From: Pseudomonadota bacterium
Lineage (GTDB): Bacteria; Bdellovibrionota_C; UBA2361; OMIW01
NCBI GenBank assembly: GCA_900299205.1
Contig: OMIW01000062.1
Coordinates: 1-64,000, forward strand
Length of the DNA: 64,000 bases
Direction: 5' to 3'
Part shown: positions 1-64,000 of the stretch, in pieces
Numbering within the stretch: position 1 is the first letter of the stretch
Layout of the letters: each line of letters begins with the position of its first letter
Position numbers and translations under genes: made by a program
The notes under the pieces: generated by a model
What the model saw: the letters and a program-made list of their open reading frames with translations, nothing else
Databases searched by the model: none
Told to the model about the DNA's origin: nothing

Positions 1-219
1 CCCTCTGCCCCGCCCCAAAAAAGTGACACGCGAAACCCTTTGTCACGAGAGGGCCGCCTGCACGGGTCTGAGGAGCCTTTTGGGGCTTTGACTTGCGAAA
101 CGGTATCGCGATACGGTGAGCAAGGCGAAGGTCAAAAAACTGCCAAACCCTTGCAAGCGCGGATTGGAGAAGATGTTTGCGCTATTTCAGGTCTACAGCA
201 AAGCCCCTACCGTAATCGC

Positions 220-1026
220 ATGCAATGCCCGATCGACCGTACCCTCCACCTCCTTCCCCTCAGCCCTCGCTCAGTCATAGCCATTATTGTGACCGAAGAG
301 AGACCTCCGCGCCATCATCTCGCCCATCCTGAAGATTCATCAATTCTTCCCGCATCTTTTTCGTCAACCCGTTTTTCCTCAGTGTCCGCTCGATCAATCC
401 CGAGCACCCTCGCTCGCGACGCAGCACGTGCGGCGATGGATTACCTCTGCGCCACGACCGGCATACCGCGCACCTCTGACACCTCAATCGGGAAAGGTTC
501 TCGAGGTGAGCCGCTTTTCCCAAACCCCTTTCGCGGTTCCCTCGCCCACACCTCGCTCGCCTCCTGCGCCCTTGTCACCCTCGACAGGGAGATACTGACC
601 GTCGGTATCGATCTTGAGCAACACACTCGTCCAATCCGGTCGGGCATCTTACAAAGGATAACGACTCCGACCGAGTACCAATCCATCACCGAATGGCAGC
701 ACGACGATTCATCCTGTTCACCCGCCTGGCGTTCCGGGCTTGCCATTTTTTGTGCCAAAGAGGCCGCCGTCAAAGCGCTTTCCCCGCTCTCAGATTATCT
801 TGTTACCCTGCGGGCTGTCCCCCTCCGGTACACTCCCTCGCCTCCTGAGTGGCATATCCCTCCGAGTACGCCGATGTCGAAACTAGGCTCGTTCACCCTT
901 CTTGATCCAACCGCATACCCTGTCCCCCTCGACGGAGCTGTCTTTCTGTGGCAAAACCTCGTCATCGCAACCGCCCGCACATCAGGTAATACCCCCGATA
1001 CCGAACGCGCTCAACACGTCTCGTAA
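220..1026 (+). CDS. 4'-phosphopantetheinyl transferase, EntD-like
   Basis: Likely transfers the phosphopantetheine arm of CoA onto carrier proteins. The family signature is visible: a central Gly-Ser-x-(Ala/Ser)-His-Thr segment (RGSLAHTS), then VGIDLEQ with the metal-binding Asp and Glu, then FCAKEAAVKAL, the conserved (F/W)xxKEAxxK motif. The region before the His motif has the RDAARAAMDYL helix and the GEPLFP turn typical of EntD proteins. The reading frame stays open upstream to base 1, but residues before the Met at 220 look non-family, so I start there; no good ribosome-binding site supports this choice. Its stop overlaps the start of the next gene (TAATG), so the two are probably translated together. 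The substrate is unknown; no carrier protein or synthase lies nearby. Confidence 0.72.
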   Translation: MQCPIDRTLHLLPLSPRSVIAIIVTEERPPRHHLAHPEDSSILPASFSSTRFSSVSARSIPSTLARDAARAAMDYLCATTGIPRTSDTSIGKGSRGEPLFPNPFRGSLAHTSLASCALVTLDREILTVGIDLEQHTRPIRSGILQRITTPTEYQSITEWQHDDSSCSPAWRSGLAIFCAKEAAVKALSPLSDYLVTLRAVPLRYTPSPPEWHIPPSTPMSKLGSFTLLDPTAYPVPLDGAVFLWQNLVIATARTSGNTPDTERAQHVS

Positions 1027-1766
1027 TGCCCATCACAACCCCCATGACCGAACCACTGCCCAACCATCCCACCCACACGGAGAGACCCTCCGAGAGAGGT
1101 GATATCCCCGAGCTCTCCCTCCCCCGACGTCTCCTCGTCCATCTCGTTCACCGCCTCCTCCTTTGTGTGCATCGCACGATTCGACTCGATATTCGATGTG
1201 AACCCTCATCCACGATAACCGACACCATCCTCGATAAACAGTGCATCCTCGTGATGTGGCACGGTGAACAGCTCGCCGTCCCCTTCATCGTTTCCCACCT
1301 CCGCAGTCGCCACCCGACACCACCTGTTCCCCTTATCCCCCTCGTCAGCAAACACGCCGATGGAAGGCTTATCGCGTATCTCCTTTATCTCCTCGGCTTT
1401 CGATCAATCGGCGGCTCATCAAAAAAGGGGGGTAGCGAGGGACTCCGGCGACTCATCCGCGCGATGAAAGGAGGGGCCATCGCAGCAATTACCGTCGACG
1501 GCCCCCGCGGACCACGCCACGAAGTAAAAGAAGGTGCAATAAAACTAGCCCAGATCACGGGCGCCCCCCTCATCGGCATGGTTGCCATCCCCCACCGATG
1601 CTACCGCTTCAACAGCTGGGATCGTATGTTCTTTCCCCTTCCCTTCTCCCGGATTACCGCCCATTTTCTAACTCCCCAATTCGTCTCCCCCGACGACGAC
1701 CCGATTACGGCATGCGCCCGACTTCGTCAGGCGATGCTGCGGTATCATCAAGATGAGGATCGATGA
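1026..1766 (+). CDS. DUF374 lysophospholipid acyltransferase family protein
   Basis: Member of the DUF374 branch of the LPLAT acyltransferases (COG2121), which are often linked to lipid A or phospholipid assembly at the inner membrane. Diagnostic segments are VMWHGEQLAVPF (the His of the acyltransferase motif), LVSKHADGRLIA, a GGSSKKGG loop, and ITVDGPRGPRHEVKEGA, the strongest family signature. The 246-residue length is normal. The first ~45 residues are poorly conserved, and the second Met (1044) is an alternative start. It overlaps the phosphopantetheinyl transferase by one base, suggesting an operon in lipid or cell-surface metabolism. The precise acceptor lipid cannot be read from sequence. 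Confidence 0.85.
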   Translation: MPITTPMTEPLPNHPTHTERPSERGDIPELSLPRRLLVHLVHRLLLCVHRTIRLDIRCEPSSTITDTILDKQCILVMWHGEQLAVPFIVSHLRSRHPTPPVPLIPLVSKHADGRLIAYLLYLLGFRSIGGSSKKGGSEGLRRLIRAMKGGAIAAITVDGPRGPRHEVKEGAIKLAQITGAPLIGMVAIPHRCYRFNSWDRMFFPLPFSRITAHFLTPQFVSPDDDPITACARLRQAMLRYHQDEDR

Positions 1767-1972
1767 GATTGAGCGAACGGGACAATCGGCTGAGCGTGGC
1801 CCCTGATTGGATGACCCTGCCTTGTCCCCACCAAGTCCCCCATAGCCTTGACCGTTTGTTGAAGTGAGGAGTTTGTAGTAGCTTCACCAAAGTTCAAACA
1901 GAACTCAACCAAACCTCGCCCTTTTTCCTCACCGAAAAAAGCCACGTCAACCGGCCGCTGATACAACCTCTC

Positions 1973-2923
1973 ATGTCATCCGAGGCACACCCTTTTGACT
2001 CAAGTCACCCAGAGCAGCTCACGAGCGGGCCAATCCTCAAATGGGCAGGTGGGAAGACGCAGCTTCTCCCCACCCTCGCGAACCACTATCCACCTGAACT
2101 ATCCCGCGGGTTGGTCGATACCTATATCGAACCGTTTATCGGCGGAGGGGCTGTCTTCTTCGAAATCACCAACTCGTTTCGGTACAAACGGGCAGTCCTT
2201 CTCGATGTTAACCCCGAACTTGTCATTGTGTATAATTCGGTCAAATCGGATGTTGCCGGAGTAATTCAGGCTCTCGACGATCTCGAGCGCGAGTACCTCG
2301 CTGGAACCGGCGATAGTCGTGCCACCTTCTTTTACCAGATGAGAGACATCTTTAATGGCGGGATTGAGCAAGCGCGACGAACTGCCGGAAGAAGTGCGGT
2401 TGATCCGCAGCGAACTGCCTTAACAATATTCCTCAATCGTACCTGCTTTAATGGCCTTTTTCGGGTAAACAGTCGGGGATTATTCAACGTCCCCCATGGA
2501 CGATACGCTCACCCCTCGATTTTGATGAAAGAGCGGCTGAATGCCGCATCAATCGCGCTCCAGCGCGCCACCATCCTCCAAGGCGATTTTGAGCTCTCTG
2601 CGCGCTTTGTCTCCGGCATGACATTCATTTATTATGACCCCCCGTACCGACCCGTCAGCAAAACATCCCATTTTACCTCATACGCCCAAGAAGCTTTTGA
2701 TGATGCCGAACAGATAAGGCTCTCGCGATGGTACCGACACCTCAGCGACCAAGGTGTAAACCAGCTGCTCAGCAACTCCGATCCAACAAACCATATCGAA
2801 GATCCTTTTTTTGATGAACTCTACCGAGGTTTCTCGATCTACCGGATTCAAGCAAGGCGAATGATAAATTCCAACAGCTCTCGGAGGGGTTCATTACGGG
2901 AGATAGTGGTGAGGAATTATTGA
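1973..2923 (+). CDS. Dam-type N6-adenine DNA methyltransferase (D12 class)
   Basis: Class D12 (alpha group) adenine methyltransferase, probably GATC-specific like Dam or M.DpnIIA. The SAM-binding motif KWAGGK is at residues 23-28, followed by YIEPFIGGGAVFFE. The catalytic DPPY is at 222-225. FLNRTCFNGLFRVN in the middle and the C-terminal NSNSSRRGSLREI are typical of the Dam/DpnII branch. At 316 residues it is slightly longer than E. coli Dam because of an N-terminal tail of about 18 residues. No restriction endonuclease gene is adjacent: the next gene is a pilus-like protein. It is therefore an orphan methylase within this window, possibly for replication or repair timing. Specificity is inferred from family resemblance only. 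No clear Shine-Dalgarno precedes the ATG. Confidence 0.88.
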   Translation: MSSEAHPFDSSHPEQLTSGPILKWAGGKTQLLPTLANHYPPELSRGLVDTYIEPFIGGGAVFFEITNSFRYKRAVLLDVNPELVIVYNSVKSDVAGVIQALDDLEREYLAGTGDSRATFFYQMRDIFNGGIEQARRTAGRSAVDPQRTALTIFLNRTCFNGLFRVNSRGLFNVPHGRYAHPSILMKERLNAASIALQRATILQGDFELSARFVSGMTFIYYDPPYRPVSKTSHFTSYAQEAFDDAEQIRLSRWYRHLSDQGVNQLLSNSDPTNHIEDPFFDELYRGFSIYRIQARRMINSNSSRRGSLREIVVRNY

Positions 2924-3176
2924 CGGAGCTGACTAAAAACAGACTCCTCTACCCTATCCGTCCTCTGGATCAATTTCGCCCCGTCAATAAGCCACTAGTT
3001 TGTGACCAAAGGAGTGAATCACGGGCCCTCATCCCCGATTTATGTGGATAAACGGCTGCGCAGAATGGTATTATATCGGAGAGGAGAAGGTTAAACAGTG
3101 GCTCTGTGTGGCGTAGAATCGGCTCCGTTGGAAATCCTACCCACAGACCTCTACCGAACAACAGAAACGAGGCGTC

Positions 3177-4676
3177 ATGATGAGATCAGGGGTAAAAAGG
3201 TTATTCCGTCGCTCGGGAGGTATCGTCCTAATCGAGGCGGCGATACTCTTTCCTCTCGCCATGGGTATCGTCTTCGGGGTCGGCTACTATGCGAATCTTT
3301 ATGCAATAAAATTCAAACTTGGGGAGTCAGCCCGAGTGATAGCCCGAGCGATTCAAGACGATCCAGACATATCTCAAGGAATGGTCGGACCGGAGGCGGG
3401 AGACCTGGATCAGGTCGTGTGGGCAGCAACGAACGTCAAAGATGTTCCCGATGGATTCAATCCCGCAGCCTATCGTCAGTGTAACGGAGACCTTGGACTA
3501 GCCTCCGACGACCAAGCACGGGATCACTTCTCCCGGTTCGGTCGATATGAACCTCGTTCAGGCACTTCAGGCTCGACGTGTGGAACACGAAACACCGTCG
3601 CCTCCAATGAGGTCAGGGTCAGTATTCAAGCGTTTGCATCGAGACCAACGGATGCGGATCTGGCATCTCAGTTCCAAAGTCATCCAAGCGGGCGACAACA
3701 GGGAAATCAGTATGGCTGGAGTTACAGGAACCCTAACTCCGATCCAACTCAACCCTTTTGGATTTCTGTCGTGGCACAGAAGCCCTCATCTCCACGATCT
3801 CTTTTCGGTTTTACCTTTGGAACAAGGCCTGAAATATCCAACTATGCAGTAGTTCGGGTCATGCCAAAAGTAGAGTGTTCGCCGGCAGGTACGCTGTGCG
3901 GAGCTGGCTTCCTCGAGAACTCGAGCCATGGCGTTCTAATTAGAGCAAACGAATCGGGAGTTCGGACGTGCAAGGGGACTACTTTAATTGACAGCAGAAG
4001 TCAGGCCGCTCTTCGGCAGACACGCAATGCTTCGGGTATCGCCAATGCGTCTACTACTACTTCCGTTGTTAATTGTCCGACCGGCTATCACGGAGTATTG
4101 GTTGGATATTCAATAGAATCTGCGGCGCAATATTTTCAATATGCGTGCTCCTCAGATGGTTTAGGGTGTCCAACACCCTGTACTGAAAATCCAACCCCGA
4201 CGCTCGGACCTTGCTCTGTCACGTGCGGTGGGGGGACTCAGACTGTGACATTTACCAATTCGTGCGGGCAATCAAGGTGGGGAGGGTCACAGTCATGTAA
4301 TACCCAACCCTGCTGCATTGAAAATCCAACCCCGACGCTTGGACCTTGCTCTGCCTCGTGCGGTGGGGGGACTCAGACTGTGACATTTACCAATTCGTGC
4401 GGGCAATCAAGGCCAGGAGGGTCTCAGTCGTGCAATACCCAAGCCTGCCCGCCGCCACCGCAACCATACGAATGCCGAAAGCCCGGGGGATGGTCTAGGA
4501 GCTGCCCGATTGGGGGTTACGGAGGACAGGGGAATCAGGGAGATTGCGTCAATGTAAACAAAGATAGGGCTAGGTATTGCGGAGCAGGATCCCTAATTTC
4601 GAATGGCGTTCGGATTGGAGTAGACTGCTCAGGTGGTGGCATTACGTTCTATGAAATCGGCACTTGTTACCGTTAA
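3177..4676 (+). CDS. TadE-like pilus/surface protein with two thrombospondin type-1-like repeats
   Basis: The N terminus (residues 1-60) has a short basic stretch, then GGIVLIEAAILFPLAMGIVF, a TadE/TadG-type membrane segment with the glutamate near its start, and a helical tail. TadE proteins are minor pseudopilins of the Tad (tight adherence) pilus. Residues ~60-330 are extracytoplasmic, Ser/Gly/Asn-rich, with scattered cysteines. Two near-identical 45-residue repeats follow, each with a CS(V/A)(T/S)CGGGTQ core as in thrombospondin type-1 domains, then a further Cys-rich tail ending CYR. The Trp residues of animal TSP1 are missing. Many cysteines imply disulfides and an exported protein, possibly an adhesin. 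No other tad genes are adjacent. Start: Met at 3177 or 3180, preceded by a weak GAGG. Confidence 0.72.
   Translation: MMRSGVKRLFRRSGGIVLIEAAILFPLAMGIVFGVGYYANLYAIKFKLGESARVIARAIQDDPDISQGMVGPEAGDLDQVVWAATNVKDVPDGFNPAAYRQCNGDLGLASDDQARDHFSRFGRYEPRSGTSGSTCGTRNTVASNEVRVSIQAFASRPTDADLASQFQSHPSGRQQGNQYGWSYRNPNSDPTQPFWISVVAQKPSSPRSLFGFTFGTRPEISNYAVVRVMPKVECSPAGTLCGAGFLENSSHGVLIRANESGVRTCKGTTLIDSRSQAALRQTRNASGIANASTTTSVVNCPTGYHGVLVGYSIESAAQYFQYACSSDGLGCPTPCTENPTPTLGPCSVTCGGGTQTVTFTNSCGQSRWGGSQSCNTQPCCIENPTPTLGPCSASCGGGTQTVTFTNSCGQSRPGGSQSCNTQACPPPPQPYECRKPGGWSRSCPIGGYGGQGNQGDCVNVNKDRARYCGAGSLISNGVRIGVDCSGGGITFYEIGTCYR
4185..4454 (+). repeat. Two 135-bp in-frame direct repeats encoding TSP1-like modules
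   Basis: Units run 4185-4319 and 4320-4454 and are nearly identical in DNA and protein. Few substitutions separate them (for example W/P in the SR(W/P)GGSQ part), indicating a recent duplication. Each encodes 45 residues with six cysteines. Such repeats can expand or contract by recombination, changing the length of the exposed protein. Confidence 0.9.
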
Positions 4677-5172
4677 ACCTAACTCTTGTCGACACTGAGA
4701 GACCATCCGGTTGGGTGCGAGCGCGGTGAGGTAGGCAATTATGTGGGCCTTGAAATTTGAGTATCGCATGTCGTCGATGCTTCGACTCCTTTTTCCAGGA
4801 ACTAGGGGAGATATGCGTCTCGAAAATTTCTTCGCAACGAGAGTCTGCCGACTTCTCAGCTCCAAGTTTATTAAAATATCGATTTGAGCAAAAACATTTC
4901 GGCTCTCACCTCAATCGAGCTCCCAAGTTCTGTCCGGGACGAGCGACGAAATTGAAGCAACTCACGGGATGCCGACTAGGGCTTATCGTCGGAGAATTGA
5001 GCGGGATACAAACGGCTAGGCAGGGCCTTGAGAAAAGCCTCACGGACGTCCCCGTTTTCAGCCGTTTAAAAGCTCAGTAGCACGGATAGCTTTGGTAGGA
5101 GTCCAACCCTCCTACGCTCAGCGCGACGCGAGCTAAGGACGTAGTACCACGCTTGCCTCTACCCACCCCTTC
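4677..5172. other. Intergenic region without convincing gene
   Basis: About 500 bp between two converging genes. Short open frames on both strands lack a plausible start signal and show no recognisable protein. A small inverted repeat (6-bp stem, 7-nt loop) near 5094-5113 has no T-run after it. I see no promoter, RNA gene or mobile-element end. Confidence 0.5.
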
Positions 5173-6006
5173 CTACCCGCGCCCTCGCAACCGCACCAGC
5201 TGACGTACCATCTCCCGTAGCATCGCTCGCTGTGGCTCCCACATCATCGCTGAACGGAGTATCCCCCCTCGCTGCAACTCCCAACACCGCTGATCTGGAT
5301 TGATGCTCGATATAAGCTCGTGCAACGGCTTCATTGAGTTAAGCTCGTAAGGAAATCGTCGCTCAACCTCTCTTACTACCTCATCGAATACAACTCCCGC
5401 AGCGAGGCGATTATTGGTAAGTACGCTCGTCTGCTCGGCATCCCGAATCCGTCCCTCGAGACGTTCTATCGCTCGCTCGAGTCGCTTGATTTCGTGCACG
5501 ATCAACGTATCGACATCAAGAAGAGCAGCGAGCTCCATCGCAAGAGCTGGTGGGATTTGCGAGCCCCCTTGTTCCACTAACCGTTCAAGCCACGGGCGAT
5601 ATCCCTTAAGAAACGACAATCGAAAGAATGTCTGAGCGGGTGGCAAAGGATGCTGGGTGCTTGTCATTCGAGTGAGTAATTCAAGCAATCCAAGTCGAGT
5701 GAGGCGAAATGATTGTATTCCCCTGGCACCCTCTCTTCTTGAAAAATCTGAGTTTTTACCCCCTTTCTTTTTTGAACTATATCGTTTTGCTAATCCTTCA
5801 CTCACAAGCTGAGCAACATATCGCGATAGCTGAGTCGTCTGAACCACATCCCGATGATACTCAAAATCACTCGACCAATTCAGGAATAGCTCGAGAAAAA
5901 AAGAGAGATCACGAATCCGAAAACCTGCTTCCAGAAAACTCGCGTGCGCAGCGAGAGCCGCCGCACCAATATACAAATCAATACGACTGACTACTGATGG
6001 CTTCAT
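5173..6006 (-). CDS. Putative winged-helix DNA-binding regulator
   Basis: A 277-residue protein I do not recognise as a named family. Residues ~35-110 look like a winged helix: helices around FLELFLNWSSDF, then TTQLSRYVAQLVSEGLAKRY as the recognition region, a basic Lys-rich wing (KKKGGK), then FRLTRLGLLELLTRM. Residues ~165-195 form a charged coiled coil. It has no signal peptide or membrane segment. It is transcribed away from a pspA-membrane-protein pair. A perfect palindrome sits over its ribosome-binding region and a second copy lies 85 bp further upstream, the layout expected of an autoregulated repressor controlling its divergent neighbour. The DNA-binding role is inference from fold-like pattern and context. 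Confidence 0.55.
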   Translation of the reverse strand: MKPSVVSRIDLYIGAAALAAHASFLEAGFRIRDLSFFLELFLNWSSDFEYHRDVVQTTQLSRYVAQLVSEGLAKRYSSKKKGGKNSDFSRREGARGIQSFRLTRLGLLELLTRMTSTQHPLPPAQTFFRLSFLKGYRPWLERLVEQGGSQIPPALAMELAALLDVDTLIVHEIKRLERAIERLEGRIRDAEQTSVLTNNRLAAGVVFDEVVREVERRFPYELNSMKPLHELISSINPDQRCWELQRGGILRSAMMWEPQRAMLREMVRQLVRLRGRG

Positions 6007-6011
6007 TTATA

Positions 6012-6022
6012 TTACAGTGTAA
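6012..6022. promoter_or_regulatory. Operator candidate 1 (TTACA-N-TGTAA)
   Basis: Perfect dyad TTACAGTGTAA, extended to 13 bp by A/T at its ends (6011-6023). It lies 6-16 bp upstream of the ATG of the putative regulator and would block its ribosome-binding region or early transcription. The same half-sites recur at 6097-6107. Confidence 0.5.
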
Positions 6023-6074
6023 TCTATGATTATTACCTATTTTATGCGCTACAACCCAATTCATACTATTCTAT

Positions 6075-6088
6075 ACTTAATATTAAGT
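6075..6088. promoter_or_regulatory. 14-bp perfect palindrome between the two operator candidates
   Basis: ACTTAATATTAAGT is fully self-complementary with no spacer. It lies in an AT-rich divergent promoter region between the two TTACANTGTAA sites. It could bind a different factor or mark promoter elements of either gene; nothing decides this from sequence alone. Confidence 0.35.
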
Positions 6089-6096
6089 TGCGTACA

Positions 6097-6107
6097 TTAC
6101 ATTGTAA
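6097..6107. promoter_or_regulatory. Operator candidate 2 (TTACA-N-TGTAA)
   Basis: Perfect dyad TTACATTGTAA sharing both 5-bp half-sites with 6012-6022; centre-to-centre distance is 85 bp, close to eight helical turns. It is 121 bp upstream of the pspA-like start. Two matching dyads in one short divergent spacer suggest cooperative or looping control. Confidence 0.5.
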
Positions 6108-6227
6108 CATATTAACATTCTCCCTCCTTAAGTCTCCAGTGCTATTCTCAGAACAGTAGACAACCTCTCGCGAAACGCCCTTTCGTGGAGATGGTAACCA
6201 CTTAAAACGAAAATTAAGGAGAGATGT

Positions 6228-6902
6228 ATGAGGACCTTAAGAAGATTAACTGCCAGCATTATCGCGAGCTTTGAGGGAGTCGTTGGTCAACTTGAGAACC
6301 ACGAGGCGGTCGTTACCGCCGCTATTCGAGATGCAGAGCAAGCAGCGGGGCGGGCAAAGGCCCAATTGGGCCGGGTAAAACGAGACGGCGGTGCACTTCA
6401 AAAACGGATGACCGAACTTCGGGAGCAGACAGTCCTTTGGGAGGATCGCGCTAAGAGGAGTCGGGGCATAGATGAGGAAAAGGCTCTCGAGTGCGTCAGG
6501 CGTCGACAGAGAAGCCTGGCACAGGCACAAAAACTTGAGGAGCAACATCGAGAGCACCTTAAGCTCGAACGTCAACTTGAGTCCGACCTCCTCGCGGTTG
6601 AAGAAAAGCTCAACACCCTTCGGCAACAACGAAACATGATGCGCACCCGGGAGAGCCGAGCCGAAGCGATGAGGCTGACAAGTGCAATCGACTCCTCCGC
6701 CATCGGTCATATCGATGAGATCTTCGAGCGGTGGGAGGCGCGAGTCGCCTCGGCCGAGGAACAGAGCTCAGTAGCTGATACTTCTGAGCTCGACGAACTC
6801 GCTGAGGGATTCGCCACCGATGAAGAACGCCACCTCCTCCTCGGCTTGCTCGATACGATTGCGCCGAGGGGAACGACCTCTGCGGGTGATTCAGATCAAT
6901 AG
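6228..6902 (+). CDS. PspA/IM30 (ESCRT-III-like) family membrane-stress protein
   Basis: A 224-residue, almost wholly alpha-helical protein with long charged heptad stretches from residue ~20 to ~180. It opens with a short amphipathic helix (MRTLRRLTASIIASFEGVV), then the paired coiled-coil hairpin of PspA/IM30/Vipp1 proteins, including the ...QRNMMRTRESRAEAMR turn in the distal helices. Family members polymerise on the inner membrane and protect it during envelope stress. The start is well supported by AAGGAG upstream of the ATG at 6228. It is followed on the same strand by a multi-pass membrane protein and preceded divergently by a likely regulator, as in other phage-shock loci, although no PspB/PspC/PspF is present. 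The acidic C-terminal tail (residues ~185-224) is not conserved. Confidence 0.75.
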   Translation: MRTLRRLTASIIASFEGVVGQLENHEAVVTAAIRDAEQAAGRAKAQLGRVKRDGGALQKRMTELREQTVLWEDRAKRSRGIDEEKALECVRRRQRSLAQAQKLEEQHREHLKLERQLESDLLAVEEKLNTLRQQRNMMRTRESRAEAMRLTSAIDSSAIGHIDEIFERWEARVASAEEQSSVADTSELDELAEGFATDEERHLLLGLLDTIAPRGTTSAGDSDQ

Positions 6903-6922
6903 TCAAAATGCACTCACCTTAA

Positions 6923-6941
6923 TGGCGCCTCTGAGGCGCCA
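6923..6941 (+). repeat. Intergenic hairpin between pspA-like gene and membrane-protein gene
   Basis: Perfect 8-bp GC-rich stem (6923-6930 with 6934-6941) and a 3-nt loop. No T-run follows, so it is not a normal Rho-independent terminator. It may stabilise the upstream mRNA or reduce read-through into the membrane gene, whose ribosome-binding site starts 10 nt later. Confidence 0.55.
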
Positions 6942-6963
6942 GCCATATCACAGGAGCACCACC

Positions 6964-8361
6964 ATGCAACATCAGGAACATGAGACAACACGAGAGGTAT
7001 ACGCATTAGGAAGCTATGCGGTTCAGAGTGACACAAAGCGTGAGGCAGCAACCAGCACAACCGATGATGAACAGCGACGCATCTCCCGAATTGGAACTCT
7101 TCTCCGATATATTGGAGTTGGTATCCTAGTCGTTGGGATCGGTTGCTTCATGTTCCAACGATGGGGTATCAGTGATCACCTTGAGCGCTACTTTCTCTTT
7201 CTTGGATTTACCGCGAGTGTCTGCGGTGCAGGTCTGTGGTGTGGTCTCAAGATCGATGAAAATAAAGGCGCGCGAACCCTCTTGGGTGCCGTCGTGGCCC
7301 TTATTCCTGTTCACTGCTCGCAGCTTGGCGCGATGCTTTTCTCACAAGTCGCATCGTGCGACGACAGATTCTGCAACGGTGCTTATATTCCAGTATATCT
7401 CCGCTGGAATCCCGGCAGCTGGGGCACCACTCTCCTTACCGTCGCCGTTGGTCTTGGCGTCCTTGCTCCCATGGCATACCTCTCGTATTCGGTCCTGGCC
7501 CGTCGATACGCTCTCCCCCTCTGCGCAATCGGATTTGGTATCAGTAGTCTCCTCATGATACCGTCCCGCGATCCGATGGTGGTGGGGATTATCCTTGTTG
7601 GGGGAGCCCTCGCCACCATCCTCTCAGAGCGCCGATTTGGTTCGATTGCCGAGCTCTCGACTCGAGAAGCGGTGCTCGCCCGTGCCGTTCCATTTGGAGC
7701 CCTGTGCATGCTGGTCGGTCGCCAATGCTACATCTACGGAGCTTCATCATTCCTCCTCGGCATCCTCGCTGCAATCGGATCGGTCGGATTTCTCGGAGCA
7801 GCTGCGACCGCGGCACCACGACGATGGCTGATGAAGCCTCTCGAGGCACTATCTCTCGGATGTACTATTTTGGCGGGCGTGTACTGCGCTGACGGAATAG
7901 TCGACGCGGTCGGACTTCAGCGCACCATCGCATATCCCCTGACCATGGGCCTCCTGACCGCCTTCTCCCTATCGGCAGTCGGTCTCCGCGCTCAAGCGAT
8001 ACCCGCGACCTTTCAGTATGCTGCGGCCTCGACGATTCTTCTGACTGGTGTCGGCGAACTGCTCGAAACGTCTCTATACAACCCCGCTGCTAGTCTCGTT
8101 GCCCTTGGATTCGGAATACTCGCTTTCTGGTGGGGATCCCTTATCGAGAAACGCTCGATTCTCATGTCCGGGCTGGTGCTTACCGCTCTGGCACTCCTTG
8201 AGACGATAAAGGTATCTCTCACCTACCTCCCCGTCGGCTGGTTGACGCTCGGAATCCTTGGAGTCGTTACGATAGTTGCGGCCTCCTACTTTGAACGGAA
8301 CTTTGGTCGATTAAAGGCGCGCATGAGCGTCTGGAGAAATGAGGTGATGCAGTGGGAGTAG
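6964..8361 (+). CDS. Polytopic inner-membrane protein, function unknown
   Basis: A 465-residue protein with a hydrophilic N-terminal ~45 residues and then about a dozen hydrophobic segments (for example YIGVGILVVGIGCFMF, FLLGILAAIGSVGFLGAAA, ILAFWWGSLI). The start at 6964 is chosen over upstream in-frame starts because AGGAG lies 8 nt before this ATG and the upstream frame overlaps the pspA-like gene. The repeated TM pairs resemble DUF2157-type membrane proteins, but the match is not firm. Its position directly after pspA, separated only by a hairpin, suggests they work together in membrane homeostasis. No transporter signature or catalytic residue is visible. Confidence 0.7.
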   Translation: MQHQEHETTREVYALGSYAVQSDTKREAATSTTDDEQRRISRIGTLLRYIGVGILVVGIGCFMFQRWGISDHLERYFLFLGFTASVCGAGLWCGLKIDENKGARTLLGAVVALIPVHCSQLGAMLFSQVASCDDRFCNGAYIPVYLRWNPGSWGTTLLTVAVGLGVLAPMAYLSYSVLARRYALPLCAIGFGISSLLMIPSRDPMVVGIILVGGALATILSERRFGSIAELSTREAVLARAVPFGALCMLVGRQCYIYGASSFLLGILAAIGSVGFLGAAATAAPRRWLMKPLEALSLGCTILAGVYCADGIVDAVGLQRTIAYPLTMGLLTAFSLSAVGLRAQAIPATFQYAAASTILLTGVGELLETSLYNPAASLVALGFGILAFWWGSLIEKRSILMSGLVLTALALLETIKVSLTYLPVGWLTLGILGVVTIVAASYFERNFGRLKARMSVWRNEVMQWE

Positions 8362-8378
8362 AGGCAGAACCGTAAGGA

Positions 8379-8460
8379 GCATGCCGAGAGCTGGGGAAGA
8401 GCGAACGAGCATCGGTTATTGCCGATGCCTGTATCGCTTCACCCCCAGCTCTTCGCATGC
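8379..8460. repeat. Long imperfect inverted repeat (structured intergenic element)
   Basis: Arms pair in blocks: 8379-8384 with 8455-8460 (6 bp), 8387-8396 with 8443-8452 (10 bp), and 8409-8415 with 8422-8428 (7 bp) around a 6-nt loop, with partly matching sequence between the blocks. Weaker complementarity continues outward to about 8366 and 8475. It fills almost all of the gap between the membrane-protein gene and the helicase gene. There is no T-run, so a simple terminator is unlikely. It could be a structured RNA, a small palindromic repeat element or a leader for the helicase gene. Confidence 0.7.
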
Positions 8461-8499
8461 TACCCTTAGGCCCTGCTCCGTTGTTTTCCGCTGTTTCCA

Positions 8500-11478
8500 A
8501 TGAAAATCCTAGAACACGTCTCCCTCGTCACCACCAAAGTCCAGCAGCAGTACCGACGAGTTCGGGAATCACTCGCCTCGGGTGATTTTGGGGCTGCTCA
8601 GGTGAAGAAGCTCCAGAACGCGCCCTTTTATCGAGCGAAACTTGGCGATGCGCATCGCCTTCTATTTAAGATTGGGTCATATCAGGGAGAACGCGTTATC
8701 CTTATCCTCGAAGTCATTCTCAATCACGACTACCAAGGATCCCGCTTTCTGCGGGGGGCGACCATCAGTGATGATGATTTTGCTCCCGTCAATCTGGAAG
8801 CTCCTCAGCATGGCGAAGAGCAACTCCGCTACATCAATCCCGCAAGCACTACCTTTCACCTGATAGACAAACCTGTTTCCTTCAATCCTGAACAGGAAGA
8901 TATTTACCTCGCATCGTTACCATTGATCCTCATTGGTTCTGCGGGAAGTGGCAAAACAGTCCTCACTCTCGAGAAGCTCCGGCTTCTGACAGGGAGGGTA
9001 CTTTACCTATCGCTCTCCCGATTTCTCGTCGAGAATGCCCGCCGGCTGTATTCGCTCACGACTCCCGACGAAGAAAGCAATGTTGAGTTTCTCTCATTCA
9101 ACGAACTCCTTGGGATGATCGCGATCCCGTCAGGGCGTGAAATTCGGTTCTCTCATTTTGCTGCCTGGTGTGCTCGGCAGAGTGGGTGGGCGAAACAGAA
9201 CTCTCGTAAGATTTTTGAAGAGTTCCGGGGGGTTTTAGCGGGAAGCACATCCGCGGACGGAGGCCCGCTCGGGCTCGATGATTATCAGCAGCTCGGAATA
9301 AAGCAGTCTATCTTCCTCGCTGATGACAGAGCCCAGGTTTTTGAGCTATTTCGCCGATATCGTGCGTGGCTCCCGCAGACCGGACTTTACGACTCGACTT
9401 TACTTGCACACCACTACCTCCCCCGTGCCACCCCGACCTTTGATTGCATCGTTGTCGATGAGGTTCAGGATTTTACCGTCCCACAACTCTCATTAATCCT
9501 CCGAATGGGAAAGAACAGCCATCAGTTCATCCTTTGTGGGGACTCGAATCAGATTGTGCATCCGAACTTCTTCTCGTGGTCACGGGTGAAGTCCTTCTTC
9601 TTCGCGAAAGACGACGACGTGGGCCCTCGCATCATCAGGGTGCTTCGGACAAATTTCCGCAACGCGCAAAATATCACCACCGTTGCCAACACGCTCCTCT
9701 CTCTAAAACAACGCCGATTCGGCTCGATAGATAAAGAAAGCAATTTCCTGGTCGAGAGTGTCGCCGATGACAAGGGGCTTATCGCAGTCGTCGAACTCAG
9801 ATCCGGGGGAGTAAGCAAACTAAACGAAGCATCTCGGCTCTCCACTCAGTATGCGGTCATCGTTCTCGATGATACTGACAAGGAAAGAGCTCGTCAGGTC
9901 TTCGATACGCCATTGATATTCTCGGTTCACGAAGCTAAGGGTCTCGAATATCCTCACGTTATTCTGTACGCATTTGTCGCCTCGGCTCCCAAGGAGTATC
10001 AGGAGCTGGTCGGCGATATGACACCCGATGACCTCACAGGAGATATCTCTTTTGCCCGGGCTCGTGACAAGTCAGACAAGTCGCTCGAGATATTTAAATT
10101 TTATGTGAATGCGCTCTACGTAGGCATTACCCGTGCTCTGACGACGGTGTATGTGGTCGATGAGGTATCCTCATACCAAGAGAGAGCGGAATCACGTTCC
10201 CGGAATCGTTATTCTCTTTGGGAATTGCTTCAGATTCCCGTTGCGTCCTCCGATCTCTCCCTGAGTGCTGACTCATCGACCGCAGAGGAGTGGTCGATGG
10301 AGGCGCGCCGACTCGAGCTTCAGGGCAAGCTCGAACAGGCGCAAGAAATTCGGGATAAGATCCTCAAGGTGCAAAAAGTGCCGTGGAAGGTACCGACAAG
10401 AGAGAGTATTAATACGATGGTCGGAGATGCAGTTGCCTATGATAGCGATCTCAACAAAAGGCGGATGATTGAGCTATTTGAAACTGCGGAGGGTCAAGGG
10501 TTGACCCCCATACAGGATTTTATCAATTTAAGGGAGAACGCCCCGACTAAGAGGTGGCTGAGGGCGCGAGACCTGATGATAGAAAAGCACTACAGCCACT
10601 ACACCGCCCGCGATCCGCGCCACGTCCTTGCAAATGTCACGAAATTCGGCATCGATTATCAGAATGAGTTCGGTGAGACACCCCTGATGATAGCGTCCCG
10701 ACTTTTTAAGAGGGATCTCGTCAAAAAACTTCTTGAAGAAGGCGCGAATCCTCAGCTTTGCACCCATGGAGGACTTACTCCCGTCCGAGGACTCCTTCGG
10801 GAGCTCATGCTACGCCACCAGACGATCAGCCGTCGTCAGGCAGACGATGCGTGGGAGATCTGGCGGCTCATCGCTGAGCCACTCCTCCTGAGCGTGGGCG
10901 GACGATTGATCAAGCTCTTGCCCCATCAGGGAGAATACACCCTATTCGAGGCGATTGCATCGATGCTGGTGGGCAAATTCTGGCAAACCAAACTCCTCGG
11001 TTTGGCATACGGCATCGAATCGCGTCTTCTCTACCAAGATTATGCCTCTCTTCACCTTTCCCTGCTCCCCGAATATCGGGCTCGCAGAGACTATGTGAAT
11101 GCCCTCCTCGCCAAGAACGAGATTGAACGGGAGGGGCCAACTAATAAGCTCTTGTTTATGCGATTGCGGCGTGGCTCTTATATTCTGAACCCGCTGATTA
11201 AGACTTATCAACCAATCCACTCAGAAAACGGGTCGAACGGGGCATCTTCGGACAGTGCTGATGCAGGTGCTGCGGAGGATGAAAACTGGCGTCCAATATA
11301 CGACGTCCTTGGTGCACCCTTTATGTATAGTCATCAATCTGCGCTCAGATATCCCCTCAAATTCGAAACAGTTTTGGGCCAACATGCAGACGCGGCTCGG
11401 GAGCGGCTCTCTTTGAGGCCTGACATCAGTCCGCCCTCTCAAAATCAGGACGTCGACCCCGCGTTTCAGACCATTTAA
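8500..11478 (+). CDS. UvrD/Rep-like superfamily 1 helicase with RelE-like N-terminus and ankyrin-like C-terminus
   Basis: A 992-residue multidomain protein. Residues ~1-85 resemble a RelE/ParE-type small fold (AQVKKLQNAPFYRAKLGDAHRLLFKI pattern). The SF1 helicase core follows: Walker A GSAGSGKT (146-153), Walker B DEVQD (320-324), motif III-like LCGDSNQIVHP, VHEAKGLEYP (476-485) and YVGITRA (540-546). Residues ~600-700 are a linker. An ankyrin-like repeat lies around 715-770 (NEFGETPLMIASR, KLLEEGANP). The long C-terminal ~200 residues are unrecognised. DNA- or RNA-dependent ATP hydrolysis is expected; the biological role is unknown. Similar helicases occur in defence or stress islands, but no partner genes are visible. 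A long hairpin lies just upstream and no clear Shine-Dalgarno precedes the ATG. Confidence 0.8.
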   Translation: MKILEHVSLVTTKVQQQYRRVRESLASGDFGAAQVKKLQNAPFYRAKLGDAHRLLFKIGSYQGERVILILEVILNHDYQGSRFLRGATISDDDFAPVNLEAPQHGEEQLRYINPASTTFHLIDKPVSFNPEQEDIYLASLPLILIGSAGSGKTVLTLEKLRLLTGRVLYLSLSRFLVENARRLYSLTTPDEESNVEFLSFNELLGMIAIPSGREIRFSHFAAWCARQSGWAKQNSRKIFEEFRGVLAGSTSADGGPLGLDDYQQLGIKQSIFLADDRAQVFELFRRYRAWLPQTGLYDSTLLAHHYLPRATPTFDCIVVDEVQDFTVPQLSLILRMGKNSHQFILCGDSNQIVHPNFFSWSRVKSFFFAKDDDVGPRIIRVLRTNFRNAQNITTVANTLLSLKQRRFGSIDKESNFLVESVADDKGLIAVVELRSGGVSKLNEASRLSTQYAVIVLDDTDKERARQVFDTPLIFSVHEAKGLEYPHVILYAFVASAPKEYQELVGDMTPDDLTGDISFARARDKSDKSLEIFKFYVNALYVGITRALTTVYVVDEVSSYQERAESRSRNRYSLWELLQIPVASSDLSLSADSSTAEEWSMEARRLELQGKLEQAQEIRDKILKVQKVPWKVPTRESINTMVGDAVAYDSDLNKRRMIELFETAEGQGLTPIQDFINLRENAPTKRWLRARDLMIEKHYSHYTARDPRHVLANVTKFGIDYQNEFGETPLMIASRLFKRDLVKKLLEEGANPQLCTHGGLTPVRGLLRELMLRHQTISRRQADDAWEIWRLIAEPLLLSVGGRLIKLLPHQGEYTLFEAIASMLVGKFWQTKLLGLAYGIESRLLYQDYASLHLSLLPEYRARRDYVNALLAKNEIEREGPTNKLLFMRLRRGSYILNPLIKTYQPIHSENGSNGASSDSADAGAAEDENWRPIYDVLGAPFMYSHQSALRYPLKFETVLGQHADAARERLSLRPDISPPSQNQDVDPAFQTI

Positions 11479-11541
11479 CCTCCCGCCTGACTTCTGATAT
11501 CATCCATCCGTGTTTCAATTCGCCCTAACCGAAGAGGCCCC

Positions 11542-12696
11542 ATGACCCTTCCTGTAAAAATCCTCCGAAGAAAAACTCGCTCAGTCTTTGTTCGAGACCT
11601 TGGTATCGGCTCCGAGCACCCGATATCAGTGCAGTCGATGTGTGCAACCAAAACGCAAGATGTCGAGGCGACGGCTGAGCAGATCCGCCGGCTTCGCGAA
11701 TACGGGGCCGATGTCGTGCGAGTCGCTGTCGATAGCAAGAAGGATGTTGAAGCACTCGAGGCCGTTCGCAAAGCCGTTCCCGACGCGCGGATCGTTGTCG
11801 ATCTTCAGGAGAGCTATCGGCTCGCCGAAAAGGTTGCCCCTTTTGTTGATAAAATCCGGTATAACCCGGGCCATCTGCATCATCACGAAAAGTCCGTCCC
11901 CGTTCGGGAGAAGGTCGCCTTCATCGTCGGGGCCGCCCAAATCCACGACTGCGCTCTCCGCATCGGAGTCAATTTCGGCTCACTTGATCCGGCGCAGGCG
12001 GGGGCCGATCCCATCGAAGCCGCCCTTTCCTCGGTAACAGAACATATCGGCTATCTCGAAGAGCTCGATTTCACCCGCTACGTCGTTTCGCTCAAGAGCT
12101 CCGACCCCAACGATGTCGTTGCTATCAACACGGAATTCGCAAAGCGATTTCCTGAAATTCCGCTCCATCTCGGGGTAACCGAGGCGGGCTTGCTCCCAAT
12201 GGGTGAAGTAAAAACGCGAGTTGCATTCGAGCACCTCCTTGCGCGGGGAATCGGGGATACCGTTCGCGTTTCTCTCACTCTCCCTAATGAGCGGAAACAC
12301 GAAGAGATCCTCGTCGGAAAATCGATTATCTCGGATGTATATGCGGGTCGCTTCCGCTCAGTCCCAACCTTTGATCACGATGGGATTAACATAATTTCAT
12401 GCCCATCGTGCTCACGAGTCGAGAATAGCGCTTTCGTCGAGCTCGCAGAGAAGGTGCGCACTGCCGTTCAGGACACCGAACAGGAAAAGCTGACGATCGC
12501 GGTCATGGGGTGTCGGGTGAACGGGCCGGGTGAGACCGATGATGCGGATCTCGGGCTCTGGTGTGCTCCAAGTCATGTGAACCTAAAGCGGAAAGGGGAG
12601 CTCGTCGGTTCCTTCTCCTATGAAGAGATCCTCGGTCGGTTTCGTCAGGAGCTGGATTTGATTATCGCGGAACGGAGGGGGCAACTGGACCCTTGA
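11542..12696 (+). CDS. ispG: 4-hydroxy-3-methylbut-2-enyl diphosphate synthase
   Basis: IspG (GcpE) reduces methylerythritol cyclodiphosphate to HMBPP, the penultimate step of the MEP isoprenoid pathway, using a 4Fe-4S cluster. The N-terminal TIM barrel begins at [16 protein letters not shown] and LRIGVNFGS are conserved. The cluster ligands are C287 and C290 (CPSC) and C324 in GCRVNGPGE, with E331 as fourth ligand. The length of 384 is normal for the two-domain bacterial form. The gene stands alone between the helicase and a pseudokinase. It shows that the organism uses the MEP rather than the mevalonate route. Confidence 0.97.
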
Positions 12697-12727
12697 CCGG
12701 GCGGGAGATTCGCTTCTCATCTGCTCG

Positions 12728-12745
12728 GGCTCCGACGGCGGAGCC
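12728..12745. repeat. Small perfect hairpin downstream of ispG
   Basis: A 7-bp GC-rich stem with a 4-nt loop, about 30 nt after the ispG stop, without a following T-run. It may end or stabilise the ispG transcript. The rest of the ~290-bp gap up to 12987 shows no gene. Confidence 0.4.
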
Positions 12746-12986
12746 TCTCAGCCCACCTTCCCATCTAAAATCGTCCCTTGCCTCCTCCTCGGGTAATTGT
12801 GCCAAATGCCCAAGTGCGATAAAGATAGATGCGGAGGTTAGTCCGTGCCGAGATGCCGTCTCTTTATTGAGGGTTCTCGTTCCCACTGCCGTCTAGTAAG
12901 TACAGGGAACTACTCTGGCTCATGGCCGGAAATCGCCGCGACATTGCGGGGTGAGAGCATCGGCGGGTTTTCTAGGAGCATCTCGC

Positions 12987-15236
12987 GTGCAGCGTCGAAT
13001 AATCACCTTAGACGAAGCCACTCCCCGACAGCGACAGGGTGCGAGTGAACTACAGGAGGGAGCCCGCGTCCCAGGCAACCTTACCCGTTTAATGCTCGGA
13101 GACGGACCGTGGGATATCCGAATCATCACCGAAGAGTCAACAGCATCAGGATCTCGGCTCTGGCTCACCCGGGCAGTTGATCCTTCCCTTGCGACTGATA
13201 CTCCGGAGTTCAACCACCTTCGGCTTCTCTTCGGATGGGCAGCAGGTCACAGTCCGGCAAACACCTCGGGCGAGTTCAAGGGACGACTTTGGTACCGTCG
13301 CCTCTATCTGCCCTCCGTCTTGGCAGATGCCCCTTTGCCGACAGACCTTCAGGGCGCCCTCACCCTCTTTCGTCAGTTAGCCGAACTGATTGAGCAGTAT
13401 CACGCAGCCTCGCTGATTCATGGACATCCCTCTCTTTCTAACGTGGCGGTGCACGCCGACGGAACCCTCGCATTGGTGGATCCAGGATTCGCCCTCATGT
13501 GTCCATCCGCGCGCATCGGTAGGGCCAGCCTTTCCCCCGACATCGGCAGTGCCGGCGCGGCAAATTCGGCAACCGACCTCTTCACCCTCGGAAAGGTCGG
13601 AAGAAAACTTTTCCCCAGACTCACCCTCCCTGATGAGCTTGCCGGCCTCCTCGAAGTGTTAGCATCTTCCGACAGCGCGCGTCGACCCTCGATTCACTGG
13701 GTCCTTGGGATCTTGCGCGATCTGAGCGCAGACCTCTCCGGTGCTCAGCCAAGTAGCAGGAGTAAAAGACCAACCCCTCGAGGCTCTCCGATGCTTCGTC
13801 CATCAGTGAGCCCCTCCTCTGAAGGAGAGCCCCCGTTCGAGCCACCACCCCCCGAGCCGTATCAATCTGCGCCGGAACTTCCGCAACCGCAACGAACCTC
13901 TACGCCGTGGATACTGATCATCCTGATCGTATTCGTAGCAGCAGCAATCATCAGTCGGATCCTTTCAACACCCAAGGGCCCCTCGATCCCCTCAGATCAC
14001 TATTGGATGAGTGGCACCCCCTCTTACATGCGGGCGGTCGCCGAGGCGGCGATAATACAGGGCGACCCAGAGGCGCGACTCGCCATTTTCGATGCGGCTC
14101 GTCAGGGATATCAGAATCCACGCGTTAATTCAGAACTTCTCAAGGTCGTTCTCGATTCTCGGTGGGAGGAGCAGCTCACTGAAGATGATCGTACCATAAT
14201 TCTCACCCTTGCAGTCGGCTCGCTCTTAGGACAGCGTCCTCAGCTCACCTTCACTGAGGATGTGCACCCCGGGGTTCTTTACGCCATCATCGCCCGTTCA
14301 CCTCTTGATGCGAGATCGCAAGAGCTTCAGCACTTTCAACCACATCAGCTCGGCACATTACCCGCGCCGATTGGGACTACGTTTACCGCCCTGCAATCTC
14401 TCGGTATTACCTCGATAGAGGATCCGGCATCAAAAGGAGCCGCTCACTTCCTCTCGGGCGATATTCGTGCCCCTGTTATTGAGGCATTCTTCGGGCCATT
14501 TGCGGATGAGGGCAGGCTCCTCGCAAAGCTTGAGCTCATCAAGGATAGCCTTTCGACCAACGAGCAGCTTCGGATAACAACTCTCGCGACTCTGATGTCT
14601 GAGAGCCCCCTGGTGCGCATGCTGATGGGTTGGTTCGATCAGGATGGACTCAATACCTGGAAAGACGTACCTCCTCCAACTCGTTTTCTCATTTCTCTCG
14701 GCGCCGTTCCAGCGGGGCTCTCCTACGAACAGCTCATCGATCTGCTCGTGTTCACCCGCCCCGGCGTGCGGGAGGCTGCAAGTCGCCAAATTCTCGAGAG
14801 CTCCTCATTTGCGGCAGTCCACGACATTCTCCCCGTTCTATCTGCACCAGAGTCGGGCCTCTCCCGAATGCAGCTCCTCTCCTTGGCAGGCGCATTGCAA
14901 ACAACGGGGCGGGATCAGCTTCTTCTCGTTCACAGCTGGCTCAAAAGCCTCCCCCCTCCCCCCTTTGTGGCGAAGCTCTTAATAGCTCGTGATGGCAAGG
15001 GCTCCAAAGATGGCTTCAATCTTGAAGCCGCGCGATATCTCCTCAAATCGAAAGAGACGCAGCTGCCACGGGAGATGATCATCGATCTCTCAACCCACTC
15101 CGAATCGATGGCCCGCGCCTACGCCTACGGCAAATTAAGTGCCGCAAATGAGGATGACCGCCGCATACTCCAAGCAGCTCTCACCACCGAAACCAGCCCC
15201 CGGCTCAAAAAACAGCTGGCACAAACCTTAAAATAG
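12987..15236 (+). CDS. Membrane-anchored protein-kinase-like protein (predicted pseudokinase)
   Basis: The N-terminal ~270 residues follow the Ser/Thr kinase C-lobe pattern, but the catalytic loop reads HGHPSLSN (145-152) where active kinases have HRDxKxxN: the catalytic Asp is His and the Lys is lost, while the metal-binding Asn remains. The DFG motif is DPG (165-167). A Pro-rich linker follows, then one transmembrane segment at ~306-327 (WILIILIVFVAAAIISRIL) and a ~420-residue extracytoplasmic helical region with a HEAT/TPR-like feel. The topology matches bacterial sensor kinases, but phosphotransfer is doubtful. The GTG at 12987 is chosen because AGGAG lies 8 nt upstream; the frame is also open from 12951. 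It lies alone between ispG and tRNA-Leu. Confidence 0.65.
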   Translation: MQRRIITLDEATPRQRQGASELQEGARVPGNLTRLMLGDGPWDIRIITEESTASGSRLWLTRAVDPSLATDTPEFNHLRLLFGWAAGHSPANTSGEFKGRLWYRRLYLPSVLADAPLPTDLQGALTLFRQLAELIEQYHAASLIHGHPSLSNVAVHADGTLALVDPGFALMCPSARIGRASLSPDIGSAGAANSATDLFTLGKVGRKLFPRLTLPDELAGLLEVLASSDSARRPSIHWVLGILRDLSADLSGAQPSSRSKRPTPRGSPMLRPSVSPSSEGEPPFEPPPPEPYQSAPELPQPQRTSTPWILIILIVFVAAAIISRILSTPKGPSIPSDHYWMSGTPSYMRAVAEAAIIQGDPEARLAIFDAARQGYQNPRVNSELLKVVLDSRWEEQLTEDDRTIILTLAVGSLLGQRPQLTFTEDVHPGVLYAIIARSPLDARSQELQHFQPHQLGTLPAPIGTTFTALQSLGITSIEDPASKGAAHFLSGDIRAPVIEAFFGPFADEGRLLAKLELIKDSLSTNEQLRITTLATLMSESPLVRMLMGWFDQDGLNTWKDVPPPTRFLISLGAVPAGLSYEQLIDLLVFTRPGVREAASRQILESSSFAAVHDILPVLSAPESGLSRMQLLSLAGALQTTGRDQLLLVHSWLKSLPPPPFVAKLLIARDGKGSKDGFNLEAARYLLKSKETQLPREMIIDLSTHSESMARAYAYGKLSAANEDDRRILQAALTTETSPRLKKQLAQTLK

Positions 15237-15281
15237 AGCACGGCGATCAGCGATGGGCATCGATAGAGCGCTATCCAATCT

Positions 15282-15309
15282 TTGAAACTTTTGGCAGGTG
15301 TGATAGAAA
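15282..15309 (+). promoter_or_regulatory. Sigma70-like promoter candidate for tRNA-Leu(UAA)
   Basis: TTGAAA (-35), 16-bp spacer, TAGAAA (-10), ending 28 bp before the mature 5' end of the tRNA. Spacing and position suit a tRNA precursor. Confidence 0.45.
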
Positions 15310-15336
15310 AGGGGGGTCGCTCATCGACAGAATGAT

Positions 15337-15419
15337 GCCCGAGTGATGGAATGGTAGACATACAGGACTTAAAATCCTGGGACCGAAAGGTCGTGCGAGT
15401 TCGAGTCTCGCCTTGGGCA
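15337..15419 (+). tRNA. tRNA-Leu (anticodon UAA)
   Basis: Class II tRNA of 83 nt. The acceptor stem GCCCGAG pairs with CTTGGGC with one G-U pair; the discriminator is A. The anticodon loop ACTTAAAAT centres on TAA with stem CAGG/CCTG around it; a long variable arm (GGGACCGAAAGGTCGT) and the T-loop GTTCGAGTC are present. CCA is not encoded. Confidence 0.95.
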
Positions 15420-15458
15420 ATGACGTGGGGAACTCATTACGCAGGAATGTTTTGCTAC

Positions 15459-15490
15459 ATTACCGCTCCTCCGAATTACCGCTCCTCCGA
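15459..15490 (+). repeat. Perfect 16-bp tandem duplication downstream of tRNA-Leu
   Basis: ATTACCGCTCCTCCGA occurs twice head to tail (15459-15474 and 15475-15490). It lies in the 221-bp spacer between tRNA-Leu and the end of the tandem-protease gene, where no other feature is visible. Confidence 0.85.
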
Positions 15491-15640
15491 TCACACAGCT
15501 CAAATTCTCGTAGCTGAGATTCACAATTCACCAACGCGAGGAACCACCTTTGGTCATTTTTCAAACGAGCCCACGCTCACCCTGTCCCCGATTCCTCCCC
15601 CCGAAACTCACCGTATTTAAATAAATTTTGAGGCACCTAA

Positions 15641-18406
15641 TCAGCCCCACTCATTCCGCCGCCACTCCCCCGCCGAATCTCGGATCAGCTCGTAGCTAGG
15701 CCAGAGCTCAGGATGGGGTATGAGGGTGACCACCCGTTCGATTGAACCATTTTCGAGAAATCGAACGACGACGGGACTTGTGCCCTCTCGCTGACGAGCC
15801 ACGGCGGTAAAGGTGCTGAGATCCGGCGTAGGCTGTCCATTAAGCGAAATTATCTGACTGCCAACCTCGAGCCCGCATCGATAAGAGGGCGATCCGTAAT
15901 TTCCTGACGCAACGTACACGCCACACGCCCCCTCCCCGTGAGTTCTTCGGATCTCCGCATGAGGCGCGTGCACAACGGCTCCGGCCCAATGCACGATATG
16001 GTTGACCCCCTCTCCCGATAGGGTCTCGGGTGCAATCTCAACGGTGATTGCCGTGCCATCGCGCCATGCGATCACTGAGATATTTTCTCGCTGTACCAGC
16101 TCCTCAAGTGAACGATGATCGACGGGAATGGTACCATCAACCGATAAAATAACATCGCCTGGTTCAAGACGCCCCTCGCTTGGACCACCTGGCACGGTAC
16201 GAACGACCCGAAGCAGCTGCCGTCGGCCGCTACCTATCGCCGCGTTTATCTTCGTCAGCCATCCAGCAGGAATCTTCAGTCGGCGAAGCTCGGGCAGACG
16301 AATCGGCGCAAGCTCCGACTCGATCCACCGAAAAACCCGCTCACCCCGTCCGAGCAGTCGCAAATCTGCAAGGACAACCGCAGGAATACCGCTGTAGGTG
16401 AACTCGAACTGCTCGTCGTCCTTGTGGGCGAATATCCCCCAGAAACCCACTACGCCCCCTTCTTCATCAACGATAGCGCCATTAAAGTCAGCGTGACGGG
16501 CGTTGAGCTGAATAAGATCGAGATTTGTTTCCTGAAAGAAGGAATTGGTCGGGGCGCGAGTGGAAGCGGAGCGAATACTGGTAATCGTCGCCTTTTTGCT
16601 ATGCATCGAGCCGTACTCATTTACCCCTATGAGATGCACATCACTGCCAATCAGCGCTCCTTCCGTTACGAGCTCAGCTTCTCCAACCGCCGCATCTCCA
16701 AGAGCCGAAAGATCACACTGGAGAAGCACCACATTATGCAGCGGATGAAGATAGACTACCCGCGCAGGAACCTCCCCCCCCCCCGCAACGGTAACGGTGA
16801 TATCCCCTAATGCGTGCCACACCGTGCTGCGATCAGTTGCAATGAGCCCCCGTTCTTTGTCGATGACTATCCCCGTCCCACGAGGCGAATCATAGCGATG
16901 CCATCCCGCAATAATGTATGGTGACCGAAATTGAAGATGCACCAGGGCAGATTGAACTCGATGCCAGGGCTTAGTTCCTTGCTCGATCGGCTCCACTGGT
17001 TGAGACGAAAGGGGGATCGGCTCAAGTTGAGCAGGAAGAGGTTCACTACGCCACCGTTCGGGGTTCACCACCCGTTGTCCACCACTTTCCATCGACGCAT
17101 GTTCTCGTCTCCACCGGCGACAGGGGAACCATCGGGAAGAGAACACAGCAGACGCCTGTCGCACCGTGGTGGGCTGCTTAAAGTGCCGAAAACGCACCGA
17201 AAACGCTTCTCCTTGCCTCAGCACGCCAAAAACCGCAGCAAGATCATCGAGCGACCGAACCGCCTTGCCCGCGACTGACTCGAGCAACGCCCCTTTTTGC
17301 ATCCATTCATCAACAAGGAGGTACCCAGGGGCAGCCACCACGACCCCTTTGGGAGGTGCATTAAGATGCCACGCATGAACCGAAGAGATAGGATGAAATA
17401 TCGCTTCACCTATTTCGATGAATTCATCAGGGACGAGCGATTCAAGATCCTCAACGGGCAAATCGACAACGAGGGTCGCTCCATCACGAGCAACCACGAG
17501 CGATATGACGCCCCCTATCGAAGAATCTAGTGCCTCCTCAAAAGGCTCAAATGAATCGATCAGCTCGCCGTTTACCCGAATGATAACATCACCCACCCGA
17601 AGCGAACGGGCCGCTGCGGTGGTCGGTAAGATCCGTTCAACGACAAGCAATCCCGTTGAACGGGGAACCGCCACCATGCTCTCTGCGAGGATCGGCTGTG
17701 CGACACCACGTCGGAGAAGCTCGTCGTAAGAACGATGGGAGGCGCGCACGTGTACAGTCCCCCTCGTCACCGGCTCTCCACGCCGAAGCGCCTCGAATGC
17801 TCGAACGATCCGACGCATCGGCAGAAAATACGCAGCAGCTGCCTCTCGATGTCCCCCCGCGTTGAGACCCACGACACGACCCTCTTCATCTATGACCGGT
17901 GAACCCGATGACCCCCCCGAGGTCATCGATGCGGCCTGCATGTAAAAGGTATTCCAGTCAGAGTATTGACCCTCGCCGTAATCAGGGGCCTCGCGGTCGA
18001 GACGACTAAGGGTTCCAGAAAGGATGGAGAACCCCTCTCCCGCATCGTTACCGATAACTCGGATTTCGACCCCCTCGACCGCCCCCTCTGGGTACAGGGA
18101 AAGGCTTCGCGGGACAGATCCCCGAAGGCGAGCCGGGTCGTAGCAAAAAAAACCAAAATCATGGATCGGATCTCGGTAGAGGGGCATCAGTTCGACCTCG
18201 CGCAAGTCTGCGAATATGCCCCGTGCGACCACAGGACCAGCCGTCACGACATGGCGATTAGTGAGCACGATCCCCCGCTCCGCATCGACAACAAAGCCCG
18301 TCGCTTGACCAGAGTTTTGCCAATCATCCTCGAAAGCGCGCGATTGATCGACCATGATTGCAAGAATGGATCCCTTGGTTTCCTCTATTGTCCTTTTCCA
18401 CGACAT
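15641..18406 (-). CDS. Tandem trypsin-like (HtrA/Deg) protease with four PDZ domains, Deg7/Nma111-like
   Basis: A 921-residue protein with two S1C protease modules. The first is intact: His52 in LTNRHVV, Asp83 in PIHDFGFF, Ser167 in MTSGGSSGSPV. The GGSSGSPV form is that of yeast Nma111 and plant Deg7 rather than classical DegP (GNSGGP). PDZ-like segments follow at ~235-320 and ~335-415. The second protease module (~480-690) has lost the triad: His is Asp in ATDRSTV, Asp is Asn in HPLHNVVLL, and the Ser loop is HADFNGAIV. Two more PDZ-like segments end the protein (LEPGDVILSVDG and LEVGSQIISLNG). No signal peptide is visible, so it may act in the cytoplasm. The gene runs toward tRNA-Leu and lies just downstream of uvrB on the same strand (112-bp gap). 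Confidence 0.82.
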   Translation of the reverse strand: MSWKRTIEETKGSILAIMVDQSRAFEDDWQNSGQATGFVVDAERGIVLTNRHVVTAGPVVARGIFADLREVELMPLYRDPIHDFGFFCYDPARLRGSVPRSLSLYPEGAVEGVEIRVIGNDAGEGFSILSGTLSRLDREAPDYGEGQYSDWNTFYMQAASMTSGGSSGSPVIDEEGRVVGLNAGGHREAAAAYFLPMRRIVRAFEALRRGEPVTRGTVHVRASHRSYDELLRRGVAQPILAESMVAVPRSTGLLVVERILPTTAAARSLRVGDVIIRVNGELIDSFEPFEEALDSSIGGVISLVVARDGATLVVDLPVEDLESLVPDEFIEIGEAIFHPISSVHAWHLNAPPKGVVVAAPGYLLVDEWMQKGALLESVAGKAVRSLDDLAAVFGVLRQGEAFSVRFRHFKQPTTVRQASAVFSSRWFPCRRWRREHASMESGGQRVVNPERWRSEPLPAQLEPIPLSSQPVEPIEQGTKPWHRVQSALVHLQFRSPYIIAGWHRYDSPRGTGIVIDKERGLIATDRSTVWHALGDITVTVAGGGEVPARVVYLHPLHNVVLLQCDLSALGDAAVGEAELVTEGALIGSDVHLIGVNEYGSMHSKKATITSIRSASTRAPTNSFFQETNLDLIQLNARHADFNGAIVDEEGGVVGFWGIFAHKDDEQFEFTYSGIPAVVLADLRLLGRGERVFRWIESELAPIRLPELRRLKIPAGWLTKINAAIGSGRRQLLRVVRTVPGGPSEGRLEPGDVILSVDGTIPVDHRSLEELVQRENISVIAWRDGTAITVEIAPETLSGEGVNHIVHWAGAVVHAPHAEIRRTHGEGACGVYVASGNYGSPSYRCGLEVGSQIISLNGQPTPDLSTFTAVARQREGTSPVVVRFLENGSIERVVTLIPHPELWPSYELIRDSAGEWRRNEWG

Positions 18407-18519
18407 GATGACTGCCTTAAACTTAATCAGCGGTACTTATTTCAGAGAGCGCTTCGGACCACGGAGGGTCTAGAAAACTCCGTCAGGCCTTCGAAACTAA
18501 ACACCAGCATCACACCCTA

Positions 18520-20628
18520 TCAAACGAGCAAGGCCCGCTGAATGCGCGTTATCTTATCACGAAGCTCGGCAGCACGCTCATACTCTCTCTTTCCTGCCGC
18601 TTCGAGCATCTCTTTTCTGAGCCCCTCCACCACTTTCTGCTGAGCCTGAGGATCTGCGGGGGGTGGCTCATCGAGCGTCACGATCTCTCCCGTCTCAGGG
18701 TCGATCAGCTCCTCAATCACCGTGGTGAGGGCCCCCTCAAGCCCCCGCCGCGCGGATTGCGGCACGATGCCGTGCTCCGCGTTATACGCCGCCTGAATTG
18801 TTCGTCTCCGCTCCGTTTCCCGAATTGCTCCCTTAATTGAATCGGTCTCCCGATCAGCGTACATGATCACCCGACCATGCACGTTTCTCGCTGCTCGTCC
18901 CATCGTTTGTATCAGGGACCGTTCGGAGCGAAGAAATCCCTCTTTATCTGCGTCGAGTATCGCGACAAGTTGAACTTCGACGAGATCAAGCCCTTCCCGC
19001 AGCAGATTGATCCCAACAAGGACATCAAAATCCCCCCGGCGCAGCCCCCGCAAAATCTCCACCCGCTCTACCGTATTTATATCGGCGTGCAGATAGCGAG
19101 AGCGGATCCCAACTCCCTGGAGGTACGTGGTGAGATCTTCAGCCATACGCTTGGTGAGAGTGGTGACAAGCACCCGCCCCCCGCGATCGACAACCTCTCG
19201 CGCCTCATTGAGGAGATCATCGACCTGATGAAGAGCTGGTCGCACAGAGACTTCTGGATCAAGCAACCCAGTCGGACGATTTATCTGCTCGACAACATGC
19301 GCTCCACTCTCCGACAGCTCAAAATCCGCTGGTGTCGCCGAGACAAAGACCACCTGACCAACCCGCTCCCAGAACTCTTCACCACTAAGAGGCCGATTAT
19401 CAAGCGCGGACGGGAGTCGAAAGCCGTAATCCACGAGGGTTTGCTTTCGCGCCCTATCGCCCCGATACATAGCACCAATCTGTGGCACCGTAACGTGGCT
19501 TTCATCGATAAAGAGGAGAAATCCTTTTGGAAAATAATCAAGAAGAGTCGATGGTGGAGTGCCCGGCTGTCGTTGATCGAGATGTCTGGAATAGTTCTCA
19601 ATCCCTGGGCAAAAACCTATCTCAAAGAGCAGCTCAAGATCATACAGCGTCCGCTGTTCGAGCCGTTGAGCCTCAAAATCCTTCCCCCCACTTCGCAGCT
19701 CCGCCAGTCGTATATCCAATTCCGCCCTGATGCTCTCAGCAGCCGCTATCACTTTCTCTCGAGCAGTGACAAAGTGACTGACCGGATAGACCGCGGTGCT
19801 CGCAAGCTTGCGGAGAACGACCCCCGATATACCATCAATCTGAGCAATCTCTTCGAGTTGATCTCCAAAAAAAATCAGTCGTATCGCGTGAGCGTCCTGA
19901 TCAGAGGGAAAGACATCTATCGTCTCCCCTCGAACCCGGAAAGTTCCCCGATAAAAATCATTATCAGAACGAACATACTGCATCTGGACGAGCTTCCTGA
20001 GCAGTTCCTTTCGGTTGATCCATTCCCCTTGCTCGAGGTAAAGCATCGCTTTAAAGTATTCTTCTGGGGCTCCGAGACCATATATGCAGCTCACACTCGC
20101 GACGATAATCACATCGGTGGACTCGAGCAACGCCTTGGTTGCCGCGTGCCGCATCTTATCAATCTCTTCATTAATAGCGCTGTCTTTCTCAATATAGGTA
20201 TCGGTCGATGGGATGTAAGCTTCGGGCTGGTAGTAGTCGTAGTAGCTCACGAAGTAGCGCACCTGATTATTCGGAAAGAACTCTCGAAACTCAGCGTAAA
20301 GCTGTGCTGCCAACGTTTTGTTCGGCGCGATAATCAGAGCAGGACGGGCTTGTTCACGGATGACATTCGCCATCGTAAAGGTTTTACCCGAACCGGTGAT
20401 GCCCCGTAATGTCTGGAACCGCACCCCAGCCGAAAGATCATCCGAGATCCGGCGAATCGCCTGCGGTTGATCTCCGCGAGGGGTATATGATGATTCCAGG
20501 AGAAAGGCCTCTTGGCGACGAACCGGAAGGGTAAACCCACCGTCTGTCAGTACTCGAGCATTACAATCGAACTGATTTGAAGGAAGGTGCTGACTAGAAC
20601 AGGTCGTTGAAGATGACTTTTTTTTCAC
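18520..20628 (-). CDS. uvrB: Excinuclease ABC subunit B
   Basis: UvrB, the damage-verifying helicase-like subunit of UvrABC nucleotide excision repair. Walker A GITGSGKT is at 76-83. The beta-hairpin region [20 protein letters not shown] is intact, as are [21 protein letters not shown] and the motif VI segment QTMGRAARN. The C-terminal UVR domain ([20 protein letters not shown]...) that contacts UvrC is present. Compared with E. coli there are ~35 extra residues at the N terminus; no later in-frame start before the GDQP motif was found, so the GTG at 20628 is kept although it has no clear Shine-Dalgarno. On the opposite strand a ~510-codon open frame is a mere shadow. Confidence 0.96.
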
Positions 20629-20767
20629 TGCACAACAACGCCTTATGAACAGGCGCGAAATTCTAATTTATTCTTAACGACCGTGGGGAATCCGTGCTTG
20701 AACGAATTGCAACCCTGAAAAGTGTCGTGCTGCAACGACTGGTCACACAGACCAAATCATCATATCC

Positions 20768-20791
20768 GCGACTCTGTCCGCCGAGAGTCGC
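20768..20791. repeat. Hairpin between the small lipoprotein gene and uvrB
   Basis: Perfect 8-bp stem (20768-20775 with 20784-20791), 8-nt loop, no T-run. Between it and the lipoprotein stop (about 20815-20875) lie three or four degenerate ~16-bp units of the form GTGGTRCTAAGT read on the - strand; the first overlaps the last codons of the lipoprotein gene. Confidence 0.5.
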
Positions 20792-20857
20792 CCTGGAAGG
20801 ACCACTAATGGCTCCTTAGGACCAACTAGTCAGCACCACAGCAACTTAGTACCACGG

Positions 20858-21037
20858 CTACTTAGCACCAACGGTAGGATTCGGCTCCGGTACCACCGAA
20901 TATTCTACTTGCCCCGTAGGCTTTCCTTTACCGCCATAATCGAAAGTATTTCGCTTGCACCCGCCGACAAGTACGAGGACAGCAAGACCTAATATGAGGC
21001 GGGCCCATAACCCCATCGAATGAGCTTGTGTGGACAT
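20858..21037 (-). CDS. Small hypothetical lipoprotein
   Basis: A 59-residue protein with a signal segment (LWARLILGLAVLVLVGGC) whose lipobox VGGC would give a lipid-modified Cys. The mature part is only ~33 residues, Gly/Pro-rich and without a known motif. The start at 21037 has AAAGGAGAG upstream. It lies between tRNA-Leu(CAG) and uvrB on the same strand. Function unknown. Confidence 0.6.
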   Translation of the reverse strand: MSTQAHSMGLWARLILGLAVLVLVGGCKRNTFDYGGKGKPTGQVEYSVVPEPNPTVGAK

Positions 21038-21185
21038 ACGCTGCGACTCTCCTTTAAGCCTTTTCAAAATCGGCCGACCCCTTGCTGCTTCTCCATCGCT
21101 CCACGATTACCGGAGCAGGTTCGTCGGGGCCTTTCCTGTGACCACGTTCTCTCTATCGATGTACGAGCGGTTGATTTGTATCGAA

Positions 21186-21267
21186 TGCCCAGGGGGAGAC
21201 TCGAACTCCCACACCTTTCGGCACATGAACCTGAATCATGCCTGTCTACCAATTTCAGCACCTGGGC
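21186..21267 (-). tRNA. tRNA-Leu (anticodon CAG)
   Basis: Class II tRNA of 82 nt. Acceptor stem GCCCAGG/CCTGGGC is perfect with discriminator A. The anticodon stem CATGA/TCATG encloses loop TTCAGGT, giving CAG. Variable arm GTGCCGAAAGGTGT and T-loop GTTCGAGTC are normal. CCA is not encoded. Confidence 0.95.
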
Positions 21268-21289
21268 GTATCGTTGCGCTTCGTCGCGA

Positions 21290-21318
21290 ATGATACCAGA
21301 TGACCCTTTAACACTCAA
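21290..21318 (-). promoter_or_regulatory. Sigma70-like promoter for tRNA-Leu(CAG)
   Basis: On the - strand TTGAGT, 17-bp spacer, TATCAT; the -10 box ends 22 bp before the mature tRNA 5' end, suitable for a short precursor leader. Confidence 0.6.
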
Positions 21319-21368
21319 CTCTCTCATTCCGGCCACCCTTCCGGGCAGCATCCGCTTCTAGACAGGCG

Positions 21369-21428
21369 ATGTGGAGGGAGAAAAAAACCTCTCTTTTTTT
21401 GGAATCATTATTGCCGCTCCCTCCACAT
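21369..21428 (-). repeat. 12-bp inverted repeat with A/T-tract loop after minE
   Basis: Perfect 12-bp arms (21369-21380 and 21417-21428) enclose 36 nt that contain a run of seven A and a run of seven T. The 3' arm side ends 14 bp after the minE stop, so on the - strand it follows the minCDE operon and precedes the tRNA promoter. The T-run lies inside the loop rather than after the stem, so it is a likely but atypical terminator or processing site. Confidence 0.55.
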
Positions 21429-21441
21429 GCGCTGACGAGAA

Positions 21442-21759
21442 TTAAGATTTCTTCGAGACCTGCCCCTCCTTCTCAACTTCCTTTTCATGGTCCCGCTTTT
21501 CACTCTCTCGTCGAACAATGATCGGCGAGTTGATAAGGAGTGTCGTCGCATCATCGGTCCGTTGATAATTAACATCGAAACCAGACTCATCGATTACGAA
21601 ATACTTCTGTATCACCTCCATCATCTCGCGCCGAAACTGCGCAAGTTCTTCATTCGGTAACCCCGCCCTGTCTTGGACCAAAACTAACTGGAGCCGACTT
21701 TTTGCGACGACATTACTTTTGCGACGAGCCTGAAATAAATCCCTAATAGTTGCGAACAC
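21442..21759 (-). CDS. minE: Cell division topological specificity factor MinE
   Basis: MinE drives MinD off the membrane and creates pole-to-pole oscillation so that FtsZ assembles at midcell. The anti-MinCD helix/strand region reads SRLQLVLVQDRAGL and the topological-specificity domain LAQFRREMMEVIQKYF...VNYQRTDDATTLLINSPI. The N-terminal amphipathic part (VFATIRDLF) is a membrane-targeting segment. A charged Lys/Glu tail of ~20 residues extends the usual length to 105. The start is a GTG with AAAGGGGG five nt upstream. It is the last gene of the minC-minD-minE operon. Confidence 0.92.
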   Translation of the reverse strand: MFATIRDLFQARRKSNVVAKSRLQLVLVQDRAGLPNEELAQFRREMMEVIQKYFVIDESGFDVNYQRTDDATTLLINSPIIVRRESEKRDHEKEVEKEGQVSKKS

Positions 21760-21810
21760 AATTACCCCCTTTTGGATGAAAGAAAAACTACCTCGGCACA
21801 GGTCTCACTC

Positions 21811-22650
21811 CTACGCTCCGAGCCGACGAGCGAGCCTATGCCAAATCGATTTTGGCGCCAAATGCTCAAGAGGGATATTTTCTCCACTCAGGCGACCAGC
21901 AATTCGATCAAATGACTGCCCTGCCTTTGATTTCGAATTGTAAACGACAGGTTCACCATTATTTGCCGCTATGATTATCGTGTCATCCCGTTCAACTACA
22001 CCTAACAATTCAACACCGAGAATATCTTGGACATCGGTGATCGAGATCATATCCCCTTTCCGAACTAAATCGGGATCAAGGCGATTGATCAGTAACATCG
22101 GCTCCACTCCTTTCGAATTGAGCAATCCAATAACGCGATCTGCATCCCGAATTGCTGACACCTCGGGAGTCGTCACGACCACCGCTCGATCGGCGCCTGC
22201 ACACGCATTTCGAAAGCCCTGCTCTATACCGGCAGGAGAGTCAACGAGGATGAAATGAAACTCCCGCTTGAAAAAGGCGAGTACTTTTCGCATATCCTCC
22301 TCACCGATAACATCTTTGTCATCAGTCTGAGAGGCCGGGAGAAGATAGAGATTATTTGACTTCTTGGATTTTATCGTCGCTTGAGTCGGTTTGCACGTTT
22401 CCCGCGCAACATCAACAAGATTGTAAACGATACGATTCTCCAAACCCAGGATGACATCAAGGTTGCGCAGGCCGATATCAGCATCGATTACCAGAGTCCG
22501 TTTTCCGCGCAAAGCAAGGGCAGCTCCCAGCGTCGCCGTTGTCGTGGTCTTTCCCACCCCACCTTTTCCGGAGGTCACCACCACCACCTGCGCTTGGCCC
22601 TTTTTTGGCAGCGCTGCGCTCGCCTTTTCCCCCGTTATTTCTTCGACCAT
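21811..22650 (-). CDS. minD: Septum site-determining ATPase MinD
   Basis: MinD is a deviant-Walker ParA-type ATPase that dimerises on the inner membrane and recruits MinC. The P-loop GKGGVGKT with its signature Lys is at 28-35; VIDADIGLRNLDVILGLE and LVDSPAGIEQGF are the switch regions. The C-terminal amphipathic membrane-targeting helix is present (IWHRLARRLGA). The N terminus is ~20 residues longer than in E. coli. AAGGGAGA precedes the ATG. It lies between minC and minE with short spacers. Confidence 0.97.
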   Translation of the reverse strand: MVEEITGEKASAALPKKGQAQVVVVTSGKGGVGKTTTTATLGAALALRGKRTLVIDADIGLRNLDVILGLENRIVYNLVDVARETCKPTQATIKSKKSNNLYLLPASQTDDKDVIGEEDMRKVLAFFKREFHFILVDSPAGIEQGFRNACAGADRAVVVTTPEVSAIRDADRVIGLLNSKGVEPMLLINRLDPDLVRKGDMISITDVQDILGVELLGVVERDDTIIIAANNGEPVVYNSKSKAGQSFDRIAGRLSGENIPLEHLAPKSIWHRLARRLGA

Positions 22651-22748
22651 ATTATCTCCCTTCGTTTACACCTTGGCTTGCCCTAAGACCTGATGCAGCA
22701 CCTGATACGAGATAGACTCGACTCAAACACCTCCACCACCTTCCCGAA

Positions 22749-23657
22749 TCATCCCCGCCCCCCTCTCTGTACGATCACTCGCGGGTGATACTTCTCCACG
22801 ACGATGAGATCCCCATCGACTCGCGCGATCTCTGGCCCAGACTCTCCTGAGCTTGCGCGCCCATTACTCCTGCTAATAACCGAGCCTATCCGAAGCTGAG
22901 TCGGCTGCAGACTCAACGCCACTATAAATGCCGGACCATCTGATTCCTCGAAGGCTCCCGCATGAGCCAATCCTCTGAGACTCCCCAACACCACTACGTG
23001 CCCACCCGACACCACTTCAGCTCCAGAATTAACATCACCGAGCACCACCACGGTATGCTCAGACTCAACACGCTGCCCGGAACGGAGGGTAGAGCATACC
23101 ACCTTTGCATTTGCATCATCCCAGGGCGCCACAACACACTCCGGAGATTCGGTTATCGGAGCGGCCCTTTCTTGATCGAACGTACCCACACCTGAAAAGA
23201 GAGAGTGAGGCGCTAATTCCTTATTAAGCTCGATTGATCCAGCAAGAGGGATGGTCGTACGGCTTCCTCCAAGCGACAGAGAACCGTCTTTCGAGGACCT
23301 TTTTCCTGACACTAATTCCCGAACCGGTCGGACCCTAACCTCAAAATCCCTCAACACAACATCCTGAATCCGATCTATATCCAGCTCTGAGGGAAGGCCA
23401 TTAACCCATTCGACTACTACCTCCTGACCCGAGACGAATCGATGCCTAACCACGAGAAAGTCCCGCAATTCATCCTCAAGTGCACCAAGGCCCTGCGAGA
23501 TATCAAGACGAAGCACGAGCCCCTCCTTTGTTCCCCGAGCTACCACCAATCCAGCGTCACCTCCGAGATCACTACCCTCACGACTCGCCGAATCTCCGCG
23601 CTGTCGGGGGGTTGTCGCCACTGATGCTTCCTTTTCTGTCGTGCTTCCCGTATCCAT
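22749..23657 (-). CDS. minC: Septum site-determining protein MinC
   Basis: MinC inhibits FtsZ ring formation away from midcell. The C-terminal beta-helix domain is clear: HTVVVLGDVNSGAEVVSGGHVVVLGSL..GLAHAG, then a segment equivalent to ...IVALSLQPTQLRIGSVI. The N-terminal FtsZ-binding domain is recognisable only loosely (residues ~35-115), and a low-complexity linker joins the two. At ~302 residues it is longer than E. coli MinC (231). I place the start at the Met at 23657, which follows CAGGGA and overlaps the stop of an upstream open frame (TGATG); an in-frame ATG at 23669 is the alternative. Confidence 0.9.
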   Translation of the reverse strand: MDTGSTTEKEASVATTPRQRGDSASREGSDLGGDAGLVVARGTKEGLVLRLDISQGLGALEDELRDFLVVRHRFVSGQEVVVEWVNGLPSELDIDRIQDVVLRDFEVRVRPVRELVSGKRSSKDGSLSLGGSRTTIPLAGSIELNKELAPHSLFSGVGTFDQERAAPITESPECVVAPWDDANAKVVCSTLRSGQRVESEHTVVVLGDVNSGAEVVSGGHVVVLGSLRGLAHAGAFEESDGPAFIVALSLQPTQLRIGSVISRSNGRASSGESGPEIARVDGDLIVVEKYHPRVIVQRGGRG

Positions 23658-24076
23658 CAATCCCTGCATAATTGCTGAGGTAAGCCAAAGCTGCAGTGAA
23701 AGGCACGCTCGCTCATTTTTTTTGCGAACACCCCAAACCCGACAGCCATGAGAAGTCTAATCTCTATTGCCTGTGCATATCCGCTAGTCACCGCGATTGC
23801 CCCACTGTATGATGAAAGGTAGCTAACGAGGCTATAGTTCGGACAAACACCTGTAAACCCTGTCACTACCTGTAAACCTGCCACGATCAAACTCTCCCGC
23901 CAGAGGTCAATCCAGCGGTCAGTCTGGTCGGTGCCACGGAGGCTCGGATAACTCCGAGTGCTGGATGCCCACAAGGCTTCAGCAGTTTTAATCCGGATAT
24001 GTGGCCTTACTTTAAGTGACTTATACCAAGCCTCCCAAAGACCGTCAATGAGAAAGTAACCCATCGACGGTACCAA
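23657..24076 (-). CDS. Hypothetical protein upstream of minC (uncertain)
   Basis: A 139-codon frame ending in a TGATG overlap with the likely minC start, the arrangement seen in translationally coupled genes. The product is Trp- and Tyr-rich with a moderately hydrophobic middle (AGLQVVTGFTGVCPNYSLVSYLSSYSGAIAV). It matches no family I know, and I find no strong ribosome-binding site. It may be a real first gene of the min operon or a chance frame. Confidence 0.3.
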   Translation of the reverse strand: MVPSMGYFLIDGLWEAWYKSLKVRPHIRIKTAEALWASSTRSYPSLRGTDQTDRWIDLWRESLIVAGLQVVTGFTGVCPNYSLVSYLSSYSGAIAVTSGYAQAIEIRLLMAVGFGVFAKKMSERAFHCSFGLPQQLCRD

Positions 24077-24126
24077 TCAATTGAAAGGCTCAACGTCTGC
24101 TTCCCAAAAACTTGGTCCAATTTTTT

Positions 24127-24615
24127 ATGTACCTCTTCATGGCCTTCTCCACCTTTGCCCGAATAATCGCATCGGGTTTCGGCTCAGGTTACATTCCGAA
24201 ATCACCCGGGACCATGGGAAGCCTCGCGGCGTCGGTCGCATGGGTCGTCTTGGCTCCCCTCAATTTAGTTCAATCCATACTTTATATTTTAGCACTCGGA
24301 TTGATTGGATACCTCGCCTCATCCCATGTGATGTCGGTATCGGAAGGGGGTGCCGATCATCGAATAACGGATCCTCAATGGATCGTCATAGATGAATGGT
24401 GCGGTATGTGGATTGCCCTTGTGTGCTGCCCAGAGCGCAGCTTTCTCTGGGTCGGACTTGCATTCTGTCTGTTTCGTTTCTTCGATATCTGCAAAATTGG
24501 CCCTATAGGGTGGGCAGAGCGGGCTCCTGGCGCGCTTGGCGTCATGCTCGATGACGTTGTGGCGGGAAGCTGCGCTGGAGTGTGTCTCCTTGGAATACAC
24601 TTTCTCCGAGGATAA
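24127..24615 (+). CDS. pgpA: Phosphatidylglycerophosphatase A
   Basis: PgpA dephosphorylates phosphatidylglycerophosphate to phosphatidylglycerol at the inner membrane. Family features are the early ARIIASGFGSGYIPKSPGTMGS segment, IVIDEWCGMWIAL (family D-E-x-x-G), FRFFDICKIGPIGWAE (family FRxFDxxKPxPI) and GVMLDDVVAG near the end. Three or four hydrophobic helices are present. The ATG at 24127 is preferred over a TTG at 24112. The stop overlaps the next start (TAATG), so it is coupled to the aminopeptidase gene. Confidence 0.93.
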   Translation: MYLFMAFSTFARIIASGFGSGYIPKSPGTMGSLAASVAWVVLAPLNLVQSILYILALGLIGYLASSHVMSVSEGGADHRITDPQWIVIDEWCGMWIALVCCPERSFLWVGLAFCLFRFFDICKIGPIGWAERAPGALGVMLDDVVAGSCAGVCLLGIHFLRG

Positions 24616-25709
24616 TGAGGGTCATGAGCCAATCGCTTTTTGTTAACCTCTTTCGCTCGAGCCTCCTGACCTGCTTGCTTGCTCCCTCTCTATCTGGGTG
24701 CAATCCACTGTATGTGGTAGAGGCCGCATACCATCAGGGTCGCATTCTTCTTAAGCGACAACCCGTTGACGAAGTACTCGATACCCACTCTTTAAACCCT
24801 GCAGAATCTCATGCATTATCTCTCGTACCTCAGGCGCGAAGTTATGCAGAACAACGGGGTCTCACCGTAGGAAAAGCCTTCACTTCCTTCTCGCCACTCG
24901 AGAACGACAACCTCGTGTGGGTTGTCATGGGATGTAAACCTGACTCATTCACCCTCAAGCAATGGTGGTTTCCTATCGTCGGAACCGTCCCCTACAAGGG
25001 ATTTTTCTCCAAATCAGATGCCCTGGCAGCATCAGAGAGGCTCAACGATGATGGATTTGAGACCTTCGTGAGGGGAGCAGCGGCTTTCAGCACCCTCGGC
25101 TGGTTCGATGACCCCGTCCTCACTCCGCTATTAAAGAATCCACCGAGTGTAGTGGTGAATACCATCCTGCACGAGCTGGTACACCGAACCGTCTGGTTCC
25201 CCAATTACACCGCATTCAATGAGAGCCTCGCAAACTTCATCGGACACGCCGAAACAGGACCTTTTTTTTCTAATCAGGAGCCTCGCAACGAGAGCCTTGT
25301 AGCCGATTCGAATCTCCGTCTCCGTCAGGAAATAACCATCTCATCCCTGAGTGAAGAGTTGTATGACTTACTCACTATCATTTATAAGTCCCCCGCGACG
25401 AGAGAGGAGAAACTCGCAAAAAAAAGGGAGGCTTTTACCGCAGCCGCGAGGAAAGCGCGGCATCTTGGTATTGATTTTCCGCTTTTTGAACGGGCGAACA
25501 ATGCGGAGTTTATGCAATTTTTTATTTACGTTCGACATCTAGAGCTATTTGACGCACTCTACCGGGGCGAGCAGGGAGATCTGCCACGATTCATCGCTCG
25601 CATCGAAGCATTTCACGATATTATTGAGCGGGACCAGATTGAGGAATCAAACATCTTCGACTCCTTTGAACAATTCGTTCGTATGACCGTCTCAGAACAG
25701 CCCTCGTAA
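24615..25709 (+). CDS. Predicted zinc aminopeptidase lipoprotein (COG4324 / DUF2265 family)
   Basis: A putative metallopeptidase exported as a lipoprotein: the N-terminal hydrophobic segment ends in a lipobox (SLSGC). The catalytic signature HELVH is at 186-190, followed by NESLANFIG, whose Glu would be the third zinc ligand. The conserved GTVPYKGFFSKSDA and FSTLGWFDDPV segments are typical of COG4324. It is 364 residues long and overlaps pgpA by one base; pyrF follows 23 bp later on the same strand. The substrate is unknown, and the aminopeptidase label comes from family annotation rather than from sequence. Confidence 0.85.
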   Translation: MRVMSQSLFVNLFRSSLLTCLLAPSLSGCNPLYVVEAAYHQGRILLKRQPVDEVLDTHSLNPAESHALSLVPQARSYAEQRGLTVGKAFTSFSPLENDNLVWVVMGCKPDSFTLKQWWFPIVGTVPYKGFFSKSDALAASERLNDDGFETFVRGAAAFSTLGWFDDPVLTPLLKNPPSVVVNTILHELVHRTVWFPNYTAFNESLANFIGHAETGPFFSNQEPRNESLVADSNLRLRQEITISSLSEELYDLLTIIYKSPATREEKLAKKREAFTAAARKARHLGIDFPLFERANNAEFMQFFIYVRHLELFDALYRGEQGDLPRFIARIEAFHDIIERDQIEESNIFDSFEQFVRMTVSEQPS

Positions 25710-25732
25710 CGCGCACGGTAGCAAGGCACCCT

Positions 25733-26710
25733 ATGTTTGTAGACAATATCACGAAAAGAATATCGACCATAAACAGCCTCTTATGTGCAGGCTTCGATCC
25801 CACCTTCGCCTCACTACCCGCCTTCGCTCTGAGTGAGGCCACGAGAGAGTCCAATCAAGAGGGCTTTCTTTATAAGGTCCTGATGGAAACCTTCACTGCT
25901 GCCCTTGAGGGACTGACACCCCTCGTGGCATGCGTGAAACCAAACGCAGCATTTTTTGAGCAATTTGGCGTTGGTGGTTATCGCGCGCTCAGAGATATAG
26001 CCGGCCTCTGCAAGAGAGCTGGTGTACCCGTTATCCTCGATGCCAAACGGGGGGATATCGCGTCATCTGCGCTCGCTTATGCCAACGCATATCTTGAACC
26101 GCACACGATTAATGGAGAACCGGTTGAGGTAGTATACGCTGATGCGCTTACTATCAATCCGTTTCTCGGCTTTGACACCCTCATTCCGTTCATAGAGTCG
26201 TGCTCGAGGCAAGGTAAGGGGGTTTTCATCCTCGTTAAAACGTCAAATCCGGGCTCGCAGGACATCCAAGATTATCCACTCAATGAGGCCACGATAAGAG
26301 ATGTAACATCCCCCTGGCAGGCTAACAACTTGGATTCGATATCAATGCGAATCGCTCGTGAGGTAGCCCGGCTCGGTGAGCAGTTAGTCGGTGAATCCGG
26401 CCTTTCCTCGGTGGGTGCCGTCATAGGCGCCACTCATCCTGACGAGGCAGTGCTCCTGAGGACCCTGATGCCCCGCGCAATCTTTCTCGTACCCGGTTTT
26501 GGCGCCCAAGGCGGAAGCGCTGAGCAGGCGACGGCGGGGCTTATATCCTCTCGCAGTGGCACCCTCGTAAATATGTCCCGCGGACTATTCCATTTAGACT
26601 CTCAACTCTCTCGCCGAGACTGGATTGAAGAGCTCACCAGGCGAGCAACCGAGGCAAATAGACAACTGGTGGTCGCCGCAGACCTCCATCCTCAAGCTAG
26701 GAATTTATAG
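25733..26710 (+). CDS. pyrF: Orotidine 5'-phosphate decarboxylase, type 2
   Basis: PyrF decarboxylates OMP to UMP, the last step of de novo pyrimidine synthesis. The type 2 (mycobacterial/myxobacterial) active site DAKRGD is at 103-108, preceded by the CAGFDP phosphate-site strand and VKPNAAFFEQFG. SSVGAVIGATHP and FLVPGFGAQGG near the C terminus bind the phosphate. At 325 residues it is a little long. It is the last gene of the pgpA-aminopeptidase-pyrF run. Confidence 0.95.
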   Translation: MFVDNITKRISTINSLLCAGFDPTFASLPAFALSEATRESNQEGFLYKVLMETFTAALEGLTPLVACVKPNAAFFEQFGVGGYRALRDIAGLCKRAGVPVILDAKRGDIASSALAYANAYLEPHTINGEPVEVVYADALTINPFLGFDTLIPFIESCSRQGKGVFILVKTSNPGSQDIQDYPLNEATIRDVTSPWQANNLDSISMRIAREVARLGEQLVGESGLSSVGAVIGATHPDEAVLLRTLMPRAIFLVPGFGAQGGSAEQATAGLISSRSGTLVNMSRGLFHLDSQLSRRDWIEELTRRATEANRQLVVAADLHPQARNL

Positions 26711-26758
26711 CGAACTTTTTCAACTGAGCCTCGTTGATCGGGGGTAAAACTGGAAGAC

Positions 26759-26782
26759 ACCCGTTCCCAGCTATCAACGGGT
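26759..26782. repeat. Inverted repeat between convergent pyrF and lipoprotein gene
   Basis: A 7-bp stem (ACCCGTT/AACGGGT) with a 10-nt loop, sitting between two converging genes. No T-run follows on either side, so a role in termination is only suggested by position. Confidence 0.35.
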
Positions 26783-26793
26783 CATCCGATCAG

Positions 26794-27234
26794 TCAGGGG
26801 CGAATCGCAAAACCGACACCTTCAAGTTCACTCGCCAGAACGCCGTAGGTACGGCTCACAAGCAGGCGAGTGCTTGGTGCATCTGCGGCTGCTTCCAATG
26901 CAAGCCATTGCTCAGAGAGCTCCCCCATAGCGGGACGAGATGTGTAGCCCGCATAACTTGCCAGCTCACCTAACGAGCGGCCTATCTGTTGATATCTATC
27001 GGCAGCAACGGCGCTTCCAGAGGCGCCGACCACCTTCAGCGAATCAACAACAGACCTGAGAGGAACGGAGGCAAACTCAGTCTGCTCAACTTCACTTGAT
27101 ACGTATGCTTGGGAGAATCGCGCCTCTGCGTTGCCCGCAACATCACTGAGAGAGTTAGTCTCACCGCGGGGATTGCACCCAATTGCCCCAAGCCCTGCAG
27201 CCAGCAAAACCGAAAAAACTGATCGACTATTCAT
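26794..27234 (-). CDS. Hypothetical lipoprotein
   Basis: A 146-residue protein with signal sequence VFSVLLAAGLGAIGC, whose lipobox is AIGC. The mature part is helical, Ser/Ala/Glu-rich and without recognisable domain (SSEVEQTEFASVPLRSVVD, then two more helices). It is transcribed divergently from dcd and convergently with pyrF. Function unknown; its presence again supports a two-membrane or at least lipoprotein-rich envelope. Confidence 0.7.
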   Translation of the reverse strand: MNSRSVFSVLLAAGLGAIGCNPRGETNSLSDVAGNAEARFSQAYVSSEVEQTEFASVPLRSVVDSLKVVGASGSAVAADRYQQIGRSLGELASYAGYTSRPAMGELSEQWLALEAAADAPSTRLLVSRTYGVLASELEGVGFAIRP

Positions 27235-27450
27235 GTTTAGTAATTTTTAAAAAAGGGAGCCTAGACCCCGAAGATAAAGGTTCGGTAAGACGCTCCTCAC
27301 ACCTTCCCGAATAATGCACGAATACAGGCGACAGGTCGAGATATTGCGTACAGTCAATCGACAGATGCATTCGGGTACTCCAAGACCAACGGAGATGACA
27401 AAGGTGCGCAAATTTCGTATAACCCCGCCACTTTTTCGATGGAGAGATTT

Positions 27451-27966
27451 ATGATCAAACCGGACCATTGGATAGAGCAATTCGCGGAAAGCGGAGGTAT
27501 TACCCCGTTTAATCCCGAACAAGTAAACTCTGCCAGTTACGACGTTACCCTCGGTTCGCACTGGATTTGCCCAACTCGAGATCCAGAGGAGGTGGAGGGG
27601 GTTTCATTTACCCTATTTCCAGGGGAGGTCATCCTCGCTACCACAAGAGAGGCCCTTACCATGCCTCGCGATGTCGTTTGTGATTTAAAACTCAAAAGTT
27701 CACTCGGGCGACTCTGGTTAAATCACAGCCTCAGTGGATGGATTGATTGCGGATTCAAGGGCCAGGTGACTCTTGAACTTCAAAATCTGGGTCCATACCC
27801 CCGTGTCCTTACCTCCGGGATGCGAATCGCGCAGCTCGTGTTCATGGGAATGGAATCTCCTCCTCGCGTCGCCTATGGCGAGAAAGGGACCGGTCATTAT
27901 CAGGGGCAGACTGGAGCCACCCGAGCATGGTCGGAACAGTTCTTTCCCGTTAAAGATGGGCGGTAG
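27451..27966 (+). CDS. dcd: dCTP deaminase
   Basis: Dcd converts dCTP to dUTP for thymidylate synthesis. Family features: FNPEQVNSASYDVTLG (substrate loop), DLKLKSSLGRLWLNHSLSGWIDCGFKGQVTLEL (catalytic region, homologous to SxxAGFIDPGFxGxxTLEL), GMRIAQLVF, and a Gly/Gln-rich C-terminal lid (GHYQGQTGAT). At 171 residues it is shorter than E. coli Dcd (193), within the family range. The ATG at 27451 is chosen over an upstream in-frame start because GGAGAG lies just before it. It stands alone. Confidence 0.93.
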   Translation: MIKPDHWIEQFAESGGITPFNPEQVNSASYDVTLGSHWICPTRDPEEVEGVSFTLFPGEVILATTREALTMPRDVVCDLKLKSSLGRLWLNHSLSGWIDCGFKGQVTLELQNLGPYPRVLTSGMRIAQLVFMGMESPPRVAYGEKGTGHYQGQTGATRAWSEQFFPVKDGR

Positions 27967-28030
27967 CGAGGACGAACCCATCTCCAACGGCCCCCTAGCC
28001 CCGAAACTACCCTCGATAACCCGTTTTCTC

Positions 28031-28059
28031 TTGAGGCACCCTGGATTTCATGGTATGCT
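28031..28059 (+). promoter_or_regulatory. Sigma70-like promoter candidate for rpsT
   Basis: TTGAGG, 17-bp spacer, TATGCT, followed by a GC-rich discriminator (CCGCCCC) as in growth-rate-controlled ribosomal promoters. A leader of ~140 nt would precede rpsT. Confidence 0.5.
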
Positions 28060-28205
28060 CCGCCCCACCTTCGAAAGAGGTCGTTTCAAGACGATAGGGT
28101 TAGCTCTGATGGCCGAGAAGCACTCCACAACATGGAGGCTTTTAACGATAGAGGTCCTAATAAGTCAAAACCAGAAGCAATTGAGAACGTATCGAACATA
28201 AAGTC

Positions 28206-28469
28206 ATGGCAAATCACAAATCAGCTGAGAAGCGTCACAAACAAAGCCTCGTTCGTCGCCAACGAAATAGACTCGTGAAGGCGAAGGTCCGAACTGCAGT
28301 AAAAAAGGCCCGGGTGGCGATATCCGATAAGGCTGAAGACCTCGCACCGCAGCTTAGACTGGCTGAGACTGAACTCGCCAAGGCAGCATCGAAAGGTATC
28401 CTCCACAAGAAGACAGCGGCTCGACTTATCAGCCGTTTGGCGAAAAGGGCCTCTGAGTCCACAAGATAA
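28206..28469 (+). CDS. rpsT: 30S ribosomal protein S20
   Basis: S20 binds 16S rRNA at the base of the small subunit. The 87-residue, strongly basic protein opens with the family hallmark MANHKSAEKRHKQSLVRRQRN and ends with GILHKKTAARLISRLAKR. It is a single-gene unit, as in most bacteria, with its own promoter candidate and ~140-nt leader. Confidence 0.97.
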   Translation: MANHKSAEKRHKQSLVRRQRNRLVKAKVRTAVKKARVAISDKAEDLAPQLRLAETELAKAASKGILHKKTAARLISRLAKRASESTR

Positions 28470-28572
28470 TCGACAATGCTTCTTGGGTCCTCAGCTATCG
28501 AATAGCGTGGCGTTAGCGTAACAAACACGAACACGCCACTACGAGGCGCATACTAAGGTCGCGACTCGAAAG

Positions 28573-28606
28573 GAGGGGCGTTACAATGGACCCATCGTCG
28601 CCCCTC
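28573..28606. repeat. Inverted repeat between rpsT and lptE (convergent)
   Basis: An 8-bp GC-rich stem (28573-28580 with 28599-28606) and 18-nt loop. A second, 7-bp inverted repeat lies at 28507-28539. Both are in the spacer between the + strand rpsT and the end of the long - strand ribosomal block; no T-run follows either. Confidence 0.4.
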
Positions 28607-28676
28607 GCACGGCCCTACACACAAGCGCCAAATGCCCTCTAGGAATTTTTCCAGTTTCTGCAAAAGGGGGAATCGC

Positions 28677-29276
28677 CTAAAAACTCGGGGCCACAGCCTC
28701 TTCGAAAATTTTACGAGCAGCCGTATCAACGAGGCCTAGTAACGCTGACTGCTGTTGGGACCGAGCCACCTCCCTATCGTTAAGACTGAGAACGTCTGAT
28801 GCGGCCAAACCAGATGACGCAAACTCTGCGGAGCTGGTAACCACGGCCCCTCTAGTCGCCGCCGAACCCCGGAAAACCCTCATCTCAGGGTTGGTCCACA
28901 GCACTTGCCCACTTACCCTCCGAAGAACCCCCGAAACAACCATGGCGTTATCCACTTGCAACGCCTGATTAGTCGCTGAGCTGCTCGTCATAGCCCCACT
29001 CTGGAATTGCCTAATCCGAACCTCCAAAACTGCATCTGCCTCTGAAAGGTTGTCAACGAGAGATATAACCCCACCCCGATCAAACCTATCCCGAAGCGCC
29101 TCTGTCAAAGAACCCGAGATACGAGCGTCCGTGGTACTGTTTGATACGCTTGGAATATAAATTTTGCGCACTGAGCTGGGGAGAATAGAGGACGACCCCT
29201 GAAAGACATACCCACACCCACTAGTGAGAGCAACAACCGCGAGACAGAAAACCTTTGACCACCGCCCCCTACTCAT
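28677..29276 (-). CDS. lptE: LPS-assembly lipoprotein LptE
   Basis: LptE plugs the LptD barrel and helps insert lipopolysaccharide into the outer membrane. The signal sequence ends in lipobox TSGC and continues GYVFQG, the usual start of mature LptE. IYIPSVSNSTTDARISGSLTEAL and ADAVLEVRIRQF match the family's SusE-like core. The ATG at 29276 overlaps the stop of the preceding gene (ATGA). Its place at the end of the ribosomal block suggests read-through expression. It is good evidence for an LPS-bearing outer membrane. Confidence 0.85.
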   Translation of the reverse strand: MSRGRWSKVFCLAVVALTSGCGYVFQGSSSILPSSVRKIYIPSVSNSTTDARISGSLTEALRDRFDRGGVISLVDNLSEADAVLEVRIRQFQSGAMTSSSATNQALQVDNAMVVSGVLRRVSGQVLWTNPEMRVFRGSAATRGAVVTSSAEFASSGLAASDVLSLNDREVARSQQQSALLGLVDTAARKIFEEAVAPSF

Positions 29277-29578
29277 CGCTCCCCCTTGACCATTTGCGAT
29301 AAATAGGCTTTCATGCAAAAACGCCTTAGACGCTCGATTTGACCGCCGATAGAAGACCCATTAGCAGCTTCTGAAACAACCTCGATCACGGCCCCATGAA
29401 CCTGAAGAAGCTCATCAAAATCAGACCCTGTGACTTGGACCCCGCCGGCTATAAAATGCTCAAGAAGTGCTGAATACTCTTCAGCACTCTTTAACATTGC
29501 GTCGACTGAACCCGTCTCTTGAAGAACTGCCTTCCCAGCAGATAAGAGTCTCGGGATATCCGACTCGGTCACAATCAT
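29273..29578 (-). CDS. Small hypothetical protein between rplQ and lptE
   Basis: A 101-residue helical protein with no family I recognise. It overlaps rplQ upstream and lptE downstream by four bases each (ATGA in both cases), which argues strongly that it is translated. No signal peptide or membrane helix is visible, so it is probably cytoplasmic. Confidence 0.65.
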   Translation of the reverse strand: MIVTESDIPRLLSAGKAVLQETGSVDAMLKSAEEYSALLEHFIAGGVQVTGSDFDELLQVHGAVIEVVSEAANGSSIGGQIERLRRFCMKAYLSQMVKGER

Positions 29579-29928
29579 CGCACCAGTTCGATCAACGCCA
29601 TATCAGCACAATCGCCATGGCGGACTCCCCCCTTTACAATCCTCGTATAACCCCCTGGTCGGGTACGATACTGAGGACCAACCTCGGCGAACAACTTGTG
29701 CACCACAGCCTTGTCAGTAATGTAGCCATACGCCTTACGCCTAGCGGGCAGCGTATCCTCTCTACCGAGAGAAATGAATTTCTCAACAATCGGGCGGAGA
29801 TCCTTGGCCTTTTCCACGGTTGTCTCAATGCGACCCTCCCTAATAAAGGAGGTAACCATATTCCGAAACAACGCACGACGATGAGAACTCGAACGCGAAA
29901 ATTTTCTAAAATTCTTTGAATGCCTCAC
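29575..29928 (-). CDS. rplQ: 50S ribosomal protein L17
   Basis: L17 lies near the peptide exit tunnel. MRHSKNFRKFSRSSSHRRALFRNMV is replaced here by a close variant of the usual MRHRKxGRKLxRxxxHRxAL start, followed by the TTVEKAKDLRPIVEKFI helix and the GGYTRIVK segment. At 117 residues it is normal. It follows rpoA and is coupled to the next gene by a 4-base overlap. Confidence 0.95.
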   Translation of the reverse strand: MRHSKNFRKFSRSSSHRRALFRNMVTSFIREGRIETTVEKAKDLRPIVEKFISLGREDTLPARRKAYGYITDKAVVHKLFAEVGPQYRTRPGGYTRIVKGGVRHGDCADMALIELVR

Positions 29929-29991
29929 AGACCATCCCTCGCTTGAAGTAAGTCAACACCAATCCTCAGCGTTGACCTTATTTTAAAACTT

Positions 29992-31008
29992 TTAATGATC
30001 GCCCGAGTCCCTCAAATTCTCGAGATCACGACGAGCGGGAAAATTCTCTAGCTTCATCCCGAGCGAGAGTCCCATTTCCGTGAGCATATCCTTGATCTCG
30101 TTGAGCGACTTTCGGCCAAAATTCTTAGTCCTGAGCATCTCTGGTTCCGACCTTTGAACCAGTTCTCCGATATACTTGATATCCGCATTCTCTAAACAAT
30201 TCGCTGACCTGACTGAAAGATCTATCTCCTCAATTCGTCTGAAAAGATTTTCGTTCAGCTTTTGTTTAGGCTCATCAAGACGAACCTCCTCCTCTGCAAG
30301 GATAAGGTCCTCCCCAACAAATACCCCAAGTTGTTCAGTTAAAATGTGCGCGGCTTGGGCCAGAGCAGAACGGGGGTCTAACGACCCGTCGGTCCACACC
30401 TCGAGGACCAACTTGTCATAGTCGGTCCGCTGCCCAACTCTCGCATTGGAAACGGTATAATTTACTCGTCTTACTGGTGAAAATATTGAATCGATGAAAA
30501 TGGTGCCCATGGCTGACCCATCTTCCTTATTCCTATCGGAGGGAACATACCCCCGACCTACCCTCACATCAAGCGATAGAGCCACCGATGCCCCTTCCCC
30601 CAAGGTAGCAATGTGAGCGTCTGGATTGACTACCACAACCCCGGGATCGCCTGAGATCATCCCTGCTGTAATGTTACATGGCCCCGTCGCCTCAATTCGC
30701 ACCGTCGACGCATCCTTGTCGTCCATCCTGAGCACGACTTCTTTGAGATTGAGAACTATCTCAGTAACATCCTCCACCACCCCTGGGACAGTTGAAAACT
30801 CATGCATCACCCCATCAAACCTCAACGAGGTTACGGCAGCCCCTTGAAGGGAGGAGAGAAGAACTCGTCGGAGGCTGTTGCCGATCGTTAACCCGAACCC
30901 CCTTTCAAGCGGTTCAGCAACGAACTTGCTGTAATACAGAGCCTTATCGTCTCCCTCAACATCGATCCTCTTGGGGGACATCATGTCCCGCAAGCTAATC
31001 CTTCTCAT
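29992..31008 (-). CDS. rpoA: RNA polymerase alpha subunit
   Basis: RpoA dimerises to nucleate RNA polymerase and its C-terminal domain contacts UP elements and activators. The N-terminal domain has the [19 protein letters not shown] signature; the C-terminal helix-hairpin-helix domain reads [20 protein letters not shown]. The length of 338 is normal. It sits between rpsD and rplQ as in the standard alpha operon. Confidence 0.98.
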
Positions 31009-31107
31009 AACGCATTCTCCTCACCTGACTATTCGGCCGTCAATTCACCCGGCCTATTAAAGTCCCACCAGCTGAATCGGCGACGTCCTCGGCACAGCGG
31101 ACTGATG

Positions 31108-31734
31108 TTAACGTGAATACAACTCTACGACCAGCTGTTCATTTATCGATGCTGGAATCTGCTCTCGAGTAGGCAGGGATATAACGGACCCCTTGAGTGA
31201 CTCGCGGTCGAGAGAGAGCCACCCCGGACTTGGACGCGAAGCAGAAGCCTCGATGCTGGCCCTTACCGACACCGACCCTCTTTTGCTCTCGACGACCTCT
31301 AAAGTATCCCCAACCGAAACGGCATACGAGGGGATAGTCACCCGCGACCCATTGACGAGGATATGGCCATGAGAAACAAGCTGGCGAGACTGAGCACGGG
31401 AAATACCGAAACCTAGGCGAAAAACACAGTTATCTAAGCGTCGTTCTAGCGCGACCAGCATTTCAGTGCCTGTAACTCCACGCCGTTGAGCCGCTTCGGT
31501 GTAGCACCTTCGGAACGCCTGTTCAGTAAGCCCATACATCCGCTTAGCCTTCTGCTTTGCTCTCAGCTGAACCTTGAAGCCAGAAAACGCTTGACGCCCC
31601 CGACCGTGCTGACCCGGCCCCCCCTGCCTACGCTCCATCGCACACTTACTTGTGTAACACCTCTCCCCTTTGAGAAAGAGTTTCTCCCCTTCCCTTCTAC
31701 AAAGCCTGCATACCGCACCGCAATAACGAGCCAT
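31108..31734 (-). CDS. rpsD: 30S ribosomal protein S4, zinc-binding form
   Basis: S4 nucleates 30S assembly and in many bacteria represses its operon. The N terminus carries C9-x2-C12-x13-C26-x4-C31, the exact zinc-ribbon spacing of the cysteine-containing (C+) S4 type as in Thermus, unlike E. coli. The S4 RNA-binding domain is at ~95-160 (RRLDNCVFRLGFG...VNGSRVTIPSY). Length 208. Confidence 0.97.
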   Translation of the reverse strand: MARYCGAVCRLCRREGEKLFLKGERCYTSKCAMERRQGGPGQHGRGRQAFSGFKVQLRAKQKAKRMYGLTEQAFRRCYTEAAQRRGVTGTEMLVALERRLDNCVFRLGFGISRAQSRQLVSHGHILVNGSRVTIPSYAVSVGDTLEVVESKRGSVSVRASIEASASRPSPGWLSLDRESLKGSVISLPTREQIPASINEQLVVELYSR

Positions 31735-31790
31735 AATTTCCTCGAATATTTTCGAAAATTAACAGAACCTAGCCGAGTTACTCAACCACT

Positions 31791-32201
31791 CTACACGCGA
31801 CGACTCTTGCGAGGCCTACATCCATTATGTGGGACGGGAGTCACATCACGTATCGAAGTAATATTTAGCCCCGAAGAATGCAAGGCCCTAAGCGCAGACT
31901 CCCGACCCGACCCCGGACCCTTGACGAATACGCTAACCGACTTCATCCCGCATTCCCTAGCCTTCCGAGCTGCATTTTCCCCTGCCACCTGGGCAGCAAA
32001 TGGCGTCGACTTCCTAGAGCCCTTGAAGCCACCGCATCCGGCACTCGACCAGCTAACGACGTTACCGCGGGGATCAGAGATCGTGACGATCGTGTTGTTG
32101 AACGTCGCATAGACCTTTGCAACCCCAACAGGAATATTTTTCTTAACTTTCTTTTTCCTGAGAGATGAATTCTTTACTTCAGCCAAGGTGCCTCCTCGCA
32201 T
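31791..32201 (-). CDS. rpsK: 30S ribosomal protein S11
   Basis: S11 shapes the platform of the 30S subunit near the Shine-Dalgarno duplex. [17 protein letters not shown] and [15 protein letters not shown] are the family core, and the C terminus [18 protein letters not shown] is typical. The first ~10 residues before [13 protein letters not shown] may not be translated. Confidence 0.97.
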
Positions 32202-32249
32202 CTTTTCTAAAAAATCGACCAGACGGCCGCATTGATCCTGTTGGGATAG

Positions 32250-32633
32250 CTACTTCTTACCGGGAGCCTTCTTGCCAGCAATCGCAGCCTTACGGGGCCC
32301 CTTCCGAGTCCGAGCATTCGTGCGTGTCCTTTGCCCTCGAACAGGGAGATTCCTCCTGTGGCGCATCCCCCTATACGCACCAAGGTCCATCAGACGCTTA
32401 ATGCTCATTTGAACCTCTCGCCGGAGGTCCCCTTCAACCTTCTCACGAGTCTCGATTATCGACCTTATACGAGCTAGCTCGTCCTCTGTCAGGCGATCGG
32501 TCCGGGTGTCTTCCGGTACGTTGGACTCCTGGAGAATCTTCTTGGATTTCGTCAAGCCAATCCCGTAAATATATGTAAGCCCCCGAACGACCCTCTTATT
32601 TTTTGGTAGGTCAACTCCTGCAATCCGCGGCAT
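32250..32633 (-). CDS. rpsM: 30S ribosomal protein S13
   Basis: S13 sits in the head of the 30S subunit and contacts the P-site tRNA and the 50S subunit. It opens [15 protein letters not shown] and has the helix-two-turn-helix [10 protein letters not shown]; the basic tail [17 protein letters not shown] reaches the P site. It follows rpmJ, with infA absent from the usual upstream place. Confidence 0.98.
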
Positions 32634-32701
32634 AACTTTCTCCTGTCCCTGTTCTTTTGCTGCTCTTTATCTCTAACCATCCTATAGGGACGGTTTAGCC
32701 A

Positions 32702-32818
32702 TCACCCTTGACGCTGCTTGTGCTTTGGGCTGCGGCTGCAAATCACATAGACAACCCCTCGCCTGCGTATTACCTTACAGTAGCCGCAAATCGGCTTGAC
32801 TGACGCTCTCACCTTCAT
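32702..32818 (-). CDS. rpmJ: 50S ribosomal protein L36, zinc-binding form
   Basis: A 38-residue gene missed by usual length cut-offs. The product starts [20 protein letters not shown] and ends [11 protein letters not shown]. The zinc ligands C11, C14, C27 and H33 are all present, so this is the C+ form. An AGGGGG Shine-Dalgarno lies just upstream of the ATG. It lies between adk and rpsM as in the standard spc/alpha junction, with 211 bp of non-coding sequence separating it from adk. Confidence 0.95.
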
Positions 32819-33029
32819 TCGACCCCCTACCCTTAAATTGGACTCCGACTCTTGCACCCTTACCGGATTTTCATCCCGACATCGCCTAGCTCACCAATCT
32901 ATCCCGGAATGCCGCCCCAAGCCATTGGGCCCATGAGGCTTCCATATAGCTGGGGCGAAACTGTATCGTATTTCTATTGGGGATTCAAGAACGATAACCC
33001 GTAAATTTAAAACTACTAAAAATATCTCC

Positions 33030-33644
33030 TTAGGGTTTCGCGAGACATTGATGGTCCTGAGCACCCACCGCGAGCTTGACTCGACCAAAAACTTCCTCCC
33101 GGGAACCGGCCCCCTCTAAAGAAACAAGGACTCCCAAACGTTCATAGTGATCGATGACCGGTTGAGTCTCACGTTCGAATACAGCCATTCTCGCCACCAC
33201 GACTTCATCCCTATCATCGAGTCTCAGCTGCCCGACATTGCTAGCCTCTCGATACTGAATTCTCTCCGAAGCCACTTGATGCGGGAGCCTTAGCTCGATT
33301 ACCACCAATTGTCGAATTCCAAATTTCAATATCACCTCTTGGAATGCCACAGCTTGGGGAAGAGTTCGCGGAAAACCATCGAAGATAATCCCTGGGATTC
33401 GGCCTACTAACTGATGCATCCTCTCAGAGATTAGAGACAATATAAGAGCATCTGGCACTAGACTACCAGCTTCTACAAACCCCTGAGCCTTCAGACCTAA
33501 TTCAGTATGTTCGCGAATAGCACTTCTAAGAATTTCGCCTGTTGAGATGTGAGCGTATCCGAGTTGCTCTCGTAGCAATTCCCCCTGAGTCCCTTTGCCC
33601 GACCCCGGCCGTCCTAGTAAAATGACTACAGTTGTCTCAGACAT
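33030..33644 (-). CDS. adk: Adenylate kinase (short-LID form)
   Basis: Adk balances AMP, ADP and ATP. The P-loop GRPGSGKGTQ lies near the N terminus; STGEILRSAI (AMP site) and IIFDGFPRTLPQA are clear. The LID region is short, with RLDDRDEVVVARMAVF and no Cys4 zinc finger. The Met at 33644 is preferred over an upstream TTG four residues earlier. It directly follows secY, a common position. Confidence 0.95.
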   Translation of the reverse strand: MSETTVVILLGRPGSGKGTQGELLREQLGYAHISTGEILRSAIREHTELGLKAQGFVEAGSLVPDALILSLISERMHQLVGRIPGIIFDGFPRTLPQAVAFQEVILKFGIRQLVVIELRLPHQVASERIQYREASNVGQLRLDDRDEVVVARMAVFERETQPVIDHYERLGVLVSLEGAGSREEVFGRVKLAVGAQDHQCLAKP

Positions 33645-33669
33645 ATGGATCCCCAAAGTAGTAATGGAC

Positions 33670-35001
33670 TCACCCCCGGCGGAGCAAACGCTTGCGCCCG
33701 CTGACCATGGGAGCCCGGATTTTAGAGCTTTTCGACATGAGGTCCTCGTAATTCCTGGCTACCAAAAGAGAATTAATTTGGGCAGCTGTATCGAGCGTAA
33801 CACCCACCACGATTAGAATCGCAGTACCCCCAAAAACGTAGGCGAAATCGCGGACTCCGAACCAGACATAAACCAGCTGAGGGATGATGCAAATCGCCGC
33901 ACAGTAAAAAGCCCCCCAAAGAGTGAGCCTAGACAAAATCCCATAAAGATGATCCGCGGTTTCTCTTCCTGGACGGACACCAGGAATAAAGCCCCCATTC
34001 TTCTTCAAATTCTCAGCCACTTCATCTGGATTGAAAATTATCGAGGTATAAAAGAAACTGAACATGATAATGAGTCCCCCAAACAAAACCTCGTAAAACC
34101 AGGCTCCAGGCGCAAGGGAGGAGGCCGCGTCAGCAAGGAATTGGTTCCCCGAGAAGCCAAGCGCTGTTGACAAAAAAACAATCAGCGCTGAGGCAAAGAT
34201 CGGCGGAATAACACTCGCCATATTTATTTTCAACGGCATGAACTGCATGACCGGCTGGGTAACCCGATTGTTCACCGTTCGACGTGGGTACTGTACCGGG
34301 ACTTTCCTTTGGCACCGCTCCACAAAGACAATACATGCTACCGACAGAACAGAAAAAAGCAGAGTCAGAAGTACCGAAGAGGGCGGCACTGCACCGATCT
34401 GAGCCAATCCCACGGTTCCTATGAGAACGTCGGGCATGCGGGCCACTATCCCGGCGAATATGATAATACTCGTCCCATTACCTATTCCCCTCTCTGATAT
34501 CTGCTCCCCGAGCCACATAACGAATGCCGTCCCGGCAGACAGCGTTATGGCCGTGGTGACCCGAAATAAGGCACCCGATGTAATCACCAGGTCCTGGCGC
34601 TCTAACCCGACCGCGATGAAATAGCCCTGGATGAGCGCGAGAAAGATAGTACCTATCCGAGTGTACCGGGCCAGAACTCGCCTGCCCGATGCCCCTTCTT
34701 TCCTTAGTGCCTCGAGGGCAGGTATCAGAGGGGAAAGCACCTGTACTATAATCGAAACTGAAATATACGGCGAAATTCCTAGAGTGAAAATTGAAAAATT
34801 CTCAAGGGCGCCACCAGAAAACATATTAACAAGGCCGAAGAGGGCCCCCCCGGCGCCCTCAAACTGCCTTCGAAGCCTATCGACATCTATCCCAGGAGTT
34901 GATACGAATACCCCCAATCGGTATACGGCCAACATAGCAAGCGTAAACAACAGCCTTCGTCTGAGGTCAGGTACTTTTAAAAACGCAGCGAAAAAATTCA
35001 T
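33670..35001 (-). CDS. secY: Protein translocase subunit SecY
   Basis: The ten-helix channel of the Sec translocon. The N-terminal cytoplasmic segment leads to FVSTPGIDVDRL (plug region), then GLVNMFSGGALENFSIFTLGISPYI. C-terminal features include IPPIFASALIVF and the cytosolic loop FNPDEVAENLKKNGGFIPGVRPG, which binds SecA and the ribosome. Length 443. It is in its usual place after rplO. Confidence 0.98.
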   Translation of the reverse strand: MNFFAAFLKVPDLRRRLLFTLAMLAVYRLGVFVSTPGIDVDRLRRQFEGAGGALFGLVNMFSGGALENFSIFTLGISPYISVSIIVQVLSPLIPALEALRKEGASGRRVLARYTRIGTIFLALIQGYFIAVGLERQDLVITSGALFRVTTAITLSAGTAFVMWLGEQISERGIGNGTSIIIFAGIVARMPDVLIGTVGLAQIGAVPPSSVLLTLLFSVLSVACIVFVERCQRKVPVQYPRRTVNNRVTQPVMQFMPLKINMASVIPPIFASALIVFLSTALGFSGNQFLADAASSLAPGAWFYEVLFGGLIIMFSFFYTSIIFNPDEVAENLKKNGGFIPGVRPGRETADHLYGILSRLTLWGAFYCAAICIIPQLVYVWFGVRDFAYVFGGTAILIVVGVTLDTAAQINSLLVARNYEDLMSKSSKIRAPMVSGRKRLLRRG

Positions 35002-35146
35002 TTCATAGCCATGAGATCAGCACCGTTGCTCAGCCTATCTCGCCCTTAAACTTTACCTTATCGAGGAGCCGACCACAGAGCCTCAATTTGGGCGATGACT
35101 ACGCCAAGCACGCTGGTTCTAAAAGGGAACTGCTGCAGTCCACGAC

Positions 35147-35614
35147 TTAGGAAATTATCTGAACGTCTCCGCCCAACGCGCGAACTGCCTTGACCGCAGC
35201 ATCCGAAGCTGCCTGAACCCGAACGATAACTCGTTTCGTAACTTCCCCATCATTGAGGAGTTTAAATCCCCCTTTTTCATCCGAACTGGCAGCGAACCCT
35301 AGTGCTCGGAAATTGTCAGCGTCTACTATGGACCCATCATCAAAAAAATTTAGTGCTTCAACGGGAACTAAAGTAAAGAGATTCTTTCCTTTGATACGAA
35401 GAAGCGACTTGAATCCGAACTTACGAACCCGTCGGTAGAGGGGCATTTGTCCCCCTTCAAACCCCGGGCGAATAGTTCCCCCTGACCGTGCTGTCTGCCC
35501 TTTACCCCCGCGGCCACAGGTTTTACCAATCCCGGATGATTCTCCACGACCGACTCTCTTCTTGCGCTTCCGTGCTGCTGGATCGCCTTTCAGTGTGGAA
35601 AGCTGTATTTCCAT
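35147..35614 (-). CDS. rplO: 50S ribosomal protein L15
   Basis: L15 binds 23S rRNA late in 50S assembly. The Gly/Arg-rich N-terminal half ([21 protein letters not shown], then [12 protein letters not shown]) and a globular C-terminal domain are present. Length 155. It lies between rpmD and secY; the latter starts 145 bp downstream. Confidence 0.97.
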
Positions 35615-35675
35615 GATATTTCCCTTTCGTTTTACTCCGAGGCCAAATCCCCTTCTGTTGTGGACAGGATCAGCG

Positions 35676-35882
35676 CTACTCGACTCTCACAAGCTGCTCC
35701 ACACGACGTACCATTCCGGAAGTCGCTGGATTCACGGGAATGGATGCCCTATCGCCAATCCGACGGAGCCCTAATGCGTGCATAGTACGTACGACTGCCT
35801 TCGTCCGACCGGCAACGCTCCGTACTTGGCGGACAACGATTTTTACCTTAGATTTTTCCCTATTTATCTCTGCGCCCGACAT
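35676..35882 (-). CDS. rpmD: 50S ribosomal protein L30
   Basis: A 68-residue protein with the L30 fold: [19 protein letters not shown], then [13 protein letters not shown] and a C-terminal [14 protein letters not shown]. It is longer at the N terminus by a few residues than E. coli L30. Position between rpsE and rplO is standard. Confidence 0.93.
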
Positions 35883-35980
35883 CTCAACTCCGAAATTTAA
35901 AAAGCCCTTCGACTATTCTCCCTCAAACAGGAACTTGAGAAGGGCGTCATCGCCACTTGGACAACCCTCGCCCACCCGTG

Positions 35981-36514
35981 TTAATAAGGGACATAACCGA
36001 GTGCCTCTATTGAACCCCCTCGCTCTGACACTACCTCATTGGGGTCCCTTAGCTGGCTTACCCCCTCGAGCGTTGCCCAAACAACATTGTGTGGGGTATT
36101 AGACCCAATACACTTTGTCCTGACATCCTTCACACCGGAAGCCTCTAAGACTGCCCGCACAGCCCCTCCGGCTATCACTCCTGTTCCTGGGGCAGCTGGC
36201 TTCATAACAACCCGCGTGGGGCCGAAACGGCCTAGGACTTCGTGCGTAAGGGTAGAGCCCTTCATCGGTACCCGAACAAGTCTCTTCCGAGCTTGCTCTC
36301 CCGCCTTCCTGATAGCCTCGGGCACCTCGGCAGCTTTGCCTAATCCGACGCCCACATGGCCCTGACCATCTCCAGTAACTACAAGAGCACTAAAGCTGAA
36401 CCGGCGCCCCCCTTTCACTACCTTCGCCACCCGCCTTATCGAGACCGTCTTGTCAGACAACTCCCCACACTGGGATTGTGATACTCGCTCATTCTGTAAC
36501 TTGCTCGCACGCAT
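35981..36514 (-). CDS. rpsE: 30S ribosomal protein S5
   Basis: S5 helps maintain decoding fidelity and is the spectinomycin-site protein. The double-stranded RNA-binding fold starts [20 protein letters not shown] and includes [42 protein letters not shown] is the C-terminal signature. Length 177. Confidence 0.98.
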
Positions 36515-36525
36515 GCTTTTTTCCT

Positions 36526-36960
36526 TTAGAAAACGAGTCCACCTTCTCGGGCACCCTCTGCAAGAGCGCGTACCCTACCCCAATAGGCAAATCCATTGCG
36601 GTCAAACACGACCCTACCGTAGCCTGCTCGGAGCGAACGCTCCGCTAGCACGATCCCCACAACCCGAGCAGCCGCAACGCTTTTTTTGCTAGTAGCGGTG
36701 GCACCCTCGACAGCTTCTACCGATTCTCTACTTTTTTCAATCCCAAGCTGCTTTATCCGAGTCTGAACTTCTTCATCCAGCGTCGATGCCGACACGACCG
36801 TACTTCGTGCGTCGTCGAGTATAAGCTGGGCGTACATATGCTTACTACTCCTGAAGACACTGATACGGGGCCTCTCTGAATGACCGGATACCTTTGCTCT
36901 GATCCTAAGTTTACTCCTCTTACGTGGATTCATCTGGGAGCTACGCGACTTTCTTGCCAT
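36526..36960 (-). CDS. rplR: 50S ribosomal protein L18
   Basis: L18 binds 5S r[21 protein letters not shown] and the C-terminal [26 protein letters not shown] are diagnostic. At 144 residues it is longer than E. coli L18 (117), partly through an acidic insert around residues 60-85 ([20 protein letters not shown]). Confidence 0.97.
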
Positions 36961-37014
36961 CTCTTACCTACACGTTGTCAAAAGTCCTTATGCACTGAAA
37001 ACTCTGCTGACCCT

Positions 37015-37551
37015 TTACTTCTTGCCGGTCTTACCCGCCTTGCGCCTAATTACCTCATCCGAATACCGTATACCTTTGCCGAGATACGGCTCCGGCGGCT
37101 GAACATTCCTGATGGTAGCAGCAAAGCGCCCCACGAGTTCCCTGTCACAGGATTGCAATTCGATGCTTGTCTTACCCACTGAGCACCCAACTCCGGACGG
37201 AATCTGCAATCTGACTTCATGGGAAAAACCACAGGAAAGAATAAGCTCTTCCCCAACAAGTTTCGCTCCGAACCCAACACCTGTCATTTCCAAGTTCTTC
37301 TTCCAACCCGAGGACGCCCCAACTACCATCGCCTGTATTAGTGCTCGAGTTGTTCCAAAGTCGGCTGCTGCCTGCTTGTCGGATACCACCTTCGACACAA
37401 CAACACTTTTACCGTCAACAACCACAGAGACGCCAGGAGCAAGACGCTTAGCCAGAGTTCCTTTGGGACCCTTTACTTGTACCTCATTGCCATCAATGGC
37501 TACAGTTACCCCACCGGGAATTTCCACCGGCAGCTTTCCAATCCTCGACAT
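37015..37551 (-). CDS. rplF: 50S ribosomal protein L6
   Basis: L6 lies near the factor-binding region of the 50S subunit. It opens MSRIGKLPVEIPGGVTV and ends with QPPEPYLGKGIRYSDEVIRRKAGK split by family-typical spacing. Length 178. The stop is 54 bp before rplR starts. Confidence 0.98.
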   Translation of the reverse strand: MSRIGKLPVEIPGGVTVAIDGNEVQVKGPKGTLAKRLAPGVSVVVDGKSVVVSKVVSDKQAAADFGTTRALIQAMVVGASSGWKKNLEMTGVGFGAKLVGEELILSCGFSHEVRLQIPSGVGCSVGKTSIELQSCDRELVGRFAATIRNVQPPEPYLGKGIRYSDEVIRRKAGKTGKK

Positions 37552-37560
37552 GACAACTCC

Positions 37561-37962
37561 CTAAGATACCGTCATCAAAATTTCACCGCCCACATGAGCC
37601 TTCCGCGCTTGCGAGTCCGTCATCACTCCTTGCGGAGTTGACACGATAGCGACTCCCAATCCTGCTCGAACCTTTTTTAGCTCATCCACACGGGCATACA
37701 CTCGCCTCCCACTTCTACTTACCCTACGACATTCCCGAATCACGGGCCTGCCGGTTTTTCCGTAGCGTAGGGTTACTATAAAGTCAAACCCTCCCCTCCC
37801 CGGGACAGACTCTCGGCGGTACCCTCCGACAAATCTCTCCGACGAAAGAACCTCAAGAACCCGCTCGACTTGGTTTGAGCCCAGTATCCTTACTGTATCG
37901 CTCCCAATCATCTGAGCGTTGCGAATTCGCGTCAGCATGTCGGCTAGTGGATCTAATATCAT
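37561..37962 (-). CDS. rpsH: 30S ribosomal protein S8
   Basis: S8 binds the central domain of 16S rRNA and often represses the spc operon. It opens ILDPLADMLTRIRNA and ends VAIVSTPQGVMTDSQARKAHVGGE. Length 133. It directly follows rplE: the usual rpsN between them is absent (67-bp gap only). Confidence 0.97.
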   Translation of the reverse strand: MILDPLADMLTRIRNAQMIGSDTVRILGSNQVERVLEVLSSERFVGGYRRESVPGRGGFDFIVTLRYGKTGRPVIRECRRVSRSGRRVYARVDELKKVRAGLGVAIVSTPQGVMTDSQARKAHVGGEILMTVS

Positions 37963-38029
37963 ATTTTTCCTTTACTCTCAGCCAATTTTGGCCTCAACAC
38001 CCGATTAACCCAGAACCCCTTGTCGTCCT

Positions 38030-38569
38030 TTACTTCCGGAAAGGCAAACCAAGAAGCCTCAAAAGTTCTCTAGCTTCATCATCACTCTTTGCACTCGTAA
38101 TGATTGAGATATCCATACCCCGGATCCTGTCTAGCTTATCAATATCGATCTCAGGGAAAACTATCTGTTCTTTCAAGCCCATCGTATAATTACCATTACC
38201 GTCGAACCCTTTTTTGGGTATCCCACGGAAATCCCTCAGCCGGGGAAGTGCTACCGAAATGAAACGGTCAAGAAATTCATACATTCTCCGATTCCGGAGA
38301 GTTACCATACAACCAACCGCCGCACCTTGACGGAGTTTGAAACTGGCGATACTCTTCCGCGCCCTTGTTATCATTGGCTTCTGTCCGCTGATCTGCCGCA
38401 TTGCATAGTCGGCAAATTGCATTGCCTTCGGATTCGCCGATGCCTCACCAACACCTGAGTTAAGGACAACCTTAAGAACCCGGGGAACCTCCATGGGGCT
38501 TTTATACTGGAACTCCTTCATTAGGGCGGGGACGACTTCGTTTTTATACCTATCGGATAGCCGAGTCAT
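38030..38569 (-). CDS. rplE: 50S ribosomal protein L5
   Basis: L5 binds 5S rRNA at the central protuberance. LVPALMKEF-type start ([20 protein letters not shown]), [20 protein letters not shown] and the C-terminal [22 protein letters not shown] are all family signatures. The Met at 38569 is chosen because GTGAGG precedes it and MTRLSDRYK matches L5 starts; the frame is open 27 codons further up. Confidence 0.97.
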
Positions 38570-38649
38570 GAGCGACCTCACTTTGCTGTTACTTCTGTTG
38601 TAGGCCGATAACCGACCCTTCCTATTTACACCCAATAGTACACCGTCCA

Positions 38650-39027
38650 TTACCTCGGCGATGCCACCTCAGTGAATTCCCTGGTCAATGGATGGCGATA
38701 GCCACGGACCTTGGTTCCGTCCAAACGAATCGACGTGCCTAGCCGCACAGGCCTCTTCAAGTCGTGAACATAGAACATCACGTTCGAGAGATGAATTGAC
38801 CCCTCCTTACGGAGAATCGCACCTTTCTCCCCCGCTCTGCTTGCTCGCTTGTAAAACGCCTTCAGATTCAACCCCTTTACGATTACTCTATCGCCTTGAA
38901 ACTTAAGGATTGTACCCACCTGAGACACCAGGGGGTTTTTTACTTTGTTTCCCCCAGATATCACCATCACCGTATCCCCCACCTTAAGAAGGGTGTGTGT
39001 CCGGCTGTTTTTATCAATACTCTTCAT
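38650..39027 (-). CDS. rplX: 50S ribosomal protein L24
   Basis: L24 initiates 50S assembly through a KOW motif: [14 protein letters not shown]. The later segment [10 protein letters not shown] matches the conserved IHxSNVxxx motif. At 125 residues it is slightly longer than the E. coli protein because of a C-terminal tail. The Met is followed by an unusually polar N terminus of ~12 residues. Confidence 0.94.
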
Positions 39028-39039
39028 AGACTAATCCAA

Positions 39040-39408
39040 TTAAAGAACCTCGGGAGCGAGTGATACTATCTTCATGAACTTCTTTGCACGGAGCTCTCTT
39101 GCAACAGGCCCAAATATACGGGTTCCAACAGGCTCCTTGCTGGCATTGATGAGGACCGCAGAGTTATCATCGAACCGGAGTGACTGACCATCGGCTCGGG
39201 ATATGGAACTCGCGGTCCTTACAACTACCGCCTTATGGACGCTACCCTTTGCGATTTTGCTATTTGCAAGTGCCTCCTTGACTGCCACCACAATTACGTC
39301 ACCGACCCGAGCGTATCTGCGACGCGACCCTCCGAGTACCTTTACACATACCACCTTTCGTGCGCCTGAATTATCTGCCACATCAAGGATGGATTTCATC
39401 TGAATCAT
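39040..39408 (-). CDS. rplN: 50S ribosomal protein L14
   Basis: L14 forms intersubunit bridges. The 122-residue protein has [31 protein letters not shown] and FGPVARELR near the C terminus, all universally conserved. Stands between rpsQ and rplX. Confidence 0.98.
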
Positions 39409-39481
39409 TTTTTTCTCCTGTAGATTCTGGGCATTTATCCGAAACCGTAACTTCGCTTGGGCCTAAGAGGCCCTTGGGAAG

Positions 39482-39742
39482 CTAGTTAGCCCTCCGAATG
39501 ACCTCCTTGACGATCCACCTCTTCCGGCGACTTAGAGGCCTTGTCTCCTCTATGCGGACAAGGTCACCCACCCCACACTCAAGAAGATCGTTGTGCGCGA
39601 GGAATTTCTTCGTCCTACGAATATATTTTTTATATAGCGGATGCTCGACGCGGCGGGTAACCCCCACAACGACGGTCTTCTCCATCTTGTCGCTTAAAAC
39701 CAACCCCTGTTGACTCTTTCGTGATTTGTTTTCTATTTCCAT
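39482..39742 (-). CDS. rpsQ: 30S ribosomal protein S17
   Basis: S17 is an OB-fold primary binder of 16S r[22 protein letters not shown] and [18 protein letters not shown] are diagnostic, as is the C-terminal [17 protein letters not shown]. The start at 39742 follows GGAGGGG; a longer frame overlaps rpmC and is rejected. Confidence 0.97.
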
Positions 39743-39789
39743 ATTACCCCTCCGGTTGGCGGTAGGCCCAAATAGAGAAACCATTCAGG

Positions 39790-40017
39790 TCATGCCGTTC
39801 GCTGACCAGCTTGACGCGATAGTTCTCTTTTCCTCAGCTCTGTCTCAATCCGTGCCAAATCCCTCCTAGCTGCTGAGGAAGCCTGGCCCGCCTCTCCCTG
39901 ACCAACAGCAACCCGAAAACGACTCTTCATAAGCCCCTCGGCTGCCTCAATTCTCTTTCTTTTGAGCTCTTCTAGGGATAAGCCCGACAGCTCAGCTAAT
40001 AAATCACGCCTCTTCAT
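39790..40017 (-). CDS. rpmC: 50S ribosomal protein L29
   Basis: A 75-residue two-helix protein near the exit tunnel that contacts SRP and trigger factor. ELSGLSLEELKRKRIEAAEGLMKSRFRVA and the basic RRDLARIETELRKRE part match L29. It lies between rplP and rpsQ. Confidence 0.93.
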   Translation of the reverse strand: MKRRDLLAELSGLSLEELKRKRIEAAEGLMKSRFRVAVGQGEAGQASSAARRDLARIETELRKRELSRQAGQRTA

Positions 40018-40051
40018 GGCAATCTCCGAAAACTTTAAGTCTGACCATCCC

Positions 40052-40477
40052 CTAAAGTAGCGTCACGCCGCGAGCGACGAACTTCGTCTTGAATGGAAGC
40101 TTCGCCGCTGCAAGACGAAACGCCTCAGCAGCTACACTCTCTGAAACACCTGTCATTTCATAAAGAAGACGACCAGCACGAACCTCGGCAACCCAATATT
40201 CGGGGGACCCTTTCCCGGAGCCCATCCGCGTCTCGGCCGGCTTCTTGGTAATAGGCTTATCAGGAAACACTCGAATCCAAATCTTTCCCCCTCGCTTTAC
40301 ATGACGAGTCATTGCAATACGAGCTGCCTCAATCTGACGGCTAGTAAGCCAAGCGGATTCAACCGCCCTCAAACCGAAATCGCCGAATGAAAGCGAGCAG
40401 CCTCTCGTCTCAACACCCTTCAGGTGCTGAGCCATTTTCATTTGCTTCCTATACTTTGGTTTCCTAGGCGAAAGCAT
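40052..40477 (-). CDS. rplP: 50S ribosomal protein L16
   Basis: L16 lines the A-site tRNA path. It opens [14 protein letters not shown], and has [29 protein letters not shown] and the [18 protein letters not shown] loop, nearly invariant in bacteria. Length 141. Confidence 0.98.
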
Positions 40478-40523
40478 TTTCTGTCTCCTTTAACCAGACT
40501 ACGATTTGGCGCCGCTTGAAATA

Positions 40524-41195
40524 TTATAGTTGAAGCGCCTCAATTCCCCCCTGTTCCCTTTGAGAGAATCGCTCTCCCTTGAAAACCCACGTCTTGACAC
40601 CAATTATACCGTAGGTAGTTTTAGCTTCGGCCGTGCCGTATTCTATATCAGCCCGTAGCGTATGCAATGGTATCCGGCCCTCTTTTTGACTCTCGGACCT
40701 AGCAATGTCGGCCCCGTTGAGACGCCCACCAACTACTACTTTGACCCCCTCAGCCCCGCTCCTCATCGCCTTCCCAACGGCATCCTTCATAGCCCTGCGG
40801 AAGTTTACTCGTCTCTCAAGGCTGAAAGCTATCCCTTCTGCAAGCAGTTGGGCATCCATTTCCGACTTTCGACTCTCGACGATGTTCAGTGCTACCTTCT
40901 CTTTCGATCTTTTTACTAATTCGCAGAGCTCCTTCTTCAGATGCTCTATATCTTTTCCCTTTTTGCCAATAACCAACCCCGGCTTGGCCGCGAATATATT
41001 CACCTTCACCCTTTCCCCGGCGCGCTCTACTTCGACCCGGCTGATACCCGCAGAGACTAGTTTGGATTTTACGAACGCCCGGACCCTTAGGTCCTCACCA
41101 ATGTGGCGAGCGGCATCCCTGGTGGAAAACCACTTCGACTCCCACCCATATAAAATACCGGTTCGAAGCCCGCGTGGATGTGTTTTCTGACCCAT
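40524..41195 (-). CDS. rpsC: 30S ribosomal protein S3
   Basis: S3 forms the mRNA entry pore. It opens MGQKTHPRGLRTGI, has the KH domain with PGLVIGKKGKDIEHLKKEL (GxxG loop), and the C-terminal domain VVVGGRLNGADIARSE. Length 223. Confidence 0.98.
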   Translation of the reverse strand: MGQKTHPRGLRTGILYGWESKWFSTRDAARHIGEDLRVRAFVKSKLVSAGISRVEVERAGERVKVNIFAAKPGLVIGKKGKDIEHLKKELCELVKRSKEKVALNIVESRKSEMDAQLLAEGIAFSLERRVNFRRAMKDAVGKAMRSGAEGVKVVVGGRLNGADIARSESQKEGRIPLHTLRADIEYGTAEAKTTYGIIGVKTWVFKGERFSQREQGGIEALQL

Positions 41196-41243
41196 AGTTT
41201 TTAATCCCGATATATACCCTTCGAATGCCAGCTAGCTTAATCG

Positions 41244-41618
41244 CTATCGATTTCGAGCGCTAAGCACAACTGTAATGTGTGATGACCTCATCCTTATCGG
41301 AGAGGCACTACCACGTGCTCTTGGCATGCTCCTTTTCAGCGTTACGCCGGAATCTACATAAGCCTCGGACACGTACAGTGAATCCACGTCAACTCGACCT
41401 GAACGCGTATCCACGGCGTTCGCTACCGCCGACTGGATTAGCTTCTCGGCTAGCCTAGCGGTCTTTTGCTTTTGGAACCGAAGCGCGTTTAGTGCGTGTG
41501 CCACCGAGGCGCCACGAACCATATCTATGATAAGACGAGCTTTCTGTGGCGACACTCGCGCTCCACGAAGTCGACTCACGGACACCGCACTTTCCATTTT
41601 ACTTTTTTCCCGACCCAT
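41244..41618 (-). CDS. rplV: 50S ribosomal protein L22
   Basis: L22 lines the nascent-chain tunnel. RVSPQKARLIIDMVRG, ALNALRFQKQKTARLAEKLIQSA and the loop region KRSMPRARGSASPIR are characteristic. No tandem loop duplication or deletion associated with macrolide resistance is obvious. Length 124. Confidence 0.97.
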   Translation of the reverse strand: MGREKSKMESAVSVSRLRGARVSPQKARLIIDMVRGASVAHALNALRFQKQKTARLAEKLIQSAVANAVDTRSGRVDVDSLYVSEAYVDSGVTLKRSMPRARGSASPIRMRSSHITVVLSARNR

Positions 41619-41633
41619 TGCCTGTTCCTTAAT

Positions 41634-41906
41634 TTACTTCTTACCTGATTTTGAAGAATGGCCATGGTAAGCGCGGGTTGGAGAGAACTCCCCAAGCTTG
41701 TGCCCCACCATGTTTTCGGTAACAAATACTGCTTGGAAAGTCTTTCCATTGTGAACCGCAAACGTCAGTCCAATCATCTCCGGGATGATAGTCGACCGTC
41801 GAGACCAGGTCTTTATTGGACCCTTGTGCGCACCCGATTTTGCCCGCCCAATCCACTTGGCAAGACAGTTATCTAAAAATGGACCTTTCTTGACTGACCT
41901 TGGCAT
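41634..41906 (-). CDS. rpsS: 30S ribosomal protein S19
   Basis: S19 lies in the 30S head next to S13. It opens [10 protein letters not shown] and has the [22 protein letters not shown] core and [15 protein letters not shown] near the C terminus. The Met at 41906 matches family starts and has GGGGGA upstream; a start six codons earlier is rejected. Length 90. Confidence 0.97.
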
Positions 41907-41930
41907 GGCTTCCCCCAAATCCAATTAAAT

Positions 41931-42761
41931 CTACTTCTTCGCACCTCTTCGGCGAATGATGAACGCCGCTGTTCTCTTGTTCTTCCTCGTCTTAAAACCT
42001 TTAGCGGGAACGGCTGTCCGAGAAACAGGATGCCGACCACCAGAAGTCTTCCCTTCTCCCCCACCCATCGGGTGATCAACGGGGTTACGGGCGACACCCC
42101 TATTCTTCGGCCGAATACCGAGCCAACGGCTTCTCCCTGCCTTGCCAAACTCCTGATTGGAATGATCGGCGTTCCCCACACCACCGACCGTCGCATAACA
42201 CTCAGATAAAATTTTTCTCATCTCACCAGAAGGTAGCTTGACCAACGCATACTTCCCCTCTTTAGCAACCAATTGCGCCGCATTGCCGGCGGAACGAACT
42301 AGTTGCCCCCCTCGACCAGGCTTCAACTCAAGATTATGGATCGGCTGCCCTGTGGGAATGCTCCGCAAAGGAAGTGCGTTACCCACTCTTACCTCGACCG
42401 ACTCTCCCGCCATTACTGTGCTCCCCACCGACAATCCCTGGGGTGCGAGTATGTAGGTCTTAGCTCCATCAGCATACGACAGGAGAGCAAGATGAGAAGA
42501 GCGATTTGGATCATACTCGAGAGCAACAACCCTTGCAGGAACGTCACGCTTTGAGCGCCGAAAGTCCACCACCCGGTACCGTCTTTTATGCCCTCCGCCT
42601 GTATTAACATTTGTGACTCTTCCCTGCGAGTTACGCCCGCCGGACGAGGAACGTTTGCCAAGCAATCCCTTCTCTGGAGCCTTGTCGGAAAGCTGACTAA
42701 GGTCAACCCTAACGGCGTGTCTCCTTCCTGCCGTCATTGGACGAAAACGTCGCAGCGCCAT
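41931..42761 (-). CDS. rplB: 50S ribosomal protein L2
   Basis: L2 is essential for peptidyl-transferase assembly and subunit joining. [34 protein letters not shown] and the C-terminal [26 protein letters not shown] with its conserved His are present. Length 276. Confidence 0.98.
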
Positions 42762-42763
42762 AC

Positions 42764-43075
42764 TTAAACTCCTTCAAGGACATTAACTTCACTACCCTCA
42801 GCGAGCGTGATATAAGCCTTTTTATATCCCGCCCTCTTCCCAACTGAACGCCCGACTCTTTTCGGCTTGCCCTTGTACCGTACGGTTCGAAGACCTACCA
42901 CCTTAACCTTAAAGACTCTCTCGACGGCAAGCCTAATTTCACTTTTATTCGCCCGTGGATCTACGGTTAGCACCAACAGCCCTGTGGACATAGCCTTCTC
43001 GGTTAAGACTGGCGCCTTTAAAATCGCATAATGATGCGGGTCAGCCTGCTTCCCCTCTTGAATTCTACTATTCAT
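42764..43075 (-). CDS. rplW: 50S ribosomal protein L23
   Basis: L23 docks SRP, trigger factor and SecY at the tunnel exit. [12 protein letters not shown] and the [22 protein letters not shown] segment are diagnostic; the tail [16 protein letters not shown] is typical. Its first codons overlap the end of rplD by 8 bases. Length 103. Confidence 0.97.
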
Positions 43076-43739
43076 TACCAGCCTCCTCTATTCGCGCGCC
43101 CATTCTTTGCTCCACGACACCTTCGATGGACTTGAGGGTCGCCTCCGACATAACGATATAGCGGCTACGAACGAGATCGTACACATTGACCCCCTCTGAG
43201 CCTATTACCGTAACACCCTCAATATTCCTAAATGACAACGCCACCTTGGCTTCTTGCGAGCCCAAAACTATCAGGACAGACCCCTTGGTTGCCCCTAACG
43301 ATTTAAGCAGTGATGCCCCTTCTTTAGTTTTTCCAGTGCAGCAACCTAGGTTGTCTAACACGACGAGACGTTTACCATCAACAACGTCCGTCAATGCAGA
43401 GGTTAGGGCGGTAAGACGAACTTTTTTGTTTAAACTGGTCTCATAGGAACGTGGACGGGGCCCGTGAACAACTGCGCCACCAACCCAAAGTGGAGAAATC
43501 GATGAACCGGCCCTCGCTCGACCTGTACCCTTCTGGCGATAAGGCTTCTTGCCCCCCCCCTTCATCGCACTCCTTTCGAGCGCACTATGTGTCCCAGCGC
43601 GCCGCTTGGCTAATTGCCAAACGACCGTAGCGTGCACGGCGACCTGTGATTTCGGACTTCCAAAGACCCGTGGGGAAAGACCGATCGACCGAGAGACCGA
43701 ACCTCCAGAATTCACCAGGTCATATGTAATTGCATCCAT
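43068..43739 (-). CDS. rplD: 50S ribosomal protein L4
   Basis: L4 binds 23S rRNA and in some bacteria represses the S10 operon. The signature loop RSAMKGGGKKPYRQKGTGRARAGS is followed by SPLWVGGAVVHGPRPR, the tunnel-lining extension. The Met at 43739 gives a typical start (MDAITYDL); a GTG at 43769 is possible. Ends in an 8-base overlap with rplW. Confidence 0.95.
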   Translation of the reverse strand: MDAITYDLVNSGGSVSRSIGLSPRVFGSPKSQVAVHATVVWQLAKRRAGTHSALERSAMKGGGKKPYRQKGTGRARAGSSISPLWVGGAVVHGPRPRSYETSLNKKVRLTALTSALTDVVDGKRLVVLDNLGCCTGKTKEGASLLKSLGATKGSVLIVLGSQEAKVALSFRNIEGVTVIGSEGVNVYDLVRSRYIVMSEATLKSIEGVVEQRMGARIEEAGNE

Positions 43740-43778
43740 AATTGTTCTCGACCCTAATCTTTTCACCACCGGCCCAGG

Positions 43779-44438
43779 CTAGTTCTTCCTGGCCTTTCTT
43801 ATAACGACAAGACCCCCTTTCGAGCCCGGAATACCGCCCTTTACAATGAGAAGGTTTTCCTCTGCCCTTACCCCCACGACCTGTAGGTTCTGTAAAGTGA
43901 CCGCCTCGCCCCCCATCCGCCCTGGCATTTTTTTGTTCTTAAAAATCCGACCAGGAAACTTACGGCAACCCACCGACCCAATATGCCGACGATATTCGTG
44001 AGTCCCTCTCGTCGCCGGCTGCCCTTTCGTATGGAAGCGCCGTACTACCCCCTGAAAGCCCTTGCCGACCGAAGTCCCAGAAACATCAACCAGATCCCCA
44101 TCCTTAAAAACGTCTCCGACCTTGATTTCGGTTCCGACCGAGTCCCACCCAAAATTCGACGGCGAACACCGTATTTCTCTAACGTGTTCGAAGGCTCCTA
44201 CCCCAGCCTTATCAAATAGGCCTCTCTCTGGCTTTGCCACCCGGGAAGCCTTCCTAGGCTCGAATCCGAGTTGAACACCGTCGTATCCTTGTTTGGCTTT
44301 TTCAAGGACTTGCAGAACATAGCACGGCCCCGTCCTAATAACAGTGACTGGAACTGTTTCACCTTCACCAGTGAAGACCTGCGTCATTCCGACCTTCACC
44401 CCTAGGATGCCTTGTGGGTACACTCTTTCGGTCGTCAT
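43779..44438 (-). CDS. rplC: 50S ribosomal protein L3
   Basis: L3 starts 50S assembly near the peptidyl-transferase centre. ILGVKVGMTQVF opens the protein, GKGFQGVVRRFHTKGQPATRGTHEYRR-type sequence carries the conserved Gln loop, and PGRMGGEAVTLQNLQVV follows. Length 219. Confidence 0.98.
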   Translation of the reverse strand: MTTERVYPQGILGVKVGMTQVFTGEGETVPVTVIRTGPCYVLQVLEKAKQGYDGVQLGFEPRKASRVAKPERGLFDKAGVGAFEHVREIRCSPSNFGWDSVGTEIKVGDVFKDGDLVDVSGTSVGKGFQGVVRRFHTKGQPATRGTHEYRRHIGSVGCRKFPGRIFKNKKMPGRMGGEAVTLQNLQVVGVRAEENLLIVKGGIPGSKGGLVVIRKARKN

Positions 44439-44516
44439 TTGACCCTCTCATGAGTTTCTTTAACTGACATTAATGAGAAACCCTCTTCGGGAACTCAACT
44501 ATAATTTTACAGCTAC

Positions 44517-44834
44517 CTACTGGAGCTTTATCTCCACATCGATACCTGTTGACAATTCAAGCTTTCCAAGTTCATCCAATGTCTGAAGAGTCGGCTCGAG
44601 AATGTCAATGAGGCGCTTATGGATCCTAAGCTCAAATTGCTCGCGGGACTTTTTATCCGCAAAGGTCGACCGCTGGACGGTATACTTTACGGTCCTGGTC
44701 GGTAGAGGGATAGGACCCGCAACACGACCCCCCGTCCTACGAACGATCGTGACGATCTCTGCCACTGCCGTGTCCAGGAGGCCGTGATCAAACCCCTTCA
44801 AACGGACTCTCATCTGTTGATTGCCAACCATCAT
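44517..44834 (-). CDS. rpsJ: 30S ribosomal protein S10 (NusE)
   Basis: S10 also works in transcription antitermination with NusB/Nus[41 protein letters not shown] and [16 protein letters not shown] are diagnostic. Length 105. It directly follows tuf with a ~100-bp gap, so the str and S10 operons are fused here. Confidence 0.98.
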
Positions 44835-44938
44835 GACTCTATACCTTGCCTAAATTGCCCGCACCCTTTTGGAAACATGGCCTTTAACCACGAATCCCTA
44901 AGGGGGCGGCCAAGTATTACCAATCCTATCTCTCGACC

Positions 44939-46135
44939 CTACTCGATGATTTCGGTAACAACCCCTGAGCCAACGGTTCTACCGCCCTCACGGATTGCGA
45001 ACCGAACTCCGCGCTCCATCGCGATTGGCTGAGCCAACTCGACATCTATGTTGATGTGATCCCCGGGCATAGCCATCTCTACCCCGTCCGGCAACTTGAT
45101 GCTACCTGTCACATCTGTTGTACGAAAATAAAACTGGGGTCTGTACCCTGAGAAGAACGGTTTATGACGTCCACCTTCTTCTTTCTTTAATATATAAGCC
45201 TCTGCTTTGAACTTGGTGTGAGGTTTGATCGAACCCGTCTTAGCTAAGACCTGGCCCCTCTCTATATCGTCGCGCTTCAATCCGCGAAGTAGACACCCGA
45301 CATTATCCCCAGCAAATCCCTCCTCCAGGGACTTGTTGAACATCTCCACACCCGTAACGGTGGTCTTCGTTGTAGCGCGTAGCCCTACAATCTCCACTTC
45401 TTCGCCGACCTTGATCTTACCGCGCTCGATACGACCTGTTGCGACAGTTCCTCTCCCAGCAATGGAGAACACATCTTCTACCGACATCAGGAATGACTTA
45501 TCCACTTCTCGCTCAGGAACAGGAATGTAGTCATCGATTGTCGATAGCAGCCTGTCAATGCAGCCTTTTCCGAGATCTCCCTCTTCGAGGTTAAGGGCCT
45601 TCAATGCGCTACCTCTAATAATAGGGGTGTCATCGCCCGGAAAATCATATTTATTCAGTAGATCACGTACCTCCATTTCTACGAGCTCAAGCAACTCTTC
45701 GTCGTCGACAATGTCAACCTTATTGAGAAACACAACGATTTTCGGGACTCCCACCTGTCGCGCTAGAAGGATGTGCTCCCGTGTCTGAGGCATAGGACCA
45801 TCGGCGGCACTCACAACTAAGATGGCCCCGTCCATTTGAGCAGCTCCAGTAATCATGTTCTTGACATAGTCAGCGTGACCAGGACAATCAACATGAGCGT
45901 AGTGTCGACCAGCGGTCTCGTACTCGACGTGAGCACTCGCGATAGTTACAGTCTTGGTCGCATCACGCACCGTTCCACCTTTCGCGATATCCGCATAGCT
46001 CTTCTCCTTAGCGAGAGCCTTCGAAGCTTGAACTTTAACAAGGGCGGCCGTGAGAGTCGTTTTGCCGTGATCGACATGGCCTATAGTTCCTACGTTCACA
46101 TGATCTTTTGTTCTTTCAAACTTTGCTTTTGACAT
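44939..46135 (-). CDS. tuf: Elongation factor Tu with variant switch I
   Basis: EF-Tu delivers aminoacyl-tRNA to the A site. P-loop GHVDHGKT (19-26), DCPGH (83-87), NKVD (138-141) and the tRNA-binding domain 2 and 3 motifs ([29 protein letters not shown]) are normal. Switch I is not: where nearly all bacteria have EEKARGITIN, this protein reads [10 protein letters not shown] (58-67), keeping only the Mg-coordinating Thr64 and the following Ile of the RGITI motif. I recall the same replacement in some planctomycete EF-Tu proteins. Length 398. It lies between fusA and rpsJ. Confidence 0.97.
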
Positions 46136-46229
46136 AGATATCTCCGTTCACCTGGCTAATATATAAACATGACAGCGGACGACACCGCTTTCTAACTACT
46201 GCTTGAACAGTCTCACATCCCTCACACAC

Positions 46230-47228
46230 TTACTTTTTTATAATTCCTTCAGCAACATGATTCGGAACTGGCGCATAGTGATGGTATTCCATCGTAAAAG
46301 TGGCCCTACCTTGAGAACTTGACCGAAGATCGGTAGAGTAGCCAAACATTTCGGCCAACGGAACCTCTGCCTTGATAGCCTGCGCTCCTGAACGTGGCTC
46401 CATACCCAGAATCCGTGAGCGGCGCCGGTTTATATCCCCAACGATATTACTTACAAAGTCATCCGGACACACGACCTCTACTGACATAATTGGTTCAAGA
46501 AGCTGTGGCCCTGCCTTTCGACAAGCCTCCTTCACACACATCGAACCAGCTATCTTGAAAGCAATTTCGCTGGAGTCAACTTCATGGAAGCTACCAAAAT
46601 AGAGGACGACTTTGGTATCAATCACCGGGAAACCAGCCAATATCCCACCGCCGAGCGCTTCCTTAACACCCTTTTCAACAGCGGGAATGAATTCCTTCGG
46701 AATCACCCCTCCCTTTATCTCATCATGGAATTCGTTCCCCTTTCCAGCTTCAAGAGGACTAACCCTAAGGAATACATGGCCGAACTGCCCCTTACCGCCA
46801 GACTGTTTTGCATACTTAACTTCGTGCTCAACTTCTCGCGTTATTGTCTCCCGGTATGCTACTTGTGGCTTCCCTGCCTTAGTCTCAACCCCATACTCCC
46901 GGAATAGTCGCTGTTGAATGATATCAAGGTGTAATTCTCCCATCCCAGCGATAATCGTTTGGCCGGATTCCTCGTCCGTAAAAACCTTGAGCGACGGATC
47001 TTCTTTTGAGAGTTTCATCAAAGACAGACCCATTTTCTCCTCATCGGCCTTTGTTTTTGGCTCGATAGCTATGCTAATCACCGGGTCCGGCGCATGTATT
47101 GATTCAAGGAGTATTGGCGAACCTTCATCCGATAAAGTATCCCCTGTATAGGTTTCCTTAAGACCAACGGCTGCTCCAATATCTCCAGCCGAGAGTTCCT
47201 TAACCTCTTCTCTCTTGTCTGCATGCAT
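46230..47228 (-). CDS. fusA: Elongation factor G, C-terminal part (after frameshift)
   Basis: Encodes EF-G from the end of domain II to the C terminus: [38 protein letters not shown] (domain III), domain IV with [13 protein letters not shown] and [12 protein letters not shown], and domain V with [22 protein letters not shown]. In this frame coding-quality sequence continues 11 codons upstream of the Met ([11 protein letters not shown]) to just inside the N-terminal piece, so this is not an independent gene; it is the other half of fusA separated by a shift of reading frame at about 47257-47268. Confidence 0.93.
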
Positions 47229-47256
47229 TTTAACGATTCGACCGATACGCTCCCGC

Positions 47257-48336
47257 TTACCTGCGCGTATTCAAAACAGAAGTCCCTGCCGCAATGGTAC
47301 CTGAGTAAACGCGAAAGAACGTAAGACCTCCAACATATGGATCGCTTACTATCTTGAAAGCAAGCGCAGAAAAGGGCTCTGCTGCGTCTGCCTCTCTTAC
47401 TAGCTTTTCTACAAGCTCGGCTGGCTTATTCGCATCATCCGGAGATATACCCTGAACGGCAGGAATATCAAGCGGAGATGGGAGGTAATCAATAACAGCA
47501 TCAAGGAGCGGTTGTACGCCTTTATTCTTGAAAGCACTCCCACACAGAATTGGGAATATCTCCATGGCTAGAGTTCCCGTACGTAGGGCGGACATAATTT
47601 CAGACGCTGAAACCTCTCCCCCAGCCAGGTATTTTTCCATAATGGAATCATCCAGGTCGGCAACGGCCTCTACAAGCCGTTCTCGAGCCTTCATTGCCTG
47701 GTCCTTCAAATCAGAGGGAACATCTCGAATCTCAAACCGTGCCCCCTTAGTCTCTTCGAGATAAACGACTGCCTTCATGGTGAGCAGATCGATTACTCCT
47801 AGAAATTCAGATTCTGCTCCAATTGGAATCTGTATTGGGACGGCATTAGCGCCTAAGCGCTCTTTTATCGCCTGGACGCACTTCTCAAAGTTGGCGCCCA
47901 TCCGATCCATTTTATTCACAAAGCAAAAACGCGGGACCCGGAACTTGTTCGCTTGACGCCACACAGTCTCCGACTGGGGTTCGACGCCACTCACTCCATC
48001 AAATACAGCCACGGCGCCATCTAGAACGCGCAAACTTCTCTCGACTTCGATTGTGAAATCTACATGACCAGGGGTGTCGATAATATTTATGCGATGGGTT
48101 GGCTTATCCCCAAGCGACCCCGACCACTCGCAAGTAGTGGCAGCGGAGGTAATAGTAATCCCTCTCTCCTGCTCGAGCTCCATGTAATCCATGGTCGCTC
48201 CCCCTTCATGAACTTCCCCTATCTTGTAGTTCTTGCCAGTATAATAGAGAATGCGCTCTGTCGTAGTTGTTTTACCAGCATCAATATGAGCCATGATGCC
48301 TATATTTCGAGTTTTTGATAAATCAATTTTGGCCAC
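47257..48336 (-). CDS. fusA: Elongation factor G, N-terminal part (ends at frameshift stop)
   Basis: Encodes the EF-G GTPase domain and most of domain [10 protein letters not shown] (16-23), [11 protein letters not shown] (normal switch I), [28 protein letters not shown]. Translation stops at TAA (47257-47259) right after SVLNTRR, exactly where EF-G normally continues (K/R)GKRER(I/V)GRI. Family alignment by eye suggests two bases are missing in an AGG-T context, or one extra base. If joined the protein would be ~700 residues, the normal length. Either a sequencing or assembly error, a true mutation with a second EF-G elsewhere, or less likely recoding. Confidence 0.93.
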
Positions 48337-48463
48337 AGCTCATATCCTGAGAAAAACTATAAAAGCTACGTATGCGACCCTTGGTGGGATTCACAGAGCT
48401 TGAATTCGAGCGTTGAAGTTTTAAATACCTGCCTATACAACTACACTTCGATGATCACACGGA

Positions 48464-48937
48464 CTACCACCTGAAGTGGGCGAAAGCTTTGTTCGCCTCT
48501 GCCATTCTATGGGTGTCTTCTCGCTTCTTCACCGCAGCTCCGCGGTTATTACTTGCATCGATAAGTTCGTTTGCTAACCTATCTGCTAGGGTCCGTTCGC
48601 TCCTCGCATTTGCTGCTGTAATTAACCACCGAAGGGCCAAGGACTGAGCTCGCGCATTCCGAACATCCGTTGGCACTTGGTACGTTGCTCCCCCGACTCT
48701 GCGCGACCTGACTTCTACAACTGGGCGAATATTTCCAAGCGCACCAGTAAATACCTGAACGGGATCAGAACCCGGCAGCTTGTTAGCTATCCGATCCAAG
48801 GCCCCGTACAGCGCACGTTCTGCAACCCCTTTCTTACCGCTCTGCATTATTGCATTTACCGCTTTCGTAATGACGACATTACCAAATTTTGGGTCGGGTA
48901 GAACTTCGCGCGAGAAATCTCTCTTTTTCCTTGACAT
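48464..48937 (-). CDS. rpsG: 30S ribosomal protein S7
   Basis: S7 nucleates assembly of the 30S head and can repress the str operon. It opens [20 protein letters not shown], and has [18 protein letters not shown], the beta-hairpin [17 protein letters not shown], and [20 protein letters not shown] at the end. The Met at 48937 has AAGGAGC upstream; a longer frame is rejected. Length 157. Confidence 0.98.
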
Positions 48938-48999
48938 ATTTGCTCCTTGCCTGAGAACTCGTAATGAAATCAAACCTAGCTAATTCCCGGACAACTAGG

Positions 49000-49371
49000 C
49001 TACTTGGGGCGCTTAGCTCCGTATTTCGACCGAGCCTGACGGCGGTTCTGCACTCCGTGGGCTTCAAGCTTTCCGCGGATAATGTGATAGCGCACCCCAG
49101 GGAGATCCTTCACTCGTCCACCACGAATAAGAACCACCGAGTGCTCTTGAAGATTGTGACCTACTCCGGGGATATAACTAGTTACCTCCATCCCCGTCGT
49201 CAATCGAACTCTTGCGACTTTTCGAAGAGCCGAGTTAGGCTTCTTGGGAGTTTGAGTATAAACTCTCGTACAAACACCTCGCTTTTGAGGACATCCGACA
49301 AGCGCTGGAGATTTAGTCTTCCAGGCCTTAGCTACCCGACTCTTTCTAACGAGCTGATTTATTGTTGGCAT
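49000..49371 (-). CDS. rpsL: 30S ribosomal protein S12
   Basis: S12 governs decoding accuracy. It opens [12 protein letters not shown] and carries [11 protein letters not shown] (residues 41-51) and [13 protein letters not shown]. The two streptomycin-relevant lysines are wild type. Length 123. First gene of the str-S10-spc-alpha block, behind a ~350-nt leader. Confidence 0.98.
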
Positions 49372-49639
49372 ACGAAAAGTTCCTTCTCACGCTTTGTCGT
49401 CTGACTCGCTCCCGATCTCCCCTCAAGAGCTTGTCCCGCCCTTCTCGACGGGCCTCTTACCGCCTAGACCAGACTCTGTTGACTGGCCCACCAGGTGATA
49501 TGGCTTATATAAACAGGATGAGTCTTTTTGAGATGTCCCGTTTACGTTTGCTGAAATAATTCAGCTTTTGAGCCTGCCTACACTATGCGAAATGTTACCT
49601 ACGGGCATAGGCATTGCATTCCATTACGCTAGACTGATT

Positions 49640-49669
49640 CTTCCGCCTTACTTGCTCATATGGCGGAAG
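49640..49669 (-). repeat. Hairpin in the leader of the rpsL operon
   Basis: An 8-bp stem (CTTCCGCC/GGCGGAAG) with a 14-nt loop, downstream of the promoter candidate at 49726-49754 and ~270 nt before rpsL. Possible target for ribosomal-protein autoregulation. The remaining spacer from 49372 to 49845 shows no gene. Confidence 0.4.
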
Positions 49670-49725
49670 CAACTTTGAAACCTTCAGTTTTCTAGCCATC
49701 TGGCACAGGCCGCTTGAGCAACGGG

Positions 49726-49754
49726 ATTCTGACTCGTGACCACTCCCGTGTCAA
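49726..49754 (-). promoter_or_regulatory. Sigma70-like promoter candidate for the str-S10-spc-alpha block
   Basis: On the - strand TTGACA (perfect -35), 17-bp spacer, CAGAAT (4/6 for -10). It lies between the rpoBC terminator and rpsL, the only large spacer in which the ~20-kb block could start. Confidence 0.45.
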
Positions 49755-49845
49755 GGATTTGGTTCATTTTTTTCCAAATGCTCCTACTTTTTTACTTTCA
49801 TAAAATCAATTTTCTTCTTGCCCCCCTATTCTGGCTCCCGCCAAA

Positions 49846-49875
49846 AATAAAAGGGGGCTGATGCCCCCTTTTATT
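49846..49875 (-). terminator. Rho-independent terminator after rpoC (bidirectional form)
   Basis: Perfect 13-bp stem (49846-49858 with 49863-49875) with a 4-nt loop, G5C/GC5 core flanked by A4/T4 tracts. On the - strand, 57 nt after the rpoC stop, it is followed by TTTGG after the T-rich 3' arm. It separates the rplKAJL-rpoBC unit from the str block. Confidence 0.92.
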
Positions 49876-49932
49876 CTTAAAGCGCTGTCTCCGTCCGCTG
49901 GCACCCCTCGCCCCGACTCGTGCACTTTAGCC

Positions 49933-52900
49933 CTACAGTAACCCCGATAGGCTCTCAATGGTCGTCTGGGTTAGACGAGCGTCAACACGTGCGCGTGGCT
50001 CTTCGTTCACAACCTTACCCTCCACTTGAACATGTCTATTGGCATACTCGGACATACCCGATCCAGCGGGTATCAACCGGCCCATGATTACGTTCTCTTT
50101 CAATCCACGGAGAGGATCCACCTTCGCAGATACCGCTGCTTCCGTTAAAACTTTCGTCGTTTCTTGGAAGCTCGCCGCTGAAATGAACGAATCGGTTGAT
50201 AAGGAAGCCTTTGTGATACCCAAAAGCAGTGGCTCGTAAGTTGCCGGCCGACCTCCCTTGGCTAGGATCTCCTGATTAGCCTCGATAACTCGAAAACGCT
50301 CTACACTATCCCCAGCCAGGAAATCGGTGTCCCCGAAATCTGCTATCTTTACCCGACGAAGCATCTGCCTGACAATTACTTCGATATGCTTGTCATTTAT
50401 CCTTACCCCCTGCAGGCGATAGATTTCCTGGACTTCATCCACGAGATACCCTGCAAGCGCCTTGACTCCCTCGATACGAAGAATATCGTGCGGATTTACC
50501 GACCCATCCGTAAGCGCCTCACCTGCCTTAACCCTATCCCCTTTCTGCACACCAATATGTTTGGTCTTTGCAACTAAATATTCACGAGGCTCCCCTAGCT
50601 CGGGTGTCACGACAATACGACGCTTTCCCCGGGAGTCGTCACCAAAGTCAACTATTCCATCCACATCGGCCACCACGGCAGGATCCTTCGGTTTGCGAGC
50701 TTCAAAAAGCTCGACTACCCTAGGGAGGCCCCCGGTGATATCTTTCGTCTTTGTTGTCGCCCTTTCCCGCTTGGCAATCACATCACCAGCATCAATATCA
50801 CTGTTATGCTCAACCGTAAGCCGCACACCCACTGGAAGATTGTATACCCGACTTTCCCCTTCGCCCCCGTGAATAACGAGCCGAGGTCGAAGATCGCTCG
50901 TTCGGTCTTTCGCCTGAACAACCTCTTTCTCAACAAACCCCGTTCGTTCATCGGCCCGCTCTTCAAGAGTGTGCTCATTTATATCGACCCATTCTACGCG
51001 GCCCGCAACTTCGCTAAGGATTGGAATTGTAAACGGATCCCATTCACTCAATAATTGCCCCGCTTGAACAGTAGCCCCCTCTCGTACATGCAACCTGGCT
51101 CCATAGACAATTGGGTGACGCTCTCGCTCACGACCATCTTGATCGTCGACTATCACGAGCTCACCCTTTCGGGTCATAACTATCATCCCCCCATCTCGCC
51201 GGGTGGCAACCCTGACATCCTCGAGACGAACCATTCCCGCATATCGAGCCTCAAGCGAGGTCTGTTCTGCGCGCCCCGAAGCTGCACCCCCGATATGAAA
51301 GGTCCTCATAGTCAACTGAGTCCCTGGTTCTCCAATCGACTGAGCTGCTATAACACCGACGGCTTCCCCGATGTTAACAAGATGACCTCTGGCCAGGTCA
51401 CGACCATAGCATAGAGCGCATACCCCGACTTTACTCTCACAAGTCAGCACCGAGCGAATCTGAACCCGATCTAACCCGGAGCCAGAGATGCGTGCGCACC
51501 GCTCCTCGTCAACCTCCTGATTACGCTCGACGAGCACTTCACCGCTGATGGGATCCCTAATATCTTCTCCGGCGACTCTTCCTAAAATCCGAGTTGATAG
51601 CGGCTCGATCTCTTCACCCCCTTCGATAAGTGCTGAGATTTCAGTTGAGTCCGTCGTCCCGCAATCATACTCGGTAACGATACAATCTTGAGCAACATCG
51701 ACGAGTCGCCGTGTCAGATACCCTGAATTAGCCGTTTTGAGGGCTGTATCAGCTAACCCCTTACGTGCACCGTGAGTGGATACAAAATATTGAAGAACAC
51801 TGAGGCCCTCCCTGAGGTTCGCCTTGATCGGCTGCTCAATAATTGAACCGTCAGGCTTTGTAAACAGCCCCCGCATCCCAGCGACCTGTCGAATCTGCGT
51901 GGGCGAACCGCGAGCACCTGAGTCAGCCATGATATAAACCGAATTGAACGATGGTCCTTTCCGAGTCTGGCCCGTTTCTGAATCGGTGAAGGTTGCGAAA
52001 GAGATACGCTGCATCGCATCCTCTGCAACCCTATCTGTTACATCAGACCAGATATCGATTACTTTATTGTAGTGTTCGCCCGCTGTTATCAAACCCTCCT
52101 GATACTGACCATCAATTTCAGCGACCTTGCGATCTGCATCAGCTAGAATTTGTTGCTTGGTGTCCGGGATCACCATGTCGTTGATTCCAATTGAAATACC
52201 CGCAAGTGTCGCGAAGCGGTATCCAATATCTTTTAACTTATCAGCAAGCAACACCGTGGCCTTGTTGCCCCGTACCCGAAAGCATTCGTCAATAAGATTG
52301 GAAATTTCTTTTTTCTTCATCACCTTATTGAAATGCTTAAAGGGGAGCGTATGAGGTGGGCAAAGATGACAGAGCAAGACCCGCCCTACCGTTGTTTCTG
52401 CCAACGCTCCCTCAATTCGGCACTTAATACTGGCCTGAAGGTGGATTTCCCCAGATTCCCAGGCTATCCACACCTCGTCCATATTCGCGAATACCCGACC
52501 CTCACCAAGACTAAAGGGTCGCTCTCGCGTCATATAATAAAGACCGAGCACGATATCCTGAGACGGCACAATTACTGGCTTCCCGAATGCGGGGCTGAGT
52601 ATGTTGTTCGTCGACATCATGAGGACCCGAGACTCGACTTGAGCCTCAATAGAAAGTGGTACATGAACCGCCATCTGGTCGCCGTCGAAGTCAGCGTTAA
52701 ATGCACTACACACGAGCGGATGAAGTTGTATCGCCTTCCCTTCAATCAGAAGGGGTTCGAATGCCTGAATACCAAGCCTATGCAACGTCGGCGCACGGTT
52801 TAGCAGAACCGGGTGTTCTTTGATAACGTCGTCGAGAATATCCCAGACAACTGACTTTTCACTCTCCACCATCTTCTTTGCACTCTTGATGGTGGTTACA

Positions 52901-54069
52901 TAGCCTCGCTCTTCGAGCTTACTGTAGATAAAAGGCTTAAACAGCTCGAGGGCCATTTTTTTTGGCAAACCACATTGATGCAGTCGAAGCTCTGGACCAA
53001 CCACAATGACCGACCGACCGGAATAATCGACCCGCTTTCCAAGTAGGTTTTGTCTGAATCGACCGCCTTTTCCTTTGAGCATATCGCTCAACGACTTAAG
53101 TGGTCGTTTGTTTGGTCCTGTGATAGTCCTTCCTCGTCGGCCATTATCGAAAAGGGCATCTACCGACTCCTGAAGCATCCGTTTTTCATTACGAATGATG
53201 ATATCAGGAGCACTCAGCTCTATCAGACGCTTTAGTCGGTTATTACGATTAATAACCCGACGGTATAGGTCGTTTAGATCGCTGGTCGCAAACCGACCTC
53301 CATCCAACGGAACCAAGGGCCTGAGGTCCGGCGGGATAACAGGTATTACCGTCAAGATCATCCATTCCGGACGGTTACCGCTCTGCTGGAAGGCGGAAAG
53401 GACCTTGAGCCTCTTCGTAAGCTTTTTCTTCTTGGCCTCTGAGGTGACGTTACGGAGTTCCTCCCGCAATTCTAGTGAGAGCCGCGGAACATCTACACCT
53501 TTCAGCATTTTTAATATAGTGTCCGCACCCATCCCAGCTTCGAAGCGTGAACCGTACTTTTCCCTTTGAGTCCGATACTCCTTCTCAGTCAGCAACTCGC
53601 CATACTGAAGATCAGCCTCTCCAGGGTCGGTAACAATGTAGCTTTCGAAATAGAGAATTTTTTCTAGATCCCGAAGCGATACATCCAAAACAGCCCCTAT
53701 TCGAGAAGGAAGGCTCTTCAGGAACCATATATGAGCAACCGGACAGGCTAAGTCAATGTGACCTATCCTCTCACGTCGTACCTTTGATTGTATTACCTCT
53801 ACCCCACACTTCTCACAAACGACTCCTCTATGCCGAAGGCGCTTGTATTTACCACAAATGCACTCGTAATCCTTAACGGGGCCGAAGATTTTTGCACAGA
53901 ACAACCCATCACGTTCAGGTTTAAGTGTTCGATAATTTATCGTCTCGGGCTTTGTCACTTCACCGAATGACCAACTCTTGATGCGCTCGGGACTCGCCAG
54001 AGATATCTTAAGCGCGCTGAAAGAGACGGGGTTCTTAGGTTTCTCAAAAAGAGAGAATAGATTGTCCAT
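49933..54069 (-). CDS. rpoC: RNA polymerase beta' subunit
   Basis: Catalytic subunit of RNA polymerase. The N-terminal zinc ribbon [23 protein letters not shown]-like segment, the universally conserved active-site loop [12 protein letters not shown] with its three Mg-binding aspartates, the bridge helix/trigger loop region ([18 protein letters not shown] variant [13 protein letters not shown]) and the second zinc site ([15 protein letters not shown]) are all intact. ~1378 residues. The Met at 54069 (MDNLFSLF) is preferred over a TTG ten codons earlier. It follows rpoB after ~85 bp. Confidence 0.98.
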
Positions 54070-54154
54070 GCTGTTGTATATACCCTTTCTATTGAACAAG
54101 TCGTCTGTGGCCTTGATGATTTTTTTGGGGCAAGTTCGCCGAGGGACTTCCCGT

Positions 54155-57100
54155 CTACATCACCCCGTAAGCTCGGCCCCCATCTAGATCGATATCCGAT
54201 TCCGCTGATGGCTGCGCCGCTTCGACCAGCTCTACATCAAGTCCAAGCGATTGCAACTCTTTCATCATAACATTGAACGACTCGGGCAGCCCCGGTTCGA
54301 GCACATGCTCTCCCTTCACAATCGACTCGTACATCCGAGTTCTTCCAGCTACATCGTCAGATTTAACCGTGAGGAACTCCTGAAGGGTAAAGGCCGCCCC
54401 ATACGCCTCGAGCGCCCAAACCTCCATTTCACCAAGCCGCTGTCCCCCCATCTGAGCCTTCCCCCCCAGAGGCTGTTGGGTCACAAGCGAATATGGTCCG
54501 ATCGAGCGGGCATGAATCTTGTCATCCACCAAATGGTCGAGTTTCAGCATGTACATGATCCCGACAGTAACTTTCTCCTTAAATGCCTCTCCCGTCCGAC
54601 CATCATACAGCTGGACCTGCCCTGATTCCGAGACCCCTAGGCCCGACAACAAGCTTCGGATCTCCGGCTCAGTCGCAGGATCGAAGACGGGTGTCGCGAG
54701 ATGCACGCCCTTTCGTTGACGACGGGCAACTTCTAGCAATTCGGGGTCAGAAAGCTCTGAGAGGTGTTGACCTTCCTTGGAGTCTCCAAAAACAACTTTC
54801 ATGACCAACCTTAGCTCCCGAACTGCTTGACTTCGAACCGTCTCGTCAACATCATCCCGTAGAACTCCGGTCGCCGGGTCCATCACTTTCTCCAAAACCT
54901 CCTCAAATCTTCGACCGGTGACATAAGCCGCTAAACCTAAATGAGTCTCGAGTAGCTGGCCTACATTCATTCGAGATGGTACACCGAGGGGGTTGAGCAC
55001 GACATCCACAGGTCGGCCGTCTGCCATGTAGGGCATGTCCTCCTTGGGGAGCACTCTTGAGAGAACTCCTTTGTTTCCGTGCCGTCCTGCCAACTTATCT
55101 CCAACTTGAAGCTTCCGCTTTATGGCAATAAAAACTTTGACCATTTTTATTACACCGGGAGCGAGCTCATCCCCTTCGCTGAGGCGCTTTGTCTTCTCCT
55201 GCAAAAGAGCTCGTTTGCTGTTTATCAGCTGTCCCGTTCTAACAACTACCCGATTTATGATTTCTCGTATCGACTGGTCCCCAACATCGAAGCTCAGAAG
55301 ATATTCAAAAGGCACTGAATCTAATAAAGGCTCATCGACTACCACACCGCGCTCTACTAGAATTCGGCGATACTCATCTATAACGGGTACAGCTGTGGTC
55401 TTTCCTACCAACAGCTCTTTGATCTCCTTGAGCGCTGTATCGCGTATGATATTTATTTCATCCCTTTGATCCTGCTCCAGCTTTTGGATCTCCCGTCGTT
55501 CAATCGCCAAGGTCCGCTCATCTTTCTCAGTGCCCTTTCTTGAGAATACTTGGGCAGCGACCACGGTACCCTCCACGCCTGGAGGCAGCTTCAGACTAGT
55601 ATCACGAACCTCCCCTGCCTTCTCGCCAAAAATTGCTCGCAAAAGCTTCTCTTCTGGACTGAGCTGGGTCTCGCTTTTTGGGGTAATTTTGCCAACCAAT
55701 ATATCCCCTGGTGCAACTTCGGCACCGATCCTGATTATTCCGGATTCATCCAGATTCCTCAGCGCCTCTTCCCCGACGTTTGGAATATCGCGGGTAATTT
55801 CCTCCCGTCCTAACTTCGTATCTCTCGCAACGCATTCAAACTCTTCAATGTGTATAGAGGTGAAGAAGTCGTTCTTTACCATCTCCTCGCTGATGAGGAT
55901 TGAATCCTCAAAGTTGTACCCGCCCCACGGCATAAAAGCAACTAAACAATTCTGCCCGAGGGCCAACTCCGCCATCTCGGTGCTAGGTCCATCGGCTATT
56001 ACTTCACCGGCTGATATCACTTCACCTGGACGTACTATTGGTCTCTGATTAATACATGTGTTTTGGTTGGAACGGCGATACTTTACTAAGTTGTAAATAT
56101 CAACCCCAGTGTCTAACTCATTATCCGAGGTTTGATCTGCTCGGATCACTATTCTCTCTGAATCAACCGCGACCACTCGTCCTGACCGAGAGGCCACCAC
56201 CGTTGCCTTACTGTCCCGGCCCACCGGCTTTTCCATGCCAGTACCAACCAGAGGTGCCTGCGCTCGAAGACAGGGCACCGCCTGTCGTTGCATGTTCGAC
56301 CCCATTAGAGCTCGGTTGGCGTCATCATTTTCAAGGAACGGGATTAGAGCTGCCGCAACACTAACTATCTGCTTGGGGCTCACATCCATTCGTGTAACAT
56401 CGCCACCAGAAGCGAGTACATATTCCCCATTCTTCCGGCAGGAAACCGCACCAACAAATCGACCCTCATCATCCAAGGGGGCGCTGGCTTGCGCGATCGT
56501 CTCCCGCTCCTCTTCCAGGGCGGAGAGGTAAACAATGTCTGAGGAAACCCGACTTACGTTATCCACAACTCGGTAGGGAGTTTCGACGAACCCAAACTCG
56601 TTTACCCTTGCGTAAACTGCAAGGGAGGCTATGAGACCTATATTCGGTCCCTCAGGAGTCTCAATCGGACAAATCCGACCGTAGTGGGTTGGGTTTACAT
56701 CCCTAACTTCAAAACCCGCTCTGTCCCGAGTAAGGCCCCCTGGACCCAACGCCGACAGACGGCGCTTATGAGTGATTTCCGACAAGGGGTTAGTCTGGTC
56801 CATGAACTGAGACAGCTGTGACGAACCGAAGAACTCTTTGACAACGGCAGCGACCGGCTTGTAATTTATCAAATCCTGTGGCACGAGAGTATCGACATCT
56901 TGCATGCCGATCCGCTCTTTTACCGCCCTCTCCATCCGGACAAGGCCTACCCGGTACTGGTTTTCAATCAGCTCCCCTACTGCCCGAACCCTACGGTTCC
57001 CAAGATGATCGATATCATCCACCGCGAATCGGACCGAATCTGATGAGGTCCTCAGGTGAAGCAGATATCGAATTGTTTCCTTAATATCAGCGCTAGTAAG

Positions 57101-58636
57101 CGCACTCTCGGTTAATGGGGGCGGCTCCTTCCCCTGAGAGATAAAGAGTTTATGATTTATCTTGTAGCGCCCTATATCCGACAGGTCGTACCGCTCTGGG
57201 TTAAAGAAAAGGTTCCTGAATGTTGCATGTGCAGTCTCGGCACGCGGAGGGTCGCCCGGACGAAGCCGACGATATATCTCGATCACAGCTTCGGTAGAGC
57301 CTTTGTTCAATAAGCGATCGGATATCGATGTTCTATCCACCTCGACTTTATCCGTCAGGAGCGTTCTCAGCAGGGAGTCACCGATATGATGATCATCAAG
57401 ATAAAGAACTCTCAGGGATTCAATACCCGCATCTCGGAGAAGGGATAAAGTTCCTGACTCAAGGATGTCACCCTTGACGTTGACCTTGTCAGCCGTCAGC
57501 TCACCCCCAGCATGCACGATAACTGACAGGCCCTCACACAACGCTGCTACTTCCGCCTCGTTACCAACCTCAATCAGCTCGCCAAACCGCTCCTTAATGA
57601 TATCCCATCCGATCAACACCTCGCCCGCCTCAGCAATTACTTCACCGGTCCGGCGATTAATCAACTCTTGATTGGCTCGAACAATCGTGTCGGCACTGAC
57701 CATCCCTATCACTGAGTCCGGGGCAACTTCTATAGAGACCACTTCCGCCTCTCTTAATCGTCGTATCACCGCCCGATTAAGCTTACCGCCCTGCCGAACG
57801 AGGACCCGCCCCCCGACCTTAATCTCTTGAAAGGACTTTTGCCCTTCGAGCTGGTCGGCTTTGAAATCCTTGGTTACAATCCCTCTTTTTCCAAAACGAA
57901 TAGTGTCCGTTTTATAGTATTCAGAGAGAATCTCGTCGGGAGACATCCCAATTGCACGAAGAAGTACCGAAGCTCCAAGCTTTCGTCGTCGATCTATTCG
58001 GACGTGCAGGATATCCTTTATGTCGAATTCAAAGTCTATCCACGAGCCACGGTACGGTATGATGCGCGCTGAATAAAGCAGCTTACCCGAGACATGGCTC
58101 TTCCCATCATCGTGATCGAAGAAAGCCCCCGGCGACCGGTGGAGCTGGCTAACGATTACTCGTTCCGTGCCGTTGATGATAAAAGTCCCCTTTTCAGTCA
58201 TAAGGGGAATCTCGCCGAAATAAACGACATCCTCTTTGAGAGCGCTTAGAGTCCGTTGACCCGTTTCACTCGCAACATCCCAGAGCTCAAGCTGAATTGT
58301 AACACGAAGAGGCGCAGCCCAGGTCATACCCCGCTGCCGGCACTCCTCTTGGTCGTATTTTGGATTTCCGAGCGAATATCCGACAAAGGTGAGGGAGGTT
58401 GTATCGTTGTAGTCCTTGATCGGAAAAACAGACCTGAATACTCTTTGAAGCCCGATATCCAGACGTCGATCTGGCTCCACATCGGCCTGCAGAAATCTCT
58501 CGTATGAATTGCGCTGGATCCCAATGAGGTTGGGTAACTCGGTGACCTCCTGGATTTTGGAGTAGCTCCGCCTGAGCCGAAAATTGGTTTTTACTCTCGA
58601 TGTTTGCGATTTCGTGGTCTGTACTTTTTGACTCAT
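54155..58636 (-). CDS. rpoB: RNA polymerase beta subunit
   Basis: Beta subunit, 1493 residues, which is longer than E. coli (1342). [19 protein letters not shown] and [13 protein letters not shown] form the rifampicin pocket; the Asp, His and Ser positions most often mutated in resistance are wild type. [23 protein letters not shown] and the C-terminal [19 protein letters not shown] are invariant motifs. The extra length lies mainly in the region between residues ~270 and ~450 (repeat-like [22 protein letters not shown] segments). Separated from rplL by ~600 bp. Confidence 0.98.
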
Positions 58637-59236
58637 CGTTTCTGGACTCGACGGTAGAGGGTCCGACTGTCTTTGACGGCTCCCCTTTTTAAATTTATCA
58701 CGACAAAGTGACCGAGGTACCTCCCCCAGGGTCTCTATGCCAGACGGATACTAAGGCTCACTTAAATCGTTTAGTGCCTCCCCCAATTAAGGAACATACT
58801 CCCATCTCCTTCGTCTTCGAAGGCCGGTCAAATCTCTGCTGCCCGAATTTTCTTCCATGCTCAGGGATGATCTGAAGACTATCGCAACCAACAAATTTGG
58901 TGGCGCTCCGGTGATCTCGCCCTATCATGCATTCCCCTTCGAACGCCCCCGATCCTGCCCGCTTGAAAAAACCCCTCCAATAAGGCGAGGCTGCTGTCCG
59001 TCCGGAGCCCATCTTCTAAAGGGCGCTACGTATGCGACGCGTTCCGTGGCAACACTCCGGCGGTTATCTTGGCATACTGGGATGATGCCCCAATACTTTA
59101 TCGTATTTGCCTAGCTTTGAACAGAACCTAGAAGTCTGTGACCGACGGGCTAGGTATTGAGTAGCGGACTGCTCGACCGTATCATCAAATTTCGATTTCT
59201 CGGCCGAGCTATTCCGACTGTGCGACCGAAGAACTC
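58637..59236 (-). other. Long rplL-rpoB intergenic region
   Basis: 600 bp without a convincing gene; short open frames have no family match. On the - strand a GGAGGGGTTTTTT segment (around 58970-58982) looks like the end of an attenuator, but I could not define a clear stem. In many bacteria this spacer holds an attenuator and RNase III site that lowers rpoB expression relative to L7/L12. Confidence 0.4.
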
Positions 59237-59620
59237 CTACTTCATTCCGGCTTTCGCGCCAGCTTCGGCAAACTTTTTGACCGCCGTCTCTGCGTCGCCC
59301 TTCGACAGGCCCTCCTTGACCGGCTTAGGAGCTGCATCCACTAGGTCTTTTGCCTCTTTGAGGCCCAATCCTGTCAACTCGCGCACAATCTTAATCACAT
59401 CGACCCTTTTTGCCCCAGCGTCTTCGAGCACTACCGTGAACTCAGTCTGCTCCTCCACCGGAGCTGCAGCTGCCCCGGCCGCCCCGCCCGCTACCATAGC
59501 AACAGGAGCAGCCGCAGAAACACCAAGTTCCTCCTCGAGGTCCTTCACGAGCTTTGCTGCGTCCATGAGGGTGAGGTTTTTGATAAAGGTCTTAACCTGA
59601 TCCATGCTTACTTCACTCAT
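59237..59620 (-). CDS. rplL: 50S ribosomal protein L7/L12
   Basis: L7/L12 forms the stalk that recruits translation GTPases. The N-terminal dimerisation helices, an Ala/Gly-rich hinge ([20 protein letters not shown]) and the C-terminal domain [22 protein letters not shown] ... [21 protein letters not shown] are clear. Length 127. It is 155 bp downstream of rplJ. Confidence 0.98.
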
Positions 59621-59775
59621 CGTCTACTCCGTCTTTTCCGTTTCTGGTTATTAGTACGACCCTGCCTGAAGGTACGGAATCGTCAGGCATCGCCTTTAAA
59701 TTACAACTTTTCTCCAATCGACTCTGCGATCCCTTTCTGACAAGCGAGACCTCGGAGTCCTCAATCTCTTCCAAT

Positions 59776-60330
59776 TTATCCCGCCGCCAATTTTTCCCGA
59801 TACGCGTCAACCACCCGAACGACCTGAGTGCTCGGGGCTGCCAGCAATCTGACTAGGTTGGTCGCAGGAGTATTCATCAGCCTGAGGAGCTGTGCCAAGA
59901 CCTCCTCGCGTCCAGGCATCTTCGATAACTCATCGACTCCTTTCTCGTCTAGAAACTGTCCGTCGAGAAAGGCTCCCTTAACCGAAAATGCCTCGATGTC
60001 CTTTGCGGCCTTTGCGATTATCTTGGTCGGGGCTACCGGGTCCGAAAAGGAGTAGATTATTAGAGTTGGCCCCTTCAGCACCTCTAAAAAACGGCCGATT
60101 TCCGCATCTGACCGCCCTTTTAGGGCCTCTCGTGCGCTCCGACGAGCGAGAGTATTCTTGACTACCCGAGCCTTACCTCCAGAGGCCCTTATTTCCCTTC
60201 TCAGTGAAGACAACTGAGCGACAGTCATCCCGCGGTAATCAGCACACACTGCCACCTGAGAATTGCTAAACCACTCGGTCAGAGTCCCAATTTCTTCTCT
60301 TTTTTCTGCACGGTCCATCTTTAACCCCAT
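59776..60330 (-). CDS. rplJ: 50S ribosomal protein L10
   Basis: L10 anchors the L7/L12 stalk. VCADYRGMTVAQLSSLRREI and VVKNTLARRSA are family features, and the long C-terminal helix that binds L12 dimers is present. It begins just 6 bp after rplA, so there is no room for the E. coli type L10 leader between them. The Met at 60330 has AGGAG three nt upstream; Met 60318 is an alternative. Length 184. Confidence 0.96.
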   Translation of the reverse strand: MGLKMDRAEKREEIGTLTEWFSNSQVAVCADYRGMTVAQLSSLRREIRASGGKARVVKNTLARRSAREALKGRSDAEIGRFLEVLKGPTLIIYSFSDPVAPTKIIAKAAKDIEAFSVKGAFLDGQFLDEKGVDELSKMPGREEVLAQLLRLMNTPATNLVRLLAAPSTQVVRVVDAYREKLAAG

Positions 60331-60336
60331 AATCTC

Positions 60337-61035
60337 CTAGACTGTCCTGAGCGGAGCGACATCGAGACGAATCCCGGGACCCATCGTTAAACTAATCGCT
60401 GCATTCTTGAGATATATCCCCTTGGAGGTTGAGGGCTTTGCCTTGTTAATCGCCCCCATCACTGCATTGAGATTATCAAGAAGCTGCTCCGGCTTAAACG
60501 ATCCCTTCCCCAGAGGAACGTGGATGATCCCAGTCTTATCAACTTTGTAATCGGCTCGGCCGGCTTTCACCGCACGAACGGTATCAGCAACGTCGAATGT
60601 GACCGTCCCTATCTTAGGGGAAGGCATCAACCCTCGAGGTCCTAAAATTTTTCCAATTTTCCCGACCTGGACCATCATGTCTGGGGTTGCGATAACCGAG
60701 TCGAAGTCTTGAAAACCCTCTTGGACCCTTTGAACGAGATCCTCGGCTCCAACAATATCAGCTCCGGCCGACTGCGCCTCGACTGCTTTTTCGCCACGGG
60801 CAAAGACCGCCACACGAACTGACTTCCCGAGCCCGTGAGGTAATGCAACACTGCCCCTCACATTCTGATCGGCTTTTCGCGGGTCAACGCCAAGACCTAC
60901 CGCGAGCTCAACCGTCTCGTCGAACTTCGCCGATGCCGTCTTACTTAAAAGTTGGCATCCTTCCTCCACCGAATAAAGCTTTGCCTTGTCGACGAGGGCT
61001 GCCACCCTTTTGAATCGCTTTCCCTTTTGAGCCAT
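60337..61035 (-). CDS. rplA: 50S ribosomal protein L1
   Basis: L1 moves with the E-site tRNA and often represses its operon. [10 protein letters not shown] opens the protein; [22 protein letters not shown] and the [11 protein letters not shown] segment are diagnostic. The Met at 61035 has AGGGAG upstream. Length 232. Confidence 0.97.
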
Positions 61036-61163
61036 CACTTCTCCCTTGTTTGTAGACACCTCTTTGGTGCCTCCTTGATCGATAAATGCGGCTTCAGACA
61101 GATCTTCACTGCTCTTCGAATCAGTGGCAGCCTCTACCCAGCCCCAGAAGGTACCTATCCCGT

Positions 61164-61589
61164 CTAATCGATGATATCCACCCCCATACTCCGAGCGGTG
61201 CCTTGGACAATCCGGAACGCCGCATCTTCGTCGTTTGCGTTAAGATCGATAAGCTTGGCTCGAGCAATTTCGTATGCTTGGCTTCGCTTCAACCGACCCA
61301 CTTTTGTTTTATTGGGAACCGCCGAGCCCGATTCAATCCCAACTGCCTTCTTAATAAGATATGAAACTGGGGGAGTCTTAATCTCGAACGTGAATGACCT
61401 ATCCTTGTAAACGGTAAGCAGGACAGGAGTGACCTCCCCTAGCTTACTTTGAGTCCTTGCATTGAACTCCTTACAGAATTGCATGATATTAACCCCATGC
61501 TGTCCAAGAACCGGGCCTACCGGGGGCGCCGGATTAGCTTGTCCTGCCTTGAGCTGCAACTTCACTATCGCTGTTACCTCTTTTGCCAC
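61164..61589 (-). CDS. rplK: 50S ribosomal protein L11
   Basis: L11 forms the GTPase-associated centre and is needed for Rel[22 protein letters not shown] and [15 protein letters not shown] are near-universal; the C-terminal rRNA-binding domain ends [10 protein letters not shown] start at a GTG (61589) with GGAGAAG upstream, one base after the nusG stop; an ATG ten codons earlier would overlap nusG. Length 141. Confidence 0.96.
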
Positions 61590-61590
61590 G

Positions 61591-62154
61591 TTAGCACTTC
61601 TCCACTTGCATAAAATCAAGCTCTACGGGGGTTGCCCTCCCGAAGATGCTAATTAACACCTTAACTTTACCCTTTTCAGGCCTCACCTCTTCCACAGTAC
61701 CGCTAAAGTCGGCAAATGGCCCATCCACGACCTTGACTGTCTCTCCCTGTTCGAATGAGAATCTCGCTCGAGGGGAGGAGGCCCCCTCCTCTACCTGCGA
61801 TATGATTCGCAGCACTTCCTCGTCCGAGAGGGGAGAAGGGTCCGTAGCATCCCCGATAAAGCCTGTTATCTTTGGAGTCTCCTTCACCAAATGCCATGTG
61901 TCTTGGTTCAAGACCATTTGGACGAGCATATATCCGGGGAAAAACTTTCTGTTGCTTGTCTTCTTCTGGCCTTTGACGAGTTCCACTACCTTTTCTTGCG
62001 GAACGTGAATATCACCAAACCAGCTGTCCATCTTTGCTAATCGGATCCGCTCCTCGAGAGCCTGCTTAGCCTTGAGCTCAAATCCTGAGTACGCATGCAC
62101 TACATACCATGAGAGCTTTGCCTCATGCTTATGTTCAGCCTGTTCTTCCCCCAT
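61591..62154 (-). CDS. nusG: Transcription elongation/antitermination factor NusG
   Basis: NusG links RNA polymerase to ribosomes and Rho. The NGN domain has [18 protein letters not shown] and [23 protein letters not shown]; the KOW domain [24 protein letters not shown] follows. An N-terminal acidic tail of ~15 residues precedes the NGN fold. The Met at 62154 has AAAGGGGG upstream. It follows secE closely. Confidence 0.97.
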
Positions 62155-62254
62155 ATTGCCCCCTTTGTGCTTCAGAAAGCCGGCACAAGCCAATACGCAT
62201 CCATTTCAAAAAATCACCCCTCGCCCTCAACCGGCGACAGCATCTCAATGCCGA

Positions 62255-62473
62255 CTAGACAATCCAGGACATGACCACATTGAATAGGCCATCCATGACC
62301 GCAAGAACGGCTGAAAACATCGCTATTAGACCCAATACCACCAAAGTTTGAAGGCGGGTTTCCTGCCTTGAAGGGGGCTGAACCTTCTTCAACTCTCCAA
62401 GACTCTCGCCAAAATACGACGATGCGCGACGATACGCACTTTGAGAAATCATTTCTTGGGCTACTTTAGCCAT
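62255..62473 (-). CDS. secE: Protein translocase subunit SecE
   Basis: Small SecYEG subunit with a single C-terminal transmembrane helix (LQTLVVLGLIAMFSAVLAVMDGLFNVV) after an amphipathic helix (FGESLGELKKVQPPSRQET), the universal SecE pattern. The Met at 62473 has GAGAGG upstream and gives 72 residues; the longer open frame is rejected. First gene of the secE-nusG-rplKAJL-rpoBC unit. Confidence 0.92.
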   Translation of the reverse strand: MAKVAQEMISQSAYRRASSYFGESLGELKKVQPPSRQETRLQTLVVLGLIAMFSAVLAVMDGLFNVVMSWIV

Positions 62474-62774
62474 CTTAGCCTCTCTAATCTTCGGAAGCCG
62501 ACTGTGGCTAGCGACCGACCAATACTTCTGCCTGTGAGCCAATCAAAGCTTACACCTTGACAGATTATCTTTCATTGCCGAGGTTTACCTTGGGGCTGTC
62601 AGCATATCTGCCGCCACCTTAGAGGTCTCAACGGCTATCGACTCGACGAGATACGAGAGATTACCCCGTCGGACCCTGCTGTCACCAGCTTTCACTTTGT
62701 TGTAGACCGCCCCCCGCCAAAGGGGCCCGCCTATCCTTGCTGGAGCAGACCTGACTACGTTCGAAACGCCGGGA

Positions 62775-62803
62775 GCTTAGCAGAAGGCTGAGGCACCGAC
62801 AAC
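62775..62803 (-). promoter_or_regulatory. Weak sigma70-like promoter candidate for secE-nusG
   Basis: On the - strand TTGTCG, 17-bp spacer, TAAGCT, followed by a GC-rich discriminator. It lies in the ~470-bp spacer between secE and tRNA-Tyr, which otherwise holds no recognisable gene (a ribosomal protein L33 gene was looked for and not found). Confidence 0.35.
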
Positions 62804-62947
62804 CCCTTTCCGTGATTTTTTGGCCAAATCCCCCGCTAAACACGCCGTAGGAGGACTTTTCTTCCCCCCTCCGAATACATGGGGACACACGAAAGGCTCT
62901 CAGCTGTCCGGGTTTTCTTCCAATGAGCGATTCGGGCAAAATGAGCT

Positions 62948-63030
62948 TGGTGAGAGAGGGATTCGAACCCCCGTAGGCGCAAGCCAGCAGATTTACAGTC
63001 TGCCCCCATTAGCCACTCGGGCATCTCACC
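62948..63030 (-). tRNA. tRNA-Tyr (anticodon GUA)
   Basis: Class II tRNA of 83 nt with long variable arm. Acceptor stem GGTGAGA/TCTCACC is perfect with discriminator A. The anticodon stem GCAGA/TCTGC encloses CTGTAAA, giving GTA. T-loop GTTCGAATC. CCA is not encoded. Confidence 0.95.
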
Positions 63031-63140
63031 GAATTTATGGTCCTTCTTCTAACTCTAGCTGACCATCTGCGCCCTCGCGTCGCGTGAATAGTCCGCTATC
63101 ATACTACCTGACCGGCCTGTATATTATGATACTTCTTAAA

Positions 63141-63214
63141 AGCGGGAGACGAGACTCGAACTCGCGACTTTCAGCTTGGAAGGCTGACGCTCTAGCCAAC
63201 TGAGCTACTCCCGC
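63141..63214 (-). tRNA. tRNA-Gly (anticodon UCC)
   Basis: 74 nt. Acceptor stem GCGGGAG/CTCCCGC perfect, discriminator T. The anticodon stem TCAGC/GCTGA encloses CTTCCAA, giving TCC. T-loop GTTCGAGTC. It lies 110 bp upstream of tRNA-Tyr on the same strand, a Gly-Tyr pairing common before secE or tuf in bacteria. Confidence 0.95.
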
Positions 63215-63352
63215 AGCTTTCTACAATGGCCAAACGTATGTTGCACAAAATTACCTGAGATGTAAACGGTGATCGACCCATTAACGGGTACTTAAGAAAA
63301 ATACCGTGATTATTCAAATGTCGCACGCCTCCGAACCCGTCCCCTAGCCCTG

Positions 63353-63385
63353 GTCCGGGGCCCGAGACAGCCCTCAACCCCGGAC
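63353..63385. repeat. 8-bp GC-rich inverted repeat downstream of the HerA-like gene
   Basis: GTCCGGGG and CCCCGGAC with a 17-nt spacer, about 110 bp after the HerA-like stop on the - strand. No T-run; termination role uncertain. Confidence 0.45.
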
Positions 63386-63495
63386 TCTCTGGCTAAAGGC
63401 TTGCTTCCTCCATCCAATAATCTTTTTCAGTGTCGTTCAGTTGACGGGGTGCACAGTCGAGGGCCCCCGGGTATCCGTCGGAATGGAATCGGCAC

Positions 63496-64000
63496 TCATA
63501 TCCAGTACTTTTGAAAATCTGGGCCCTGCGATTCGGGACTTTCCCAAGGTGCTTGTATTCTTATCCTTGTTGGCATCGGAAAATCGACGCCCAAAAGTAT
63601 TGCCTCGCCAGTTCGAAGACATGGAACTCCAGATGCAACCATCCCATGAAGCCCTCCCGCAGCTCGCTCGACAATCGATAAGTCGTGATGATTGACTAGT
63701 CGATGTATAATCATGGTGCCCATCTGACTCAGGATGTCCTCAGGAATATCGCGGGGCCTTTGAGTCACTAGACACATGGTTAGTCCGTATTTTCTCCCCT
63801 CCTTCGCCAATAACGCGAAAGAATCCAATCGATTATCTTTACTGTCTGGAATCAATGTATTGTTGAGAAACTGATGGGCCTCATCGACGATGGCGAGGAG
63901 TGGCTTTTTTCTGAAAACGTCGAGGCGAGCAGCTTCCATTAGATAACGTCCGATTGCATTTGCGACGATCTCACGCGCGTGGTGCGCGAAGGAAAGATAC
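63496..64000 (-). CDS. HerA/DUF87-type P-loop ATPase, C-terminal fragment
   Basis: Only the C-terminal ~167 residues are inside the window; the frame stays open to base 64000. The Walker B and neighbouring motif LLAIVDEAHQFLNN, then the sensor region AKEGRKYGLTMCLVTQRPRDIPEDILSQMGTMIIHRL, and the C-terminal GEAILLGVDFPMPTRIRI are typical of the HerA/FtsK-like DUF87 group. Upstream, FAHHAREIVANAIGRYLMEAA is also in frame. HerA proteins are hexameric DNA translocases, in archaea paired with NurA; bacterial versions act in DNA repair or, with a nuclease or Sir2 partner, in phage defence. The partner, if any, is outside the window. Confidence 0.85.
   Translation of the reverse strand, partial: YLSFAHHAREIVANAIGRYLMEAARLDVFRKKPLLAIVDEAHQFLNNTLIPDSKDNRLDSFALLAKEGRKYGLTMCLVTQRPRDIPEDILSQMGTMIIHRLVNHHDLSIVERAAGGLHGMVASGVPCLRTGEAILLGVDFPMPTRIRIQAPWESPESQGPDFQKYWI

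What the first reader, a model, noticed from the sequence alone, without database searches (positions are those of the whole stretch)
46230..48336. fusA (EF-G) is split by a frameshift in domain II
The N-terminal frame stops at TAA right after SVLNTRR; the next frame continues [19 protein letters not shown] without a break. The frames overlap for only ~12 nt (TGA in one, TAA in the other), so the shift must be at 47257-47268. Against the family pattern (N-S/T-x-K-G-K-R-E-R) two bases seem missing from an AGGGGT-like site, or one is extra. EF-G is essential unless a second copy exists. Options: assembly error, true pseudogene, or programmed +1 shift at AGG-TAA, which has the right stop-codon context but no clear upstream Shine-Dalgarno as in prfB.
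Basis: partly seen in the sequence, partly recalled or inferred. Interest (0 to 1): 0.65.

Follow-up and report, generated by a model that had tools for sequence, protein, structure and literature searches.

The report
Broken fusA reading frame, likely artefact
The only copy of an essential protein-synthesis gene (EF-G) in this draft genome is two bases short in its middle; all relatives read through intact and the same draft has other, unrelated frame breaks, so this is most likely an error in the assembled sequence rather than a new way of decoding a gene.

Summary
In detail: on the minus strand fusA is split into a 5' frame (48339-47257, ending SVLNTRR-TAA) and a 3' frame (47270-46230) that continues [19 protein letters not shown]. 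Together they match the EF-G model end to end. It is the only EF-G in this 206-contig, ~90% complete draft. All 33 other genomes of the class with a close match are open across the site, and the loop there has a fixed length (88 of 88 matches), so the window is two bases short. Recoding is unlikely: the site lacks the signals of this genome's own prfB +1 shift (AGGGGG-TAT-CTT-TGA-C), has no Shine-Dalgarno-like stretch, no unusual downstream structure and no conservation, and a +1 shift would give a loop one residue shorter than in any relative. The same assembly carries two more breaks in conserved genes (clpA, a hybrid histidine kinase) in ~151 kb compared, against none in ~156 kb of a better assembled relative. 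Best reading: an indel error in the draft consensus; less likely a recent mutation in some of the sampled cells. Raw reads were not available.

The parts
47257..48339 (-). 5' part of fusA: EF-G domain I and start of domain II, open frame ending at TAA 47257-47259; likely start GTG at 48336
   Evidence: TIGR00484 positions 4-345
46230..47270 (-). 3' part of fusA: rest of domain II, domains III-V, open frame 47270 to stop at 46230
   Evidence: TIGR00484 positions 345-688
47257..47270 (-). overlap of the two frames, containing the two-base-short site (reads ACGCGCAGGTAA on the minus strand)
44939..46135 (-). tuf (EF-Tu), intact neighbour
48464..48973 (-). rpsG, intact neighbour upstream in the str operon
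49000..49371 (-). rpsL, intact neighbour

Best explanation
fusA in the living organism is an ordinary, continuous EF-G gene; the draft consensus is two bases short at one codon of a domain II loop. Shown: the split, the single copy, intact relatives, the fixed loop length, other frame breaks in the same assembly. Inferred: that the missing bases are a sequencing, assembly or consensus artefact and not a mutation present in cells.
For: Only one EF-G in the genome and no variant copy of the DNA on another contig. In 34 matches from 33 other genomes of the class the frame is open across the site, and 88 of 88 loop matches have the same length, to which the window is two bases short (alignment). 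Purifying selection shows on both sides of the break. The same assembly has two more frame breaks: a ClpA gene in G000:C135 (L255 near 6575-6611; halves match TIGR02639 positions 2-412 and 414-733) and a hybrid histidine kinase in G000:C49 (L260 near 19300-19430, close to an A7 run). That is three sites in ~151 kb of homologous DNA against none in ~156 kb of relative G002 searched the other way. The three shifts are not all in the same direction and share no evident motif, as errors would. A survey of prokaryotic frame transitions expects singleton breaks with intact homologues to be sequencing errors rather than genuine indels (PMC3711429).
Against: No reads or coverage could be inspected. 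The fusA and clpA sites are not long homopolymers, and a two-base deletion is not the commonest error type (general knowledge). The genome is a fragmented draft (206 contigs, 89.75% complete), so a second EF-G in the missing part cannot be fully excluded. Breaks in clpA and the kinase could also be real mutations.
Confidence: 0.8

Rival explanations
1. A real, recent two-base deletion present in some of the sampled cells (strain variation or dying cells), picked up by the assembler.
For: Neither half has decayed, as a very recent event would give; two other genes in the genome are also broken.
Against: EF-G is essential by general knowledge and no second copy is held, so the deletion cannot be fixed unless bypassed.
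Confidence: 0.12
2. Translational recoding: a +1 shift at AGG-TAA joins the frames, making a one-residue-shorter EF-G.
For: The shift direction (+1) and a stop right after the shift codon fit the general layout of prfB. tRNA-Arg(CCU), which reads AGG, has one detected gene and could re-pair in part with GGU (inference). AGGU decoded as glycine, or frameshifting there, has been reported for cox1 of a protist genus that infects oysters (PMC5009743).
Against: No conservation in any relative; no internal Shine-Dalgarno, whereas prfB of this genome has the full motif; downstream folding no better than shuffled sequence; TAA is read by both release factors; AGG followed by T occurs in frame in intact rpoB and rpoC, and AGG-TAA occurs once more at the end of another long open frame among the stretches held; the product would be shorter in a loop of invariant length.
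Confidence: 0.06
3. EF-G made as two separate polypeptides that assemble.
For: The downstream frame has an ATG at 47228.
Against: The break lies inside domain II (PF03144/PF22042 are cut by it), and starting at that ATG would lose the conserved [11 protein letters not shown] stretch; not seen in any relative.
Confidence: 0.02

Closest known systems
Singleton frame breaks in conserved genes of draft genomes (sequencing or assembly indels; cf. singletons of PMC3711429 and the unconserved prfA 'pseudogenes' of PMC12421855)
   Same: One indel in an otherwise well conserved essential gene, found in one genome only, no stimulatory signals, homologues intact.
   Different: Nothing of substance; reads not seen.
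prfB (RF2) programmed +1 frameshift
   Same: Shift direction is +1 and a stop codon sits directly after the shift codon.
   Different: No AGGGGG Shine-Dalgarno-like element, no CTT slippery codon, TAAG instead of TGAC, mid-gene position, no conservation, no regulatory logic.

Membership tests
Bacterial EF-G (fusA, TIGR00484) | Two halves together cover the whole EF-G model | tested here: met
   positions 4-345 and 345-688 of 691; each half alone is below the curated cut-off of 659.4 bits.
Bacterial EF-G (fusA, TIGR00484) | One continuous reading frame | tested here: not met
   frame changes at 47257-47270.
prfB-type programmed +1 frameshift | Internal Shine-Dalgarno-like element about three bases upstream of the slippery codon | tested here: not met
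   upstream sequence GTTTTGAATACGCGC; prfB of the same genome has AGGGGGTATCTTTGAC.
prfB-type programmed +1 frameshift | CTTT slippery site followed by TGA (rarely TAA) | tested here: not met
   AGG-TAA-G; criteria from PMC12421855.
Programmed frameshift in general | Shift site conserved among relatives | tested here: not met
   33 other genomes open across the site; loop length invariant in 88 of 88.
Programmed frameshift in general | Full-length trans-frame product made in cells | not testable with these tools
   Needs mass spectrometry or ribosome profiling.
Assembly indel artefact | Reads disagree with the consensus | not testable with these tools
   No reads held.
Assembly indel artefact | Other unexplained frame breaks in the same assembly, more than in a comparable genome | tested here: met
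   clpA in C135 and a histidine kinase in C49; none in G002 over a similar length.

The most novel reading that the evidence does not exclude
A lineage-specific +1 recoding at AGG-UAA in the middle of fusA, in a bacterium whose translation tolerates frame breaks in several genes (fusA, clpA, a histidine kinase).
Probability: 0.05. Interest if true: 0.85.

Novelty: not a real feature. Interest (0 to 1): 0.1.

Why it matters
As an artefact it matters only for annotation: fusA would be called as two fragments or a pseudogene in this draft, and marker-gene pipelines may lose it. If recoding were real, an essential translation factor would depend on a mid-gene frameshift for its own synthesis, which would be remarkable; the evidence points the other way.

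Tried and rejected
A second EF-G or variant copy in the genome: none (the C28 match is weak, below the EF-G domain III cut-off, in a 608-aa frame). Same-species sequence elsewhere: the nearest held genomes are of the same order, 83% identical at best over the 3' half, and viral contigs gave nothing. Downstream hairpin stimulator: z-scores 0.0 to 1.4, no structure beyond chance. A -2 slip, which would give the right length: the tRNA reading AGG would have to re-pair on GCA with little complementarity (inference). AGGU as a general four-base codon: AGG-T occurs in frame in intact rpoB and rpoC. A shared motif among the three frame breaks: none seen. The weak window candidates listed other than fusA were judged to be neighbouring-gene or paralogue matches (at least one partner scores low), not breaks.

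Full report
Observation. On the minus strand of the window, the gene between rpsG (48464-48973) and tuf (44939-46135) is fusA. Its reading frame from the GTG at 48336 runs to ...[14 protein letters not shown] and stops at TAA 47257-47259. Another frame, open from 47270, reads ...[19 protein letters not shown] and runs to the stop at 46230. The two parts together cover the EF-G model TIGR00484 (4-345 and 345-688 of 691), each alone staying below the cut-off.

Copy number. The EF-G domain III family matches once above its cut-off in the window's genome; the second match (C28) is weak and sits in a 608-residue frame, the size of LepA or TypA (naming by size is inference). The DNA around the break occurs once in the assembly. 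The genome is a draft of 2.45 Mb in 206 contigs, 89.75% complete.

Relatives. No other genome of the same family is held; the nearest are of the same order. In 34 matches from 33 other genomes of the class the frame is open across the site, 559 residues or more. The window sequence aligns with the relatives as N-T-R-x-G-K-R-E-R, for example [23 protein letters not shown] in G002. In 88 of 88 loop matches among the fetched loci exactly six residues lie between the N and the following E-R/K. The window has five residues plus one base there, so it is two bases short. A +1 shift would restore the frame but leave the loop one residue shorter than in any relative.

Selection. With 23 relatives aligned, the window protein deviates from 2 of 271 otherwise invariant positions, within the range of the intact genes (0-8), and its identity to relatives is ordinary on both sides of the break. 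This is not a decaying pseudogene.

Recoding tests. The genome's own prfB (G000:C91, locus L240) carries the textbook +1 site, AGGGGG TAT CTT TGA C. The fusA site GTTTTGAATACGCGC-AGG-TAA-G has no Shine-Dalgarno-like element upstream, no CTT, and TAA instead of TGA. In a survey of 12,753 genomes the prfB stop was TGA in 98.6% and TAA in 1.4% of the 8,164 with the motif, with CTTT nearly universal (PMC12421855). The RNA downstream folds no better than shuffled sequence. AGG is not very rare in the window's long open frames (9.3 per thousand codons), and a tRNA-Arg(CCU) gene is present. AGG followed by T occurs in frame in intact rpoB and rpoC, so no general AGGU rule applies.

Assembly quality. 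About 649 kb of this genome were compared with proteins of G002 (about 1.1 Mb fetched) and of the other loci, covering about 151 kb of homologous DNA. Apart from fusA two clear frame breaks appeared. One is in a ClpA gene on C135 (L255, near 6575-6611), whose parts match TIGR02639 at 2-412 and 414-733. The other is in a hybrid histidine kinase on C49 (L260, near 19300-19430), close to a run of seven A. The reverse comparison, proteins of this genome against G002 DNA, covered about 156 kb and found none. The directions are not all the same (fusA +1, the other two -1 in effect) and no shared motif was seen. The other str and S10 operon genes compared in the window are in frame. The two sides of the comparison are not perfectly matched (more reference proteins were used for this genome than for G002), so the contrast is indicative, not a rate.

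Verdict. The simplest account of all this is an indel in the draft consensus. A survey of frame transitions in 1,106 genomes likewise expects single-genome breaks with intact homologues to be sequencing errors rather than genuine indels (PMC3711429), and the prfB survey treats unconserved prfA breaks with the same caution. What is not shown is the state of the reads; a real mutation in part of the population is possible, and recoding is a remote possibility.

Noticed in passing
L255:5313-7690 (G000:C135): A clpA gene in the same assembly is split by a frame change near 6575-6611; the halves cover TIGR02639 2-412 and 414-733.
   Followed up: yes
L260:18040-20000 (G000:C49): A hybrid histidine kinase is split between its dimerisation and ATPase parts, close to a run of seven A.
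   Followed up: partly
L023 (G011:C33, fusA): fusA of another draft genome of the same order has one in-frame TGA (ELKE*DAGEIG) in an otherwise intact frame; probably a point error, not studied.
   Followed up: partly
L240 (G000:C91:28650-29696, prfB): prfB of this genome carries the canonical programmed +1 frameshift site AGGGGGTATCTTTGAC.
   Followed up: yes
L024 and G008:C43:3527-4519: Relative G008 has two EF-G genes of similar identity to the query (72% and 69%).
   Followed up: no
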